Assembly: GCA_027622655.1 (NCBI GenBank)
Contig: JAQBYI010000008.1
Span: forward strand, 1 to 64,000
Source of the DNA: Gemmatimonadota bacterium
GTDB lineage: Bacteria > Gemmatimonadota > Gemmatimonadetes > Gemmatimonadales > Gemmatimonadaceae
Length of the DNA: 64,000 bases
Reading direction: 5' to 3'
Made by a program: the position numbers and the translations under genes. Under the pieces are notes generated by a model, which did not search any database, was not told the DNA's origin, and saw nothing but the letters and a program-made list of their open reading frames with translations. Shown here piece after piece: positions 1 to 64,000 of this stretch. Within the stretch, counting starts at the first letter, position 1. Each line of letters starts with the position of its first letter.

Positions 1-56
1 ATGACGACCACAATCAGCAGCTCAATCAGGGTAAAGCCCTTCTTCTTTGTGCGCAT
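1..56 (-). CDS. pilA: Type IV pilin N-terminus (partial)
   Basis: Only the first 18-19 codons are in the window; the gene runs off the left edge. The start reads MRTKKKGFTLIELLIVVV, the classic type IV prepilin leader: a short basic leader ending in Gly, the prepilin peptidase site before Phe, Glu at +5 of the mature protein, then the hydrophobic assembly helix. An AAAGGA ribosome site lies about 8 bases upstream of the ATG. The gene is preceded by a sigma-54-type promoter and lies about 2.8 kb from a PilS/PilR-like pair on the same strand. It could be a major pilin or a minor pilin/pseudopilin; the truncated sequence cannot tell, so the symbol is tentative. Confidence 0.85.
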   Translation of the reverse strand, partial: MRTKKKGFTLIELLIVVV

Positions 57-140
57 GTGCCGATCCTTTTAGAGGCTGCCGCTTCACGAAATCGGCGTCA
101 TGCCGGTGTCACAAAGACGGCTACGGAATAGCATCCTAAT

Positions 141-156
141 TGCAAGGCGCTTGCCA
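141..156 (-). promoter_or_regulatory. Sigma-54 promoter for pilin gene
   Basis: Read on the minus strand the site is TGGCAAGCGCCTTGCA. It matches the sigma-54 consensus TGGCACG-N4-TTGCA with one change, and the invariant GG (-24) and GC (-12) are 10 bases apart. The expected transcription start is near position 130, giving a leader of about 75 bases with a good ribosome site. Sigma-54 control of pilin by PilR is established in Pseudomonas and Myxococcus. The site is partly self-complementary, so chance cannot be fully excluded. Confidence 0.7.
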
Positions 157-197
157 AATCGCCAGAAACGCTGTTATCGGCTGTGATATAACGAGTT

Positions 198-214
198 ACG
201 TCATTGGAACGTCA
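198..214 (-). promoter_or_regulatory. Possible PilR activator site (direct repeat)
   Basis: TGACGT occurs twice on the minus strand (209-214 and 198-203), one helical turn (11 bases) apart, about 75 bases upstream of the predicted start site of the pilin promoter. This is where an enhancer-binding protein of the PilR type would bind. A second motif, GTTAT/ATAAC at 173-192, is an inverted repeat with a 10-base spacer. Function is inferred from position only. Confidence 0.25.
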
Positions 215-267
215 CACGCTTCCACCGGCGCGCGTTCGAATTGCGGGCAGGGATCGCAAAATGCGAC

Positions 268-1965
268 TCAGGGTGGGTCGCTGATCTTGAGAGCCGTGAG
301 GATACCCGGCGTCGTCGCCGGCCGCGAGACTGAGCCCTGCCAGCGATTTGCTCCATCGATCGTGTCTGTTGAGACGAGAGCGCTGTCGGCCCGATCGATG
401 ATGAACTCAAAGGCCCGGCGGTACATCCCGTGCGCGATGGCGACTCGAGACACCGACCGCGCCTGCCGGTAGTTGGCTATCTCGAGGTAGCAAGCCGCGA
501 GCCCGATTCGCGACAACGGCAGCGCCGGCTCGATGTCGAGGGCGGTCAGGTACAACGGGATCGCCGCCTGACAGACGTGCGCTTCGCGGTACCGATGCGC
601 CATTTCCTGGTAGACGCCGAAATACTCAGGAAATAGCGCCATGGCATATCGCCATTCACGCTCGGCCTCACCGGCGCGCTTGGCCTCCCATAGCATGCCG
701 CCGTTTGCGTAGTGGGATTTGAAGCTTCTCGGCGCGTCCATGATCAGCGTGCGAAATACGGTTTCGGAATCGCGCCACGCCCGCTGGCGCTCTGAGCTCC
801 GCGCCGCGCCCGCACAGAGCACGATCGCGAGTGCTCCAGCCGCCGCGATGCGCTGTGGGCGCGCGACCTGCGAAAGGCGGTCCAGGCACCACGGCACCAG
901 GCCGGCAATGAGGAGCACCGCCCCGATGCTCGGCACAAAGAGCGTGCGTTCGGCGATCAGGATGCCGGTCGGGATGAGAAGGTTCGCCACCGGTGCGATC
1001 GTGACGGCGATCCAGGTGAGCGCGAAGGTCACGAGGGGAAACCGCCGATATGAAGCGGCGGCGAGCACGAACAGGCAGAGCAGCAGGAGCACACCACCAG
1101 CGTGGTACGGGGTCGGGCCCGGGAGAACGGGAATCTCCTGTGGTGAGTAATCGGCATAGAGTCGCGCCGGCCACAGCAGTAGGCGCGCGAACTCCGGAGC
1201 AAGTGCGAGCATCACCCAGGCTCGCTGGACGAATCCGAGGTTTCTGAGCGCCGGGTGCTCAACGTCGCCGCCGATTTCGCCCGTCACCTCGATGCGCATC
1301 CAGAGGAACAACGTGGCGAGGAGGGTGAGCCAGACCAGAAGGGAGAACAAATCCTCCGCTCGGGCGCGCCAGGGACGCGTATCGTGAACGACAAACACTT
1401 CCGCCGCCAGGAGCAGCGCCGGAAGCACGATGACGTTCTCCTTGAACATCATGCCGCCGAAGTAGAGGCCGGCGATCATGATCTTCGTCTCACGATCGGG
1501 CGTCAGCCCATTACGGCGGGCCCGCAGGTAGAGCACCCTGGCGCCGATCAGGGCGCCCGAGCCCCACAACTCCGCTTGACCAACGACGTTGCCGACAGCC
1601 TCGACGTGCACCGGATGCACGGCGAAGAGCGCGGCGGCCACCCAGGCCGCGTGACGCGGCAAGATCTCCAGCGCGAACAAGTACACGAGCGCGCTCACGG
1701 CCGCGTACAACATCACGTTCACCACGTGAAACAGGAGCGGTGATTCGCCGCCAGCTGCCCACTGGATGATGTAGGCGAGAATCGTGAACGGTCGGTAGAG
1801 CGATGCGCCGCGAATGGAGGGCCAGTACGTCTCGCCGAACGCCTGCCACCAGTTGGCCAGATCGTGCACGTTGGGGTTGTCCACGATGATCCAACGGTCG
1901 TCGTACGCAAACCCGTTCGACAGGCCGGATACGCTCGCGATCAGCGCCAGCGCGATGATCGCCAT
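268..1965 (-). CDS. TMTC-like membrane protein with C-terminal TPR
   Basis: About 565 residues. The N-terminal two thirds are multi-pass membrane segments with a YDDRWIIVDNPNV motif right after the first helix, typical of the TMTC/DUF1736 class of GT-C-type membrane proteins. The last ~130 residues form TPR-like helices (around SHYANGGMLWEAKRAGEAEREW and the following repeats). Related proteins are GT-C-fold glycosyltransferases or lack proven activity; the substrate cannot be read here. I chose the ATG at 1965 (AGGG 7 bases upstream, first helix directly after) over a longer frame to 2076 that would overlap the upstream glycosyltransferase. That adjacency suggests joint work on lipid-linked sugar transfer, perhaps pilin or envelope glycosylation. 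Confidence 0.75.
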   Translation of the reverse strand: MAIIALALIASVSGLSNGFAYDDRWIIVDNPNVHDLANWWQAFGETYWPSIRGASLYRPFTILAYIIQWAAGGESPLLFHVVNVMLYAAVSALVYLFALEILPRHAAWVAAALFAVHPVHVEAVGNVVGQAELWGSGALIGARVLYLRARRNGLTPDRETKIMIAGLYFGGMMFKENVIVLPALLLAAEVFVVHDTRPWRARAEDLFSLLVWLTLLATLFLWMRIEVTGEIGGDVEHPALRNLGFVQRAWVMLALAPEFARLLLWPARLYADYSPQEIPVLPGPTPYHAGGVLLLLCLFVLAAASYRRFPLVTFALTWIAVTIAPVANLLIPTGILIAERTLFVPSIGAVLLIAGLVPWCLDRLSQVARPQRIAAAGALAIVLCAGAARSSERQRAWRDSETVFRTLIMDAPRSFKSHYANGGMLWEAKRAGEAEREWRYAMALFPEYFGVYQEMAHRYREAHVCQAAIPLYLTALDIEPALPLSRIGLAACYLEIANYRQARSVSRVAIAHGMYRRAFEFIIDRADSALVSTDTIDGANRWQGSVSRPATTPGILTALKISDPP

Positions 1966-2026
1966 CGCCGGGCCCTGAAACGATCTTGGATCGTTACGAT
2001 CCGTCACAAACCCGCTCACGTGCGTA

Positions 2027-2821
2027 TCAGCCAAGGAGATTGAACTTGATGATGTGCCAGATCGCCGCGACACCATCCTTCCACCCGATCTTTTTGCCTT
2101 CGGCGTAGGTGCGGCCCGAGTATGAGATGGGAACTTCGAAGATTCGCAGGTCGGCCCGCGCCAGGCGTGCCGTGATCTCGGGCTCGAAACCGAACCGGTC
2201 GGACGTGAGGTGCAACGACCGCGCGATGTCGCCGCGAACCGCCTTGTAGCACGTCTCCATGTCCGTGAGGTTCAGGTTCGTGAGCATGTTGCTGAACGTC
2301 GTGAGGACGGAGTTGCCGACGGAATTCCAGAAGTACAGCACGCGGTGCGGACCACCGAGAAAACGCGAGCCGAACACGGCGTCTGCACGCCCGTCAACGA
2401 TCGGCTCGAGAAGCGTCGGCCAGTCGGCCGGGTCGTACTCGAGGTCAGCGTCCTGCACGATCACCACGTTCCCGGTGCTCGCCCTCAGCGCGGTGCGAAT
2501 GGCCGCACCCTTGCCGCGATTCACTTCATGGAAGATCAGCTTGTCGATCACACCGCTCGCCTTCATCGCACGCAACACGTCCGCCGTTCCGTCTGAACTG
2601 CAGTCGTCTACGCAAATAATTTCCTTCCGCACCGGCACAGCGTGTACCTGCGCTATGATCGCTTCAATCGTGGCACGTTCGTTGTAGACCGGGATGAGCA
2701 CCGAAAGCACGATACTGCCGGCTTCGATCGGCGAGCGCCCACGCATGTGCGGCGGTGCGCTGATTCCCGACGGTGTGGTTCGCAGGGCAGCGCGCGGCGC
2801 TGGAGTGGCTGGCTGGTTCAT
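2027..2821 (-). CDS. Family 2 glycosyltransferase (DPM/DPG-synthase-like)
   Basis: A 264-residue GT-A enzyme. After a Pro/Ala-rich lead of ~38 residues it has the family 2 start [14 protein letters not shown], then [13 protein letters not shown], the nucleotide/metal-binding [12 protein letters not shown], and GSRFLGG, as in dolichyl- or polyprenyl-phosphate mannose/glucose synthases. It probably transfers a sugar from a nucleotide sugar to polyprenyl phosphate at the cytoplasmic face. No C-terminal membrane helices are present. The TMTC-like gene follows immediately, so the pair looks like a donor-making enzyme plus a membrane transferase. It lies 31 bases downstream of pilR-like. A later ATG at 2746 is possible and would lose only the unstructured lead. 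Confidence 0.88.
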
Positions 2822-2852
2822 CGGCCACCGTCAGGTTGGCGTGGTGTGAGAT

Positions 2853-4244
2853 TCACGATTCGACTCCGAAACGCGAAAGTTTGCGGTGGAGCGTTGACGG
2901 ATCGATCCCAAGCACTTCGGCTGCGCGCGTCTTGTTGCCACCCTCGCGCTGCAACACCCAGAGAATGTATGCGCGCTCAATTGTTTCGAGCGTCGGGTTC
3001 GCGGCGGCGCGGTCCGTGACCAGCGGCTCCGACCGTGGCTCAGTGACCTGTTCGGGCAGCGCCGCCCGGTCCACGACGTCGGACGACGAGAGAATCACCG
3101 CCCGCTCGACAGCATTTTCGAGCTCGCGAATATTTCCGGGCCAGGCATGCGCAACAAGCGCCTCCAGCGCAGACACGTGAAAACGCTTTGGCGCGACACC
3201 GTGGCGCTCACAAGCGCGCAACAGGAACGTGTCTGCGAGGAGCGGAATGTCGTCAATCCGGTTCCGCAGCGGCGGCAGATGGATGGCGATCACGTTGAGG
3301 CGATAGAACAGGTCGCGACGGAAGTTGCCACGCTTGATCTCCTCCTCGAGGTCGCGATTCGTCGCCGCGACGATCCGACTGTCAATCGGAATTGCTTCGG
3401 TCGCGCCGACCGGAATGACTTCGCGATGCTGCAGGACACGCAGCAGTTTCACCTGCGTGGCCGGAGTGGTCTCGCCGATTTCGTCGAGAAAGAACGTTCC
3501 GCTGCCCGAGGCCGTGAACAACCCGGCCTTGTCCTTCACGGCGCCCGTGAACGAGCCCTTCACATGACCGAACAGCTCGCTTTCGAGGAGCCCCGCCGGC
3601 AACGCGCCGCAGTTGATCGAGAGGAAGGGGTTTGCACTGCGCTGTGAAAGTTCGTGCACGAAACGCGCGACGATTTCCTTGCCTGTTCCCGATTCTCCCG
3701 TGATCAGCACCGTTGAGTCGGTGGGGGCAACCGCTTCGGCGAGGCGCAGCGCGTCAAGCCAGGCGCGATTGGTACCGATCGGAGCAAGCAGGGACGTCTG
3801 ATCTCGCCTGCGGATCTCCTGCTTGAGCGTGGTGTTTTCCACCCGGAGGGAGCGGTGCTCTGCCGCGCGGCGAACAATCGCGACCAGTTCGTCGTTCCGG
3901 AATGGTTTTTGGATGTAATAGAACGCCCCCGCATTGACCGCCTGCATCGCCGTCTGGAGGGTGGCTTGCGCCGTCATCAGGATGACTGGCGTGTTCACAT
4001 CGTGCGAGCGCGCCGCGGCCAACACTTCGACGCCGCCGACGCCCGGCATGCGGACGTCCGTCAGCACGATGTCGGGTGAGATGCTTGCAATTTTTTCGAG
4101 CGCCTCTCTGCCGCCGGCGGCAATGAAAGGCTCGAAACCCTCGTTGCGGAGGAGGATCTGCAGGGTCTCCAGAATCCCCGCCTCATCGTCCACAATCAGG
4201 ACCCTCGGCTTGCCGTTTCCGGCTGGCGCCGCACGTGCACTCAT
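2853..4244 (-). CDS. pilR: Sigma-54-dependent response regulator, PilR/NtrC type
   Basis: 463 residues in the standard three-part layout. A receiver domain (about 13-125) has phosphoacceptor Asp63 in DIVLTDVRMPG. An AAA+ domain (about 150-380) has Walker A GESGTGKE, the sigma-54 contact loop GSFTGA, and FLDEIGE. A Fis-type helix-turn-helix near the C-terminus reads KTRAAEVLGIDPSTLHRKL. The ATG overlaps the sensor kinase stop by 4 bases. The symbol rests on partner architecture (six-helix PilS-like kinase) and the nearby pilin gene with a sigma-54 promoter; protein sequence alone would only say NtrC family. Confidence 0.88.
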   Translation of the reverse strand: MSARAAPAGNGKPRVLIVDDEAGILETLQILLRNEGFEPFIAAGGREALEKIASISPDIVLTDVRMPGVGGVEVLAAARSHDVNTPVILMTAQATLQTAMQAVNAGAFYYIQKPFRNDELVAIVRRAAEHRSLRVENTTLKQEIRRRDQTSLLAPIGTNRAWLDALRLAEAVAPTDSTVLITGESGTGKEIVARFVHELSQRSANPFLSINCGALPAGLLESELFGHVKGSFTGAVKDKAGLFTASGSGTFFLDEIGETTPATQVKLLRVLQHREVIPVGATEAIPIDSRIVAATNRDLEEEIKRGNFRRDLFYRLNVIAIHLPPLRNRIDDIPLLADTFLLRACERHGVAPKRFHVSALEALVAHAWPGNIRELENAVERAVILSSSDVVDRAALPEQVTEPRSEPLVTDRAAANPTLETIERAYILWVLQREGGNKTRAAEVLGIDPSTLHRKLSRFGVES

Positions 4245-5929
4245 GAGTTTTCTCCCGAGAGGTCGGTGCCGATCGGGAGCAGCACAGAGAACCTGGTGCC
4301 GCGCTCGTTCGTGTCCACCAGCAACACGCCCCGATGCGCCTCGATCGCGCGATACGTGATTGCGAGACCGAGTCCGCTGCCGCCCGGCTTGGTCGTCGTA
4401 AATGGTTCAAAGAGGCGCTCACGGACGGAGGGGTCGAGCCCCGGGCCTTCGTCCACTACGTCGATGACGATCGCGCCTGCTTCGAGCGCCGGCACGCCGC
4501 GCGGCACACGATGCGCGCCGGCGCGCTCAACGAGCACGCGAACGACTGTTCCCGGCCGCGTCGCCTGCACCGCGTTGAGCGTGAGGTTGAACACGGCCCG
4601 GTGGAGAAGATCCTCGTCGCCGCTCACGATGAGCGGGCCGTCGCCAACCACTACTTCGACGGTCGCTCCGTCCGGTTTGAACGGATGCTCGTCGGCGAGG
4701 CGGCACGCGCCCCGCACGACAGCTGCCAGGTCCACGTGCTCCTGCTTCGTGACACGTACGCGCGCAAAGTCGAGAAACTCGGAAAGGAGTCGCGATAGGC
4801 GGTCCGATTCGCGAACGATGAGGTGACCCAGCGTTCGCTCGTCGTCCGTTGCCGCCGGACGGACGGTCATTTGCTCCACCGCGCTGCGAATGGAAGCGAG
4901 CGGGTTTTTTATCTCATGCGCGAGAGACGCCGACAGCTCCGTGACGGCCTCGAGCCGCTGCGCGCGAAGGTGAAGCTGCTCCAGGCGCTTCTGGTCCGAA
5001 ATGTCCTGAAAAATGGCCGTGATCGTTCGCGTTCCCGGCGGCTCGTCGTCACCAGCCCTGGTCGTAGTGATCGTCACGCCGAGGGGTACGGCGGCGGTGC
5101 CACGCTGCAGGGTCACCTCAGCGCGACCGCCGCTTAGTCCGTCGTCGGCCGCAAGCCGCAGCGCGTCGGAGAGGCCCGGCGCCAGCACAGCGAGTTCATC
5201 AAGAATCGGGAAGCCGATTCGGGCCTCGAGGTTCATCCCGAGGAGTGATGCCGCGCTGGAGTTAGCGAACAGCAACTCACCCGCCTCGCTTACGCTCACA
5301 ATTCCACTGCGAATATTCTGCAGGATGTCGGCCTCGCGCAGCCGCACGCGCTTGAGCTCCGCGGCCAACTCGGCGCGTCCGCTCCCAGCTGCCTTGAGCT
5401 GCACGGAGATGTAACTCGCGCCGGCGCCCGCGAGTGAGAACACAAACAGCTGGAGAACCAGCGGAACATACGACGGTGGGTCGAAGGGCGATGCCACCTG
5501 CACCAGCACGACATCGCCCGCATAGAGCACGAGACCCAGGGCGGTGATGAGCAAAGCACCGCGCACAGGGAGTACGATCGCCGCCGCGGCGTTTACGAGG
5601 ATGTAGAGCGCCGCAAACTGGCCGTCCGTCACGTGAACAACGCTCGTCACGACGAGCACGTCGGTCAGCATCTGGAGGTAACAGAACGCGTTCGTGAGCG
5701 GGCGCTGCCGCACATCTGACCAGAAATACGACCCGGCCGTGAACACGTGCGCGAGCACGAAAGTCAGTGTCACGATCAACGTCTTGTCGGCGTCCGACAC
5801 GCCCCATGTCGTAACGGCCGCGATCAGGATGGCCCACGCGAGCGAGAGCCGCGCGAGATACACCAATCGAACGAGGCGCTTCGGCTCGAGGACCGCTTGG
5901 AAGCGGTCGCTATTCGCAGTTGATGTCAT
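4241..5929 (-). CDS. pilS: PilS-like membrane sensor histidine kinase
   Basis: About 562 residues. The N-terminal ~185 residues hold six closely spaced membrane helices with almost no periplasmic loop, as in PilS. A PAS domain follows (about 205-315, from DILQNIRSGIVSVSEAGELLF). The HisKA domain has the H-box ELSASLAHEIKNPLASIRSA (His near residue 340), and the HATPase domain has the N-box NLTLNAVQA, DEGPGLD and GGSGLGL. It should phosphorylate the adjacent regulator, whose start overlaps its stop. I use ATG 5929; a GTG just before it (5932) is equally possible. The signal sensed is unknown; in Pseudomonas PilS senses pilin in the membrane. Confidence 0.87.
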   Translation of the reverse strand: MTSTANSDRFQAVLEPKRLVRLVYLARLSLAWAILIAAVTTWGVSDADKTLIVTLTFVLAHVFTAGSYFWSDVRQRPLTNAFCYLQMLTDVLVVTSVVHVTDGQFAALYILVNAAAAIVLPVRGALLITALGLVLYAGDVVLVQVASPFDPPSYVPLVLQLFVFSLAGAGASYISVQLKAAGSGRAELAAELKRVRLREADILQNIRSGIVSVSEAGELLFANSSAASLLGMNLEARIGFPILDELAVLAPGLSDALRLAADDGLSGGRAEVTLQRGTAAVPLGVTITTTRAGDDEPPGTRTITAIFQDISDQKRLEQLHLRAQRLEAVTELSASLAHEIKNPLASIRSAVEQMTVRPAATDDERTLGHLIVRESDRLSRLLSEFLDFARVRVTKQEHVDLAAVVRGACRLADEHPFKPDGATVEVVVGDGPLIVSGDEDLLHRAVFNLTLNAVQATRPGTVVRVLVERAGAHRVPRGVPALEAGAIVIDVVDEGPGLDPSVRERLFEPFTTTKPGGSGLGLAITYRAIEAHRGVLLVDTNERGTRFSVLLPIGTDLSGENS

Positions 5930-6009
5930 CACGGCAACCGTCGAAGTGTTGCAAATTGCACGAATACCAACATGACTCCCGGCGTTGCCTTTTGCAACGA
6001 ACGCTGATC

Positions 6010-6039
6010 CTGACGGTATGGGCCAGAGCGTGCTAAACT
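6010..6039 (+). promoter_or_regulatory. Candidate promoter for arfB, possibly leaderless
   Basis: CTGACG at 6010-6015 and TAAACT at 6034-6039 are 18 bases apart and resemble -35 and -10 elements. The expected start site falls on or next to the A of the ATG at 6046. No Shine-Dalgarno sequence precedes that ATG, which fits a leaderless message. Weak motif match. Confidence 0.3.
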
Positions 6040-6045
6040 GATGGC

Positions 6046-6489
6046 ATGACGCGAGATGCCCGCCGCCCCGGATTGGTTGTCAATGGCACCTTGGCCATTC
6101 CGCCAGACGAGCTAGAGGCGCGCGCGACCCGGTCGGGCGGCCCAGGAGGGCAACACGTCAACACGTCGTCTACGCGGGTCGAGCTCATTTGGCGAGTCGC
6201 CGAATCGCGTTCCATCTCCGAGAGCCAGCGCGCGCTCATTCGCGACAAGCTGGCTGGCCGACTCGACGCGGACGGGAATCTCCGCGTCGTTGCGAGCGAC
6301 ACGCGCAGTCAACTTCGCAATCGCTCTCTGGCCGAGTCACGACTCGCCGCGCTCGTCGCCGGCGCACTGGCCGTTCCCAAGCCACGGCGCCGAACCAAGC
6401 CGACCAAGGCGTCCGTGGAGCGTAGGCTAACCGAGAAGCGGCAACGCTCCCAGCGCAAATCCGATCGACGGACTCGCGACGCAGACTAG
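6046..6489 (+). CDS. arfB: ArfB/YaeJ-type peptidyl-tRNA hydrolase
   Basis: 147 residues. A stand-alone release-factor catalytic domain with the GGQ motif at about residues 34-36 (RSGGPGGQHVNTSSTRVEL), lacking the codon-recognition domains of RF1/RF2. The C-terminal tail is very basic (KPRRRTKPTKASVERRLTEKRQRSQRKS), as needed to enter the empty mRNA channel. It should rescue ribosomes stalled on truncated messages by releasing the peptide from tRNA. Length (E. coli ArfB is about 140) and tail fit ArfB well. It stands alone, divergent from pilS. Confidence 0.9.
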   Translation: MTRDARRPGLVVNGTLAIPPDELEARATRSGGPGGQHVNTSSTRVELIWRVAESRSISESQRALIRDKLAGRLDADGNLRVVASDTRSQLRNRSLAESRLAALVAGALAVPKPRRRTKPTKASVERRLTEKRQRSQRKSDRRTRDAD

Positions 6490-6549
6490 CAGTAGCGCGG
6501 GCAGTCTCACACGCCACATAGACGCAGCTCGACCGCGCCCGCGTCTTGC

Positions 6550-7386
6550 TCAGCGAATCCCGACCGTGATCCCGAGCCGGAACGTGATGAAGTCGGCCGC
6601 ACTACGCACGGGCGTAATCACCGGCGGCGCGCTCGAATTCGTTATTACAATGCTGCTCTTGGTGAGATACTGGATGTCGGAGTTACTGTGCATTTGCGCG
6701 CCCAGGTCGATCGAGATCGGCTTTAGCCCCCTTCGAACCGGGATGTAGAGTCCGCCGCCCCACAGCGTCGTAAAGCCACCGTCGCTGAAGTTTTCGGTCT
6801 CGGCGAACGGCTCGATGTTCGACGTTCCTTCAACGGACGACTGCGTAAAGAAGTACGAGAACCCGACGCTACCAGTCAGGTATGGCCGGACGGTTCCGGC
6901 CGGCGCCATGAGCTGAAGACCAAGGCCGCCGACGACAATGTTGTTCGACGTCGTCACGTCGACGGTAATGAGCCCGAGCGCTCCGCCGCCCAATGCCTGC
7001 CGGTTGGTTGTGTTGCCATAGTTGAGGTAACCGAGTTCGGCGCGCACTGCGAGAATTCCTTCGGGATCGAACGCGTGCACGAGATGCCCGGTCAAGCCAA
7101 ACGCACCCCGGACGTAGTCTTTGAACTCGCCGCGAGGACTCGCGTATGCGAGCCCGCCACCGACGAACGTGGTTGGCGCGACGTCAGGTTCGGCCGATCG
7201 CGGGCGCCGTTCCACGACCTGCGCGTTGGCGAGCGACGCGCAACCAATGGCCACGGCGACGGCCACGGCGACCGCCGCAGCGTTTCTCACGCCGGGCGAT
7301 CGAAACAGAAATGCAATGACGGTTTTTGTGATCATGCGTGCAATACACCGTCGAACGCACGCAAAAGTTTCTCCGCGGGCGCACAC
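6550..7386 (-). CDS. Outer-membrane beta-barrel protein
   Basis: Up to 278 residues. A signal sequence ends ASLANA, with Gln at +1. The rest is Gly/aromatic-rich alternating strands (FVGGGLAYASPRGEF, GSVGFSYFFTQSS, ITFRLGITVGIR), as in small OmpX/OmpW-like barrels, ending in a hydrophobic strand with Arg last. GTG 7386 has a good GGAGGG site 6 bases upstream, but ATG 7335 gives a more normal signal peptide and lacks a ribosome site; both are kept open. The signal peptide is encoded by 12-base repeats (7249-7272) giving AVAVAVA. Function unknown; 29 bases downstream of the next upstream gene, so probably co-transcribed. Confidence 0.75.
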   Translation of the reverse strand: MCARGETFACVRRCIARMITKTVIAFLFRSPGVRNAAAVAVAVAVAIGCASLANAQVVERRPRSAEPDVAPTTFVGGGLAYASPRGEFKDYVRGAFGLTGHLVHAFDPEGILAVRAELGYLNYGNTTNRQALGGGALGLITVDVTTSNNIVVGGLGLQLMAPAGTVRPYLTGSVGFSYFFTQSSVEGTSNIEPFAETENFSDGGFTTLWGGGLYIPVRRGLKPISIDLGAQMHSNSDIQYLTKSSIVITNSSAPPVITPVRSAADFITFRLGITVGIR

Positions 7387-7415
7387 GGCTCGCCCTCCGG
7401 GTGGGCCAGCGCGTG

Positions 7416-8177
7416 TTACGGTTTGATGAGCGCCTTCACGGCCGCAGGAAGCTCGAACACCGCCGGATCGACCTTGTCGAACTCCACCGCGGTGAACGTG
7501 ATGGTCACGTCCCCAGCCGGCGAGTGCTGTTCGATCCGCTTCGGCAGCTTCAGGCCACCAAAGTCACCGTATTCCGCAAAGACCGTCGTGCTTTCTATCG
7601 GCCCCTGGGGCGAGGGCGTGCTCGCCGTAAAGCCGGCCAGCAGGCCGGTCGCGGCGTCGAAATACTCAGAGCCCAGGCGCTCGCCGCGCGCCACGTTGAC
7701 CTTGTAGCATTTGCGACCGTCGAAGTCCTCCATCCCCACCGTCTCGGACTTCGTGTAGTTCGCGGGATCCTGCAGGTTCGAAAAAAAATCGGCGTTGGTC
7801 TTTACGGACTCGAGCGCGTCGCCCTCGACGAGTTGCGCGCCCGCCATCGGATTCATGGACCACGCGACTGTTCCGTCGAATCCCTGCGTGATCTCACCCA
7901 CCGGACCGAGGATGATCTTCTGCACGAACTTGTTCGGCTTTGCCCTGAACATCTCCATCGACGCCTGCATCCCCATCGCCGCCATGTTCATTGTCGCCGA
8001 CAGCTGCATGGAGCTGTACTTCTCGAAGAGTGCCTTTCCACCAACGGCCGCGTTGTGCTTGGCCATCAGCGCCTTCGCGTCAGGAAGTGCCTGGGCGCCG
8101 GAGACGGCGGGCAAGAAAGCGGAGATGAAGGCCGCAGCGAGAGCACGGCGGCGGGCGAACTGGAGAATGGAGCGCAC
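7416..8177 (-). CDS. Secreted LolA-like / DUF4292-like envelope protein
   Basis: 253 residues with a GTG start, a twin-Arg-like basic lead (FARRRALAAAF) and a signal peptide ending VSGA before Gln. The mature part begins ALPDAKALMAKHNAAVGGKALFEKYSSMQLSATMNM, followed by a substrate-style beta fold with paired strands (GFDGTVAWSMNP, DFDGRKCYKVNV, LKLPKRIEQHSPAGDVTITFTAVEFDKVDPAVFELP). This resembles proteins of the outer-membrane lipoprotein-sorting (LolA/LolB) and DUF4292 class often seen in Gemmatimonadota and Acidobacteria. A lipid-binding or chaperone role is inferred, not shown. Likely in an operon with the barrel protein downstream. Confidence 0.65.
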   Translation of the reverse strand: MRSILQFARRRALAAAFISAFLPAVSGAQALPDAKALMAKHNAAVGGKALFEKYSSMQLSATMNMAAMGMQASMEMFRAKPNKFVQKIILGPVGEITQGFDGTVAWSMNPMAGAQLVEGDALESVKTNADFFSNLQDPANYTKSETVGMEDFDGRKCYKVNVARGERLGSEYFDAATGLLAGFTASTPSPQGPIESTTVFAEYGDFGGLKLPKRIEQHSPAGDVTITFTAVEFDKVDPAVFELPAAVKALIKP

Positions 8178-8207
8178 AGGGACCGTCGGGTTTGAGGTGG
8201 GTTCAAT

Positions 8208-8723
8208 CTAGGGAGCGCCCACCCCAGCGGCGAGCGCGGTGGCGATCCGGTCGCGCTGGCGATCGGTACCGCCAACGACGATGGCGAGCAGATTGCCATT
8301 CTCAATCAAGTCGTGCGAAGCACCCCAGGGCGACGCCTGCCCGGCCGGTGCGAGCGTGACCCGATCCAGCAGCGCCAGCCTGGCCAGTCGCGCCGTTGAA
8401 TCGGCGAAAATGTACGCGTCGATGCTCGACGCGCCGAGTCGGTATGGGTGCACGGGAACACCCATCCAAGGCTGTGCTCGCACGGAGTCGCGGCGCTGCG
8501 GCGCGAGCCCGGCATCCACGAGTCGTTTCACGAGGAGCGCATCGGTCCACACACCGGCGCTCGCCACGTCCGTTGTTGCCGTGGCGCGCGCGGACTCCGT
8601 TGCAATTCGTGCGCGCGACTCCTCCGCCTCGCGCGCGCGCCTGGCTTCGGGGTCAACGCACGAGAGCGTGCCGACGCCCGCGACCATGCCGGCGGCGAGC
8701 AGCCCGAACATATTTCGTGTCAT
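8208..8723 (-). CDS. Putative lipoprotein, unknown function
   Basis: 171 residues from ATG 8723. The start MTRNMFGLLAAGMVAGVGTLSC has a lipobox (TLSC), so it is probably lipidated and membrane-anchored. A charged helix follows (ARRAREAEESRARIATESARATATT), then a small globular part with a hydrophobic end (NLLAIVVGGTDRQRDRIATALAAG). I do not recognise the family. Starts at 8732, 8723 or 8711 are all possible and none has a clear ribosome site; the first two overlap the start of the divergent S4-domain gene. Confidence 0.6.
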   Translation of the reverse strand: MTRNMFGLLAAGMVAGVGTLSCVDPEARRAREAEESRARIATESARATATTDVASAGVWTDALLVKRLVDAGLAPQRRDSVRAQPWMGVPVHPYRLGASSIDAYIFADSTARLARLALLDRVTLAPAGQASPWGASHDLIENGNLLAIVVGGTDRQRDRIATALAAGVGAP

Positions 8724-9141
8724 GAGTCGCATCGGTTCACGGGATGATGCTGCCCCAACGACACCCACGCCAGTTCGCATTGACAAATGGCTCTGGGCCG
8801 CCCGGTTCTTCAAGACGCGGTCGCAGGCGGCCGACGCGGTCGCAGGCGGAAAGGTCGAGGTGGGCGGCGAGCGGGTTAAGCCTGCGCGGATGGTTCGCGT
8901 TGGTGAGGAAGTTCGCGTTCGGCTTGGGCCGTACGTACACATCGTTCACGTGCGCGCCATGGGCGAGAAACGCGGCCCGGCATCGGTGGCGGCTACGCTG
9001 TACGAAGAAACCGCCGACTCGCGCGCGGCGCGGGAGAAGCACGCGTGGCAACTCAAGCACGCGGCACCGGTGATGGACGCGGGCGAAGGCCGGCCGACCA
9101 AGAAGGACCGGCGTGCGCTCGACAAACAGCGCGGCAGGTAG
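8722..9141 (+). CDS. S4-domain RNA-binding protein (Hsp15/RqcP class)
   Basis: 139 residues. The core VRIDKWLWAARFFKTRSQAADAVAGGKVEVGGERVKPARMV is a textbook S4 RNA-binding domain of the Hsp15 family, followed by a basic C-terminal tail (GRPTKKDRRALDKQRGR). Hsp15 (HslR) binds 50S subunits carrying stalled nascent chain-tRNA; RqcP in Gram-positives is a relative in alanine tailing. Only ATG 8722 gives an N-terminus ahead of the domain without a very long extension. It overlaps the opposite-strand lipoprotein start. A rescue factor (ArfB) lies 2.3 kb away. Confidence 0.85.
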   Translation: MSRIGSRDDAAPTTPTPVRIDKWLWAARFFKTRSQAADAVAGGKVEVGGERVKPARMVRVGEEVRVRLGPYVHIVHVRAMGEKRGPASVAATLYEETADSRAAREKHAWQLKHAAPVMDAGEGRPTKKDRRALDKQRGR

Positions 9142-9152
9142 CGCGCGTCGGT

Positions 9153-9827
9153 TCAGCCAGCGAGCCGTGCGGCCTGCTTCAGTGTGTCGTCATCAATCCG
9201 GTGACCACCCTTGAACGCGAGCGCGCGGAACGGAATACCAGCGGCCCGCAGCACTGCGTGCTGTGCGTCGAGCACCTTCGGCGTGATGTAGATGTCCGTC
9301 GTCCCGCACACGTACGTAAAGGCTGGCTGCCCCTGCTTTTCGTACAGCGCAGCGTAGTCGATTTCGGGTGGCATCGACGACGCCCAGACAATTACGTGCG
9401 CCGCCTTGACGTGTCCGCTGGCTGCCCACCGGATTGCAGTTGATCCACCTTGCGAGAAGCCGAGTATCGTGACCGGCGGGGACGTGCCGCCGAAACGATC
9501 GAGGATCGTGGCGTGCACGGTGTCGAGATAGGCGACGTAATCGCTGATCTCGTGTTCACGCTCATCGCGCGTCATCCAGATGGCCGCGACCGGCGCGTCG
9601 CGCGAGGTGATAGGTCCGTCGTAAAAACGCGAGAGTGCTTCCGGCGCGATAACGAGGCGGTCGTCGGCCTCAGCAGCGCGACAATCTCCGAGAAAAGCCA
9701 CCGCACGCATCGCCTGTCCGTGGAGCACATACCACAACTCGCGCACAGCAGGCCCCGGCTCGGGGCCCATTGAGGCGACGAGCGCGGTACGCCGAACCTC
9801 AATGGATTCGGTTCGGATTGAAGTCAT
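9153..9827 (-). CDS. Alpha/beta hydrolase, phospholipase/carboxylesterase type
   Basis: 224 residues of the dienelactone-hydrolase-like esterase group. The nucleophile elbow is GFSQGGSTA; the acid is the Asp in CGTTDIYITP and the base the His in FKGGHRIDDD, in proper order. No signal peptide, so cytoplasmic. The substrate cannot be deduced; relatives hydrolyse carboxyl esters or lysophospholipids. It is 16 bases from the stop of the methyltransferase upstream on the same strand and is probably co-transcribed with it. Confidence 0.85.
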   Translation of the reverse strand: MTSIRTESIEVRRTALVASMGPEPGPAVRELWYVLHGQAMRAVAFLGDCRAAEADDRLVIAPEALSRFYDGPITSRDAPVAAIWMTRDEREHEISDYVAYLDTVHATILDRFGGTSPPVTILGFSQGGSTAIRWAASGHVKAAHVIVWASSMPPEIDYAALYEKQGQPAFTYVCGTTDIYITPKVLDAQHAVLRAAGIPFRALAFKGGHRIDDDTLKQAARLAG

Positions 9828-9843
9828 TTCAGTGGTGAAGTAG

Positions 9844-10872
9844 TTACCGGACTTTCATGATGAGGCCATTGTGGGCCTTGATCACGCCCGCGCGAAGCAC
9901 TTCGAATCCGTTTTCGTGCGAGTAGAGACCGAGCTGGCGAATGTCCATCAGTTCCCGGTATCCATAGTTGAGCAGGTCGCTCATCACGTAGTACCAGGCG
10001 CGGCTCTTGATCTGGTCGCGCGGCGTCGTGACGATCACGTACCCGCCCGGCTTCACGAATCGGCGATGGAACTCGTACACCAGCGGCTTGTGTTCGTCCG
10101 GGAAATGTTCGACGAGGCCGATCGAGACCACGATGTCGAACTCGCGGCCGTACTTGAGGTTTCGGATGTCCTCGACTTCAAAGTCGATGTTCATCTCCTC
10201 GCGGTACCAGACGCGTTTGTGGCTGGTGGCCGGGTCCACGCCAAGGAACGGATAGGCTTCGGGGAACTTGCCGAACCTGTCCGTCTTGCAGAATTCGTCG
10301 TAGTCCACGAGCACCGTGTGCCCACCAGGATACATCGCGGCTAGCTGCATGGCCTCGTAGCCGTCCGCGGCGCCAAGAAACAGAATGCGCGGCTTCTTGA
10401 CGTCGAGCCCGGAAAAGAGAGCGCGCTTGCCGCGGGGGTCCCAGACGGCGTCTTCGACGCGATGAATCCTGTTCCAGATGAGGAGGTGAAACATCTCCTC
10501 AATGGCTTCCTGCGCGCCGTGCACGTCCATGCCCGCAATCGCCACCTTGAGCTCGGTGCGCGCGTTGGCAGCCGCGTCGGGGACGTTCGTGGTGAAGTAC
10601 TTGTGGAAGTTGGCGTTGAACGTCTTCCACCCTTCCACGATCGGCAGAGGCTCGCCGTGCGTGCGTTCGTACTCCTTCTTGCCGGTAGCCCACTTCTCGA
10701 CTCGATACGGCCTGCCGACGTTGCGCCAAGAGAGTTTGGTCCAGTCCTTCGTGGAATGATCCACGAACATGTCCGGCGCCTGATCGCGCACGTCGACGAC
10801 ATACTGCGGTCCGACGCTGAAGTCGCCGATGCTGTGGCGGCGGGCGGAGGCTGGTGCGGCTGCGGTGGCCAT
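9844..10872 (-). CDS. Class I SAM-dependent methyltransferase
   Basis: 342 residues with a long N-terminal region (~170 residues) before the Rossmann core. Motif I is RILFLGAADGYEAMQLAAMYPGG, the acidic residue that ends strand 2 is in VLVDYDEF, and post-motifs are DIVVSIGLVEHFPDE and RFVKPGGYVIVTTP. GAADG replaces the usual GxGxG, as in several methyltransferases. Substrate unknown. The N-terminal part shows no motif I can name. It heads a two-gene unit with the esterase. Confidence 0.78.
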   Translation of the reverse strand: MATAAAPASARRHSIGDFSVGPQYVVDVRDQAPDMFVDHSTKDWTKLSWRNVGRPYRVEKWATGKKEYERTHGEPLPIVEGWKTFNANFHKYFTTNVPDAAANARTELKVAIAGMDVHGAQEAIEEMFHLLIWNRIHRVEDAVWDPRGKRALFSGLDVKKPRILFLGAADGYEAMQLAAMYPGGHTVLVDYDEFCKTDRFGKFPEAYPFLGVDPATSHKRVWYREEMNIDFEVEDIRNLKYGREFDIVVSIGLVEHFPDEHKPLVYEFHRRFVKPGGYVIVTTPRDQIKSRAWYYVMSDLLNYGYRELMDIRQLGLYSHENGFEVLRAGVIKAHNGLIMKVR

Positions 10873-11025
10873 ACGGGAGCTTAAGCCGAGTCTGGACCGC
10901 GGAATAGGAGCAGGCCACAGCGCGACGCCCGAAACACCACCCGAAAGTCACCTTCGGCAACCCCTGCCGGTGGCAAGAAACGGGTGATGGCGGCTATTAT
11001 TCGCCGTCCTCCACGGAGCATCCGT

Positions 11026-11178
11026 TTGTCGTCAGACCGCGTCAATCCATCATCTCAAGGCTGGGGCGTCGCCGCCCTGATCATCGCGCTCGCGATCATC
11101 GCGAACGTGACCGCCTATTCGATCCACAAGGCGACGTATCTCAAGCCGGACGCCCCGAAGGCCGCCGCAACGCACTAG
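11026..11178 (+). CDS. Small single-helix membrane protein
   Basis: About 50 residues from TTG 11026, which has GGAG 7 bases upstream; a longer start at ATG 10987 would give 63 residues but lacks a ribosome site. One membrane helix (GWGVAALIIALAIIANVTAYSIH) and a short Lys/Pro tail. A TATTAT hexamer at 10995-11000 is at a suitable distance to be the -10 for the shorter form. Similar tiny tail-anchored proteins are common and uncharacterised. Function unknown. Confidence 0.5.
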   Translation: MSSDRVNPSSQGWGVAALIIALAIIANVTAYSIHKATYLKPDAPKAAATH

Positions 11179-11270
11179 CAGTAGCTGGCAGCAGCTGGCG
11201 GTACTGATGAATGCAAAGCGGGGAGCGCAGCCAAGCGCCCCCCGTTTCTAGTTTCCGACTTCCTACCTGT

Positions 11271-11492
11271 TTAGTTCTTATGCCTGAACGTGATCCGGCC
11301 CCGGCTCAAGTCGTACGGCGAGACTTCGACCGACACTCGATCGCCCTGCAGCACGCGGATGCGGAACCGTCGCATCTTGCCGGCCATCGTCGCCAGGACG
11401 TCGTGGCCGTTTGAGAGTTGCACCCTGAAGGTGGCGCTGGGGAGCACTTCGCTGACGGTGCCTTCGAGTTCGATCGCTTCTTCTTTCGCCAT
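11271..11492 (-). CDS. infA: Translation initiation factor IF-1
   Basis: 73 residues, normal length. Starts [18 protein letters not shown] and contains the OB-fold landmarks [43 protein letters not shown]. It binds the ribosomal A site during initiation. It is a single-gene unit rather than part of a ribosomal-protein operon here. A TACAAT hexamer about 65 bases upstream could be its -10. The assignment is firm. Confidence 0.97.
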
Positions 11493-11642
11493 GGATACCG
11501 GGTTGTCGGGTGGTTGTGGGTGGCCAAATCAGCGCAGCGCACGGGCCATGCTGTTAATTGTAGTGTCTCAGGGGGCCCCGAACCAGCACCTGCCCCCACC
11601 GCCGTGCCCGTCCTCACTCATCGAATACCCCGCGAGGGACCC

Positions 11643-12974
11643 GTGTCGCCACTCACGCCCGCTTCCCGCCTGCTGATCGGCCTCGCCGTCCTGGCCGCCC
11701 CGCTCACGTCACCGGCGCAGCCCACCACCCGGCCGCTGATCCCGGAATCGGATCTGTCCGCGGTAATGGAGAAGGTCATCGCGTGGCGCCGCGACATCCA
11801 CCAACACCCGGAACTCGGCAACAGCGAGATTCGCACGGCCAAGCTCGTCGCCGACCACCTGCGCTCGCTCGGCATGGAAGTGCGCGAACGCGTCGGCAAG
11901 ACCGGCGTGGTCGGCGTGCTCAAGGGAGGCAAGCCGGGCCCGGTAGTCGCGCTCCGGGCCGACATGGACGCGCTCCCTGTCACCGAGGAAGTGGATCTTC
12001 TCTTCAAGTCGACGGTGAAGGCGACGTTCAACGGCCAGACGGTCGGCGTGATGCACGCCTGCGGGCATGACACGCACGTCGCAATGCTGCTCGGCGCGGC
12101 CGACGTTCTCGCAAAGAACAAGGCAAACCTGCCCGGCACCGTGGTGTTCATCTTCCAGCCGGCCGAGGAAGGGCCGCCGGCCGGCGAAACCGGCGGCGCG
12201 TCGCTGATGGTCGCCGAGGGAGCCATCAGCGACCCGAAGCCCGATGCGATCTTCGGGCTGCATGTCTGGCCCGACGAAGCCGGCAAGATCACCTACCGCC
12301 CAAAGGGCGCGATGTCGGCGAGTGACCAGCTCGACATCGTCGTCAGGGGCAGGCAGACGCATGGCGCGCAGGCATGGCGCGGAGTGGACCCGATCGTCGT
12401 GTCGTCGCAGATCATCGGCGCGCTGCAGACCATCACGGCGCGCCAGACCGACATCACAGTCGCCCCGGCCGTGGTGACGATCGGGATGATCAGCGGAGGC
12501 ATTCGGCGGAACATCATCCCCGACAGCGTGATCATGCAGGGCACGATCCGCACGTTCGATGAAGAGATGCGGAAGGACGTGCTGATGCGCGTGAAGCGCA
12601 CGGCCGAACGCATCGCCGAGGCCTCCGGAGCGAACGCCACGGTGACGTTCTCCAACGGCACGGACGTCGTGTACAACGACCCCGACCTGACGGATCGCAT
12701 GGCGCCGACACTTGCCCGCGCGGCGAACGGCAAGATCAACGCAAGCGGCCTCTGGATGCCGTCGGAGGACTTCCCGGCGTTCACCAAGGACGCCCCGGGC
12801 CTCTACATCTTCCTCGGCGTGAACGCGGCCGGCGTCACCGCCGAGGACGCCGCGCCGAATCACTCGCCGAAGTTCTTCGTGAATGAGGACGCACTGCCCG
12901 TGGGCGTGAAGGCGTACGTCGCGCTGGCCACCGACTACCTGGCGCAACGGGCGGGGGCCGGCCGGACGCCGTGA
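11643..12974 (+). CDS. Secreted M20D amidohydrolase (hippurate/IAA-amino-acid hydrolase type)
   Basis: 443 residues from GTG 11643, with GAGGG 5 bases upstream. The signal peptide ends SPA before Gln. The peptidase M20 subfamily D hallmarks are present: IHQHPELGNSE near the N-terminus, VALRADMDALPV, HACGHDTHVAMLLGAA (metal ligands), FIFQPAEEG (catalytic Glu pair), and FGLHVWPDEAG. It removes an acyl or amino-acid group from an N-acyl compound, probably in the periplasm. It ends 7 bases before pnuC and may share its transcript. Confidence 0.9.
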   Translation: MSPLTPASRLLIGLAVLAAPLTSPAQPTTRPLIPESDLSAVMEKVIAWRRDIHQHPELGNSEIRTAKLVADHLRSLGMEVRERVGKTGVVGVLKGGKPGPVVALRADMDALPVTEEVDLLFKSTVKATFNGQTVGVMHACGHDTHVAMLLGAADVLAKNKANLPGTVVFIFQPAEEGPPAGETGGASLMVAEGAISDPKPDAIFGLHVWPDEAGKITYRPKGAMSASDQLDIVVRGRQTHGAQAWRGVDPIVVSSQIIGALQTITARQTDITVAPAVVTIGMISGGIRRNIIPDSVIMQGTIRTFDEEMRKDVLMRVKRTAERIAEASGANATVTFSNGTDVVYNDPDLTDRMAPTLARAANGKINASGLWMPSEDFPAFTKDAPGLYIFLGVNAAGVTAEDAAPNHSPKFFVNEDALPVGVKAYVALATDYLAQRAGAGRTP

Positions 12975-12981
12975 ACCACGC

Positions 12982-13599
12982 GTGAACCCGCTGGAGGTTG
13001 TCGCGGTCGTCTTCGGACTGGTGAGCGTCTGGCTCGCGTCGCGCCAGCACATCGCGAGCTGGCCGACGGCCATCGTCAACGTCGCGATCTTCTTCGTGCT
13101 GTTCTGGGAAGCCCGTCTGTACGCGGATTCGGTGCTGCAATTGTTCTATCTCACGCTGTCGGCGTATGGCTGGTGGGCGTGGCTGCACGGCGGACCGAGA
13201 AAGGCCCGACTTCGTGTGTCGAGAGCGGGGCGGCGCGTATGGGCAGTTGGCGCGCCGATGGCGCTCGTCGGCGGACTCACCCTCGGCACTGTGCTCGCGC
13301 GCTACACAGATTCACCCGTCCCATACATAGACGCGATGCTCACGTCCACAAGCCTGTTCGCGCAGTGGATGATGACGCGGAAGATGCTCGAGAACTGGAT
13401 CGTGTGGATCATCGCCGACATCGTGTACGTGCCGATGTTCATTTCGCGCGGGTTGCCGTTCACGTCGGTCCAGTACGCGGTGTTCCTCGTGCTGGCAGTG
13501 ATGGGCTTCGTGGGCTGGCGAAAGTCGTGGAACGCGGATCGCGCCGCCGCGCAGTCTGACGCCGCATCAGGCGCGATGGCCGTGGCGGGCGCACGATGA
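12982..13599 (+). CDS. pnuC: Nicotinamide riboside transporter PnuC
   Basis: 205 residues, GTG start, seven predicted membrane helices. The opening NPLEVVAVVFGLVSVWLASRQHIASWPTAIVNV, the YGWWAW segment and the later NWIVWIIADIVYVPMFISRGL are diagnostic for PnuC. It moves nicotinamide riboside by facilitated diffusion, trapped by phosphorylation. The next gene is a riboside-kinase-type protein with a 4-base overlap, which gives exactly that trapping step. Confidence 0.94.
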   Translation: MNPLEVVAVVFGLVSVWLASRQHIASWPTAIVNVAIFFVLFWEARLYADSVLQLFYLTLSAYGWWAWLHGGPRKARLRVSRAGRRVWAVGAPMALVGGLTLGTVLARYTDSPVPYIDAMLTSTSLFAQWMMTRKMLENWIVWIIADIVYVPMFISRGLPFTSVQYAVFLVLAVMGFVGWRKSWNADRAAAQSDAASGAMAVAGAR

Positions 13600-14183
13600 C
13601 GAACGCAGGGGCGCTCACGATTCGCATCGTCGTCACAGGCCCGGAATGCACGGGCAAGACCACGCTGGCCGGGCTGCTCGCCGAACGATTCGGCGCGCAG
13701 TGGATCCCCGAGGCAGCGCGTGCCTACGCGGCCGCGCGGCCGGGTCGCAACCTTGCCGTGGACGACGTAGAGCCGATCGCGCGGCTGCACATGGCCAACG
13801 AGGGCGCTGTGCTCAGCGGAGTATCGGCGGCACGGCTGCTGTTCCTGGATACGGATCTCCTGAGCACCGTCGCGTATTCACGCCATTACTACGGCGCGTC
13901 GAGCGAGTGGCTCGAGGGCGAAGCTCGTTCCCGGATCGGCGCGCTCTACCTGCTTTGCGAACCCGACCTGCCGTGGACGGCGGACGGGATTCGCGACCGG
14001 CCATCGAATCACCGGCGGATGTTCGCACACTTCGAACATGTGCTCGGTGAGTTCGGCGCGAGCGTGCGGATCATCGGCGGCGAGGGCGATGCTCGCACCG
14101 CCGCCGCCGAACGCGCTGTTGCCGGCGTGCTCGCTGGCCGCGCGATGACGACGCACGTTGCGCTCGGCCTGGACACGCGATGA
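13596..14183 (+). CDS. NadR-type nicotinamide riboside kinase (stand-alone)
   Basis: 195 residues. P-loop GPECTGKTTLAGLL near residue 16, then FLDTDLLSTVAYSRHYYG and CEPDLPWTADGIRDRP, as in the kinase domain of NadR. The regulator and NMN adenylyltransferase parts of full NadR are missing, so this should only make nicotinamide mononucleotide from the riboside. It overlaps pnuC and the following histidine kinase by 4 bases each. Import plus phosphorylation form a salvage route to NAD. Confidence 0.88.
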   Translation: MTNAGALTIRIVVTGPECTGKTTLAGLLAERFGAQWIPEAARAYAAARPGRNLAVDDVEPIARLHMANEGAVLSGVSAARLLFLDTDLLSTVAYSRHYYGASSEWLEGEARSRIGALYLLCEPDLPWTADGIRDRPSNHRRMFAHFEHVLGEFGASVRIIGGEGDARTAAAERAVAGVLAGRAMTTHVALGLDTR

Positions 14184-15508
14184 CGACGCAGATCGCGCTC
14201 CCCGATCCGGCCTCGACGCTCGAGCTTGCCGCAGCGGGGCTGCAGGCGCTCATCACGATTGGCCTCGCCGCACTCTGCTTTGGCGTCTGGCGGCGCGGAC
14301 GCGAGCCGCACTTTGGATGGTGGACGGTCGCATTCGGCATCTACGCGGTGCGCATCGGCGTGATCATGGCGTTCCTGCAGACGCTCAACCTCAACTGGCT
14401 CTTCTGGCACCAGGTGATCACCGGGTGGACGGCGCTCACGCTGCTCTGGGCCGCGGTCGTCTTTTCACATCGTGCGAAGTGGCAGGTCTGGTACTGGGTG
14501 CTGCTGGCCTTCCCCCCGCTCTGGGGCTACATCGCGGTCAACAAGCTCGACAACTTCGCGCTCGCCGCCACGCCGGCCGTGCTCTTCATCTCAGGTGCGA
14601 CTATCTGGACCGGCGTCGTCCTCCTCAAGTACCGCAAGCCCGCCACGCGCGCCGCGAGCACGCTGCTCGGCTGGTCGTTCGTGATATGGGGGCTGCACCA
14701 CCTCGACTATCCGCTGTTGCGGGCACAGGGTGCGTGGCTGCCGTGGGGATATTATCTCGATATCCTGTTCGTCCTCGCCGTCGGATCCGGAATCCTTCTG
14801 CTCGTGAACGCCGAACTCGCGAGCCGCCTGCAGGCTCGATCGCTCGAACTCGAGCGCCTCTCGAGGCGCATGGTCGGGCAGCACGAGGAAGAACGGCGGA
14901 GATTGTCGATGGCATTGCACGACGAAACTGCACAGCTCTTTGCTGCGGTCAAGCTTCAACTCGGAGTGGTTCGCGAACAGGTCGCGGCGCCGCAGGCCGA
15001 GCGGCTCGATCGGGCACTTGAGCTCTTTGACGCCGGAATCCGTGTCGTGCGGCACGTGACCCACGACCTTCGACCTGCGCTGCTCGATGACCTCGGCCTC
15101 CTCCCTGCCCTGCGGTCACTGGTCGGCGAGTTTGCTGAGCAGCACGGAATGAACGTCACTTTCGTTGCACCGAACACACTCCCAGTGATGAGTTCCGACG
15201 CAGACCTCGCCGTGTATCGCGTCGTTCAGGAAGCATTGGCGAACGTCAGCCGGCACGCGGCCGGCGCCGCCGCGGAAGTGAAAGTGTGGGCAACGGACGC
15301 CGAACTCCGGCTCACCGTTCAGGATCACGGACCTGGCCTCGGCGGGGACGACACGATCGCGCGAGCCGAAGCCGCAGGCCATCTCGGAATTGCCGGGATG
15401 CGTGAACGAATTGGTGCCCTGGGCGGAGAGGTCCTGGTGGATTCGGCCGACGGCCGGGGCGTCATGATCACGGCGCGGATCCCGATCAGAGAGGAAACGG
15501 TGTCATGA
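14180..15508 (+). CDS. NarX/DegS-type membrane histidine kinase
   Basis: 442 residues. About seven membrane helices fill residues 15-215, then a short coiled coil (ASRLQARSLELERLSRRM) leads to a HisKA_3 domain with EEERRRLSMALHDETAQL (phospho-His in the LHDE motif) and a HATPase domain (VVQEALANVSRHA, DHGPGLGG, GHLGIAGMRERI). No extracellular domain, so the membrane bundle probably senses. The start of the bundle (WRRGREPHFGWWTVAFGIYA) resembles the free-standing membrane protein at 18508-19221. It is fused by overlaps to the NAD-salvage genes before it and to its regulator after it. Confidence 0.9.
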   Translation: MTTQIALPDPASTLELAAAGLQALITIGLAALCFGVWRRGREPHFGWWTVAFGIYAVRIGVIMAFLQTLNLNWLFWHQVITGWTALTLLWAAVVFSHRAKWQVWYWVLLAFPPLWGYIAVNKLDNFALAATPAVLFISGATIWTGVVLLKYRKPATRAASTLLGWSFVIWGLHHLDYPLLRAQGAWLPWGYYLDILFVLAVGSGILLLVNAELASRLQARSLELERLSRRMVGQHEEERRRLSMALHDETAQLFAAVKLQLGVVREQVAAPQAERLDRALELFDAGIRVVRHVTHDLRPALLDDLGLLPALRSLVGEFAEQHGMNVTFVAPNTLPVMSSDADLAVYRVVQEALANVSRHAAGAAAEVKVWATDAELRLTVQDHGPGLGGDDTIARAEAAGHLGIAGMRERIGALGGEVLVDSADGRGVMITARIPIREETVS

Positions 15509-16179
15509 CGCCCATTCGCATCATGGTCGTCGACGACCACAGCGTGGTTCGCGAGAGCATTCGCCACGTACTCGGCGATGCGACCGCGTTCACCTTCGTC
15601 GGTGAAGCTGCGAGTGCCACGGAGGCAATCGCGAGCGTGGCCGCGGCCGCGCCCGACGTGATCATCCTCGACATCTCGATGCCTGGCGGTTCGGGCCTCC
15701 CGGCCGTGGCGGAACTGCTCGAGCGCTCGCCGGGCACGCGGGTGTTGATGCTGTCGGTGCACGACGATGCCGAATACGTGATCGAGAGCGTGCGCGCCGG
15801 GGCGCACGGTTACCTGCGCAAGGACTCGAGCCCGGCCGAGATGAGAGCTGCAATCGCGGCCGTGCACGCCGGTAGCGGGTATTACTCGCCCAAGCTCGCC
15901 GGCGTGCTCGCCGATGCGTTGCGCGGGCGGGCTGCTGCGCCAGAACCGGAACCGGCGCCGGCGCCGCGTGCAGCAGAACTGCTCACGGCGCGCGAGCTCG
16001 AGATTCTGGCGCATATCGCGGATGGGGCAACCAATCGCGAGATCGGAACACGCCTCGGCATCAGCACGCGCACCGTGGAGGCGCACCGCGACTCGCTGAT
16101 GCGAAAACTCGGCGTACGTACGGTCGCAGGACTCACTCGGCTGGCGATCGAGCAGGGAATCCGGCCACCGGAGCGCTGA
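15505..16179 (+). CDS. NarL/LuxR-type response regulator
   Basis: 224 residues. Receiver domain starts IRIMVVDDHSVVRESI, with phosphoacceptor Asp in VIILDISMPGGSG (about residue 55). A Pro/Ala/Glu linker follows (PEPEPAPAPRAAE), then a LuxR helix-turn-helix LTARELEILAHIADGATNREIGTRLGISTRTVEAH. It is the partner of the kinase whose stop it overlaps by 4 bases. The likely targets are nearby: its own operon or the TonB receptor that starts 139 bases downstream. Confidence 0.93.
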   Translation: MTPIRIMVVDDHSVVRESIRHVLGDATAFTFVGEAASATEAIASVAAAAPDVIILDISMPGGSGLPAVAELLERSPGTRVLMLSVHDDAEYVIESVRAGAHGYLRKDSSPAEMRAAIAAVHAGSGYYSPKLAGVLADALRGRAAAPEPEPAPAPRAAELLTARELEILAHIADGATNREIGTRLGISTRTVEAHRDSLMRKLGVRTVAGLTRLAIEQGIRPPER

Positions 16180-16318
16180 GGGCAGGAGCGTAACCAGAAT
16201 GCGTAGTTATACGGATTCCGCTTGTGGGGTTATCCGCCGCGGGCGTCGGTAAAGTTCCGAATGGTCAGGATTTGGATGACGGGGTATCGTCCCATCGTCC
16301 TCCAAACAGGATCACAAA

Positions 16319-18508
16319 TTGTCACTCCAATCAGCATTCTCACGCGCCATCCTGGCGCTCACGGTGGTATCGACAGCAGCCGCGGCGCAGCAAGGGCCGC
16401 CCTCGACATCGAACGATTCAAGTGGCAGCGCGCTCGTGCGAGCGACTGCCCTCAAGACCGTGACCGTGACGGCGACGCGGACGGCAAGGGACGTTCGCGA
16501 CGTTGCGGCTCCCGTGCTCGTGATCGACTCGCTCGCGATCCGGTCGCAAGTCTCGACTGGAACTACCGACCTCCTCCGCACGCAACCAGGCGTGGATGTG
16601 GTTGGCACCGGCGTCAATCAGGCGCGCCCGATGATTCGCGGCCAGCGAGGTCAGCGCATCCTCCTTCTTGAGGATGGCATGCGCCTCAACAACTCTCGCC
16701 GACAACAGGATTTTGGCGAGATACCGGCGCTCGTTGACGCCGACCAGCTGACACGAATCGAAATCGTGCGCGGCCCCGCCTCGGTTCTGTATGGAACGGA
16801 CGCCATCGGTGGCGTCATCAATCTCATCACGAGATCACCGCGCATGGACGGCCCGGAAAAACTGTCCGGCCGGATGGGTTACCAGTACGGCGGCGCCGGG
16901 GGCGTCAGCAAGACGACGGCTAATTTTGGCGGCAGGTCCGGCAAGTGGGCCTTCGATCTCGGAGGCTCGGCGCGCGTCGCGGGGGACTACGACGCGCCCG
17001 CCGGATCCTATGGCGACGTGACGCTAGCGAACACGACGCCACTGCAGAACAGCGGCGTACGGGACCAGAACGTCGCGGGTACGCTCGCCTGGCGTCCGCG
17101 CAGCGCGTTCGATGTGTTTGCCAAGTTCGAACAGTACACGGCGGCCAACGCAGGGTTCGGATATGTCCCGCCGACACTGATCGGGGCCGACCCCACGCAG
17201 ATCGAGATCCTCTACCCGAAGCAGAACTTTGGCAAGTTCAGTGCCGGACTGCACGCGGGCGCGCTCGGAATGGCAGTAGCAGACCGGTTCGACTTTACGG
17301 CGTATCGACAGCGAAACAGGCGCGATCTGGCGCAGCACATCTTCGCGTTCTTTGGCCCAGGTACGCCCCCGGGCGCCGGGATAGACATTGAGACGGCGAA
17401 CTTCACCGACATCACGTCTTCCGGGTTCCGCGCCGAGGCGTCGAAGGTGCTGAATCGCACGATCGTGACGTACGGGGCTGACCTTTTCAACGACAACTCG
17501 GTCAACACAGATTCCAGCAAGACAACGGTCGTCGGCTTCGGCCCACCCACGCCGCGGTACGGCAGTACGCCGACGGTGCCCAACGCGTCACTCACGAGCT
17601 ACGGCGCGTTTGCCCAGGCCGACATGCGATTGCACGAGCGATTTTCGCTGATCGTGGGCGGGCGGAGTCAGTTCGTCGAAAGTTCGCCGAAGGCAACAGC
17701 CGGCCGAACCGACGCGATCGCCAGTCACTCGAACGGAACGGGCGTCTACGCGGTGAACGCGGTCTGGCGGTTCGACGACCGAACATCGCTCGTTGCGACG
17801 GCCGGCCGTGGATTCCGCTCACCGAACCTCGTCGAGCGGTACTTCGACGGTCCGACGCCCGAAGGTTCCGCGTTCCAGAAAGCCGCGCCGGAACTACTCG
17901 CCGAGACGAGCTTCAACGTGGACGGTGGCGTGAAATACCGGAACGGCCGGGTGACCGGCGAAGCGTCGCTCTTCCAGAACGACATTCGCGACGCGATCAT
18001 CGCCGCGCCAACCGGTGATAAGCAAGGCACGCTTCCCATTTACCAGAATGTGAACGTCGGCAGGCTGCGTTCGAAAGGCGTCGAGATCACGGCCACTGCG
18101 ATGCTCGACTACGGTTTCACCGCGAGCACGAACTACTCGACAGTAAAATCGTCGAACCTGGCGCAGGCCAATGTCCCGGTCGGCGACACATATGCGAGCA
18201 AGCTGAACGTGAAGCTCGGCTGGGTAGAAAATTCCGGCCGATTCTGGGCTGAGTACGCCGTTCGTCGTAACGGCGAGCAGAAGGACATCGTGGCCACGGC
18301 CAGCCCGGTCGGTACGGTGCTGCCGGCGTTCACGCTGCAGTCGGCACGCGTCGGAATGCGCGGATGGAGCTTCGGCAGCCTCCGGCAGGACGTCACGGTC
18401 GGCGTCAACAACATCGGCAACGTGCTGTACACCGAAACCGCAAATGCGTCGTTCTTCCGGCCCGAGCCTGGGAGGCACTTCGCCATCGCGCTGTCGACGG
18501 CGTTCTAA
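16319..18508 (+). CDS. TonB-dependent outer-membrane receptor
   Basis: 729 residues from a TTG start with AGGATC 7 bases upstream. The signal peptide ends AAAA before Gln. The plug domain runs about 45-160 (VTVTATRTARDVRDVAAPVLVID, MIRGQRGQRILLLEDGMRLNNSR, IEIVRGPASVLYGTDAIGGVINLITR), followed by a 22-strand-type barrel ending FRPEPGRHFAIALSTAF with terminal Phe. Ligand unknown: the layout is like siderophore, heme or metal receptors, but its position after pnuC, the riboside kinase and a two-component system makes a nucleoside-like ligand possible. Confidence 0.9.
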   Translation: MSLQSAFSRAILALTVVSTAAAAQQGPPSTSNDSSGSALVRATALKTVTVTATRTARDVRDVAAPVLVIDSLAIRSQVSTGTTDLLRTQPGVDVVGTGVNQARPMIRGQRGQRILLLEDGMRLNNSRRQQDFGEIPALVDADQLTRIEIVRGPASVLYGTDAIGGVINLITRSPRMDGPEKLSGRMGYQYGGAGGVSKTTANFGGRSGKWAFDLGGSARVAGDYDAPAGSYGDVTLANTTPLQNSGVRDQNVAGTLAWRPRSAFDVFAKFEQYTAANAGFGYVPPTLIGADPTQIEILYPKQNFGKFSAGLHAGALGMAVADRFDFTAYRQRNRRDLAQHIFAFFGPGTPPGAGIDIETANFTDITSSGFRAEASKVLNRTIVTYGADLFNDNSVNTDSSKTTVVGFGPPTPRYGSTPTVPNASLTSYGAFAQADMRLHERFSLIVGGRSQFVESSPKATAGRTDAIASHSNGTGVYAVNAVWRFDDRTSLVATAGRGFRSPNLVERYFDGPTPEGSAFQKAAPELLAETSFNVDGGVKYRNGRVTGEASLFQNDIRDAIIAAPTGDKQGTLPIYQNVNVGRLRSKGVEITATAMLDYGFTASTNYSTVKSSNLAQANVPVGDTYASKLNVKLGWVENSGRFWAEYAVRRNGEQKDIVATASPVGTVLPAFTLQSARVGMRGWSFGSLRQDVTVGVNNIGNVLYTETANASFFRPEPGRHFAIALSTAF

Positions 18509-19221
18509 TGCGTTCGGCGGTCCACTTCATTCCTATCGCGACGACGATCCTCGCGCTCGTGTTTTCCGTCGAGCTCTTTCGGCGGTGGCGCAAGCGCGGA
18601 GGGCGTCACCATCTCTGGTTCGCTATTGGCGCGCTTACGTATGCCGCAGGAACGATTACCGAATCTGCAACGACGCTCTTCGGATGGAACGAGGCGGTGT
18701 TCCGCGCATGGTACATCTCGGGTGCACTGATGGGCGGTGCACCGCTGGCGCAGGGTTCGGTGTACCTCCACCTCAAGCGCCGGACCGCGGACCGACTGAC
18801 GGTGGCGTTGATCGTGGCGATCGTGACCGCGAGCGTGTTCGTACTCGCGAGTCCTGTCAGATCGGAACTGGTCGAGCAGTACCGGCTGACCGGGAGCGTG
18901 TTTGAATGGTCGTGGGTGCGTGCATTCAGCCCCTTCATCAATACCTACGCGTTTGTCTTCCTCGTCGGTGGCGCGCTGATCTCCGCGCGCCACTTCGCGA
19001 AATCGCTGACGACGCGCGACAAGTTCGTCGGAAACGTGATGATCGCGATTGGCGCGCTGCTCCCAGGCATCGGCGGAACATTTACGCGCTTCGGCTACAC
19101 GGAAGTGCTGTACGTGACCGAGTTCGTGGGGCTCGCGCTGATCTTTGCCGGGTACCGGCTGGTGATCGCCACGCCTGTCGCTATCGAGCCCTTGGAGGTG
19201 CCGCGTCGAGTCGCCGCATAA
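18508..19221 (+). CDS. Seven-helix membrane protein, sensor-domain-like
   Basis: 237 residues, start overlapping the receptor stop (TAATG). About seven membrane helices and no soluble domain. FRRWRKRGGRHHLWFAIGALTYA after helix 1 has the same spacing of Arg, His, Trp and Tyr as WRRGREPHFGWWTVAFGIYA in the histidine kinase at 14180-15508, so it may be a free sensor bundle from the same family. I know no characterised relative. Its last 41 bases overlap the convergent M28 peptidase gene. Confidence 0.7.
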   Translation: MRSAVHFIPIATTILALVFSVELFRRWRKRGGRHHLWFAIGALTYAAGTITESATTLFGWNEAVFRAWYISGALMGGAPLAQGSVYLHLKRRTADRLTVALIVAIVTASVFVLASPVRSELVEQYRLTGSVFEWSWVRAFSPFINTYAFVFLVGGALISARHFAKSLTTRDKFVGNVMIAIGALLPGIGGTFTRFGYTEVLYVTEFVGLALIFAGYRLVIATPVAIEPLEVPRRVAA

Positions 19222-20122
19222 AATCGGCTACGGTCGTGGCGCTGCGGAAGAAGAATCCCGGCTCTATGCGGTTCGGAAAATCCGTCGGCTTGTGGTAGTC
19301 CGGGTGATCTTCGACGCCGAAATAGATCCACGGAATCTTCTTCTCATGGAACGATCCATGGTCCGACTGGGTCGTCCAGTCCTCGTGCCCTCCGCCGGAG
19401 TCGTGACCGGCCTTGAGCGTCACGCCTGAGACCTTGATCGTCGCGTCGAGAAGCGGCTTGAACTGCGGATTCGGCGTCGTGCCAGCGGCATAGAGTTCGC
19501 CCTTCTCATTCCGGCCCACCATGTCGAGGTTCACGTTCGCGATGATGCTCGCGAGCGGAACAGGCGGGTCGGCGACGAATGCACGGGAGCCGAGCAGTCC
19601 CGTTTCTTCACCGTCCCAAAGCGCGATGATCACGGAATGAGCCGGGGGATGCGCCTTGAGCCACGCAGCGATTGCGAGCACCGCGGACGTGCCCGACGCG
19701 TTGTCGTCTGCGCCCGGAAAGACCTGCTCGTTCCGGACACCAACGTGATCGTAGTGCGCCGAAAGAACGATGTACCGATCGGGCGTGCGCGTTCCCTTGA
19801 CGAGCGCGACGAGGTTCGTGCCTGCGACTGTCATTCCACCACGGCCCTGCGTGGTGAACGGCATGGTGAAATCGTCTCCCTGCATCGGCGCGTTTCCGAT
19901 GGCCTTGAGGCGGGCGAGCAGGTACGTGCGCGCGCGCTCACCACCCGGCGTACCGATGCGGCGACCCTCCATCGAGTCGGCCGCCAGTGCAAAGAGATCG
20001 CGGACGAGCTGAGCGGAGTCGAGTTGCGGAATCTGAGCGAGGGCCTGCCTGGGACCCGAGGCTATTGTGGCTGCAGCGAGCAGCAATGCGAAGAGCAAGG
20101 CGAACAAACGGGAGGTCGGCAT
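19181..20122 (-). CDS. Secreted M28 family zinc aminopeptidase
   Basis: 313 residues from ATG 20122. The signal peptide ends RQALA before Gln. M28 ligands occur in order: His and Asp in VLSAHYDHVG, bridging Asp in GADDNASGTSA, catalytic Glu pair in ALWDGEETGLLGSRAF, Asp in VNLDMVGR, and a final His in DYHKPTDF. It should remove N-terminal amino acids in the periplasm or outside. A longer frame upstream to 20191 lacks a signal peptide start and is disfavoured. Confidence 0.9.
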   Translation of the reverse strand: MPTSRLFALLFALLLAAATIASGPRQALAQIPQLDSAQLVRDLFALAADSMEGRRIGTPGGERARTYLLARLKAIGNAPMQGDDFTMPFTTQGRGGMTVAGTNLVALVKGTRTPDRYIVLSAHYDHVGVRNEQVFPGADDNASGTSAVLAIAAWLKAHPPAHSVIIALWDGEETGLLGSRAFVADPPVPLASIIANVNLDMVGRNEKGELYAAGTTPNPQFKPLLDATIKVSGVTLKAGHDSGGGHEDWTTQSDHGSFHEKKIPWIYFGVEDHPDYHKPTDFPNRIEPGFFFRSATTVADFMRRLDAAPPRAR

Positions 20123-20268
20123 TCCGGAAGATATCCCGTCTGGGCGTGGAACGAGGCGGCTCCGCGAGCTAGAATGACGAATCCCCAACAAACCGAAATA
20201 CCGATGTCGATCACCTACGGCAGAGCGGGCTGAGCATATGGCGATCGCGAACGCGGGCGAGCAGTAGG

Positions 20269-20760
20269 ATGGCTGGTTCCGGCCGTCGCCGGCCGCGACG
20301 AGGAGGCCCGGGCAGGGGCGCGACCGCGGAAACGTCGCAGCCCACCGGGCGTGCGGCCTACCAAGACACCCGTGCCTGGCTCCTCCGGACGCACGGTCAC
20401 GTCTGCGCCTACTGCGGCCTCGATTTTCCAGCTCGGTCGCTTACGCTCGACCATGTGACGCCGCGACGCGGTCAGTCGGCGTACGATCGGCGCGACAACC
20501 TCGTTCTTGCGTGCACGCGTTGCAACACTGCCAAGTCCGACAAGTCGTTCCTGGCGTGGGTGCTCGGTGCGCGCACGCGAGCTACGCACCTCTACCGGTA
20601 CGGCCAGCACCTGAGCGAGGGAATCCTCGAGGTACTCCGCCCAATGGTCGACGAGGACGTGGTCATACCGTCCAAGCCGAAGCCGAAACCGAAGAAGCGG
20701 CCGCCGAAGCAGAAATTTGCGCCCCACCCGGACGACGGAACGTCGCCGTACCTCGACTAG
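20269..20760 (+). CDS. HNH endonuclease
   Basis: 163 residues. The core VCAYCGLDFPARSLTLDHVTPRRGQSAYDRRDNLVLACTRCNTAKSD is an HNH nuclease with two CxxC zinc pairs and the catalytic DH. Both ends are basic and disordered (RRRPRRGGPGRG; PKPKPKKRPPKQK). The opening and the adjacent DUF-free architecture match the abundant stand-alone HNH proteins of unclear role (repair or restriction-like). It is not next to methylase or phage genes, so a restriction role has no support here. Confidence 0.88.
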   Translation: MAGSGRRRPRRGGPGRGATAETSQPTGRAAYQDTRAWLLRTHGHVCAYCGLDFPARSLTLDHVTPRRGQSAYDRRDNLVLACTRCNTAKSDKSFLAWVLGARTRATHLYRYGQHLSEGILEVLRPMVDEDVVIPSKPKPKPKKRPPKQKFAPHPDDGTSPYLD

Positions 20761-20765
20761 GCAGG

Positions 20766-20784
20766 CCGCTGGCGCCGCCAGCGG
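20766..20784. terminator. Hairpin between convergent genes
   Basis: Perfect 8-bp stem CCGCTGGC/GCCAGCGG with a 3-base loop, lying in the 40-base gap between the HNH stop and the glycosidase stop. A short U-tract is absent on both strands, so it is at best a weak intrinsic terminator or a Rho-assisted pause. Confidence 0.4.
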
Positions 20785-20800
20785 TGCGCGGCCGCCGGCG

Positions 20801-22024
20801 TCAGGGGCGCGCTACGACGATAAGGGCGTTTCCGACCGCCCGTTCGCCGGTAGCGTCTGACGGCTTGTTCACGACGCTGCCCTTCACGACAAGCGCCGTT
20901 GATCCGCCCCCGTCAAAGTTGAGCGCGTTCCACGAGCGGTACTCGCCCATGAATAGAGCGAGCTCGCGCAGCGTCATCCCAACACTAGTCTCCGAGCGCC
21001 CATCTACGGTGACGAGGTAGACCGTCGAACTGTCGCGGCTGAACCCGATCGCGCTCCGGGGATGCCGCGCTTCGGCGTTGCTCGAAAGCGTCCCCTCATC
21101 CCAGGGGGCACGCACGGCGGCCAGCTGGCCGGCGGAGAGAATGCGCGGCCATCCGCCTATCAGGAGTCGCGGAAACAAGCGCGGAGCTGGCCGGAGAAGA
21201 TCAGCCTGCAGGGACGCCGCGCTCAGCACGATGGCAATCGAGTCGCCGGGCTTGAACGCTGCTAGCGTCTTCGACCGCGGACCGTAGGCGGCCAATACCG
21301 CCCCACCCGAGGGGATCACATTGCCGCCGACCTTCGTCGGTGGTCCCGCGATCACGTACACGGTCGAGTCATTCCGCCGGCTGACCACACGCAACGGCAC
21401 CTCGGCCATCACGCGCACCGTGTCCTGTGGTGTCGTACCGATGCGCCCGGTGTAGAGGACCGTCGCCTCGAGCGTCTTCGATTCAAGGTGGTTCAGCGCC
21501 GTCAGAGGGAAGGTCGTTCGAGCGTTGATATACACAGCTCCATCGAACACGTAGCGGTCCATCCGCGGCTTCCCGTCGGCGCCGATCGCAAACTGGGCGT
21601 GCGGGTTGTCGAACGTATCGTAGGGTGAGTCAGTGACGCGCACGCCCTTCCACCATTCGCCGTCAATCACCTGGTTGTTCTCGTTCTCGCCCGTGTTCAC
21701 GTCGAAGAAATCGGCGTTGATCGCGGCGAGCACACGCGCGGCGCCTTCGGGCTGCCGTGCGACCATCTCTGACACCTTTTCGCGTGCCACCAGTGAATCC
21801 TTGGCGCGCACGTGGCGCAGTTCACAGCCGCAGGCGGCCAGGTCAATCGAAACAAGATCGACGACCCACGGCCCGAAGTCTTTGCTAGTCATGTGGCGCC
21901 ACTGAACGCCTGGCGCGACATCAGTCACGGTTTCGACGAAGCGTGTCGGCAGGAACTCCACGCGCGATCGCTGAGCCGAAGCGGCAACCGGCAGCGCCGC
22001 GATCACCAGCCACCATCGCGTCAC
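20801..22024 (-). CDS. Secreted phosphodiester glycosidase (NAGPA/DUF2233)
   Basis: 407 residues from GTG 22024, overlapping the NamZ stop by 4 bases. The signal peptide is MTRWWLVIAALPVAASA, with Gln at +1. The family fold is visible in AAINADFFDV and the closing Gly/Asp-rich block (RHPRSAIGFSRDSSTVYLVTVDGR, NALNFDGGGSTALVVKG, ERAVGNALIVV), shared with the human uncovering enzyme NAGPA. In bacteria this family cleaves sugar-phosphate diesters or acts on wall sugars. Pairing with an exo-muramidase suggests cell-wall sugar recovery. Confidence 0.85.
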   Translation of the reverse strand: MTRWWLVIAALPVAASAQRSRVEFLPTRFVETVTDVAPGVQWRHMTSKDFGPWVVDLVSIDLAACGCELRHVRAKDSLVAREKVSEMVARQPEGAARVLAAINADFFDVNTGENENNQVIDGEWWKGVRVTDSPYDTFDNPHAQFAIGADGKPRMDRYVFDGAVYINARTTFPLTALNHLESKTLEATVLYTGRIGTTPQDTVRVMAEVPLRVVSRRNDSTVYVIAGPPTKVGGNVIPSGGAVLAAYGPRSKTLAAFKPGDSIAIVLSAASLQADLLRPAPRLFPRLLIGGWPRILSAGQLAAVRAPWDEGTLSSNAEARHPRSAIGFSRDSSTVYLVTVDGRSETSVGMTLRELALFMGEYRSWNALNFDGGGSTALVVKGSVVNKPSDATGERAVGNALIVVARP

Positions 22025-23256
22025 GGGTAGAGCCAGTACGGCCTCGTCATTGCCGCGAAACGAGCAGCATCCGCGTCCCACTTCGTGAGCAATGCGTCAA
22101 CCGTGCCGCCGTCCACCGCCGCCTTCAGCTCGTCGGTTCCCGCAAGCCGGTCGATCGAACCGCGCCACTCGAACTCCGCAGGGTGCCGCGCGTGAATCAC
22201 CTGCAACATCTTCACGCCCACGCGCACAGGCTCCACGCGATCGCGGTCGGTCACCACGACTCGTACGAACGGAATCGGCGACCCGCTCGCGATCTTCGCT
22301 CCGGGCGCGATCGTACGCTCAGCGGCCTCGAACCGAACTCCTGCGAGCCTCAACGCGTTTAGATCGGCGACCACTGCTCCGATGTCGGTAAGCCAGGGCG
22401 CGCCAATGAGCTCAAACGGCGCATCCGTGCCGCGTCCTTCGCTCAGGTTCGTTCCCTCGAAAAAAACTGTGCCCGGATAGAGCAACGCAGCGTTGAGCGA
22501 GCGGATGTTCGGCGATGGGTTTCTCCACGCGAGCCCGGTTTCGTCATACCACATCGACCGCAGGTACCCGGACATCGGCACGACGCGCACGTTGCCTTCG
22601 ATCAGCTTCTCACCGACGAGAAACCGAATCAGCTCGCCGGGTGTGAGTCCGTAGCGCAGGGCGACGGGGAACTGCCCTACGAACGACGAAAACTTTTGGT
22701 CGAGAATGTTGCCACCCACGCGATCGGCGCGGATGGGGTCGGGCCGGTCGAGCACGATGAATCCGACGTGCGCACGGGTGGCAGCAGCGGACAGCGCCAT
22801 CGTCCACTCATACGTATAGACTCGCGCTCCGACGTCCTGAATGTCGTACAACAGCACATCCACGTTCTCGAGCATCGCTTGTGTGGGCACCCTCGTGTCG
22901 CCGTAAAGTGAGAAAATGGGCACGCCGGTCGCCTCGTCCACTGTAGACGAAACTCTCTCCCCGGCTTCGGCGGTTCCGCGGAGCCCGTGCTCCGGTCCGA
23001 AGAGCGCAGTCAACCGAACGTTCGGTGCTCTGAAGAGCAGATCAATGCTGCTCGTGCCATCGCGCGCGCGCCCGGAGTGGTTGGTGATCAGCCCGACCCG
23101 TTTGCCCCCTATGAGATGCAGCGAGTCGCGCACGAGGACTTCGATGCCGGGAACTACCTGCCCTGACTGCGCTCCAACTGGAGTGACGGCCAGCGAAAGC
23201 GAGAGCGAAAGCGCTGGCGCGAGGAGCGTAACAGTGGCGGCGACTGGGATTCGCAT
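22021..23256 (-). CDS. namZ: NamZ-type exo-beta-N-acetylmuramidase (DUF1343)
   Basis: 411 residues. The signal peptide is repeat-encoded (LSLSLSLAV) and ends PVGA before Gln. DUF1343 landmarks: GKRVGLITNHSG, LFGPEHGLRG, FSLYGDTR, LLYDIQDVGARVYTY, FIVLDRPDP, GMs-like MWYDETGLAWRNPSPNI and FEGTNLSEGRGTDAPFE. NamZ of Bacillus removes non-reducing-end MurNAc from wall fragments; orthologues occur in Bacteroidota. It is translationally coupled to a phosphodiester glycosidase. A GATAAT hexamer 8 bases before the ATG hints at a leaderless or very short leader. Confidence 0.92.
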   Translation of the reverse strand: MRIPVAATVTLLAPALSLSLSLAVTPVGAQSGQVVPGIEVLVRDSLHLIGGKRVGLITNHSGRARDGTSSIDLLFRAPNVRLTALFGPEHGLRGTAEAGERVSSTVDEATGVPIFSLYGDTRVPTQAMLENVDVLLYDIQDVGARVYTYEWTMALSAAATRAHVGFIVLDRPDPIRADRVGGNILDQKFSSFVGQFPVALRYGLTPGELIRFLVGEKLIEGNVRVVPMSGYLRSMWYDETGLAWRNPSPNIRSLNAALLYPGTVFFEGTNLSEGRGTDAPFELIGAPWLTDIGAVVADLNALRLAGVRFEAAERTIAPGAKIASGSPIPFVRVVVTDRDRVEPVRVGVKMLQVIHARHPAEFEWRGSIDRLAGTDELKAAVDGGTVDALLTKWDADAARFAAMTRPYWLYP

Positions 23257-23379
23257 CCCGAGAGATTATCCGCACGGCCGCTGGGGCGCCACTCCGGATT
23301 CCGCGACCGGGCCGAGCGTCACCGGCGGCGCGCACCTGCCGCGCGGACAGTATTATGGTAGTCCAGCCCAGAGGACACG

Positions 23380-24417
23380 ATGAGCGCTGCGCGACCCCAC
23401 GGCCTGAAGCTCGCCACCGACGATCCGAGACCGGCGCCAAATGTGCCGCGTGCGGTGCCCGGCGACACGTTCGCCCGAAATCCGGGGATGCCGCTCGATC
23501 TGGATCTCGTGCTTTCCGTGCGCGTCAACCGTAGCGCCGTCGAGCGACGTGCGGCCACGATTCCAACGCGCCGAACCGTCAAGAAACAGTGGCAGGCCGC
23601 GTGGCTGTTGCGCGCGATCACCTTGATCGACCTGACGACGCTGTCGGGCGACGACACTCCGGGAAACGTGCGCCGGCTGTGCGCCAAGGCGATGCGCCCC
23701 CTGCGCGACGAACTGGAGCGCCAGCTCGGAGCGGAGAAGCTCGGCGTGACCTGCGGCGCGGCCTGCGTCTATCACGCGCTCGTTCCCACGGCCGTCGAGG
23801 CGCTGGCCGGCAGCGGCATTCCTGTCGCGGCGGTGAGCACCGGATTTCCGGCGGGGCTCTCACCGCTGCCGACGCGCATCGCCGAGGTGCGTGAGAGCGT
23901 CGCCGCGGGCGCACGGGAGATCGACATCGTCATCACGCGTGGCCACGTGCTCACCGGCGCGTGGGACGCACTGTACGACGAGGTACGCACGTTTCGCGAC
24001 GCGTGTGGTGACGCACACATGAAGGCGATCCTCGGCACGGGCGACCTGGCAACGCTTACCAACGTTGGGCGGGCGTCCATGGTCGCGATGATGGCCGGTG
24101 CGGATTTCATCAAGACAAGCACGGGGAAGGAAGGCGTAAACGCCACGCTCCCGATTTCGCTCGTCATGGTCAGAATGATTCGAGAATATTTTGAACAGAC
24201 GGGTCACCCAGTCGGCTACAAGCCGGCCGGCGGTATCCGTTCGGCTAAGAACGCCCTTGAGTATCTCTACCTGATGAAGGAAGAACTCGGCGAACGCTGG
24301 ATGCGCCCCGACCTGTTCCGCTTTGGCGCCTCCGGCCTACTGACCGACATCGAGCGCCAGCTCGACCACTTTGCGAACGGTCGATATGCAGCGGCGTATC
24401 GGCAGCCGATGGTGTGA
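23380..24417 (+). CDS. deoC: Deoxyribose-phosphate aldolase
   Basis: 345 residues, longer than the usual 220-260 because of an ~85-residue N-terminal lead. AGAGGA 5 bases before the ATG supports this start. DeoC motifs: IDLTTLSGDDTP, GVTCGAACVYHALVP, VAAVSTGFPAG, AREIDIVITRG, KAILGTGDL, the Schiff-base Lys in DFIKTSTGKEGVNAT, and VGYKPAGGIR. It splits deoxyribose 5-phosphate into glyceraldehyde 3-phosphate and acetaldehyde. The aldehyde dehydrogenase next door can take up the acetaldehyde. Confidence 0.96.
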   Translation: MSAARPHGLKLATDDPRPAPNVPRAVPGDTFARNPGMPLDLDLVLSVRVNRSAVERRAATIPTRRTVKKQWQAAWLLRAITLIDLTTLSGDDTPGNVRRLCAKAMRPLRDELERQLGAEKLGVTCGAACVYHALVPTAVEALAGSGIPVAAVSTGFPAGLSPLPTRIAEVRESVAAGAREIDIVITRGHVLTGAWDALYDEVRTFRDACGDAHMKAILGTGDLATLTNVGRASMVAMMAGADFIKTSTGKEGVNATLPISLVMVRMIREYFEQTGHPVGYKPAGGIRSAKNALEYLYLMKEELGERWMRPDLFRFGASGLLTDIERQLDHFANGRYAAAYRQPMV

Positions 24418-24449
24418 TCAGACGACAGACGACAAAACCGCGGAGCAAC

Positions 24450-26837
24450 ATGAGCACCACGATTCCGGACATCTTCGAAACGATGGAATACGGACCGGCA
24501 CCCGAAAGTGACAAGCCGGCGCGTGAATGGCTGTCCCGTCACAAGGCGTCGTTCGGGCATGCGATTGACGGCGCGTTCACCAAGCCAAAGAGCCGCCAAC
24601 AGTTCGACGTGATCGACCCCGCGTCGGGGGCGACCTTGGCCCGGGTGGCACAGGGTTCGGAAGCCGATGTGGACGCGGCCGTTCGTGCGGCGCACAAAGC
24701 GCTCGCCGGCTGGCAGGCACTCGGCTCTCATGGCCGCGCCAGGCACCTGTACGCCCTGGCGCGCGCGGTCCAGCGCAATTCGCGACTCCTGGCGGTGCTC
24801 GAATCGATGGACAACGGCAAGAGCATTCGCGAGACCCGCGATCTCGACATCCCACTCGTGGCGCGCCATCTGTATCACCACGCCGGTTGGGCGCAGCTGC
24901 TCGACTCCGAGTTCGCCGGACATACGGGCGTCGGCGTCGTCGGCCAGATCATCCCGTGGAACTTCCCATTGCTGATGTTGGCGTGGAAGATCGCGCCGGC
25001 GCTGGCTGCCGGATGTACCGTCGTCCTCAAGCCGGCCGAGTTCACGCCGCTGTCGGCGCTCGCGTTTGCCGAACTCGCAATGGAGGCCGGCCTTCCCAAG
25101 GGCGTTCTCAACATCATCACGGGCGATGGAGCCACAGGCGCCGCCCTGGTCGCTCACACCGACGTCGACAAGCTCGCGTTTACCGGCAGCACCGAAGTGG
25201 GACGCATGATTCGGAAGGCGACGGCGGGAAGCGGGAAGAAGCTTTCCCTGGAGCTCGGCGGCAAAAGTCCGTTCATCGTGTTTGACGACGCAGACCTCGA
25301 TTCCGTGGTTGAGGGCGTGGTGGACGCCATCTGGTTCAACCAGGGGCAAGTCTGCTGTGCTGGATCGCGGCTGCTCGTGCAGGAAAGCATCGCCGAACGG
25401 CTCTTTGAGAAACTGCGCGCCCGAATGGAGCGACTGCGGGTCGGGTCTCCACTCGACAAAGCGGTGGACATGGGGGCTATCGTGGCGCCCGTGCAGCTCG
25501 AGCGTATCCGTTCGCTCGTTGAGCAGGGGGAAAAGGACGGCGCCGCAATGTGGCAGCCAAGCTGGGCCGTTCCGAAGGAAGGGTGCTTCTACCCACCCAC
25601 GTTGTTCACGAACGTCGCGCCGGCATCCATGATCGCCCAGGTCGAGATCTTCGGTCCCGTGTTGGTTTCGATGACGTTCCGAACGCCGGACGAGGCCGTG
25701 GCGCTCGCCAACAACACTCCGTTCGGGCTCGCGGCGAGCGTGTGGAGCGACAATATCAACCTCGCGCTCGATATCGCGCCGAAGGTCAAGGCGGGTGTCG
25801 TTTGGGTGAATTGCACCAATCTCTTCGACGCGGCGGCCGGATTTGGTGGGTATCGCGAGAGCGGTTACGGACGCGAGGGCGGGCGCGAGGGGATGTGGGA
25901 GTACCTGAAGCGAGGAGTGCGAGCGAAGAGTCAGGTGAAAGCGAGGCGTGAGGTGAAGGCGAGGGGTGAGGCGGGCGGGGCGACGGCGGGCTCGATCGAT
26001 CGCACGGCGAAACTCTACATCGGCGGCAAGCAGGCGCGCCCGGATGGCGGGTATTCCATTCGGATAGCCGGCGCCAACGGGACGGTGCTGGGCGAGGTGG
26101 GTGAGGGAAACCGAAAGGACATTCGCAACGCAGTCGAGGCGGCGCGGGGCGCCGCGGGGAGCTGGTCACGCGCGAGTGAGCACACCCGTGCGCAAATCCT
26201 CTACTTCATCGCGGAGAATCTCTCCGCTCGGCGCGCGGAATTCGCAGACCGCCTGCGTGCGCTGCATGGCGGCGATGGTGCCGCCGAAGTTGACGCGACC
26301 GTTGCGCGCCTGTTCACGTATGCCGCGTGGGCCGACAAATGGGATGGCGCGGTGCACCACACTCCAATTCGCGGTGTGACGCTTGCAATGAACGAACCTG
26401 TAGGAGTCGTTGGTGTCGCAGCGCCCGACGACCATCCGTTGCTCGGATTTGTGTCGGTTGTTGCTCCCATAATTGCTGCGGGAAACACGGTCGTGGCGCT
26501 CCCGAGCGAACGGATGCCGCTAGCCGTGACCGATTTCTACCAGGTGCTCGAGACGAGCGATGTGCCGCCCGGAGTCGTCAACATCGTGACCGGCCGCAAG
26601 AATGATCTGGCGAAGGTGCTGGCCGAACACGACGACGTGGACGGGATCTGGTACTTCGGTGACGGCGCCGGAGTGAAGGCCGCCGAGCTGGCCAGTTGTG
26701 GCAACATGAAGCAGACGTGGTGCGAAGCGCAGAGCTCGCACACGCGAAACTGGCTCGACGCCGCCGATGGAGAAGGGCGCGAGTTTCTCCGGCACGCAAC
26801 CCAGGTCAAGAACATCTGGATTCCGTACGGCGAGTAG
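24450..26837 (+). CDS. Two-domain aldehyde dehydrogenase (ALDH16-like)
   Basis: 795 residues from ATG 24450 (GGAG upstream). Domain 1 (about 1-480) is a complete NAD-dependent ALDH: IIPWNFPLLMLAWK, FTGSTEVGR, LELGGKSPFIVFDDAD (catalytic Glu), GQVCCAGSRLLVQ (catalytic Cys), IFGPVLVSMTF. A Lys/Arg linker with an 18-base repeat (about 25933-25968) joins domain 2 (about 520-795), which keeps the NAD-fold half (NEPVGVVGVAAPDDHPLLGF, PPGVVNIVTG) but lacks the GQxC catalytic loop and is shorter. This is the ALDH16 layout, with a dead second domain. Probable substrate is acetaldehyde from DeoC. Confidence 0.88.
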   Translation: MSTTIPDIFETMEYGPAPESDKPAREWLSRHKASFGHAIDGAFTKPKSRQQFDVIDPASGATLARVAQGSEADVDAAVRAAHKALAGWQALGSHGRARHLYALARAVQRNSRLLAVLESMDNGKSIRETRDLDIPLVARHLYHHAGWAQLLDSEFAGHTGVGVVGQIIPWNFPLLMLAWKIAPALAAGCTVVLKPAEFTPLSALAFAELAMEAGLPKGVLNIITGDGATGAALVAHTDVDKLAFTGSTEVGRMIRKATAGSGKKLSLELGGKSPFIVFDDADLDSVVEGVVDAIWFNQGQVCCAGSRLLVQESIAERLFEKLRARMERLRVGSPLDKAVDMGAIVAPVQLERIRSLVEQGEKDGAAMWQPSWAVPKEGCFYPPTLFTNVAPASMIAQVEIFGPVLVSMTFRTPDEAVALANNTPFGLAASVWSDNINLALDIAPKVKAGVVWVNCTNLFDAAAGFGGYRESGYGREGGREGMWEYLKRGVRAKSQVKARREVKARGEAGGATAGSIDRTAKLYIGGKQARPDGGYSIRIAGANGTVLGEVGEGNRKDIRNAVEAARGAAGSWSRASEHTRAQILYFIAENLSARRAEFADRLRALHGGDGAAEVDATVARLFTYAAWADKWDGAVHHTPIRGVTLAMNEPVGVVGVAAPDDHPLLGFVSVVAPIIAAGNTVVALPSERMPLAVTDFYQVLETSDVPPGVVNIVTGRKNDLAKVLAEHDDVDGIWYFGDGAGVKAAELASCGNMKQTWCEAQSSHTRNWLDAADGEGREFLRHATQVKNIWIPYGE

Positions 26838-26915
26838 CGGGCCGTTCGAAGTGCGGGCAGATCGCCTGAGGATCAGCCCAGCATTGTACGCCCACGACTT
26901 CCCAGACGCTCGGCG

Positions 26916-27131
26916 CTACCGAACCCCGTGCCTCCAGAGGAGCTGGCTGTACGCGCGCTTGTCGCGCGAACACGCCTCGCGTTCGGTGGGCGTCATCTTG
27001 CGCCACACCTCACACGCCGGACCAAGCCCGCAGTAGCAATCCTTCACGGCCTGGCGGAGCGCAGCGATCTGTTCATCCCGCGGCAGAGTCGGGTCGATGA
27101 TGCTACCTCGCGCGCGCGCTATGTCGACCAT
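26916..27131 (-). CDS. Small Cys-containing protein of unknown function
   Basis: 71 residues. The ATG at 27131 has an excellent GGGAGG ribosome site 4 bases upstream, which argues that it is a real gene. Charged, helical, with four Cys (32, 34, 40, 54) in KDCYCGLGPACEVWRKMTPTEREACSRDKR. That pattern could bind zinc or form disulfides; there is no signal peptide. No family recognised. Confidence 0.6.
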   Translation of the reverse strand: MVDIARARGSIIDPTLPRDEQIAALRQAVKDCYCGLGPACEVWRKMTPTEREACSRDKRAYSQLLWRHGVR

Positions 27132-27314
27132 GTGACCTCCCGGATCGTGGTCGGGTCGTTCCGTCTGCAAGGAAGTTGGGGACGCGTACCGGAACGCGCA
27201 GTCAGCGGAATTGCCTAGGGGTTTCGCCCACACGGTCCTGCGGGCCTGATCCAAACCAGCCGGCCGCGCTGCGCCGCGTCGCGTCGCAGCCATCCGGCGG
27301 GCCGATCGAGAACG

Positions 27315-27348
27315 AACAGGGGCCCGGCAACTGCGCCGGGCCCCTGTT
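27315..27348 (-). terminator. Hairpin terminator after pilBTC
   Basis: Perfect 14-bp inverted repeat (AACAGGGGCCCGGC and its complement) around a 6-base loop, 25 bases past the pilC stop. On the minus strand the stem is followed by a T-rich GTTCGTTCTC. Likely ends the pilus transcript. Confidence 0.6.
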
Positions 27349-27372
27349 GTCTTCTGCAGCCTGCGGTTCCTG

Positions 27373-28569
27373 CTACTGCACCGCGTTGATCATGTCGAAG
27401 ATCGGCAGGTACATGGCAACGACCATGCCGCCGACGACGACGCCGAGGAACACGATCATCAACGGCTCGAGCAGTGAAAGCAGGTTGCTGACCGCGGCGT
27501 CGACTTCCTCGTCATAGAAGTCGGCGATCTTGGACAACATTTCGTCGAGACCGCCTGTCTGTTCACCAACGGCGATCATTGAGATGACCATCGGCGGAAA
27601 CACGGCGCTCTTCGCGAGCGGTGCGCTGATCGTATCGCCACCGGCGATGGACGATCGGCTCGCCATGATCGCGTCTTGAATCACCCGGTTGCCGGCAGTC
27701 TTGGCGGTGATCTCGAGTCCGTCGAGAATGCTGACGCCCGAACTGATGAGCGTGCCGAGCGTGCGTGTGAACCGGCTCACCGCCGACTTGCGGATGACGT
27801 CTCCGAGCACGGGCACCTTCAGCATCAGGCGGTCGATCACGAGCTGGCCATTCTTCGTGGCATAATAGCGCTTGGTAAACTGGAATCCGGCAAATCCGAC
27901 ACCAGCGAAGACATACCAGTACCCTCGCAGGATGTTCGACGCGGCGACAACGATGCGTGTCGGAAGCGGGAGCACGAGGTTCACGCTGGCGAACATCGAC
28001 TGGAACACCGGGATAACGAAAATCAGCAGCACGCTGATCGCGATGGCGGCCACGCTGAAGATCACGCCTGGATAGATCATCGCGCCTTTCACCTTGCGCA
28101 CGAGGGCGTCGTTCTTTTCCATGAACGTCGCGAGGCGCATGAGGATCGTGTTGAGAATACCACCGGCCTCACCGGCGGCCACCATGTTCACGTACAGGTC
28201 ACTGAAGGCCTTGGGGTGCTTCGCCAGCGCGTCGGCCACGGTGTGCCCCGACTCGACGTCGAACACGACCTGTCGTGTAACGGCGGAGAGCGCTTTGTTG
28301 TCCGTCTGCTTGGAGAGAATGTCAAGCGCCTGCACGAGCGGGAGCCCGGAGTTGATCATCGTCGAGAACTGCCGCGTGAAAATCACGACGTCGCGCATCG
28401 CGATCGGCCCCGCAACCGTCTTTTTCGACTTGGACGACTCCTCTACCTTGACGACGTTCAGTCGCAGCTTGCGCAGCTGCTGAACGACGTCCTCGCGGTT
28501 CGTGGCCTCGATCGTGTCGGTCTTGAGCGCGCCTCGTTGGTCGCGCGCTGTGTAGGTAAACGTCGGCAT
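27373..28569 (-). CDS. pilC: Type IV pilus inner-membrane platform PilC
   Basis: 398 residues, normal length. Two GspF repeats: first with FTRQFSTMINSGLPLVQALDIL and MVAAGEAGGILNTIL, second with FTRTLGTLISSGVSILDGLEIT and MISMIAVGEQTGGLDEML-type sequence. Three membrane helices, the last at LLEPLMIVFLGVVVGGMVVAMYLPIF. PilC couples the PilB and PilT motors to pilus assembly and retraction. It is the last gene of pilB-pilT-pilC. Confidence 0.96.
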   Translation of the reverse strand: MPTFTYTARDQRGALKTDTIEATNREDVVQQLRKLRLNVVKVEESSKSKKTVAGPIAMRDVVIFTRQFSTMINSGLPLVQALDILSKQTDNKALSAVTRQVVFDVESGHTVADALAKHPKAFSDLYVNMVAAGEAGGILNTILMRLATFMEKNDALVRKVKGAMIYPGVIFSVAAIAISVLLIFVIPVFQSMFASVNLVLPLPTRIVVAASNILRGYWYVFAGVGFAGFQFTKRYYATKNGQLVIDRLMLKVPVLGDVIRKSAVSRFTRTLGTLISSGVSILDGLEITAKTAGNRVIQDAIMASRSSIAGGDTISAPLAKSAVFPPMVISMIAVGEQTGGLDEMLSKIADFYDEEVDAAVSNLLSLLEPLMIVFLGVVVGGMVVAMYLPIFDMINAVQ

Positions 28570-28664
28570 CAGCTACCTCGGAACGCTGAAGGCAGGAACT
28601 CTTGATCGGAACGCGTGAAACGACAGCAATGCACAGATAGCACGGGCCGGAGTCGGGCAAGCGG

Positions 28665-29822
28665 TCATTTGCGGCCCTGCGATCCCTTCGGCCCGGTGCC
28701 TGATTCGCGCACGCCGGTGTCTTCGCCGGGCGTCTTGCCGATGAGGCGCAGGAACTCGTTCGGGTCGCCCGAAACGCGCAGGCATTCTTCCTCGTCCACT
28801 TCACGATTCATATACAGCGCGTAAAGCGCATCGTTCATGGTCTGCATACCGTACTTCTTGCCGGTCTGCATCGACGAGTAGATCTGGTGAATCTTGTCGT
28901 CGCGGATGAGCGCACGAATGGCCGACGTGATGACGAGAATCTCGCACGCCATGGCCCGCCCCTTCCCGGACTTCTTGGGGAGGAGCGTCTGCGTGATGAT
29001 TCCCTCCAGCACGAACGCCAGCTGCGCCCGCACCTGCGATTGCTGGTGACTCGGGAACACGTCGATAATGCGGTTGATCGCCTCGGCCGCGGAGTTGGTA
29101 TGCAGCGTCGCGAATGCCAAGTGGCCCGTCTCGGCGATGGTCAGCCCGGCATGGATGGTCTCCAAGTCGCGCATTTCGCCCACGAGCACGATGTCGGGAT
29201 CCTCGCGCAACGCGTACTTGAGCGCCGACGAGAACGACTTTGTATCCGTACCAACCTCGCGCTGGTTGATGATGCAGCTTTGGTGCTTGTGAATGAATTC
29301 AATCGGGTCTTCGACAGTGATGATGTGGCCCTTTCGTTCCCTGTTGATCTTGTCGATCATGGCTGCGAGCGTCGTCGATTTACCCGAACCGGTCGGGCCT
29401 GTTACGAGGACGAGCCCGCGAGGCTTCTCGGCCATCTTGATGATCGCCGCCGGCAGGTTCAACTCGGCTGCGGTCTTGATCGTGATCGGAATCTGCCGCA
29501 TCACCATCGACACGCATCCGCGCTGCTTGAAGCAATTGCCGCGGAACCGCGCCAGGTTCTGGATGCCAAATGAGAAGTCGAGCTCGTCTTCCATCTCAAA
29601 TCGTTTCTTTTGTTGCTCCGTGAGTACCGAATAGGCCACCTGGAGCGTGTCCTTCGGCGTGAGGACGAAGGTGTTCTTCGACGCAGTGATGTCGCCGTCA
29701 ATGCGCATCTGGGCACACACGCCAGCCGTAATGTGCAGGTCGGACGCGCCCCGCTCGATCATTTCCTCGAGCAAAGCGCGAAGGTTGACGCCCTGTGGCG
29801 CGGCAGCTGCGGGAGCAGTCAT
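28665..29822 (-). CDS. pilT: Pilus retraction ATPase PilT
   Basis: 385 residues. Opening ALLEEMIERGASDLHITAG, Walker A GPTGSGKSTTLAAMID, Asp box EDPIEFIH, Walker B PDIVLVGEMRDLETI, His box GHLAFATLHTNSA, and the AIRALIRDDKIHQIYSSMQ segment found in PilT. It drives pilus disassembly, twitching and DNA uptake. The message before its ATG has no purine ribosome site but a long pyrimidine tract (29823-29879). Confidence 0.96.
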   Translation of the reverse strand: MTAPAAAAPQGVNLRALLEEMIERGASDLHITAGVCAQMRIDGDITASKNTFVLTPKDTLQVAYSVLTEQQKKRFEMEDELDFSFGIQNLARFRGNCFKQRGCVSMVMRQIPITIKTAAELNLPAAIIKMAEKPRGLVLVTGPTGSGKSTTLAAMIDKINRERKGHIITVEDPIEFIHKHQSCIINQREVGTDTKSFSSALKYALREDPDIVLVGEMRDLETIHAGLTIAETGHLAFATLHTNSAAEAINRIIDVFPSHQQSQVRAQLAFVLEGIITQTLLPKKSGKGRAMACEILVITSAIRALIRDDKIHQIYSSMQTGKKYGMQTMNDALYALYMNREVDEEECLRVSGDPNEFLRLIGKTPGEDTGVRESGTGPKGSQGRK

Positions 29823-29879
29823 GAAATAGAAATCAGAAGAAAGGAAGAAAAAGAAGAAGAAAAACTGGCGAACAGAAAA
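29823..29879 (-). promoter_or_regulatory. Pyrimidine-rich pilT leader
   Basis: The 57 bases between the pilB stop and the pilT ATG are, on the coding strand, almost purely T and C with several TTCTTC units. They are strikingly AT-rich against the surrounding genome and hold no Shine-Dalgarno sequence. Ribosomal protein S1 binds such tracts, so it may set pilT translation. Confidence 0.45.
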
Positions 29880-31712
29880 TCAGGCAGTCGTTTCGCGAAT
29901 CACCTGCTCGAGCGGGACCACGCCCTTCATCACCTTCAACCAACCATCCATGCGAAGCGTGAGCATTCCCTGCTCAACCGCCCCGTCGCGGATCTCGGCC
30001 GCGCCGACGTTTTGCAGGATGAGCTTGCGAAGCACCGCGTTCATGAACATCACCTCATAGAGCCCCTGACGGCCTTTCGTGCCGGTCCCACCGCACTGGT
30101 CGCATCCGGTGCCTTTGAAGTACGGCAGCTCTCCGATCTTCGTAGCCAACGAGAGGTTTTTCAGGAACGGGGCGGCTTCCTTCGACGCGTTGGCTTTTGC
30201 GCCCCGCAGAGCCTCCTCCGTAAAGCGCAGCGACTCGAGCGTCGTGTCTTGTTTGACCTTGGCCGTTTCGAGCTCGAGATCGTCGGGCTGGTACTTCACC
30301 TTGCAGTTCGGGCAGACGCGGCGGACGAGGCGTTACGCGAGGACCAGATTGAGCGCCGAGCTGACGTTGAACGGCTCAAGGCCTATGTCCATGAGACGCG
30401 TGACCGTCTCCGGCGCCGAGTTTGTATGCAACGTTGAGAGCACCATGTGACCCGTGAGCGCGGCCTTGATCGCGATGCCACCGGTCTCGAGGTCGCGAAT
30501 CTCGCCCACCATGATGATGTTCGGATCCTGCCGCAGGAACGCCTTCAGCGCCGCGGCAAACGTCATCCCGATTTCGTTGCGCACGAGCACCTGATTGACC
30601 CCATGGAGGTTGTACTACACCGGATCTTCCGCCGTCATGATGTTCGTGTCGATCGTGTTGACCTTCGACAGACACGAATACAGCGTCGTAGTCTTGCCCG
30701 ATCCGGTCGGTCCGGTCACGAGCACCATGCCGTACGGGTTGGTGACGGCTTCCATCAGCTCTTTTTCGGCTCGCGGCTCGATGCCGAATTTCTCGAGATC
30801 GAGCGTCAGGTTTCCCTGGTCGAGAATTCGCAGCACGATCTTCTCGCCGAACAGCGTCGGCAACGTCGACACGCGGAAGTCGACGACCTTCTTCTTGCCC
30901 ATCCTCAGCTTGATGCGACCATCCTGCGGTACGCGACGCTCAGCGATGTTCAGCGACGCCAGGATCTTGAAGTGCGAAACGAGCGCCGGTTGCAGTTTTT
31001 TCGGCGGCTTCATGATTTCCGTCAGCTCGCCGTCAATCCGGTACCGCACGCGGACGTCGTGCTCGAAGCACTCGAAGTGAATATCCGAGGCGCCTCGCTT
31101 GACCGCGTCCACCAGGATGCCGTTGATCAGCTTCACAACAGGTGCGTCGTCCACCGCCGCGGCAAGCGCGGCCGCCGACATTTCTTCGTCCTTCTCGTCG
31201 ACGACTTCTGCTTCGTCGCCCTCGTCCGCCTCGATTTCCTCGAGGAGCGCGGACATTTGGAGCTCGCTCGACTCGTAGTGCTTTTCGATCGCGTTGCGCA
31301 GCGTGAACTCGCCTGCGATGACCGCCTGGATGTCGTAACGCGTGATGAACTTCAGGTCTTCGACGACCGCGAAGTTTGTCGGGTCGGCCATCGCGACCGT
31401 CAGCACCCGGCCGTCCCGCTTGAGCGGAAGCACGAGGTTCTTCACCGCGATGTCGGCTGGAATCAACTTCAGCAGCTTTGGATCGGGCTCGAACTTGGAC
31501 AGGTCGACGGCCTGCATCTTGGACTGGCGCGCAAGCACGCGCACGAGTTCCAGTTCCTGAATGAAGCCAAGCTTGATCAGGTTGTAGCCAACCCTGATTC
31601 CGTTCTGCCGCTGTTCCTGGAGCGCCTTATCGAGCTGCTCCTTGGATATCAGTCCCTCCTTGAGCAGGAGGTCGCCGATGCGTTCGTTGGGACTCGGAGC
31701 GGGAGATGCCAT
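29880..31712 (-). pseudogene. pilB: Pilus assembly ATPase PilB with two in-frame stops
   Basis: A single reading frame of 610 codons encodes a complete PilB: an N-terminal GspE-N domain (NERIGDLLLKEGLISKEQL), Walker A TGPTGSGKTTTLYSCLSK, Asp box TAEDPV, Walker [16 protein letters not shown], His box [17 protein letters not shown], and the zinc motif CPNCK...CDQCGGTG. It is broken by TAG at 30615-30617, where the family has Glu (EDPVEY), and by TAA at 30333-30335, where Gln is expected (VLAQRLVRRVC). Each is one base from the expected codon and there is no frameshift. A functional motor needs all parts, so as read the gene is dead unless the stops are errors or are read through. ATG 31712 follows an ATATAT run with no ribosome site. 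Confidence 0.88.
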
Positions 31713-31770
31713 ATATATATATCGGCGTGGCCTGGCGGGTCGTGGGTGGGAGGTCGTCCGTCGCGCAACT

Positions 31771-31799
31771 ATAATAGGCGAAGGAGCCTGACGGGTGAA
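31771..31799 (-). promoter_or_regulatory. Candidate sigma-70-type promoter for pilB
   Basis: On the minus strand TTCACC (31794-31799) and TATTAT (31771-31776) are 17 bases apart, resembling -35 and -10 boxes. The start site would lie near 31765, giving a leader of about 50 bases for pilB that ends in the ATATATATAT run just before its ATG. Confidence 0.35.
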
Positions 31800-31882
31800 G
31801 CTGACGGCGGCCGCTGTGCGTGTCAAGGACGAGGCCGTGGTCACATTTGGGCCGGCGTGAGCATGAGCGCCGGCGTTGCCGC

Positions 31883-32608
31883 TTACGGCCTGGAAAAGGT
31901 GACGTGGGTCGCAATTCGACCGGCCAACGAGCGCCCTATGCCGCGCACCCTCTGCAGCTCCGCGAGCGACCCGAAGGGACCCCGCAATCGGCGATCCTCG
32001 ACGATCCGCGCGGCAAGCACCGCCCCAAGTCCCGGCAGAGTGGCTATGGCGTCGGCGCCCGCGGTGTCGAGGTCGACCAGTGTCGTGTCCGGCACCCAAG
32101 CCAGTGTCGAAGCTGTCGAAGCTGTCGGAGCTGGCCCGCGCTCAGGGGTCCGAACTGTCGCGCCTGCCGCAGGCGGCTTCGGCGGTGGCCCCCGTTGGCG
32201 GGCGAGCTCGGCAGCGCGTTCCGAGACCCGCGCACGCGCATCGGAATTGGCGCGTTCGACCGCAAGCCGCCGCGCTTCATAGAGTTCGAGCGACGGAGTC
32301 GTGCGTGCGGAACCGCCGGCGCTCACCCGAAGGCGCGACTCTGCCGAATTTTCACGTTGCGGCACCGCCGCCGCTGACTTTGGTGCGCGCTGTGGTGCTC
32401 GCTTTGGACGGCTGGCGGCTGGCGCGCGCGGTCTCTGGCTCGCCGATTTCGCGGCATCGACGGCTTGGATCTGCCGTTCGAGTGCCGCAACGGACCGTGC
32501 GTCGGCGGCGGTGGCCGCGTTCCGCTCGAAGAATCCGCGCGCGGCAGCGCCGAGGGCGGCAAGCGCAGCGAGAAAGACGAGCGCCTTGCGTTCGGCTGGC
32601 GTCGGCAT
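31883..32608 (-). CDS. ComEA-like helix-hairpin-helix protein
   Basis: 241 residues from ATG 32608. A single N-terminal membrane anchor (ALVFLAALAALGAAARGFF), a long charged Ala/Arg/Pro-rich spacer, and at the C-terminus a HhH DNA-binding domain: VDLDTAGADAIATLPGLGAVLAARIVEDRRLRGPFGSLAELQRVRGIGRSLAGRI. This is the ComEA layout: membrane-tethered DNA receptor in competence. ComEA works with type IV pili, and the pilus genes follow on the same strand, so natural transformation is plausible. The spacer is longer than usual. Confidence 0.85.
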   Translation of the reverse strand: MPTPAERKALVFLAALAALGAAARGFFERNAATAADARSVAALERQIQAVDAAKSASQRPRAPAASRPKRAPQRAPKSAAAVPQRENSAESRLRVSAGGSARTTPSLELYEARRLAVERANSDARARVSERAAELARQRGPPPKPPAAGATVRTPERGPAPTASTASTLAWVPDTTLVDLDTAGADAIATLPGLGAVLAARIVEDRRLRGPFGSLAELQRVRGIGRSLAGRIATHVTFSRP

Positions 32609-32683
32609 GCGCAACGATGCCGCCCCTGCCGGACCGCATCGTTACCGATTCGCTGCGTGGCGAACCGGAATCACGCACGTGCT

Positions 32684-33712
32684 CTATCTGAGCAGCGCCA
32701 TCGCGACGTCGCCGACGATCTGGAGCGATCGGGCGCTTACGCGGCTGATGTCGTCGCCCATCGCATGGTGGACGTTGTAGTCAAGGTCAATCACGTCAAT
32801 CACCCTCAGGCCAGCAGCGAGCAACGGATAGTGGTCGTCAGTGATCGTGTAGGTCCGCATGTCGGGCAGGAAATACTCTTCGTAGCCCAACTCCTTGGCC
32901 TTGGCCCACACACGCTGCACGACTTCCGGCGCTTTCTGCGCTGAATACATCTCCTGCGGAATATTGAGATCCGCATCACCAATCATGTCCCACACCACTC
33001 CAAAAAGGGGCCTGTACTCCGGCGTCGGCAGGTGCGATGCGAAATACGTTGAGCCGAGGAGCACGTCCACATCGGGACCAAACGTGCCGTAGTCCTCGCC
33101 GTCCACGAAGAGCAGGTCCACCCCGGCTGACGGCGGCGCCTTCTTGAGCGCGTCCGCCACCGCGAGCAGGAGCGCAACGCCGCTCGCGCCGTCGTTGGCG
33201 CCAGGAATCGGCTTGTCATGGTTGGCCGGATCGGGATCACTGTCCGCGCGCGGACGCGTGTCCCAGTGCGCGACGTATAGAATCCGCTCCGTCGCGTCGG
33301 GCCGGAAACGCGCAAAAATGTTGCGCAGCGGAATCTTCTGGCCCGATGCGAGCGTGTGCGTCCACTTCTGCTCAGTGACCTGATCGGCGGTGGCCTGCAG
33401 CCGTGTCACAATCCAATCACCGGTCTGTTGCCACCCGGGCGTGCCCGGCACGCGCGGACCGAACGCGAGCTGCTGCCGCACGTAGCTCATGGCCGAATCC
33501 GCATTGAACTCCAACCGAGCCGCCGCACTTACCGTGCGCGCATCGCCACCCGTCGAGCAGCCGTCCAGGACAGGTGCCAGCAGGAGCAGAAGTGTGAGCG
33601 GCAGTGCGAGCGCTTTTGCGAGCGCTTTTGCGAGCGCTTTTGCGAGCGGCAGCACGCGGCGGCCGAGTATCCGGCGCGTCGAGCCAAAGGCGATCGTGAC
33701 AGGTGCGATCAT
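32684..33712 (-). CDS. M28-type glutaminyl cyclase-like lipoprotein
   Basis: 342 residues. The signal sequence has a lipobox (VLDGC) and a KALAKALAKALALP stretch from three 12-base repeats. Zinc site and catalytic residues: LYVAHWDTRPRAD, GANDGASGVALLL (Asp ligand), FVDGEDYGTFGPD (Glu-Asp, as in bacterial glutaminyl cyclases), DMIGD, and NVHHAMGDDIS (final His). This is the glutaminyl-peptide cyclotransferase branch of M28, which turns N-terminal Gln into pyroglutamate, though an aminopeptidase role is not excluded. Its ATG overlaps the stop of sprA. Confidence 0.78.
   Translation of the reverse strand: MIAPVTIAFGSTRRILGRRVLPLAKALAKALAKALALPLTLLLLLAPVLDGCSTGGDARTVSAAARLEFNADSAMSYVRQQLAFGPRVPGTPGWQQTGDWIVTRLQATADQVTEQKWTHTLASGQKIPLRNIFARFRPDATERILYVAHWDTRPRADSDPDPANHDKPIPGANDGASGVALLLAVADALKKAPPSAGVDLLFVDGEDYGTFGPDVDVLLGSTYFASHLPTPEYRPLFGVVWDMIGDADLNIPQEMYSAQKAPEVVQRVWAKAKELGYEEYFLPDMRTYTITDDHYPLLAAGLRVIDVIDLDYNVHHAMGDDISRVSARSLQIVGDVAMALLR
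33606..33648 (+). repeat. Tandem 12-base repeat in signal peptide
   Basis: The unit gcgagcgctttt occurs three times plus 7 bases. It lies inside the coding region of the cyclase-like gene (minus strand), encoding Lys-Ala-Leu-Ala units at the n/h-region of the signal peptide. In-frame length changes by slippage would alter the signal helix without breaking the gene. Confidence 0.85.
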
Positions 33713-36700
33713 CGCAGTTCCCCCGCAAAAAACGAGATCTGCAGTACGGCCGACAGGACGATCTGCGAAATCCGGCGATTGAGGTTGTTGTCGAACGTGA
33801 CGATCCTCGCGCCCTGAAGCGAGAACGTGAGGTAGTCCGCCACGTCGGTATCCGCATTGAAGCTAACCGCCTCACGACCGTTGTCCGCCAGTCGGCTGCG
33901 CAACGCGTTCGCGCCGGCCGTCTCGACCCAGCTCGTCGTGGACGTCCGCTGAAAGGCCAGTCGCGTCCGAAGACTGCTCTTCATTTCCCAGTCCCGCGGC
34001 AACTGAAACGCTCTCGTAATGTCACCACCGATATCTCGTGACCTCGCGTCCACGCGCGTTCCCGGGAGCGAGTCAATGCGCCGAGTGGTCGCGACAGAGA
34101 AACCGGTCACGAGACCGCCGACGTCGTTCCACGCGATCGACGCGCTCATCGGGTAGCTTTGCGTGCGCCCGGAACGCACGTCGCTCGGCCGTCCGGCAGC
34201 TCCGGGAATGACGCTATTCTGAGATGTAGCAACGAACCGCGCGCTCGTCGTGATGCTTGTCAGGAATCGATCGAGACCGCGCGGACGGAGCGTCGCCCGC
34301 ATCGAAAGGTCGGGAAGCGTGACCATGTCTCCATCCACGATGACCTCCGACCGGTCCGGTCGCCGCAACCAGTTGCGGGCAGCGAGCCGCTGCGTGCGCG
34401 CGTCGAGCGTGATACCCAACGGGAGCCGCAATCCTGTGGCCACCGCGACCTGTGTGTTGCTGCTGGCCGTTGTTGCGAGGAATCCGTTGTCGCTGAGAAA
34501 CGCGCCTTCCCCACCCCACCCAAACTGCATACCAAGGCCGGGCGTTCGCGGGGTTCCGTCGTAGCTGGACGATATCGTGCGGGTGACCGATGCCTCGATC
34601 GGGATCAACGTGCGATCGAACCGTGCGAGCGTCGCCGAATCGGAGCTCCACGCCCGGCTCAGGCGCGCAATGTCGAATGCGACGGCGCCATTGATGATCT
34701 GCGCAGCGTTCACCTGGCGTGGAAGGCGCAACGCTCCGACGGTGTCTCCCACTTGAAGTAGTACTCTCGCGTTCGGATCGCGAAGGTGACCGTAGCTCGT
34801 AACCATGCCCGCGCGGGGGCGAATCCACCCCTGCAATTGCGGCGCGAGTGTGTACGAAGTGGTAAGCGACCGTTCCCGCTCAAGACCGGCATCGAGTCCC
34901 AGTATCTGGTCGCGTTCGGTCGTCGCCGCAATGGCTGTAGCTGTTGAGTCGCCGTAGCGCACGAGATCGCGCGTGCTGCTGAGCTCCACTCGCGCGACGA
35001 ACGCCTCGAACGGCTTCAGCTCCACCGAGGTCGCGTTGCGCCATGCGTTGACCTGCCCGTCAACGGTACGCGCGGAATCGCGAAGCGAGGCGGCGGCAGT
35101 GAGAAAGTCGGCGCGACTCTCATCGGACGAGACAAAGTTGCCGCTCGCGCGGAACTCCGCTGGCTGAAGCCGCGGCTTTGCATCGCGGAGTGTCTTCACC
35201 AACTCGGCATCGCCAAGCCAGCCGGGAAGGCGGTCGAATGCGCGCACCCACCAACCGGGCATTGTTCCGGCCGGCGACGTGCCGCCAACGGAATAGTCGA
35301 GCCCCGCGGTGAACCGCGACTGGTCGGCAACCTGAAACTCGGTTCGCGAATTGTTCGACCCGGCTCCGGCGGTCGCCGAGAGATTGTTCAGCAGGGGCGC
35401 CATCCAGCTACCAACCATTGGCGTAGCGCGCCGCACCGTGAGCGATACAGTGGCCGAGCGCTGTTCTGGAGTTCGCAGGCCAGCGATGTCGCCCGCGCGC
35501 ACGTCGGACCGGGTGAGAAACTCCGGATTCGAAGAACCGCGGGCGATGGTTGCGGTGAGCGGCACGACCCACCCGCCCGCGCCGCGAAGGAACTGGTCGA
35601 GGCGAATGGTCGTCGACAGTTCTACCCGCTCGTCCGACACGTACGTCGGGGCCTCGGTGAGTTGGCGGAAATTCGGATCGCGCCGCGAAACACTGAACCG
35701 CATCTGGACGGCGTCGCCGAGATTCGCCTGCGCGGAAACCTGCCCGGCGTACCCCGGCGTGCTCACGACGCCGGAGAGCCGGATGTCGTCCACCCACACT
35801 TCAAGCGAGTCGCCCGGGAGGATTCTCGATGTGCCACCGCCGGTGGAGTCGACACGAATCATGCCGACGGCGAGTTCCTGCACCGCCGAGAGGTTCGGCG
35901 GACTGACGACCGGGTCGGCCGCATATACGATGTAGCCGTCGCGACACGCCGCATACCGACGCGAAATCTGAGTGAGTGGCGGTGCACTCTTCTCAATCAG
36001 CGCCAGATCGGCCCCGGAACAGGCGATCGAATCAGGCCGGTTCTGGAGATAGGCGTTCTCGAGCTGCGCGCGCAACGCATACAGTTTCTCGAAGTCCACA
36101 CGCACCTCAGGAAGCCACGCGGCTGCCGTCATCCCGGCTCCGACGGGCGTCCGGTACGCGTAGAAGCTGTTCGGATCGCGACCGATCTTCACGAAGAACT
36201 GCAGTTCGCCGTCCTGACCCCATCCGTTTCCGCGGCCGCGGGCCCACACGCGTAACTCGCGGTATTGGCGGAAATTCTTCGCACCCTCCGGAAACTTGTA
36301 GAAGGCTTCGGCGCGCTCGAGCGGAGCCAGCGACGTCGCCGTCAGGCGCAACGAACGCTCGTTGATCACGATCAGTTCGTTTTCCAGGCCAGTGAGCTTT
36401 CGCTCGGCCTCGTCAACGACGCCAGGCGGCGACTGGTACCCAAGCACACTCAAGGAATCCTGCGTTCCAACCACGCCGGCAAAGACGAGCCCGTTGCCCG
36501 CGCGCTCGCCGCCGATACCCGTGATCGTGCGATCAGAGCGCTTGAGCCAACTCGCACCAACGAGGCGGAGCCGCGAAATCACGACCTGTGAGAAGTCGGA
36601 ATCGGCCACACCCGAGCCTGATACCATGGTGAGTCGCATCGCGCGCACGCGCTGGATGGACGGCCCACCATTGATCGTGTCTACGGGCGCCGCGAACGGG

Positions 36701-39700
36701 AGACGCACGAGCACCCAGCATTGCTTGGGCGCCGCCGGCCCGAGTGGGTCGTTCGGCGCCGGACGGCAACCGCCGACACGTGTCCAGGCGGCCGGATCTG
36801 ACAGGTCGGCGACGTATCGAAACAGGCGTTCCTGCTCTCGCTGCGCGCCGTCCAAGTTCAGCACGTTGTCACCGTCGATGTCCCACTCGTCGAGGCGTCC
36901 GTTCCCAACCGTGCAGTTTGTCCGCGTGTCTCCGAGCCGTGCCACCTGCAGGTTTCCGCGTGCGCACATAGGCACGTTCGTCGCAAGGCCACCGGCGCCG
37001 GGCGTCGTGACGATCAGGCGCGGCACCACGTCGCCGGGAAGTCCGTTGTCGTTGGTGGCCTGATTGAAGGCCCGGGAGAACGGATCGCGTTCCGATTGGA
37101 GCGTGTCACGCCCCACCACCGCGCGGCCACTCCACGTCGAGTCCGCACCCGATACTGTGAGTTGCGTGGGCACAATGGCTACGCTGTTCTCGCTCGGATC
37201 GCCAAGATCGACGACGAACGTCGGGTTTCGATTTCGGCGCACAGCAGCCGTGTCCACGAGCGCCCAGAACTCGATAGACTCCTTTCCGGTCAGGTTCACG
37301 CCTGACGCCGGCCCCAGCACCTGACGGATTGAACGCCAGCGACGGCCACCCTGCGCTGCGCCCGTCTGCCACCGGTACCGTTTGGCTACGTCGTCGTACG
37401 CACCGCCGACCGAAAGCGGATAGAGCGTCATCCACATCACCTGTTCGGGCTGCGAGATTCCCGCGCCGGAAAACTTCGTGAGCGGATCGATTTCCTGCAG
37501 GGTGAACCGGGGCACGGAATCACCCAGCGTGAGCCCGTTGGTCTGCCACGAGATCGTACTGGCGCGCGACAGATCCAACGTCGCAGCGCCGATGCGTCCG
37601 GGCAGCGCGCGGCCGAGCGCAGGCTGGCTGGAGACGTACCACGCCGGGTCGGCAAGTGAAACGCGAAACGCACCGTCGTTCTCGAACGTCGCGAGGTACG
37701 CCTGCCCCGACGCGCCCGCCTGCGGCAGGCTCGTGGCAAACTCTCCCTCCAGCCTCAGGCGCGATGGCGTCACTGGATCTACCCCAGTGAGGCGACGGGC
37801 TGCGCGCGCGAACGCCGGCACGTCGAACGAGTAGGCGCCGCTCAGACCGGCCACGATCGCGGACTCGTCGGCGAACCCAAGATCCGGACGCGTGAAAGCC
37901 GAATGCTGGCGTTGGCCGATCGCCACGAAGTTCAGCTCGCCGTGCGACGAGGCGAACTGAGATGCGATTCCAAAAATGCTCGTCGGTGTCGAAACGAAAA
38001 TCGGTGTTTCCTCGAACCGCACGGTTACCTGACGTGGGCCCGCCGACGCGAGGTCCGACCGCAGCAGCGTTACGCGCCCGAGGTCGTAGTCAACCAGATA
38101 GTCCATGTCGCGCCGAAGCACGGTGCCATCGTCGAGCACCAGGCGCTCTGACCGCGGGCGAAGCTGAGTGGACCCCAGCGAGAACGACGTCGCATCGGCG
38201 CCGCCCTCGGATTCGAATCTGAGCCGGAGCCGATACTGCGGCTGGGGATGCAACGCCGAGTAGAGGTCCTCGTTGGCGGCAGTATAGATCGCATCGTTCG
38301 CCGGATCGGCCGGGTTGGTGATCAGTCCGGCGCGCGCGAACGGCTGCAGCGACGGAAAGACCACGAACCGCTCTCGCACCACTGACGATGACGCTGAGCC
38401 CGATAGCGACATTACCGGGTCGCCGCGGCGCGGAAAGAGCCTCCCCTCGGCGTCGAACGCCGTCGGCGTGCCGAGCTTGGCCATTCCCAGGAGTTGCAGA
38501 AATGTCGCGGCCGATCCGCCCGGCGGAGCTTCCTGATCGAACGTCCCCCCGGTCGCGACCCTCAGTTCCACCGATTCGCGGCGCACGTCCTCGCCGCCAA
38601 CACGGTACGCTGCGCGAATTTCGCGGAAGAATGCATCGTCGCCTGGTCGCACATTCGGGTCCCACAGGAGCGAGGCGAACTGGTCGCGTCCGGCGATGAA
38701 CGTGACATCAGGCGTTCCACCAGTCGTCGCGATGACCGTGTCGCGTCCGCCGACGCGAACGGAGTACGCCACCACAAGCCGTTCCTTGTTCGGATCGAGC
38801 GGCTGGGTGAGCAACACCCAGAGCTGCGACGGGTCAACGTAGAAATCCACGTTTTCACGCAGTGGCTCGTACACCGGGCCTGTGCGCGACGACGGATCCC
38901 CAATGAGCCTGAACTGTGGCCCGTTCGGATTGGGCGGCTGCCCGCCGATCAGCTGCCGATACAGCGATATGCGCGTGGGACGAACGCTGTCCGGAAGTTG
39001 GGCTGCGAGTGATGCGAGCCGCGCGCCATCGAGAATGTCGATATTCGGGTAGCCGGCGAATCTGCGCGGATCGACGGTAAAGAAGAACCGCCGCGCCTCG
39101 ACCTGGTAATCATCAATCTCCAGCGCTCCCGACTGCGCCCCGCTTCCACCAATCGTGAACACGCGATCGCGCTGCACGATTCCCTTTTGTTCGGCCACTA
39201 TGGCCCGCACACTGACGCGGCCGAACTTCGCTGCCGCCTGTACGCCGTAGTTGCCCTGAGGAATGCCGGCCGTGATGAACCGCGACGCCGGCATTTCAAA
39301 TGACACGTTTCCCACGTCTACCCGCTGCAACCATGCGTCAGGCCGACCCGCGTACGAGAGAGCTATGACGTTGGAACCGTCGAATTCACGGCGTGAGTCG
39401 TAGTCGACATCCGTCCGGACCCTGTCGGCGATGGTGCCGCCGGTCTTGAGCGCGAACTGGAAATCCGGGCTTGGCTGGAACGACGCCTTGCACTGGGCGC
39501 CGAAGACGAGGAACTGGCTCGCCACGCACCGCTCGTTCCGAATCCGCTCTGTCTTGAACTCGAACCGCCCGTTGAACTGCAGGCCGAGGTCACTGCCAGG
39601 CCCGAACAGTCTCGCAAAAAGCGAGTCGCCCGGGGTGCTGACCGAATCGCGGTGGGCAGCCGTATCCCGCCGTGCCTGGGCGGTATCGGCGCCAGCCTGA

Positions 39701-39771
39701 AGCCCAGCGGCCGGCGACGCGGCGACGCAGAGGGCCACGAGGGTAGCAATCGGGGGACGGAAAAATCGCAC
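33709..39771 (-). CDS. sprA: SprA/Sov-type giant outer-membrane translocon protein
   Basis: 2020 residues from a GTG start. The N-terminal signal sequence is followed by the SprA N-terminal signature: VDYDSRREFDGSNVIALSYAG, VDVGNVSFEMPASRFITAGIPQGNYGVQAAAKFGRVSVRAIVAEQKG, DDYQVEARRFFF, then FVVFPSLQPF-type segments and a very long run of alternating beta strands to the C-terminal FSLQGARIVTF...ISFFAGEL. SprA is the outer-membrane pore of the type IX secretion system, normally about 2400 residues in Flavobacteria. No other type IX gene is in the window. Its product is followed by an overlapping glutaminyl-cyclase-like gene. No strong promoter found; TATACT and its reverse lie at 39809-39814 in the divergent gap. 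Confidence 0.82.
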   Translation of the reverse strand: MRFFRPPIATLVALCVAASPAAGLQAGADTAQARRDTAAHRDSVSTPGDSLFARLFGPGSDLGLQFNGRFEFKTERIRNERCVASQFLVFGAQCKASFQPSPDFQFALKTGGTIADRVRTDVDYDSRREFDGSNVIALSYAGRPDAWLQRVDVGNVSFEMPASRFITAGIPQGNYGVQAAAKFGRVSVRAIVAEQKGIVQRDRVFTIGGSGAQSGALEIDDYQVEARRFFFTVDPRRFAGYPNIDILDGARLASLAAQLPDSVRPTRISLYRQLIGGQPPNPNGPQFRLIGDPSSRTGPVYEPLRENVDFYVDPSQLWVLLTQPLDPNKERLVVAYSVRVGGRDTVIATTGGTPDVTFIAGRDQFASLLWDPNVRPGDDAFFREIRAAYRVGGEDVRRESVELRVATGGTFDQEAPPGGSAATFLQLLGMAKLGTPTAFDAEGRLFPRRGDPVMSLSGSASSSVVRERFVVFPSLQPFARAGLITNPADPANDAIYTAANEDLYSALHPQPQYRLRLRFESEGGADATSFSLGSTQLRPRSERLVLDDGTVLRRDMDYLVDYDLGRVTLLRSDLASAGPRQVTVRFEETPIFVSTPTSIFGIASQFASSHGELNFVAIGQRQHSAFTRPDLGFADESAIVAGLSGAYSFDVPAFARAARRLTGVDPVTPSRLRLEGEFATSLPQAGASGQAYLATFENDGAFRVSLADPAWYVSSQPALGRALPGRIGAATLDLSRASTISWQTNGLTLGDSVPRFTLQEIDPLTKFSGAGISQPEQVMWMTLYPLSVGGAYDDVAKRYRWQTGAAQGGRRWRSIRQVLGPASGVNLTGKESIEFWALVDTAAVRRNRNPTFVVDLGDPSENSVAIVPTQLTVSGADSTWSGRAVVGRDTLQSERDPFSRAFNQATNDNGLPGDVVPRLIVTTPGAGGLATNVPMCARGNLQVARLGDTRTNCTVGNGRLDEWDIDGDNVLNLDGAQREQERLFRYVADLSDPAAWTRVGGCRPAPNDPLGPAAPKQCWVLVRLPFAAPVDTINGGPSIQRVRAMRLTMVSGSGVADSDFSQVVISRLRLVGASWLKRSDRTITGIGGERAGNGLVFAGVVGTQDSLSVLGYQSPPGVVDEAERKLTGLENELIVINERSLRLTATSLAPLERAEAFYKFPEGAKNFRQYRELRVWARGRGNGWGQDGELQFFVKIGRDPNSFYAYRTPVGAGMTAAAWLPEVRVDFEKLYALRAQLENAYLQNRPDSIACSGADLALIEKSAPPLTQISRRYAACRDGYIVYAADPVVSPPNLSAVQELAVGMIRVDSTGGGTSRILPGDSLEVWVDDIRLSGVVSTPGYAGQVSAQANLGDAVQMRFSVSRRDPNFRQLTEAPTYVSDERVELSTTIRLDQFLRGAGGWVVPLTATIARGSSNPEFLTRSDVRAGDIAGLRTPEQRSATVSLTVRRATPMVGSWMAPLLNNLSATAGAGSNNSRTEFQVADQSRFTAGLDYSVGGTSPAGTMPGWWVRAFDRLPGWLGDAELVKTLRDAKPRLQPAEFRASGNFVSSDESRADFLTAAASLRDSARTVDGQVNAWRNATSVELKPFEAFVARVELSSTRDLVRYGDSTATAIAATTERDQILGLDAGLERERSLTTSYTLAPQLQGWIRPRAGMVTSYGHLRDPNARVLLQVGDTVGALRLPRQVNAAQIINGAVAFDIARLSRAWSSDSATLARFDRTLIPIEASVTRTISSSYDGTPRTPGLGMQFGWGGEGAFLSDNGFLATTASSNTQVAVATGLRLPLGITLDARTQRLAARNWLRRPDRSEVIVDGDMVTLPDLSMRATLRPRGLDRFLTSITTSARFVATSQNSVIPGAAGRPSDVRSGRTQSYPMSASIAWNDVGGLVTGFSVATTRRIDSLPGTRVDARSRDIGGDITRAFQLPRDWEMKSSLRTRLAFQRTSTTSWVETAGANALRSRLADNGREAVSFNADTDVADYLTFSLQGARIVTFDNNLNRRISQIVLSAVLQISFFAGELR

Positions 39772-39923
39772 GTCGTTGCGGACCCGGGCCCGAGAACGGG
39801 GTATCAGCTATACTTGTAGCGACGTTCGGTTACACGCTGGCCCGTGAAATATACGGTCCGACCGAAGCCCTACAACCCTTTGTGCTGCAGGGAGTTCGGC
39901 AACTTGGCCGCCACCGACGAATC

Positions 39924-41570
39924 GTGAGAATAATCAGCCGTTACGTCCTTCGTGAACACGTAGGGCCGCTCGTCTTTTCGATGTCGGCTCTGACGTCGTT
40001 GCTTTTGCTGAATTACGTAGCAAAGCAGTTGCCGAATCTCGTGGGCAAGGGACTCCCGTGGAACGTGATCGCGGAGTTCGTCCTGCTCTCGCTTCCGTTC
40101 ACGATCGCGATGACGCTGCCGATGGCGGTGCTCGTCGCCACGCTGCATGCATTTAGTCGGCTCGCCGCCGACAGCGAGATCACGGCGTTCAAGGCGAGCG
40201 GCATGGCGCTACCGCGCGTCATGCTCCCGGTGGTCGTAGCTGGGCTCCTCCTGTCAGCGCTCATGGTCGTGTTCAACGACCGGGTGATGCCAGCTGCGAA
40301 CTTCGAGTTGCAATCGCTGATGAACGACATCGCCCGCAAGAAGCCGACGTTCGCGCTGCGTCCCCAGGTCATTAACGAGATAGCGCCGCGACGGCTCTTC
40401 CTCAGCGCAGGGCAACTGGAGGGCGGCTCCAGCGAGATGCGCGACGTCACGATCTACGACTTCTCGGACGGACAACGACGGCGCACGATTCGGGCGGACT
40501 CCGGGCACGTCGAGCTCTCGGCTGATGGTCGCGACCTTCTGCTCACGCTCTGGGACGGCTACGTGAACGAGGTCAATCGCACCGAGATGGGTCGGCTGCA
40601 GCGCGTGTTTTTTGAGACGAACTTCGTCCGCGTTCACGGAGTTGGGAACGACCTTGAGCGCAGCACGCTGGCCGGTGAAAAAAGCGACCGCGAGCGCACG
40701 GTGTGCGAGTTGCAGGCACAGCTGAGCATGGCGATCCACCAGCGCGACAGCCTGCTGGCAGGAATTCGCACGCTCGATTCGGCCGCGGCCGCCGCGATTG
40801 GCACCCGCTCGATCGGCGCGAGCAGCGGGTCTGCATACTGCGGATTTCTGATGATGCTGAGCACGAAGGTCGCGCAAGCGACGACTGTCGCTTCGATTGC
40901 ACGCCAGGGAGGTGCGCCCGACTCCACACGGCCGCGGCCGGACAGCACCCAGAAGGGCAGCGCCGACACGACCGCAGCGATCGCCGCAGCGATCGCCGCA
41001 GCGATCGCCGCGTCGGGCAGCGATATCGTGCAGGGCGGTGCTCCGGTGACGACCGCCGTGCCCGAGGGCAATGATCCCATTCGGCGCGGCGGCGTGTTGT
41101 TGCCGTCACCTGGCAACGAGCAGGAACTGATTGAGTCCCGACCTGCCTTGCTCGCAGGAATGAAGATTCAGGTGGCAAACGCACAGCGGGTGATCAACGG
41201 CAACCAGGTTGAAATCGAAAAGAAGTTCGCGATTGCGACCGCGTGCGTCATTTTCGCGCTGCTCGGCGCGCCAATCGCGTTCAGGTTTCCGCGCGGCGGC
41301 GTTGGACTCACAATTGGCGTGAGTCTCGCCGTATTCGGCGTTTACTACATCGGCCTTATTGCCGGCGAGGAACTCGCTCGAAGGGGCCTCCTGCCGGCCT
41401 TCGTCGCCATGTGGGCGACCAATGCCGCGCTCCTGCTGACCGGAATCGTCCTCACGGCCCGGCTTGGCACCGAAGGGACAACGCACCGCGGCAGCGAACT
41501 CTCGGAGCGACTGGCCCGATTGAACGTGCGCATCCGACGCCGTTTCGGTCGCGCGCCGGCAGCGACCTGA
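39924..41570 (+). CDS. lptF: LPS transport permease LptF with a repeat-bearing insertion
   Basis: 548 residues from GTG 39924, which gives the typical start RIISRYVLREHVGPLVF. YjgP/YjgQ family: three membrane helices at each end (EFVLLSLPFTIAMTLPMAVLVATL; KKFAIATACVIFALLGAPIAF). The periplasmic jellyroll region is enlarged compared with E. coli LptF (366 residues): about residues 270-410 form a low-complexity Ala/Pro/Ser stretch with an (AAIA)n run from 12-base repeats. LptF forms the permease with LptG that extracts LPS; the gene after it is lptG. Confidence 0.92.
   Translation: MRIISRYVLREHVGPLVFSMSALTSLLLLNYVAKQLPNLVGKGLPWNVIAEFVLLSLPFTIAMTLPMAVLVATLHAFSRLAADSEITAFKASGMALPRVMLPVVVAGLLLSALMVVFNDRVMPAANFELQSLMNDIARKKPTFALRPQVINEIAPRRLFLSAGQLEGGSSEMRDVTIYDFSDGQRRRTIRADSGHVELSADGRDLLLTLWDGYVNEVNRTEMGRLQRVFFETNFVRVHGVGNDLERSTLAGEKSDRERTVCELQAQLSMAIHQRDSLLAGIRTLDSAAAAAIGTRSIGASSGSAYCGFLMMLSTKVAQATTVASIARQGGAPDSTRPRPDSTQKGSADTTAAIAAAIAAAIAASGSDIVQGGAPVTTAVPEGNDPIRRGGVLLPSPGNEQELIESRPALLAGMKIQVANAQRVINGNQVEIEKKFAIATACVIFALLGAPIAFRFPRGGVGLTIGVSLAVFGVYYIGLIAGEELARRGLLPAFVAMWATNAALLLTGIVLTARLGTEGTTHRGSELSERLARLNVRIRRRFGRAPAAT
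40972..41011 (+). repeat. Tandem 12-base repeat in lptF
   Basis: ccgcagcgatcg occurs three times plus 4 bases, in frame, encoding Ala-Ala-Ile-Ala units in the periplasmic insertion of LptF. It could change copy number by slippage without a frameshift. Confidence 0.85.
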
Positions 41571-41599
41571 TTCGCAACACGCTGCGAAACGAACCCGCC

Positions 41600-42679
41600 T
41601 TGCGCCTCCGCCCGCTCGATCGCTACGTATTCCGCGAGTTCCTCGGCATTTTCGCCGCGGCGACCGTCGGATTTCCTGTGCTCGTGATCGTGCTGGACGT
41701 GACCGAGAGTCTGGGCAAGTATCTGCAGCGCGAACTGCCGCCGTTCGACATTGCGAGAGCGTACCTGTACGCGGTGCCGGAAACGATGTTTCTGGTACTC
41801 CCGGCCGCGGTCCTGTTCGCGACCGTGTTTTCGATTGGTTCATTCACGCGCCACTCGGAAATCACGGCGGCGAAGGCGAGCGGAATCAGTTTTCACCGAT
41901 TCATCGTTCCGATTGCGCTCGGCGCACTGGTCTCAACGGGACTTGGCCTGGCACTCGCGGCCATCACGCCGGATGCGAACCGCATGCGCGGCGAGCTGCT
42001 TCGGGAGCGGGAGGCACGCAACACGAACTTCCGCGCGAATTTCACATTCTCCAGTGAAGACGCCCGGGTCTACAAGATTGGCGGCGCGGACGCCCTCCAG
42101 GGCGCGCTCGACGACGTTGAGATTGAACGTCGCGGCACCGGCCCCGATTACCCGAGCTACGCCCTTTTCGCTCGCAACGCCCGGTACACGGTGGAAACCG
42201 GATGGACGTTGCGGCAAGGTAACTTCCACCTCATGCCAACCGACTCGACGACGCTCTCCGTGGCATTCGACTCGCTGCGGGATCGCGGATTCCGGGAAGC
42301 TCCGCGCGTACTGATGGCCGACCCCCGGGCACCCGAGGAAATGGACTATTTCGCCCTCGGCGCGTATATCCGGCAGATGGAACGTTCCGGCGTTGACGTG
42401 AATAAGTTCCGGACTGCCCGAATGTTCAAGCTCGCAATCCCCGCCACCTGCGTCATCATCATGCTATTCGGAGCGCCACTCGCCACCACAGCGCAACGCG
42501 GCGGTCCGGCACTTGGCGTGGGCATCAGCCTCGCGACGACTGTCGTTTTCCTGATGCTCGTGCAGATGATGCTTGCCATCGGTGAAAAGGGGATCGTGAA
42601 TCCCGAGCTCGCGGCGTGGATACCCGGCATGGTGTTCGGCGTGTTCGGCACTGTACTGCTCGTGCGGGTGCGCACGTGA
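41600..42679 (+). CDS. lptG: LPS transport permease LptG
   Basis: About 359 residues from TTG 41600 (start tentative; no ribosome site seen). LRPLDRYVFREFLGIFAAATVGF opens like LptG, with the characteristic AYLYAVPETMFLVLPAAVLFATVFSIGSFTRHSEITAAKASGIS and a C-terminal helical bundle (FKLAIPATCVIIMLFGAPLATTAQRGG). It pairs with LptF; the LptB ATPase and other Lpt parts are not in the window. 29 bases lie between the lptF stop and this start. Confidence 0.92.
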   Translation: MRLRPLDRYVFREFLGIFAAATVGFPVLVIVLDVTESLGKYLQRELPPFDIARAYLYAVPETMFLVLPAAVLFATVFSIGSFTRHSEITAAKASGISFHRFIVPIALGALVSTGLGLALAAITPDANRMRGELLREREARNTNFRANFTFSSEDARVYKIGGADALQGALDDVEIERRGTGPDYPSYALFARNARYTVETGWTLRQGNFHLMPTDSTTLSVAFDSLRDRGFREAPRVLMADPRAPEEMDYFALGAYIRQMERSGVDVNKFRTARMFKLAIPATCVIIMLFGAPLATTAQRGGPALGVGISLATTVVFLMLVQMMLAIGEKGIVNPELAAWIPGMVFGVFGTVLLVRVRT

Positions 42680-43515
42680 GCCGCAATACGACTCACCGCG
42701 AAACACAGACGTTCCCGATCATCCAACGCGGGCCGATGATGTTCTTCCGTCGGATGAGCCGCGCCACCCTCGGCTTTTTCGGCGGGTTCGGCCAGCGCGT
42801 CCTGTTCCTGCGCGACCTGAAGCGCGCCTTCGGCGAGCCCGACACGTACGTCCCACTCATCGCTCGGCAGATGCGTGTGATCGGCGTTGATTCTGTGCCC
42901 CTCGTCCTGATGGTCGCGGCGTTCATTGGCGCCGTCATCGCGATTCAGATTCGGTTCCAGCTCTTTCCCGGGATCCAGCTGTCAATCGTTGGTCTCTCCG
43001 CGCGTCAGATCACGGTACTCGAAACCGGTCCGCTGCTCACCGGGCTGGTGCTCGCCGGGCGCATCGGCGCCAAGATGACCGCAGAGATCGGCACGATGCG
43101 CGTCACCGAGCAGATCGACGCGCTCGAAACGCTGGCGTACGATCCGGTGGCGTACCTGGTCGTCCCGCGCCTCATCGCCGCGGTCATCATGCTGCCGCTG
43201 CTAACGCTGATGGCCGATTTCGTTGGCGTCGTGTCCGGGGCCATGGCCGCGGTCTTTGTCGGCGGCGTGCAGCTCTCGATGTTTGTCGAGGGCGTGCGGC
43301 TCGGCTACGACCACTTTCAGGTCACGTACAGTCTCATCAAGGCGACGCTGTTCGGCACGGCGATTGCCTATCTCTGCACCTACGAAGGCTATGTCACCGA
43401 GGCCGGAGCAGAGGGCGTCGGAAAGTCCACGGCCAAAGCCGTCGTTATTTCGTCGATCTGGATCCTCATTCTCGATGCCGCCACGGCGTTCCTCCTCGCA
43501 CCATATTTGCAATAA
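42676..43515 (+). CDS. mlaE: MlaE-type lipid ABC permease
   Basis: 279 residues from GTG 42676, overlapping the lptG stop. MlaE family: the membrane core with LVLMVAAFIGAVIAIQIRFQL, the helical motif RIGAKMTAEIGTMRVTEQIDALETLAYDPVAYLVVPRLIAA, and the end GYVTEAGAEGVGKSTAKAVVISS (coupling region). It is the integral part of the phospholipid transporter that keeps outer-membrane asymmetry. The MCE protein MlaD follows; no ATPase gene is alongside, which is unusual. Confidence 0.93.
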   Translation: MSRNTTHRETQTFPIIQRGPMMFFRRMSRATLGFFGGFGQRVLFLRDLKRAFGEPDTYVPLIARQMRVIGVDSVPLVLMVAAFIGAVIAIQIRFQLFPGIQLSIVGLSARQITVLETGPLLTGLVLAGRIGAKMTAEIGTMRVTEQIDALETLAYDPVAYLVVPRLIAAVIMLPLLTLMADFVGVVSGAMAAVFVGGVQLSMFVEGVRLGYDHFQVTYSLIKATLFGTAIAYLCTYEGYVTEAGAEGVGKSTAKAVVISSIWILILDAATAFLLAPYLQ

Positions 43516-44396
43516 TGAAACAACGCGACGAAGTGCTGGTCGGCATCGTAGCAACGGTTGCACTCGTGATGGGCTTCCTCGGCGCGCTCTGGCTGGCGCG
43601 CGGCGGCCTCGCGCCGGGCTATCCGCTGCACGCCACGTTTGTGTGGGGCGCTGGGCTCAAACAGGGACAGCCGGTGCTCCTTGCCGGTGTCACAGTCGGA
43701 TACGTCGCCGACGTTACCCTCCGACCGGACGGCATGCTGGTCGTCACGATGAGGGTGCGCAAGCAGTATCAGGTACCCAAGGGAACGACGGCCACGATCG
43801 AGCCCAACGGATTCTTCGGCGACATGCTGGTGGCGTTGCACCCTTCGACGCCGACCACGGAAACATTCGCGATCGGCGACACCGTTCCGCCGGGTCTGTC
43901 GTCTCCGTCGGTGGGCGCCGTCCTTTCGCGCGTCGACTCGCTCGCGGCAGACCTCTCTGCCCTCACGCGCGCGTTGCGCACGCAATTGGTCGATGAACGC
44001 GGGTTGACTGAAATTCGTGCGACGATCTCACGCGCGAATACGATGTTCGCCGAAATCCAGAAGATGGCGACGGAGCAAAACGCAGAGCTGACGCGAACGC
44101 AACAAGCACTTCGCCGGGTTGCGAACGCTGTCGATTCCGCCCGGGTTGACTCAACGCTGCGAGCGCTCGGCGGCGCGGCGGAAAGCGTGAATGCGCTGAC
44201 TGCCGATTTCCGCGCCACGGCGGCGCGCGCGGACTCGCTGATGGAGAAAATCACGAACGGGCCCGGTACCGTGGGCAAGTTGATGAATGACGCCGGCCTC
44301 TACAGCGACGTGCGGGCCACGATGCAGCGGCTTGACTCACTGATGACGGACTTCCAGAAAAACCCGCGCAAGTACATCAAGCTGTCGATCTTCTAG
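43515..44396 (+). CDS. mlaD: MlaD-type MCE lipid-binding protein
   Basis: 293 residues starting right at the MlaE stop (TAATG). One N-terminal membrane anchor (VLVGIVATVALVMGFLGALWLA), then the MCE domain (AGLKQGQPVLLAGVTVGYVADVTLR, YQVPKGTTATIEPNGFFGDMLVAL), then a long helical tail with coiled-coil character (SLAADLSALTRALRTQL, EIQKMATEQNAELTRTQQALRR). It forms the periplasmic ring that receives lipid from MlaE. Last gene before the strong terminator. Confidence 0.92.
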   Translation: MKQRDEVLVGIVATVALVMGFLGALWLARGGLAPGYPLHATFVWGAGLKQGQPVLLAGVTVGYVADVTLRPDGMLVVTMRVRKQYQVPKGTTATIEPNGFFGDMLVALHPSTPTTETFAIGDTVPPGLSSPSVGAVLSRVDSLAADLSALTRALRTQLVDERGLTEIRATISRANTMFAEIQKMATEQNAELTRTQQALRRVANAVDSARVDSTLRALGGAAESVNALTADFRATAARADSLMEKITNGPGTVGKLMNDAGLYSDVRATMQRLDSLMTDFQKNPRKYIKLSIF

Positions 44397-44420
44397 CGAC
44401 CGCGAAACGATCTCCTGAAC

Positions 44421-44456
44421 GCAAAAGCCGCCTCCCTTTCGGGAGGCGGCTTTTGC
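44421..44456. terminator. Bidirectional intrinsic terminator
   Basis: A 16-bp inverted repeat, GCAAAAGCCGCCTCCC and its complement, around TTTC, so A-rich and T-rich ends flank the stem on both strands. It lies between mlaD (plus) and the TonB receptor (minus), ending both. Confidence 0.92.
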
Positions 44457-44480
44457 ATGCCGGCCAACTGCTGCCGGGGA

Positions 44481-47400
44481 CTAGTTGAAGCTGTACCGCA
44501 ACGACAGCTGGATTCGGTACACGTCCGCGATGCCCGTATTCTTCTGGAACGTCTCGGAGATCAGGCTCGATCCGATGTTCCGGAGCCGGTACCTCAGTGA
44601 CCCATTGGCATCCGCGCCTCGCGGGATCAGCGGCGTGTTCGTGACGAACCGGTCACTGACGCCCCAGTTGCTGTTGATCATGTTCGTGAAGTTCAGGATG
44701 TCGAGCCGCGCCTGCACCTTGTTCGTCTTGCTGCGGAACGCCCGCGAGAGATCCTGCGAGATGCTCACGTCAGCGCGGAACAACCCCGGAAGAAACGCGG
44801 CATTCTTCTGCGCGTACTGGCCGCGGTGCCTGCTGAGGTACTCATCCTGTTTGATGTACGCATCCCACGCTGCGCGCTGCGCGTCAACGGTGAACGTCGT
44901 CCCCGACGAACTGAACGACTCGAAGTTCATTTCCGACTGATTCTTCGCGATGTAAATGAGGTCATTCGACCATCCGCCGTCGCCGTTGGCATCGCCGCTG
45001 AAGCGGTATCCGACGGAACCCTGCGTACGGTTCTCGCCAAAGAAGGATAGCCCGGTCTCACCAAAGCCGAACAGGTCGCGCTTGTATGACAGGGCTACGA
45101 TGAACCGGTGACCGGGCGTGTTCCTGGAGTAGCCGACGCCAGGGTTGTTCGGATCGCCCGACATCAGGTTGTTCGTAAACGATCCGCCAGCGATAGAACC
45201 GGGATCGATCGTGTTCCTTGTGATGCCGTAGTTGTACGCCGTCTTGGCGTAAAGTCCGCTCTCGAACGCCTTCTCGAGCGAAGCCGAGACGTTCGACGAC
45301 CAGCCGACGGACTGGTTCTTGAGGACGTACGCCGATGTGATGTTGCTCACGACCCGGTTCGACGTCCAGAACGGACGCGTGTCAGGTCCGGTGTAGGCCT
45401 TCTGCGCCTCCGGGAGGTTGGCGTTGATGTAATACACGCCGTTGAGGTCGGACGAATACAGATACTCCACCGTACCGATGATTCCGCGCGGCAGCGTATG
45501 GTCGATCGCGATGTTCGAGCGCCAGATCTGCGGGAACCTGTAGTTGCGATCGGTGAAGTTGAGTTCGTACGACGCAGCGGGCGCCCCGGTAACGGTTGCC
45601 GGCTTGTAGTGGTCCGGATTGGGATTGAACGGGCGGGCCTTTGTATTCGTGAGCTGCTCGAAGCCCGTCAGGATTCCGTTCTGCCCGAGCTGGTTCGATA
45701 TCCAGACGTATGCCGGGCTGCCGGTGAAGACGCCGGTACCGCCACGAATCTGCGTCGACCGGTCACCGCGGACGTCCCAGTTGAAACCGAGTCGCGGCGA
45801 CACAAGCACGTTCGCATCGGGAAGCTTGCTCGTCGAGTAGCTCGCGGGATTGCCGTTCTCGTCGCGGAAGACCATTGCAGAGGCGGCCGGATTGTCGGCG
45901 CCCGTGTCGTCGAACTTCGGAACGTCGAGTCGAATCCCAGCCGTCAGCTTCAAGCGATTGGTCACGCGCCATTCGTCTTGCGCATAGACGCCGGAGTACA
46001 GCACGTCGAGCGGCTGCGCCGGCTCGATCTGCCCGGGAATGTTGTTGTACCGAACCTGGAACTTCTTGAGCGTCACCGGCGACGTCGTGCGGTTCGGGTT
46101 CGCAAGGAAGTCGTTGGCGTCCGTATAGAAATCAGCCAGCGAGTTGTAGACATACGCGCTCTGCGATCCCGGGAAGAACACGTTGTCGGAGTGGTATTTC
46201 TGCACCGACACGCCGAACGTGAAGTCGTGATTGTTCGTCGAGTACGTGAGGTTGTCCTGGAACTGCCAGGTGTTGTAGCGCAGCTGATTCTTCGGCGTAA
46301 ACGGCTCAAAACCGAAGTTCATGTACGTCACGCCATCCTGCAGGATGTCGACCATCGGGAAGAACGCGCCCTTGGGGTCGCGGCTTTCGTCGTTGGTCGT
46401 GTAGCCGGCAATCATGTTGTTCGAGAGATTCGAGCCTATCTGCGCGTTCCACTCGCCAACCGTCGACTTGATGTTCTCGAGGATGGCGTAGCCGGAATTC
46501 GAGAAGCTCATCGAGTTCGAGTTCGTGCGGCGACGGCCGAAGCCGAGTGAGCTCGAGTTCGACACGAGATTGTCGGTTTGGGACTCGAGCTGGATGTAGC
46601 GGAAGCTGAACTTGTTCTTCGCGTTCGCATTCCAGTCGAGCTTGGTGATGATGCGGGTCGAGGGCGTCGCGTTGTTATAGCCCTCGTACGTTCCGGTCGC
46701 ATAGTCGAACTTCGACTGCAGGAACGAGGTAATGGAGGACAGATCCGAGGCGAGCACGCGCGTCGTGTTGCCCGAAACCGGCTGGCCGCCAGAGTTCGCG
46801 AGCCAGGTCGTGCCCGGCTCGGTGAGTTCGTCGTCTTCGTAGTTGACGAAGAAGAAGAGCTTGTTCTTGATGAGCGGGCCGCTGAGGCGTGCGCCCCACT
46901 GGTTGAACTTGAACGTGCCCGGATCGAACGGCGTGCCGGACGCCAACCTGCCCACGCCAGCGTCGTCGCGGGAAACCGTGTAAAACGATCCGGAATACTC
47001 ATTCGTGCCGCTCTTCGTCACGGCGTTCACACCGGCACCGATGAAGTTGCCCTGACGCACATCGTACGGTGCGATGGCAATCTGAATCTGGTCAACAGCG
47101 TCGAGCGGAATCGGTGAAACTCCCGTACGTCCGCCGGGCTGCGCCCCCAGGCCGAACGAGTTATTGAAGTACGATCCGTCAACGCTGATGTTGTTCAGGC
47201 GGTTGTCCTGACCGGCGAACGAGCCAAAGCCGGTCGCCTGCGGCGTGAGCCGCGTAAAGTCCGTGATGGTACGCCCAATCGTCGGAAACGCGCGCAGTGC
47301 CTCGGCGTTCACGGTGGTCGACGCTCCGGTCCGCCCCGAGCTCATCTGGCCGCCTTCAGCGGTAATTGCCACCGCGTCAAGACGAACCAGCGTTTGGCTC

Positions 47401-47735
47401 ATGGTGAAGGCCACGTCGGACGTCACGCCAAGCTGGAGGTGGACGTCGTCGAGGCTCCGTAGCTCAAAACCGATCGCGCGCGCGGTAATCAGGTACGGGC
47501 CGCCAACGCGCATGCCGGCAATGGCGAATCGCCCGTCTGCGCGCGCCGTCGTCGCGTACGCCGTCCCCGAGGGCTTGTGGGTAGCACTGATAATCGCGCC
47601 GGTCACGCCGGCGCCGCCGGGTCCTGTCACGGTTCCGGCGATAGCCGCGGTCGTGACACCCTGCGCGTTAAGCGATGCAACCGCAAAAGCGCCGAGCATC
47701 GCCGCGACTGCGAGCCGCGAACGAATGGTGGGCAT
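44481..47735 (-). CDS. Oar-like TonB-dependent receptor
   Basis: About 1084 residues from ATG 47735, which has GAGG within ATGAGG 9 bases upstream; ATG 47750 lacks one. The signal peptide ends ASLNA before Gln. A carboxypeptidase-regulatory-like beta sandwich follows (TTAAIAGTVTGPGGAGVTGAIISATHKPSG, AISVTRGTPYLIT-like), then a plug (FTRLTPQATGFGSFAGQDNRLNNISVDG) and a large barrel with the Oar-type signature (IPLDAVDQIQIAIAPYDVRQGNFIGAGVNAVTKSGTNEYSGSFY), ending RIQLSLRYSFN. The ligand is unknown; such proteins are abundant in this phylum and some are adhesins or protein/peptide receptors. Confidence 0.88.
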   Translation of the reverse strand: MPTIRSRLAVAAMLGAFAVASLNAQGVTTAAIAGTVTGPGGAGVTGAIISATHKPSGTAYATTARADGRFAIAGMRVGGPYLITARAIGFELRSLDDVHLQLGVTSDVAFTMSQTLVRLDAVAITAEGGQMSSGRTGASTTVNAEALRAFPTIGRTITDFTRLTPQATGFGSFAGQDNRLNNISVDGSYFNNSFGLGAQPGGRTGVSPIPLDAVDQIQIAIAPYDVRQGNFIGAGVNAVTKSGTNEYSGSFYTVSRDDAGVGRLASGTPFDPGTFKFNQWGARLSGPLIKNKLFFFVNYEDDELTEPGTTWLANSGGQPVSGNTTRVLASDLSSITSFLQSKFDYATGTYEGYNNATPSTRIITKLDWNANAKNKFSFRYIQLESQTDNLVSNSSSLGFGRRRTNSNSMSFSNSGYAILENIKSTVGEWNAQIGSNLSNNMIAGYTTNDESRDPKGAFFPMVDILQDGVTYMNFGFEPFTPKNQLRYNTWQFQDNLTYSTNNHDFTFGVSVQKYHSDNVFFPGSQSAYVYNSLADFYTDANDFLANPNRTTSPVTLKKFQVRYNNIPGQIEPAQPLDVLYSGVYAQDEWRVTNRLKLTAGIRLDVPKFDDTGADNPAASAMVFRDENGNPASYSTSKLPDANVLVSPRLGFNWDVRGDRSTQIRGGTGVFTGSPAYVWISNQLGQNGILTGFEQLTNTKARPFNPNPDHYKPATVTGAPAASYELNFTDRNYRFPQIWRSNIAIDHTLPRGIIGTVEYLYSSDLNGVYYINANLPEAQKAYTGPDTRPFWTSNRVVSNITSAYVLKNQSVGWSSNVSASLEKAFESGLYAKTAYNYGITRNTIDPGSIAGGSFTNNLMSGDPNNPGVGYSRNTPGHRFIVALSYKRDLFGFGETGLSFFGENRTQGSVGYRFSGDANGDGGWSNDLIYIAKNQSEMNFESFSSSGTTFTVDAQRAAWDAYIKQDEYLSRHRGQYAQKNAAFLPGLFRADVSISQDLSRAFRSKTNKVQARLDILNFTNMINSNWGVSDRFVTNTPLIPRGADANGSLRYRLRNIGSSLISETFQKNTGIADVYRIQLSLRYSFN

Positions 47736-47860
47736 GGTGTGGGGCCTCATGGATTTGGATTGTGGTTGTGAATCTGAGCAAAAAGCTATGAGCTCCGATC
47801 CGTTCGCACAACTAAAGAAAAACCTGTGTGACAGAACCGAAACAACGGCGGGTACTTGCG

Positions 47861-49228
47861 CTAGCTAGCGACCCGGCGTCCGAAAAACAGGTAATAGACC
47901 GGCGCCCCTGCCGCGACGACGCCGAGTACGACCAGCGTGCTCACCCGGCTCTCGGGTTGAACGATAGCGTTGCCGAGGAGAAAGAGCACGCTCGTGACAA
48001 AAAGGAGCGGCACCACTGGGTAGAGCGGCACGCGAAACGTCGGCTTGTAGTCAGGCCGGCGCCTTAGCCGGAAGATCGCGCCCACGGCGAGCATGTAGAA
48101 CGGCAGGAAGGCCGTAACGAACGCGTCGGCCAGCGACTCGAACGTGCCGATCAACACGAAGGCACAGCCAAGCGTCGCGACGAGCGCAACGGAAATCCAT
48201 GGCGTGCCCCTCGTCGGGTGCACGCGCGCGAACACCGGGAAGAAGAGCTTGTCGGCGGCCATCGCAAAAAACACGCGCGGGCTCGTCAGCAGTACCGCAT
48301 TGAGCGTTCCGAACGTGGAAACCATCACCAGGATGGAAACGAACGCCGCGCCACCGCCGCCGAGTAGCCGTTGAGCCACGTCGGCCGCGACCAGCTTCGA
48401 TTGGCGGATTTCCTCAATCGGGAGTACCGCGAGGTACGCCACATTCGCCGCGAGATAGATCACCAGTACCAGCAGCGTCCCACCGATGAGTGCGCGCGGC
48501 AAGTTTCGCTGCGGGTTGATCACTTCTCCGGCGTTATACGAAAGGTCGGCCCAGCCGTCGAACGCCCAAAGCGTGGACACCAGCGCCAGCCCGAACATTG
48601 CCGGGGTGATGCTCCCCGCGGGCATGACGGGCGTGAAGTTCCCGCCGGTTTGCGGGAGCCCTATCGCCATGGCGATGAGCACGATGAACACCAGACCGCC
48701 GTACTTGGCGATCACAGTGAAGTTCACGACCGCCGACGACGTGCGCACACCGATCACGTTGAAGAGGGCCGTCAGCAGGATCGCTCCGCACGCAGTCCAG
48801 CGTACGTACATCATTTGGTCGACGCCCTGCGGATCGCGGCCAAGGACGCGGAAGAAGTATTCGGCGAACGTGATGGAGATCGCACCGAGCGACGCGGCGC
48901 GGATCATGACCAGTTGGCCCCAGCCAAAGAGGAAGCCGGCGAGCCGACCCCACCCTTCGCGGCAGAAAACGTACACGCCCCCGGTACGCGGGAATGCCGT
49001 TGCGATCTCGGCCAGCGTCAGTGCGCCGCACAAGGCGAACACGCCGCCGACTACCCAGACGAACAGCAGCGGCCCAGGGCCGGGAAGCTTGTCGGCAATA
49101 CCGGCCGGCGATCTGAAAATTCCAGAGCCGATTGTGGACCCGATCACAACGGCGACGGCGCTCCAGAGGCCGATTCGCCGTTGCAGTCCGGCAGGAGCGG
49201 TATCGGCGATCGCGGTCGGTTCTGCCAT
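47861..49228 (-). CDS. APC-family amino acid permease
   Basis: 455 residues with 12 membrane helices. The first helix motif GLWSAVAVVIGSTIGSGIFRSPAGIA and TAFPRTGGVYVFCREGWGRLAGFLFGWGQL are typical of the APC superfamily (LAT/amino acid antiporter-like group). Substrate unknown. A second APC gene lies about 1.3 kb away on the same strand, on the other side of ctaB. It starts near a divergent membrane-protein gene at 49269. Confidence 0.9.
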   Translation of the reverse strand: MAEPTAIADTAPAGLQRRIGLWSAVAVVIGSTIGSGIFRSPAGIADKLPGPGPLLFVWVVGGVFALCGALTLAEIATAFPRTGGVYVFCREGWGRLAGFLFGWGQLVMIRAASLGAISITFAEYFFRVLGRDPQGVDQMMYVRWTACGAILLTALFNVIGVRTSSAVVNFTVIAKYGGLVFIVLIAMAIGLPQTGGNFTPVMPAGSITPAMFGLALVSTLWAFDGWADLSYNAGEVINPQRNLPRALIGGTLLVLVIYLAANVAYLAVLPIEEIRQSKLVAADVAQRLLGGGGAAFVSILVMVSTFGTLNAVLLTSPRVFFAMAADKLFFPVFARVHPTRGTPWISVALVATLGCAFVLIGTFESLADAFVTAFLPFYMLAVGAIFRLRRRPDYKPTFRVPLYPVVPLLFVTSVLFLLGNAIVQPESRVSTLVVLGVVAAGAPVYYLFFGRRVAS

Positions 49229-49268
49229 CCCAAATGCTATAGCTACGCCGCGCCCTGCGCGAGGGCCG

Positions 49269-49631
49269 ATGCCGGTTGCAGAGCTCGATCACGTGCACGA
49301 CGTGTTGAATCCTCGGCGCCGAAGGGTGACCTTTCGCCGTTCTCACACTTCACGCCGGGAAGACGTGGCCACGAAGTTCGCCGACATTCTCTTCATCGCC
49401 ATCGCAGTCGCCATCGTCGTCGCGCAGCTTTTCATTCTGCGCTCTACGGCACGCGGCATGCGGTTTGCCGGCGCGGCTACGCGTTTGCCCGCGCGCCCCG
49501 CCCTCGAGTGGGCGTACGCCATCGTACCTGCGCTGGCCCTCGCGGCCCTCCTGCTCTTCTCGTGGCGTGCGATGCATCCAGAGGTAGTGCACGTCGAGGG
49601 CGTAGCTCCCGCCGTGGGACTGGATTCATGA
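49269..49631 (+). CDS. COX2-like two-helix membrane protein
   Basis: Up to 120 residues; GTG 49365 is a strong alternative start that would drop an Arg-rich lead and give 88. Two membrane helices: DILFIAIAVAIVVAQLFIL and RPALEWAYAIVPALALAALLLFSW. Helix 2 has the subunit II pattern (ExxWAxIPALxL) of cytochrome c oxidase, but the CuA domain is missing. Its stop overlaps the ctaB start, so it is probably part of oxidase assembly or an oxidase-like anchor. Confidence 0.55.
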   Translation: MPVAELDHVHDVLNPRRRRVTFRRSHTSRREDVATKFADILFIAIAVAIVVAQLFILRSTARGMRFAGAATRLPARPALEWAYAIVPALALAALLLFSWRAMHPEVVHVEGVAPAVGLDS

Positions 49632-50536
49632 GCACCGAAACGGCCGCGGCAGCCGATTCCGCGGCGGCGGCGCGCCCTCTGGCGTCAGACCTGCTGGCGC
49701 TCACGAAGCCGCGCATCATTTCGCTGCTGCTCGTGACGGCGGTCATGCCGATGTATGCTGCCGGCTCTCCCGACATCGGAACTGTGGTCGCCGTCATGTT
49801 GGGCGGATACCTGATGGCCGGCGGCGCCAACGCCGTCAACATGTACTTCGATCGCGACATTGATCACGTCATGGCCCGCACGCGGACGCGCCCGATTCCG
49901 TCAGGGCGCATGACGCCTCAGGCCGTGATGGCGTTCGGTATCGCCAGCGCCACTGCGGCCACCTTCCTCCTCGGCCGCTTCGTCAATGTGCTCAGCGCCG
50001 CGCTCGCGCTCGGCGGCTTCTACGCATATGTGTTCGTCTACACGCGCTGGCTCAAGCGTTCCACTCCACAGAACATCGTCCTCGGCGGCGCGGCTGGTGC
50101 TTTTCCCCCACTCGTAGGGTGGGCTGCGGTCACCAACACGGTCGACCTGCGGGCCGTGTTGCTGTTCCTGATCGTGTTCTACTGGACGCCGCCGCACTTC
50201 TGGGCGTTGGCGCTCAATAAACAGGTCGACTACGGACGCGCCGGTGTGCCGATGGCACCGAACGCCTGGGGAACACGCGAGACGATCGATCAGATGCTGT
50301 GGTACAGCGTGCTACTGGTCGCGCTGACACTCATCCCGACCACGATCGGCATGTTCGGGATCGTCTATCAGGTCGCCGCCATTCTGCTCGGCGGGATCTT
50401 CCTGCACGGCGCGTGGCGCGTGTGGGTGCAGCGGGACACGGGCGCGTGGAGCGCTCCGGCGTGGAAGCTCTACAAGTTCTCCCTGCTCTACCTCGCGCTG
50501 CTCTTTGCGGCGATGGCCGTCGACCGCCACTTGTAG
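49628..50536 (+). CDS. ctaB: Protoheme IX farnesyltransferase (heme O synthase)
   Basis: 302 residues from ATG 49628, overlapping the preceding stop by 4 bases. UbiA-family prenyltransferase: about nine helices, LTKPRIISLLLVTAVMPMYAA, the first Asp-rich motif NAVNMYFDRDIDHVMARTRTRPIPSG, and the second DYGRAGVPMAPNAWG. WTPPHFWALAL is specific to CtaB. It adds farnesyl to heme B to make heme O for terminal oxidases. Its tail overlaps the convergent permease gene by 49 bases. Confidence 0.95.
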   Translation: MSTETAAAADSAAAARPLASDLLALTKPRIISLLLVTAVMPMYAAGSPDIGTVVAVMLGGYLMAGGANAVNMYFDRDIDHVMARTRTRPIPSGRMTPQAVMAFGIASATAATFLLGRFVNVLSAALALGGFYAYVFVYTRWLKRSTPQNIVLGGAAGAFPPLVGWAAVTNTVDLRAVLLFLIVFYWTPPHFWALALNKQVDYGRAGVPMAPNAWGTRETIDQMLWYSVLLVALTLIPTTIGMFGIVYQVAAILLGGIFLHGAWRVWVQRDTGAWSAPAWKLYKFSLLYLALLFAAMAVDRHL

Positions 50537-51843
50537 AGCCCCGCGCCGACGGCGAGCATCGCCGTGCCGGCAAGTGACATTCGAGGCGCCGATACCCACG
50601 CGCTGACCACGCCGACCACGGCGCACGCAACGAACGCTCCCGGCAACCACGGATAGCCAGCCACGCGATACGGACGCGCGAGGTCGGGACGGATCGATCG
50701 CAACCGAAAGACCGCGGCAGCTGCCAGCCCGAAAAAGACCCAATCGGCAAACACGACTCCGGAGAGCAACGCGCCGAGTGACCCACCGGTCGCCACGAGC
50801 AGCACGAGCGACCAGCCACTGAGCAGAAGAAGGGCCACGTGCGGCGAGCCGAACCGGGGATGCACGCGAGCAGCCACTCCAAGCAGGACGCCGTCACCGC
50901 CGAGGGCGAAGAGCACGCGCGCGTTGCTCAGCAGCGCGACGTTCACGAATCCGAAAATCGAGAGCATCGCGCCGATCGTTATTGCCGTGGCGCCGGCACT
51001 TCCAACGAGCCGTTGCGCCGTGTCGGCCGCGACCGCCGTGCTCACCGCCAGTCCGTCGCGACCGAGCGCGCGCAGATACGCCACGTTCGCACCGAGGTAG
51101 ATCACGATCACGATTGCAACTCCAATCACGAGCGCACGCGGGAGTGTGCGCGCCGGATCACGGATCTCGCCCGCCACCATGTTCGTCTGCTGCCAGCCGC
51201 CAATCGTGAAGAGCACCGCAACAAAGGCGGCGGCGAGCCCCGCGCCCAGACCGGGCGCCGCTGGAGCAACGATAACAGTGCTCGCAGGATCGGCGGTGAT
51301 GACGAGCCCGGCGACGATCAGCGCCGCCAAGGTGACGATCTTGGAGACCGTGAATACGTTTGCTGCAATCGTGCCGGGCTTCACGCCGAGGATGTTCGTG
51401 GCGGTCACCAGCGCGATCGTGATCGCGGCCACGCCAATCGGGCCGCCCACGGCTTCGATCGGCACGAACCGCCCGAGGTAGTTGCCGAAACTCAGCGCCA
51501 CGGCCGCAATCGCCCCGCTCGCAATCATCAACAAGATCATCCAACCGTGCAGGAACGCGGCGAGCGGACCGAACGCTTCGCGGATGTATACGTATGGTCC
51601 ACCCGCCTCGGGAAGCATCGCGCCGAGCTCCGCGAAGGTGAGCGCGCCGGCCATCGCGACCACGCCACCTGCCACCCACACGCCGAGTATCCACGCGGGC
51701 GATTCCAGCTCGCGTGCGACCTCGGCGGGCGTGAAGAAGATGCCGCTGCCGATGATCCCGCCGACGACGAGAAGGGCCGCCGATCCAAGGCCGAGTTCGC
51801 GGCGCAGCGCCGGAGGCGAGCCTGCCGCGGAACCGGCGTGCAT
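50488..51843 (-). CDS. Second APC-family amino acid permease
   Basis: 451 residues, 12 helices. GSAALLVVGGIIGSGIFFTPAEVA, LPEAGGPYVYIREAFGPLAAFLHGW and GGWQQTNMVAGEIRDPARTLPRAL place it in the same APC group as the gene at 47861, though clearly diverged from it. It follows directly after the M24 peptidase stop at 51844, so the two may be one transcript: peptide breakdown and amino-acid transport. Confidence 0.9.
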   Translation of the reverse strand: MHAGSAAGSPPALRRELGLGSAALLVVGGIIGSGIFFTPAEVARELESPAWILGVWVAGGVVAMAGALTFAELGAMLPEAGGPYVYIREAFGPLAAFLHGWMILLMIASGAIAAVALSFGNYLGRFVPIEAVGGPIGVAAITIALVTATNILGVKPGTIAANVFTVSKIVTLAALIVAGLVITADPASTVIVAPAAPGLGAGLAAAFVAVLFTIGGWQQTNMVAGEIRDPARTLPRALVIGVAIVIVIYLGANVAYLRALGRDGLAVSTAVAADTAQRLVGSAGATAITIGAMLSIFGFVNVALLSNARVLFALGGDGVLLGVAARVHPRFGSPHVALLLLSGWSLVLLVATGGSLGALLSGVVFADWVFFGLAAAAVFRLRSIRPDLARPYRVAGYPWLPGAFVACAVVGVVSAWVSAPRMSLAGTAMLAVGAGLYKWRSTAIAAKSSAR

Positions 51844-53043
51844 CTATACGATGATGAGGTCCTGCTGGATCGCTTCGGGCGTCACGAGCAACTCGCGTTC
51901 GCCCACCCAGCAGTTCACTTCCGATCGTACGCCGATTTCGCCCGCGATGTACACGCCCGGTTCGACAGAGAACCCGACGCCCGGGATCAGCAACCGCTCT
52001 TCGCGCGTTTCCAGATTGTCGAGGTTCGGACCCGATCCGTGGAGCGAGTGCGCATCCATCGAGTGGCCGGTGCGGTGCGTGAAGTACTTCCCGAATCCGG
52101 CTCCCTCGATGACGGCACGTGCGGCGTCGTCCGCATCGGCGCCACGCACCGGCGTTTGGGACTCGATGCGTGAACGGAGCAGCGTCAGCGCGGCGTCGCG
52201 CGCGTCGCGCACCGCCGTCCACACCGTCGTCAGCTGCGGTGAAGGCCGGCCGATGCACGCCATCCACGTCTGGTCCGCGTAGATCCCACCGGGTTCCGTC
52301 GCCCACAAGTCGATCAGAATCGCATCGCCGCGCTTCAGCCGTCGCGGCGCCGTCGGCGATGGCTCGTAGTGCGGGTTGGCAGCGTTTTCGGTCGCGGAAA
52401 CATTCGGACCGTGGTCCGTTTCGAGCCCGGAGGCGGCGAACTCCGCCTTGATCCACTCCATCAGGTCGTACTCGGACACTGGAGTCTCTGCAGCGGCTGC
52501 TGCGCCGGCGCGCGCAAACGCGGCGTGGGCAATGCGGCTCAGATGCTCCGCCGCCCGCCGGTGCGATGCCAGGCCTTCGGCGCTCCAGACCGCAAAGAAG
52601 CGCGTCACGAGATCGGCAGATGTCACGACGTCGGCGCCGGCAGACCGCACCATTTCGAGTACCCCGGCAGGGATGCGATCCACCACTGGCACAGCGTCGC
52701 CCGGCGAGTACTCCATCGCGACGCGCTTGCCGCTCACCAGCGCGGCCACCTCGGACTCAAGGGAGCGCCATGACGCGTAAATCCGCCGTTCCCACCCCGC
52801 GGGCCAGCGGGCCCACGGCGCCTGCTCGATGGCATGCGTCACAGCGACCGGCGTTCCACGTGCGGGAATCCACGCGAAAATGCGTCGCGACTGCATGCCC
52901 TCCAGCCCAAGCATCGCGGTCGCTATCGGATTCGTCCCGCGAAAGTCGTACAGCAGCCACCCGTCGACGTGCGCGTCGGAGAGGGCCGATTGGATCGGAT
53001 CGAGCGACGACGTGCTGAGCAGTGCAGACTCGTGCCTGGTCAT
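51844..53043 (-). CDS. M24 family metallopeptidase (Xaa-Pro aminopeptidase-like)
   Basis: About 399 residues from ATG 53043, overlapping the preceding gene's stop. N-terminal domain ends near 200; pita-bread domain has metal ligands in order: DLWATEPGGIYADQTW (two Asp), THRTGHSMDAHSLHGSG (His), FSVEPGVYIAGEIGVRSEV (two Glu). It should cleave Xaa-Pro bonds from peptides in the cytoplasm. No signal peptide. Confidence 0.9.
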   Translation of the reverse strand: MTRHESALLSTSSLDPIQSALSDAHVDGWLLYDFRGTNPIATAMLGLEGMQSRRIFAWIPARGTPVAVTHAIEQAPWARWPAGWERRIYASWRSLESEVAALVSGKRVAMEYSPGDAVPVVDRIPAGVLEMVRSAGADVVTSADLVTRFFAVWSAEGLASHRRAAEHLSRIAHAAFARAGAAAAAETPVSEYDLMEWIKAEFAASGLETDHGPNVSATENAANPHYEPSPTAPRRLKRGDAILIDLWATEPGGIYADQTWMACIGRPSPQLTTVWTAVRDARDAALTLLRSRIESQTPVRGADADDAARAVIEGAGFGKYFTHRTGHSMDAHSLHGSGPNLDNLETREERLLIPGVGFSVEPGVYIAGEIGVRSEVNCWVGERELLVTPEAIQQDLIIV

Positions 53044-53669
53044 TGTGCGGTTCCGATTGGGCGCCACTCGGCGCGCCATTCACAGGTTCCTTCGCCGCGA
53101 CTTGCGCAGCGTACGTGTTCGACGGCGCCGACTCCGCCAACCAGCAACTGCATCAGCTCACGAAACGCAGATTCATAGTACGCGCAACCGCCGAGGCGGG
53201 GCGCGGCGTCGAGCGTGACGGACTTCGGCACCAACAGGAGAATGGTTGAGCCAACCCGGCGCACCTTCCCGCCGGTGTAGCGGGCGGAAATACGCCGCAT
53301 ATGTCGGAGCGCGATCGGCCTTGACGCGAGCGCGGGAAGGACGCGGGTGAGCTTGCGAACAAAAGGAGAAATCGTCCGATACGATTGACGCGCGAGCGAA
53401 CGACCTGCCTCGCGAAATACGGCCTCCGCGTCGGGCCTGCGCCCAATCAGTTTCGCAATGCCGCTCGCTTCGTCAAAGGACGCCGGTTTGCCGCGCTTCA
53501 CCGCCTCAGTGAAGCGTTTGATCTGCGCAAAAACCGTGTCGGACAGGCCGAATCGCTTGTTTCGCAACTCCGCCACGAACTCGGCCTCGAGGTCACCTTC
53601 CGGAAGGTCAACCGTTCTCACTGCCTCAAGCAGCGTCAGCGGGAGGAGCGGATCAACCGTGTCGGACAT
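53040..53669 (-). CDS. Protein with possible V4R-like C-terminal domain
   Basis: 209 residues from ATG 53669. N-terminal helical part (LEAEFVAELRNKRFGLSDTVFAQIKRFTEAVKR), then a globular half. The end, CAYYESAFRELMQLLVGGVGAVEHVRCASRGEGTCEWRAEW, resembles the close of V4R/heme-NO-binding-like domains, where Cys-x-GEG-x-C marks the ligand pocket. The assignment is by motif shape only. It overlaps the M24 peptidase start by 4 bases. Confidence 0.55.
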   Translation of the reverse strand: MSDTVDPLLPLTLLEAVRTVDLPEGDLEAEFVAELRNKRFGLSDTVFAQIKRFTEAVKRGKPASFDEASGIAKLIGRRPDAEAVFREAGRSLARQSYRTISPFVRKLTRVLPALASRPIALRHMRRISARYTGGKVRRVGSTILLLVPKSVTLDAAPRLGGCAYYESAFRELMQLLVGGVGAVEHVRCASRGEGTCEWRAEWRPIGTAQ

Positions 53670-53753
53670 TCTCGCAAAGTGATGGGGGAAACGCTGAAAG
53701 TAGCGCACGCGCGAAGCTTGCGTGACGGAGACGCCGCAAGCGACTATCCCAGG

Positions 53754-54554
53754 ATGGCTGAACGAGCGCTCATCGGGGCTGTGGCTGCGGCGCTCCTAAC
53801 CGCACTGGCCAGGCGGTACGGTACTCTGGACGAGTCAGGCCAGTGGGGGGCCTTCGCGTGCGGCGTTGCGGCGTCCATCGCCGGATGGCCGTGGGCACTG
53901 CTCCTTGTAGCGTACTTCGCGGCCGCGACCGGCGTGACGCGATTCCGCGCGGACAAGAAGGCCGAGCAAACTCTGGGTACGAATCCGCAGGTAGCGCCGC
54001 GAACGGCGCCGCAGGTGCTTGCGAACGGCGGTCTCTTCTGTGTGCTCGCCGTGCAGGCAGGCCCCAATGTCGCGTCGGTGTGGGGCCTGGCGGCTGTCGG
54101 AGCGCTCGCCGCCGCCAGCGCCGACACATGGGCAACCGAAATCGGCACGTTGTGGGGTGGCCAGCCGCGATCGATCGCCACGTGGCGCCCGACGTTGCCC
54201 GGAATGTCCGGTGGCGTAACCTGGGTTGGCACGCTCGCCGCGCTTGCGGGCGCTACGCTCGTGGCGCTCGCCGCAGCGTGGCTGCACCAGATTGAACCGA
54301 CACAGCCGTTCGTCATCGCGATCATCGTTGGCGGGTTCGCCGGCAGCACTGTCGATTCCTTTCTCGGTGGTACGGTGCAGACCCGGCGGTGGTGCGAGCA
54401 TTGCAGGGCGTGGACCGAACGACGGGTACATCCGTGCAGCTATCGCACGGTACACACGCACGGATATCGCTGGTTTTCGAATGACGTCGTGAACGCGGCC
54501 GCGACCGTGGCCGGCGCCGCCGCCACGATAGGTGCGGCGCGCCTCCTGCGATGA
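53754..54554 (+). CDS. DUF92 membrane protein
   Basis: 266 residues from ATG 53754. Six or seven helices with the DUF92 signatures RYGTLDESGQWGAFACGVAASIAG, ASADTWATEIGTLWGG, PGMSGGVTWVGTLAALAGA and GGFAGSTVDSFLGGTVQ, plus a small Cys/His patch (CEHCRAWTERRVHPC). Plant VTE6 of this family is a phytyl-phosphate kinase; most bacterial members are uncharacterised. It is the first gene of a six-gene run joined by overlaps and is followed by a geranylgeranyl-reductase-like enzyme, which hints at isoprenoid phosphate chemistry. Confidence 0.85.
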   Translation: MAERALIGAVAAALLTALARRYGTLDESGQWGAFACGVAASIAGWPWALLLVAYFAAATGVTRFRADKKAEQTLGTNPQVAPRTAPQVLANGGLFCVLAVQAGPNVASVWGLAAVGALAAASADTWATEIGTLWGGQPRSIATWRPTLPGMSGGVTWVGTLAALAGATLVALAAAWLHQIEPTQPFVIAIIVGGFAGSTVDSFLGGTVQTRRWCEHCRAWTERRVHPCSYRTVHTHGYRWFSNDVVNAAATVAGAAATIGAARLLR

Positions 54555-55747
54555 CAAGTCTGCAGAATCGCGCCGACGTCATCGTCGTTGGTGGGGGCCC
54601 GGCGGGAGCCTCGACTGCGTGGGCGCTCGCGCGCAACGGCATCGAAACGCTCATCGTAGACCGGGCACGGTTTCCGCGCGCCAAGCCGTGCGCCGAGTAC
54701 CTCAGCCCACAGGCCGCCCGGTTGCTGCACGAAATGGGCGTACTCGAAGGACTCGAGCGATCCGGCGTCACCACGCTGTCGGGCATGCGAATCCACGCCG
54801 GCTCCGCCTCGTTCGAGGGGAACTTCGCGGGCAGTCACGGCTTTCGCGGCTTCCGGAACCGTGGCATCGCCGTTCGCCGCGAGCGGCTCGACGCCCTCCT
54901 TCTCGACGCAGCGCGTGCGGCCGGCGCCCGCGTACTTGAGAACGCCGTTGTTCAGGACGTTGTTCGCGATGACTCCGGCGCAGCCGTCGGGGTGTCGCTC
55001 CGGCGAGACAGTACCGTTATTGAGCTACGGGCCCGCCACGTCGTGGGCGCCGACGGGATCCGATCAGTCGTCGCACGCCGACTCGGCCTCGCTCGCCGAA
55101 TGCGATGGCCGTCGCGTTATGCGTTCGTCACCCATTGGGAAGGCGTCGCGGACGTTGGTGACGGCGTGACCAACGTCGCCGTCGTGACCGATTCGAGTCG
55201 CGCTACTGCAGCCGCAGGTGACGCTGACGGGTTCGTCGTGAAATTGGTGGCGTCGCACGCGACGTTGGCACCGCATTTCTCGCACGCCCGTCAGATTTCG
55301 GCCGTGCTACCGACGGGCCCCTTCGGTTCGCGCGCGAAAGCCGCGTGCGCGGCGGGCGCGACGCTCGTTGGGGACGCCGCCGACTTCTACGACCCTTTTA
55401 CCGGCAAGGGCATATACGCGGCGCTTCGCGGCGGCGAACTACTGGCGCCGTACGTCGTGGAATCACTGCGCGCGCCAAACGCACGAGCGCAGCGCGCAGC
55501 GCTCGAGGCCTACGATCGCTGTCGCCGGCACGAGTTCGGCGGCAAATGGCGGCTCGAGAGGCTGGTGTCGATTGCGGTCGCGCACCCTCCTCTGCTGGCG
55601 CTGATCGCGCGCCGCCTCCACGCACGGTGCGACCTTGCGGACCTTCTAGTCGGCGTCGCCGGCGACTTCGTGCCGCCCAGAGAGGTTCTCAATCTTCGGT
55701 TCGCCATGCGACTGTTCGCTCCGCTCACAGCCACTGAGGCCGCATGA
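54551..55747 (+). CDS. FAD-dependent oxidoreductase, geranylgeranyl-reductase-like
   Basis: 398 residues, start overlapping DUF92. Rossmann motif VIVVGGGPAGASTAWALARNG, then RFPRAKPCAEYLSP, ADGIRSVVARRLGL, and GDAADFYDPFTGKGIYAALRGGELLAPY (FAD-binding second motif). This is the PHBH-like/GGR class, which includes geranylgeranyl reductases and polyketide-cluster oxygenases. It may hydroxylate or reduce the polyprenyl or polyketide product made by the downstream ketosynthase. Reduced flavin could come from the next gene. Confidence 0.88.
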   Translation: MTSLQNRADVIVVGGGPAGASTAWALARNGIETLIVDRARFPRAKPCAEYLSPQAARLLHEMGVLEGLERSGVTTLSGMRIHAGSASFEGNFAGSHGFRGFRNRGIAVRRERLDALLLDAARAAGARVLENAVVQDVVRDDSGAAVGVSLRRDSTVIELRARHVVGADGIRSVVARRLGLARRMRWPSRYAFVTHWEGVADVGDGVTNVAVVTDSSRATAAAGDADGFVVKLVASHATLAPHFSHARQISAVLPTGPFGSRAKAACAAGATLVGDAADFYDPFTGKGIYAALRGGELLAPYVVESLRAPNARAQRAALEAYDRCRRHEFGGKWRLERLVSIAVAHPPLLALIARRLHARCDLADLLVGVAGDFVPPREVLNLRFAMRLFAPLTATEAA

Positions 55748-56220
55748 GCATTGACGCTGAAACGTTTCGCCAGGTTCTTGGTGCCGTCCCCACGGCGGTA
55801 ACGGTGCTGACAATCGTCGACCCGTCTGGTGCCGACCGCGCAATGACGGTGGGCGCCTTCGCATCGCTCAGCCTTGATCCCCCGCTCGTCCTGGCGTGTA
55901 TCGGCAACGACGCCATGCTCGCCGGCGCTATGCGCTCCGCCACAAGATTCGGGGTCAGCGTGCTCGCCGACGACCAGGAACCGATGTCGCGGCGCTTCGC
56001 CGCCCGCACGTTGCGCGACGTTGCCGCATCGGAGTGCCTGAGGGGTCCTGCCGGCAGCGCTTTGCTTGACGGCGCATCCGCGCACATCGAGTGTCGGATC
56101 GTCGCGCGACATCCCGGAGGCGACCACACAATCGTCGTCGGCGAGATCGAATACGCAGCGGCCTTTGAACGGCCGCCGCTCGTCCATCATCGCGGCACCT
56201 ATTCGCGGCTCGCGACATGA
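55744..56220 (+). CDS. Flavin reductase-type (HpaC-like) FMN protein
   Basis: 158 residues; ATG overlaps the previous stop. Flavin reductase fold: ETFRQVLGAVPTAVTVLTIVDPSG, GAFASLSLDPPLVLACIGNDAMLAGAMRSATRFGVSVLADDQEPMSRRFA, and the LVHHRGTYSRLA end. It should bind FMN and reduce flavin with NAD(P)H. It sits directly after a FAD enzyme, so electron supply for that or a related flavin enzyme is the obvious role. Confidence 0.9.
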   Translation: MSIDAETFRQVLGAVPTAVTVLTIVDPSGADRAMTVGAFASLSLDPPLVLACIGNDAMLAGAMRSATRFGVSVLADDQEPMSRRFAARTLRDVAASECLRGPAGSALLDGASAHIECRIVARHPGGDHTIVVGEIEYAAAFERPPLVHHRGTYSRLAT

Positions 56221-56963
56221 GCGGGCCGCCCGGGCGCGCGTCGGTGTTTGCGCCGCCCCGCGTTCGCGGATCGGAACATCTGGACGACCACACCCTCGAT
56301 CCCGCCGTCGCGCTCCGCTCGCTTGTCGATATCTCGCGGTCGAACCGTCTGCTCGGAGGCACGTCCGCGGTACTTTCGGCAATTCGACCGTACCTCGTGC
56401 GCGCGGCTGGACGCAGACGGACACCTGCCGACGGCAATGGTGGTGTATTGTCGATTGTCGATGTCGGCACCGGTGCGGGCGACATCCCGGTGGCCGTTCG
56501 CCTCCTCGCGTCGCGCCTTGACATTCGCACGCGCACGATCGGACTCGATCGGACGCTGCCAATCGCAGCCGCTGCCAACCGTGCGTGCGGCCTGGCCGTG
56601 GCCGGCGACGCACGCCAACTCCCGTTCGCCGACCGGAGTGTGGACGTCGTGACCTGTTCGCAACTGCTGCACCACTTCGCCGATCCGGAAGCACTGATGG
56701 TGATTCGCGAACTGCATCGCGTCGCTCGTACGTGCGTCGTGATCGGAGAGTTGCGACGCTCATGGATTGCGGCGGCCGGCGTGTGGTTGCTCAGCTGGCC
56801 GTTGGCGTTTCATCGCGTGAGCCGACACGACGGCGTCGTGTCGGTGGTGCGCGGTTACGCTGGAGACGAACTCGCGGCGCTGGTCAGGAATGCCGTCGGT
56901 ATCACGCCGACCATTCAGCACCGCCCGGCATATCGTGTGACGGCCGCCTGGAGCGTCGCGTGA
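56217..56963 (+). CDS. Class I SAM-dependent methyltransferase (UbiE-like)
   Basis: 248 residues, ATG overlapping the flavin reductase stop. Motif I is SIVDVGTGAGDIPVAVRLLAS, then IGLDRTLPIA, and PFADRSVDVVTCSQLLHHFADPEALMVIREL, typical of small-molecule/quinone-type methyltransferases. It probably methylates the product of this operon at O, C or N. Its end overlaps the next gene (GTGA). Confidence 0.86.
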   Translation: MSGPPGRASVFAPPRVRGSEHLDDHTLDPAVALRSLVDISRSNRLLGGTSAVLSAIRPYLVRAAGRRRTPADGNGGVLSIVDVGTGAGDIPVAVRLLASRLDIRTRTIGLDRTLPIAAAANRACGLAVAGDARQLPFADRSVDVVTCSQLLHHFADPEALMVIRELHRVARTCVVIGELRRSWIAAAGVWLLSWPLAFHRVSRHDGVVSVVRGYAGDELAALVRNAVGITPTIQHRPAYRVTAAWSVA

Positions 56964-57502
56964 CGGGCCCTCGGGGGACGCGCGCACCGGTTTCGCTTGG
57001 CCCGATGCCCACCGGCCTGGCGATGGTCACGACCGACGAGCTGGTAGTACGCGCGACCCCACGCGAGATGTTCGACGTCGTGCGCGAGGTATCGCGCTGG
57101 CCCGAATGGCTCCCGCATTATCGGTTCGTGCGGACGCGCGATGAGGATGGCGAAGGCGGAGGCGTAGTCGAGATGGCGGCGAACAGGCCATTCGGACCGC
57201 TCAGTTGGCCGACGTGGTGGCTGTCGGACATGCAGGTCGTCACGCCGCGCCCCGCCATCCGATTTCGTCACACCGGAGGAATCACAACGGGTATGGACGT
57301 TGAGTGGAGTTTCACCTCGAACCCGACCGGAGGTACGCTGGTGCGAGTGCTGCATGTATGGAACGGACCAAATTGGCCGATGATTGGGCGCTTCGCTGCG
57401 GTCGCGGTGATCGGGCCGGTTTTCATCCATGGCATCGCGTCGCGAACGCTCGCGGGATTGGCCCGCGTGGCAGAAGAAACTCGGGGCCACGATGACCGGT
57501 AG
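56960..57502 (+). CDS. SRPBCC (START-like) protein, cyclase-type
   Basis: About 180 residues from GTG 56960. The helix-grip fold is shown by VRATPREMFDVVREVSRWPEWLPHYRFVRTRDEDG, the mid-strand WWLSDMQVV and the C-terminal helix IASRTLAGLARVAEETRG. Such proteins include polyketide aromatases/cyclases and lipid-transfer proteins. Next to a ketosynthase and a methyltransferase, a cyclase role is reasonable but unproven. An ATG at 57005 is an alternative start. It overlaps the ketosynthase start by 11 bases. Confidence 0.75.
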   Translation: MTGPRGTRAPVSLGPMPTGLAMVTTDELVVRATPREMFDVVREVSRWPEWLPHYRFVRTRDEDGEGGGVVEMAANRPFGPLSWPTWWLSDMQVVTPRPAIRFRHTGGITTGMDVEWSFTSNPTGGTLVRVLHVWNGPNWPMIGRFAAVAVIGPVFIHGIASRTLAGLARVAEETRGHDDR

Positions 57503-58742
57503 CCCTCGACGACGCGTCGCGATCACCGGCATCGGGGCAATCACTCCGATCGGCCTTGGCCGCGACGGATTATGGACCGGCCTCCGCGCCGAACGCTCCG
57601 CCGTGCGTGCGGTCACCCGTTTCGACGCGTCGCCCTTTCGAACGCAGATCGCTGCCGAGGTCGATGATTTCCACGCTACTGACCACATCCACGCCAAGCG
57701 CGCGAAGCGGCTCGATCGGTTCGGTCAGTTTTCCGTTGCCGCGGCTCGGATGGCCGTGACTGACGCCCATCTCAATCTGGCCAGCGAAGACCGCGAGCGC
57801 GTCGGTGCGATGATGGGTTCGGCACTCGGCGGCGTGGGGTACGCCGAGGAGCAGTTGGCCAACTTCCTGACCAAGGGAATCCGTGCGGTCGATGCGACGC
57901 TCGCGCTCGCGGTGTTCGGCGGCGCGGCGAGCTGTAACATCGCCATTGAGTTCGGCGTGAGCGGACCGAACTCGACCAATGCCATGAGTTGCGCGTCGGG
58001 CACGATGGCCATCGGCGAAGCACTGAGACAGATCCGGCACGGCTACGCCGACGTCATGATCGCCGGCGGCGCAGAAGCCCCACTCGCTCCGCTGTGCTAC
58101 GGTGCATTCGCGCTGATCCGGGCGATGAGTACACGCAACGACGATCCGTCGCGCGCATCCCGGCCGTTTGACAAGGATCGCGACGGCTTCGTGATGGGCG
58201 AGGGCGCAAGCGTACTCGTGCTCGAGGAATGGGAGCGAGCGCGGTCGCGCGGCGCGCCGATCTACGCCGAGCTCTGCGGCTACGGAACCACGAATGACGC
58301 ACATCATATGACCGCGCCGTTGCCAACCGGCGCGCAGGCAGCGCGCGCGATGCGACTTGCCCTCGACGACGCCAACGTCGCGGCGACTGACATCGACTAC
58401 ATCAACGCCCACGGGAGCTCAACGCCGTTGAACGACCCGAGCGAGACGGCGGCGATCAGGCAGGTACTCGGTGCGCATGCCGAGCGCGTGCCGGTGAGCG
58501 GCACCAAGGGTTATTACGGGCACGCGCTTGGCGCGAGCGGGGCAATCGAGACGGCGATCTGCGCGCTCGCGCTCGCCCGCGGATGGCTGCCCCCGACCAT
58601 CAACCATGACGCACCCGATCCCGCGTGCGATCTGGACTACGTGGCGCTGTCGGGACGCGAGGCCAGGCCGGAGCACGCGATGACCAATAGTTTCGGTTTC
58701 GGCGGAATCAATGCGTGCCTCGTCCTCCGCCGCGCAGGGTAA
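57492..58742 (+). CDS. Beta-ketoacyl-ACP synthase (FabF/KAS II class)
   Basis: 416 residues. All catalytic residues are present: Cys167 (AMSCASG), His307 (NAHGSS), Lys339 and His344 (GTKGYYGHALGASG). A full-length active KAS with one fusion-free module. There is no ACP, chain-length factor, ketoreductase or acyltransferase gene alongside, so it must draw ACP from fatty-acid synthesis. It may be a second FabF or the condensing enzyme of the small cluster upstream. It ends the operon. Confidence 0.93.
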   Translation: MTGSPRRRVAITGIGAITPIGLGRDGLWTGLRAERSAVRAVTRFDASPFRTQIAAEVDDFHATDHIHAKRAKRLDRFGQFSVAAARMAVTDAHLNLASEDRERVGAMMGSALGGVGYAEEQLANFLTKGIRAVDATLALAVFGGAASCNIAIEFGVSGPNSTNAMSCASGTMAIGEALRQIRHGYADVMIAGGAEAPLAPLCYGAFALIRAMSTRNDDPSRASRPFDKDRDGFVMGEGASVLVLEEWERARSRGAPIYAELCGYGTTNDAHHMTAPLPTGAQAARAMRLALDDANVAATDIDYINAHGSSTPLNDPSETAAIRQVLGAHAERVPVSGTKGYYGHALGASGAIETAICALALARGWLPPTINHDAPDPACDLDYVALSGREARPEHAMTNSFGFGGINACLVLRRAG

Positions 58743-58794
58743 CGCGTCAATGCATATTCCATGACACTGTGAGCGAATAGGCGATCCATCGAAC

Positions 58795-59482
58795 ATGGCC
58801 GCCGTTCGGTCGCGCCCGTCGTCAACGCCCAAAGCCCACGGCCCGCCTGTGTCCATCGAGTCAGACCGCGAACGCGTTGTTGAAGAACTGAGCGCGCACT
58901 TCGCTGAGGACCACCTCAGTACGCAGCAACTCGAGGAGAGCTTCGAGCGCGCGTACCGTGCGACGACGGTTTCGGAACTCCATCAATATGGTGGCGGGGC
59001 TCCCGCCTCTGATGACGCCGGTGCGGGCACCGGTGCCCGTACCCCGACGTTCGGCAGCGCCTGCGCGACGTCCAACCGGCGACGACGAACGCCGGTATGT
59101 GGCATTCATGTCATCGTTTCGGCGCGAAGGTGATTGGACGCCCAGCCGCGTCACCGCGGTCAAGGCGATCATGGCCGAAGTACGAATCGATCTCCGCGAT
59201 GCCTCGTTTGTCGATCACGAGATTGAGTTCCACCTGGTAGCCGTCATGGCCGACGTTCAGATTCTGGTTCCGCCCGGCGTCCGCGTGGTATGCGATGGAT
59301 TTGCCGTGATGGGCGAATTCACCGGACGTCACGACAACGCTCAGGCCGATCCGGACGGCCCGGTCGTGCGCGTGAATGGCAGTGCAATCATGGGAGCGGT
59401 GAGAGTCGAAACCCGCCTGCCGGGCGAGACGCAGCGCGAGGCAGCGCGCCGCCGCAAGCAACTGGTCCGCGGACGCGGCTAA
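58795..59482 (+). pseudogene. DUF1707/LiaF-like wall-stress protein, frameshifted
   Basis: The first half (58795 to about 58986) encodes a DUF1707/SHOCT-like helix pair (DRERVVEELSAHFAEDHLSTQQLEESFERAYRATTVSELHQ). The second half, one base further in frame (ATG 58988 onward), encodes VAGLPPLMTPVRAPVPVPRR and a LiaF C-terminal beta domain (AVKAIMAEVRIDLRDASFVDHEIEFHLVAVMADVQILVPPGVRVVCDGFAVMGEF). A single extra T at about 58987 explains the split: CAT CAA (T) ATG GTG. The second ATG could start a separate peptide, but the family normally has both in one chain. Confidence 0.75.
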
Positions 59483-59528
59483 GCGCACTCTGCTAAGCGC
59501 ACTCTGCTAAGCGCACTCTGCTAAGCGC
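59479..59528. repeat. Tandem 14-base repeat at LiaF-like gene end
   Basis: ctaagcgcactctg occurs three times plus 8 bases, starting in the last codons of the LiaF-like frame. The TAA stop lies within the first copy, so each copy repeats the same stop. It fills nearly all of the gap before the STAS gene end. Not palindromic enough for a terminator. Confidence 0.9.
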
Positions 59529-59542
59529 GCGCGACGTAGCGC

Positions 59543-59851
59543 TCAGTCGTCGAGTTCGAAGAGGTAGTCAAGCCTCGTAAGCACGAGCATCTGCCGCACC
59601 GCCGGGCCGGCATTGAGCAGCCGAGTGGCGATCATCCGCTCTCGCGCACGCTTTTGCACGAGCACCAGGACTCCGAGGCCGCTCGCATCGATGTCTTTCG
59701 TGGCCGCCAAGTCTACACAGATGCGAACCATGGATTCATGCACCGCCCGCTCAACATGCTCGATCGCCGTGCGCCGAAATGCCAGGCGCGTTTCGGCGAC
59801 CAGGCGCTCGGGTGCCGCCAGTATGTCGGGATGTTCGCGTGCGATCGACAT
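59543..59851 (-). CDS. STAS-domain protein (anti-anti-sigma type)
   Basis: 102 residues from ATG 59851; GGTGAG lies upstream. STAS fold with the phospho-acceptor loop DLAATKDIDASGLGVLVLV (Ser in the DxSGLG motif), and RLLNAGPAVRQMLVLTRLDYLFELDD at the end. These proteins bind anti-sigma kinases when unphosphorylated, as SpoIIAA and RsbV do. No partner kinase is beside it; the only kinase nearby is the damaged Ser/Thr kinase at 62256. Preceded by a sigma-54-like site. Confidence 0.88.
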   Translation of the reverse strand: MSIAREHPDILAAPERLVAETRLAFRRTAIEHVERAVHESMVRICVDLAATKDIDASGLGVLVLVQKRARERMIATRLLNAGPAVRQMLVLTRLDYLFELDD

Positions 59852-59905
59852 CACGTCTCACCGTCTGGAGATAGCTGCAAGTGAGCTTCCGTTGACCTTC
59901 CCATG

Positions 59906-59921
59906 TGCGAGTTTCGTGCCA
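59906..59921 (-). promoter_or_regulatory. Sigma-54-like promoter for STAS gene
   Basis: Minus strand TGGCACGAAACTCGCA: perfect TGGCACG, invariant GC at the right distance (10 bases between GG and GC), and one mismatch (TCGCA for TTGCA). The expected start is near 59895, about 40 bases before the ATG. Confidence 0.5.
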
Positions 59922-59966
59922 TTTTGTGCGCCGCCATAACTCTCTGACTGGCAAGCGGTTACAGCG

Positions 59967-59983
59967 CTATCACAGCGTGATAG
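59967..59983. promoter_or_regulatory. Palindrome, possible enhancer site
   Basis: Perfect inverted repeat CTATCAC-AGC-GTGATAG. Centred about 80 bases upstream of the predicted sigma-54 start, the normal place for an enhancer-binding protein. It could instead serve acs, whose start is 236 bases away. Confidence 0.45.
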
Positions 59984-60172
59984 GCGCGCGGGCACGAGCA
60001 ATCTGCAGAGTGCGGCGCTGACCGCCGATTTCGCTCGCACTTTGTGTCGTCACCGTACGTGCGCAAAGCGTCACATCACGCGCCGCGACCGTCGCGTTCC
60101 TGTTCAGTTGCGGTGGACACGCGTCGTGCGCTGAGCGTAACGTTTGGACGTGTGCTCGCTGCGCCACGAAGT

Positions 60173-60192
60173 GCCCGGCATACATGCCGGGC
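60173..60192 (+). repeat. Hairpin in acs leader
   Basis: GCCCGGCAT and ATGCCGGGC form a 9-bp perfect inverted repeat with a 2-base centre, 26 bases before the acs ATG. No T-tract follows. Could be a regulator site, an mRNA hairpin or an attenuator. Confidence 0.35.
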
Positions 60193-60218
60193 TCCCGTTC
60201 GCCCAATTCTCATCGCCA

Positions 60219-62186
60219 ATGTCTGACATCGACGTCCTGCTTACAGAAACGCGCTCGTTTCCGCCGCCCCAAGCGTTCGCGGCCGCCGCCCATGTGAGTA
60301 CCGACGCCATTTATGGGATTGCCGACCGTGACTACGAGGCGTATTGGGCCAACGCTGCGCGCACGCTCGAGTGGATCACACCGTGGAAGACGGTGCTCGA
60401 CTGGAAGCCGCCACACGCGACGTGGTTTGCCGGTGGACAGCTGAACGTCGCGGTGAATTGCCTTGATCGCCACGTGCGCGGCCCGAATCGGAACAAGGCC
60501 GCGATCATATGGGAGGGCGAGCCCGGCGATAAGCGCACTCTTACCTACTGGGACCTGTACCGCGAAGTGCAGCAGTTTGCGAACGTGCTGCGCTCTCTCG
60601 GCGTGGCCAAGGGCGATCGGGTTGGGATCTATCTCCCGATGATTCCTGAGGCGGCTATCGCGATGCTCGCGTGCGCGCGGATTGGTGCCGTGCACAGCGT
60701 GGTGTTCGGCGGATTCAGCCCGGAATCGCTGCGCGATCGCATGAACGACGCGGAAGCCAGGGTTCTGGTGACGGCCGACGCCGGGTATCGCCGCGGGCAG
60801 GTTGTTCCGCTCAAGCGAAACGTCGACAAGGCGCTGGAAGGAGCGGCAACGGTCAAGCATGTGGTCGTCGTGCGGAGGCGAGGCGGTGCGGCGGGCGACG
60901 AGTCGTTCGCCGAAATGACGGATGGGCGCGATCACTGGTACCACCGGCTGATGCAGAAGGCCGACGCCACGTGCGCGCCGGAGCCGATGGACGCCGAGGA
61001 CGTGCTTTTCATCCTGTATACGTCGGGCACGACCGGGAAACCAAAGGGCATCGTCCATACGACCGGCGGGTACCTGACGTGCGCGGCCACCACGATGAAG
61101 CTCGTGTTCGATCTCAAGGATGAGGATGTGTTCTGGTGCACAGCCGACGTCGGCTGGGTTACCGGCCACACGTACCTCGTGTACGGTCCGCTCGCGAACG
61201 GCGCTACGTGTGTGATGTACGAGGGGGCGCCAGACTGGCCGGAACGCGACCGTTTCTGGGATATCTGCGAGCGCCACGGCGTCACAATCCTCTACACGGC
61301 ACCCACAGCGATCCGTGCGTTCATGAAGTGGGGTGATGCCCATCCTGCCGCCCACGATCTCTCGCGGCTCCGGCTTATCGGCACGGTAGGCGAGCCAATC
61401 AACCCTGAGGCCTGGATGTGGTACCACGAGCACATCGGCGGCAAACGCTGTCCGATTGTTGATACGTGGTGGCAGACAGAGACAGGTTCGATCGTCATTT
61501 CGCCGCTCCCCGGCGTTACGGCCACCAGACCAGGCAGTGCGACCAAGGCCCTTCCGGGGTTCACTGCTGATCTGCTCGACTCCACTACCGGCGAGCGAAT
61601 CGAAGTCGGCGGCGGGCTGCTGGCGCTGACCAAGCCGTGGCCATCGATGCTCAGGACTATCTGGGGCGACGATGCCCGGTACGTACAGACCTATTTCTCG
61701 AAATGGGAGAACCGCCCGGACGTCTACTTCCCGGGCGACGGCGCCAAGCGCGACAGCGACGGATTCCTCTGGATTCTCGGCCGCGTGGACGACGTGCTGA
61801 ACGTCGCGGGCCACCGGATCGGAACGATGGAAGTGGAGAGCGCACTCGTCGAGCACCCGGCCGTTGCCGAGGCTGCCGTCGTGGGAAAGTCTCACGACGT
61901 GAAGGGTCAGTCGATCGCGGCATTCGTCACGCTTCGCGACGGAAGTACCGCCTCACCGCAGCTCCGCGACGAACTCAGGAAGTTTGTGGCCGACAAGATC
62001 GGCGCGCTGGCGCGGCCAGACGACATCCTGTTCAGCGCCGACCTTCCGAAGACGCGGTCGGGGAAGATCATGCGTCGCCTCCTTCGCGACGTCGCAGAAG
62101 GGCGGGCCCTTGGCGACACGACAACGCTTGCCGACCCGGGCGTCGTGGCTTCGCTGAAGGAACAGTACGAAGACAAAGAAGGGTGA
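60219..62186 (+). CDS. acs: Acetyl-CoA synthetase (AMP-forming)
   Basis: 655 residues from ATG 60219, a normal length. Acs signatures: [43 protein letters not shown], the AMP-binding loop [69 protein letters not shown], and catalytic Lys in [14 protein letters not shown]. It converts acetate, ATP and CoA into acetyl-CoA. It would take up acetate from the deoC/aldehyde dehydrogenase route at 23-27 kb. No acetyltransferase or deacetylase gene is adjacent. Confidence 0.97.
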
Positions 62187-62255
62187 TCGGTTGACATCGC
62201 GGCCCACAAGCGGCAACGTCGTGCCGAACGACTCTCCGCGCGCGGGGCGCGCCAC

Positions 62256-63225
62256 ATGAAAGACATTCGCGAAGCGCTTCAGCAATCGCTCGGAGACGCA
62301 TACCAGATTGAACGCGAGCTGCCGCGCGGCGGAATGTCGCGCGTGTTCGCGGCCCGCGAGACCGCGCTCGGCCGCGTGGTCGTCCTGAAGGTGCTCGCTC
62401 CCGAACTGGCGGCGACGCTCTCAGCTGAGCGATTCAAGCGCGAGATCACGCTCGCCGCCAGGCTGCAACACCCGCACATCGTTCCGTTGCTAAGCACCGG
62501 CGCGGCCACGGAATCGCTGTTCTATTACCATGCCGTTGGTCGACGGCGAGTCGTTGCGCGAGCGTATGGCGCGCGAACGACCGATCCCCATCGACGCGAT
62601 TGAGAAAATCCTCATCGAAGTCGCGAGCGCTCTGGCGTATGCGCACGACGAGGGTGTCGTGCACCGCGACATCAAGCCGGAGAATGTGATGTTCTTCCAC
62701 GGAAGCGCCGTGGTGCTCGACTTCGGAATCGGCAAGGCGCTCAGCGCCGCGACCCACGCGGCGGAGGAAACGACCGGACGCATAACGCAGCGCGGAATGA
62801 GCCTCGGTACGCCGACATACATCTCCCCGGAGCAAGCCGTCGGCGATCCGGACCTGGACCACCGGGCCGACATCTATTCGTTCGGCGTGATGGCGTACGA
62901 AATGATTTGCGGCCATCCGCCGTTCTCAGGCCGGAGCGCCCAGATGGTCATGGCGGCTCACGCCAATCAGACCCCCGAGCCACTCTCGAAGCGCCGGTCC
63001 GATGCGCCTGCCGCACTCACCCGCGTTGTGATGCAGTGCCTCGAGAAGGCCCCGGCCAAGCGTCCGCAGCGAGCGGTAGAAATCGTCAACGCGCTGAAGG
63101 CGTTGCGCGAGCCAGGTCAGGTCCGCGCGCATCCCTCGTTTCTGCAGAGGCTCCCGGCGTGGCTCCCGTGGGCGATCGCCGGCGCCGCGACGGCCGCGGC
63201 GCTCTATTTCGGACTTCGGCGCTGA
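62256..63225 (+). pseudogene. PknB-type Ser/Thr protein kinase, frameshifted
   Basis: A kinase split across two frames. The N-lobe (62256 to about 62528) has the Gly loop PRGGMSRVFAA, the ATP Lys in VVLKVLAPEL and RLQHPHIVPLL. The C-lobe resumes one frame over at ATG 62530 with PLVDGESLRERMARE, HRDIKPENVM, LDFGIGKAL, GTPTYISPEQ and DIYSFGVMAYEM. At the join the sequence reads TTC TAT TAC C ATG, where relatives have YYTMP; loss of two bases would explain it. The C-terminus is a membrane helix with no sensor domain. Not translatable as one protein as read. Confidence 0.85.
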
Positions 63226-63734
63226 CGCCAGTCCAGCACGCTGAGCGCGAAGAGCACTGCGACGAGTGAAGCGCTCACAACGCAATAGCGACAAATGGCG
63301 TGGATGCGCGCCACCTCAAGCCACGTCAGCCATCCCGAAAAGACCAGGCCCCACCCATTGAGCGCGAGCAGCACACCGCTTGGCCACCGCCGGTCCGAGA
63401 ATCGCCCGACCGTACCAAGCGTCGCGACCACGAATACCGACGCGTAGTATCCGGCGCCCCAGAGAGCGACCGGAAGCCCGAGCAGTCTCGACCACTTGCT
63501 CGCCTGCACCTTCTCACATCCGCCCGTACCGCAGGCGATCGACCCGACGTAGCCGTAGTGATAGAGCGTCAGGTACGTCGCCAGAAAGATCCCGCACAGT
63601 GCGAGCGCGGCAATGACACGTCGATGGCCGACGCCATGCACGACGCCATGCACGACGCCATGCACGACGCCATGCACGTCGCCATCCTCGTCGGCGCCCG
63701 CATCGTCCGGCCCGACCTCCGTGTTTGCGTCCAC
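63204..63734 (-). CDS. VKOR-family disulfide oxidoreductase
   Basis: 176 residues with four or five helices. The pair CGTGGCEK (loop) and the active CxxC CRYCVVSASL are the vitamin K epoxide reductase landmarks, with Ser/Trp in SKWSRLLGLPVALWG. It should reoxidise a DsbA partner using quinone. The DsbA-like gene is 9 bases upstream on the same strand. The N-terminal lead has HGVV repeats from four 12-base units (63629-63676). Confidence 0.9.
   Translation of the reverse strand: MDANTEVGPDDAGADEDGDVHGVVHGVVHGVVHGVGHRRVIAALALCGIFLATYLTLYHYGYVGSIACGTGGCEKVQASKWSRLLGLPVALWGAGYYASVFVVATLGTVGRFSDRRWPSGVLLALNGWGLVFSGWLTWLEVARIHAICRYCVVSASLVAVLFALSVLDWRQRRSPK
63629..63676 (+). repeat. Tandem 12-base repeat in VKOR gene
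   Basis: cgacgccatgca occurs four times in a row, in frame, encoding His-Gly-Val-Val units in the cytoplasmic lead of the VKOR protein. Confidence 0.9.
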
Positions 63735-63743
63735 GGACGCCCG

Positions 63744-64000
63744 CTATCGCCCGGACTTCGCCGGAGCCAAATCCGACTTCGATGCAGCCCACACCGAATC
63801 CACAATCTTCTTGAATTCGTCGAACGGGATGTTGCCCGGATACATCGTCGAACCGATGATGAACGTCGGTGTCTGCCCAACACCACGCCGCACGCCTTCC
63901 TCGAGATTTGCCTTGATGCGGGGATAGTGCTTCTGCGAGTCGAAGCACGTTTCCCATTCGCTGACGTTCAACCCGATCTCTCCGGCGACGCGCTGAAGGA
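63744..64000 (-). CDS. DsbA-like thiol-disulfide protein (partial)
   Basis: The N-terminal part lies beyond the window; 85 residues of the C-terminus are seen. The cis-Pro loop GVGQTPTFIIG and ending FKKIVDSVWAASKS are of the DsbA/thioredoxin type (DSBA-like, family 4). With VKOR directly downstream it forms a VKOR/DsbA disulfide-forming pair in the periplasm. The active-site CxxC is outside the window. Confidence 0.85.
   Translation of the reverse strand, partial: LQRVAGEIGLNVSEWETCFDSQKHYPRIKANLEEGVRRGVGQTPTFIIGSTMYPGNIPFDEFKKIVDSVWAASKSDLAPAKSGR

Follow-up and report, generated by a model that had tools for sequence, protein, structure and literature searches.

The stretch of DNA analysed here (the window, 64,000 nucleotides) belongs to a Gemmatimonadota genome of 3.14 Mb in 115 contigs. 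It carries a homologue of the translocon gene sprA/sov whose end runs into the start of a gene for an M28-family lipoprotein. The locus raises the question of whether the M28 protein is a glutaminyl cyclase (QC) and whether such an enzyme would serve the translocon or the cell as a whole. Both open reading frames were present exactly as given in the preliminary description, including the four bases that they share (Table 1). The SprA/Sov product matched NCBIfam TIGR04189 with 558 bits (cut-off 200) and SprA of PDB entry 6h3i with an E value of 2.9e-24. The downstream product matched Pfam M28 with 100.8 bits, contained the GEDYG motif and had a predicted lipoprotein signal peptide ending in LDGC, as had been proposed; the lipobox Cys that closes this signal peptide, Cys52, was invariant in the Gemmatimonadota alignment.

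Table 1. Features of the sprA-M28 locus and the surrounding gene block, in window positions.
Feature	Position	Strand	Basis or remark
sprA/sov homologue, 2020 aa, outer-membrane translocon family	33709..39771	-	GTG start; TIGR04189 and PDB 6h3i matches
M28-family lipoprotein, probable type II glutaminyl cyclase, 342 aa	32684..33712	-	ATG start; Pfam M28, PgQC/TfQC match, active site, tree, fold
ATGA overlap; TGA is the last sprA codon, ATG the M28 start codon	33709..33712	-	sequence
Shine-Dalgarno-like GGGGGA within the sprA 3' end, 6 bases ahead of the M28 start	33719..33724	-	putative function
Lipobox LDGC of the M28 protein, residues 49-52	33557..33568	-	Cys invariant in alignment
Asp174, zinc ligand (PgQC Asp149)	33191..33193	-	38/38 orthologues
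Glu206-Asp207, catalytic Glu and bacteroidal-type zinc-ligand Asp (PgQC Glu182-Asp183)	33092..33097	-	38/38 orthologues
His316, zinc ligand (PgQC His299); preceding residue His, Trp298 in PgQC	32765..32767	-	
ComEA-like helix-hairpin-helix protein, next in block	31883..32614	-	Pfam HHH_3; conserved position
PilB-like ATPase ORF, conserved part from near 31712, two in-frame TAG codons	29880..32099	-	
Second T2SSE-family (PilT-like) ATPase of the block	28665..29822	-	Pfam T2SSE; synteny
PilC/T2SSF-like membrane protein of the block	27373..28569	-	Pfam T2SSF; synteny
LptF-like permease, divergent upstream neighbour, conserved	39882..41570	+	Pfam LptF_LptG; synteny
LptG-like permease	41243..42679	+	Pfam LptF_LptG; synteny

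The M28 protein was most similar to the bacteroidal cyclases TfQC and PgQC, which ranked first among PDB entries with E values of about 1e-57, while human QC and the aminopeptidase YwaD were far behind (1e-6). Its AlphaFold model (pLDDT 85.8) superposed on TfQC with Z 43.7 and 1.2 A over 275 residues, compared with Z about 30 for aminopeptidases and also for human QC. In the tree, QCs of Gemmatimonadota and Bacteroidota grouped together, apart from the M28 aminopeptidases of the same genomes, with support of 100/100. The zinc ligands and catalytic residues of QC were taken from Bochtler and Taudte. In PgQC numbering, Asp149, Glu182, Asp183, the Asp equivalent to human Asp248, the DDH motif and His299 were invariant in 38 of 38 orthologues, the window protein included. 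The protein shares with PgQC (PG_2157) and TfQC the family, the fold, the zinc ligands with Asp183, the catalytic Glu and the lipoprotein signal and, by inference, a periplasmic role in a Q-rule organism.

The substrate pocket was compared at PgQC Trp298 and also at Trp193/Phe294, and two residues differ. Trp193 was absent in all 38 orthologues, and the Trp298 position was occupied by His in 24 (including the window protein) and by Trp in 14; in the window protein, the loop before this position is shorter than in PgQC and TfQC. The absence of Trp193 and the His in place of Trp298 count against a QC, an objection that is tempered because His also fills the Trp298 position in 7d18, an Acidobacteriales entry deposited under the name glutaminyl cyclase. 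M28 QCs with solved structures exist outside Bacteroidota, in Acidobacteriales (7d18) and Fimbriiglobus ruber (7d1b), although both are weaker sequence matches to the window protein (E 1e-21 and 2e-36, respectively) than the Bacteroidota QCs. Most likely, the M28 protein is a type II (animal-type) glutaminyl cyclase, with a predicted cyclase activity. A second M28 protein is encoded in the window at 19184-20440 on the minus strand; it is clearly of aminopeptidase type, with DGEETGLLGS and Glu-Glu where QC has Glu-Asp, and it too has a predicted mature N-terminus with Gln in first place (QALA|QIPQLD).

The pair was conserved among related genomes. SprA was present in 49 of 61 genomes, namely the window's own and 60 relatives. 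When loci from the class and phylum level were included, the 3' end of sprA was present in 64 loci and the M28 gene was the next gene in 44 of them. A four-base overlap of the form ATGA or GTGA occurred in 35 of these 44 adjacent pairs, in at least three families, and 27 of the 35 overlapping junctions carried a purine-rich motif resembling GGAG/GGGG within the 3' end of sprA. With such counts, the adjacency is more than chance. Five families (f1, f2, f3, f4 and f8) carried the pair; it was absent from f5 and f9, where the M28 gene, if present, was elsewhere in the genome, as in G101, in which M28 and sprA lie at 0.44 and 2.05 Mb of one contig. In Bacteroidota, SprA was found in the flanks of 0 of 80 QC loci (flanks of at most 10 kb, less where a contig ended) and QC in the flanks of 0 of 30 SprA loci; the control probes recovered 28 of these 30 SprA loci. 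The gene for PgQC adjoins PG_2158 and hemG (PMC10653852), unlike the M28 gene of the window. The answer to whether orthologues of the M28 gene usually lie far from sprA is therefore divided: they do not inside the order, and they do outside it, in Bacteroidota and in the deeper Gemmatimonadota families f5 and f9. The arrangement, which had been thought undescribed, was not found described in the literature searched.

Synteny across the loci of relatives showed a larger conserved block, in which lptG-lptF is divergent from sprA-M28-comEA-pilB-pilT-pilC. In the PilB-like gene of the window, the two in-frame TAG codons stand at positions where the usual motifs have Glu and Gln (AEDPV*YNLHG and LVLA*RLVRR). 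The relatives L035 and L036 align with this gene at 83 and 77% identity, and the TAG codons reflect either a pseudogene or a sequence error.

Whether exported proteins carry the substrate of such an enzyme was read from predicted signal peptidase I (SPI) sites. In the window genome, Gln stood at P1' in 9 of 32 sites against a background of 3.1%, in a sample of about 334 kb (about 11% of the genome) and with a crude, home-made predictor that was also used for the Bacteroidota comparison. The Bacteroidota control gave 23 of 66 and E. coli 0 of 15, and Gln was found at 5 of 20 sites in G157, which has no sprA, and at 10 of 23 in G071, a genome with a plant-type QC; the samples from the f5 genomes G101 and G070 were small, and four short loci from genomes with neither QC type contained too few signal peptides for a comparison. 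The frequency in the window genome was similar to that in Bacteroidota. By a simpler motif count, Gln reached 17% in the window genome compared with 3.0% inside proteins (p 3.7e-6), and 8% compared with 4.3% in E. coli (p 0.24). In most relatives, Gln is also the first residue of the predicted mature SprA, as read by eye. Predicted exported proteins of the window genome tend to start with Gln.

The literature (PMC10653852, PMC5837995) confines the Q-rule to Bacteroidetes, and periplasmic glutaminyl cyclisation is likewise described as theirs alone. The pattern here shares with the Bacteroidetes rule (Bochtler 2018; mBio 2023) Gln after the predicted SPI site together with a putative periplasmic QC of either animal or plant type; what differs is the phylum. 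Judged from predicted N-termini and gene content, the Q-rule apparently holds in Gemmatimonadota too. None of the titles and abstracts found reported the Q-rule in Gemmatimonadota or connected the phylum with pyroglutamate or SprA in a way that matters here.

The distribution of the two QC types was a further genomic test of the enzyme's function. Across 150 Gemmatimonadota genomes, 14 had both the M28-QC and the unrelated plant-type QC (PF05096, three weak matches left out), 93 had only the M28-QC, 33 only the plant type and 10 neither (for example G078, G079, G122 and G167). The two types were nearly complementary (Fisher p 1e-13, from raw genome counts that ignore shared ancestry), and no PF05096 protein was found in the window genome. 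Bacteroidetes likewise hold two QC lineages (PMC5837995).

SprA and the M28-QC were statistically independent over the same 150 genomes (76 with both, 30 with SprA only, 31 with M28-QC only and 13 with neither; p = 1.0), and the idea that the two co-evolve as a pair was dropped. The 31 sprA-less genomes that retain the M28-QC include G157, where it is at the same locus: lptG-lptF, M28, comEA, pilB, pilT and pilC are in place and sprA is cleanly missing. Conversely, genus g36 and others have SprA and a plant-type QC elsewhere in the genome.

Few parts of a type IX secretion system were detected. The window genome shares with such systems the SprA homologue and PorV-like proteins, but it had no match to PorU and a single match to the C-terminal domain (CTD), below the cut-off, in searches in which Bacteroidota and f9 genomes were positive; f9 genomes had PorU and 27-33 CTD matches. 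GldM/PorM was matched in no Gemmatimonadota genome, and this model may miss divergent forms because even the CTD-rich f9 genomes had no match. Other genomes of the window's class resembled the window genome in the PorU, GldM and CTD results. A full type IX system in the window organism was dropped as an explanation on these results.

One weak CTD match each was found in L298, L302, L303 and L304 (in the window's own genome G000:C67:67891-68061), at the end of similar-looking proteins, and the single-CTD proteins of several family genomes were open frames of about 880-935 aa. A single weak match per genome possibly reflects a one-cargo SprA system. In G086 (C6), G126 (C6) and G059 (C64), a CTD-bearing protein is encoded directly beside a PorV-like gene; the G059 contig also carries sprA, about 14 kb away from the pair.

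We weighed three other explanations of the locus. In one, the M28 gene encodes an ordinary aminopeptidase, and its place in the operon is a coincidence. M28 includes many aminopeptidases, the window protein has neither pocket Trp of PgQC, and human QC is no closer to its model than aminopeptidases are. Yet the Glu-Asp pair, against Glu-Glu in the paralogue, and a sequence, fold and tree position far closer to the QCs speak against an aminopeptidase, as do the complementarity with an unrelated QC family and the enrichment of Gln in exported proteins. We regard the aminopeptidase as improbable, and the glutaminyl-cyclase-like enzyme of the preliminary description is very probably what the gene encodes. 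A second explanation holds that the two genes are adjacent only because a conserved block has kept its gene order, and that the overlap is without regulatory meaning; it deserves more weight but is still doubtful. Four-base overlaps are common in bacteria, and the entire block lptG-lptF/sprA/qc/comEA/pilB/pilT/pilC is conserved. However, the exact overlap is kept although sequence identity falls to about 50% for both proteins, and most overlapping junctions have the ribosome-binding-like motif at the expected distance.

The remaining explanation is a dedicated unit of secretion, in which the QC is co-translated with sprA and matures SprA or its cargo; reinitiation would set the output of the cyclase to that of SprA, so that SprA and a few partners would be pyroglutamylated on leaving the inner membrane. 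The recurrent overlap in several families and the N-terminal Gln of SprA in most relatives are in its favour. Against it stand the independent occurrence of the two genes, the sprA-less genomes with a QC (one of them at the same locus), the pairing of SprA with a plant-type QC in g36 and others, the unlinked genes of Bacteroidota and of f5 and f9, and the few or no CTD cargo proteins of the window genome. In P. gingivalis, moreover, pyroglutamate is no sorting signal (PMC5837995). Such a unit is unlikely in our judgement, and the earlier proposal of a functional tie between the enzyme and type IX secretion is not supported by the co-occurrence counts, the G157 locus, the unlinked genes, the missing PorU and GldM matches and the single CTD match below the cut-off.

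The independence of SprA and QC, the G157 locus and the few type IX parts point instead to a periplasmic QC of general function, encoded in one operon with sprA. We consider it probable that the cell, as a Q-rule organism, uses the M28 lipoprotein as its general-purpose type II QC in the periplasm, and that the link of this enzyme to sprA is one of expression in an operon and not a dedicated partnership. Signal peptidase I would expose an N-terminal Gln on many exported proteins, and the membrane-anchored QC would cyclise it to pyroglutamate, with SprA as one substrate among many. The gene lies in the conserved envelope block lptG-lptF / sprA-qc-comEA-pilB-pilT-pilC and would be transcribed together with sprA. 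The ATGA overlap and the ribosome-binding-like stretch inside the sprA 3' end suggest termination-reinitiation, through which translation of the QC would follow that of sprA; translational coupling of the two genes is likely.

The sprA-less locus of G157 is a natural experiment that separates the cyclase from the translocon. If the Q-rule is true in Gemmatimonadota and either of two unrelated cyclases can stand in for the other there, the pathway would have an earlier origin, or be acquired more readily, than has been assumed. What it serves, namely protection of exported proteins and not type IX sorting, would be testable in a free-living soil phylum.
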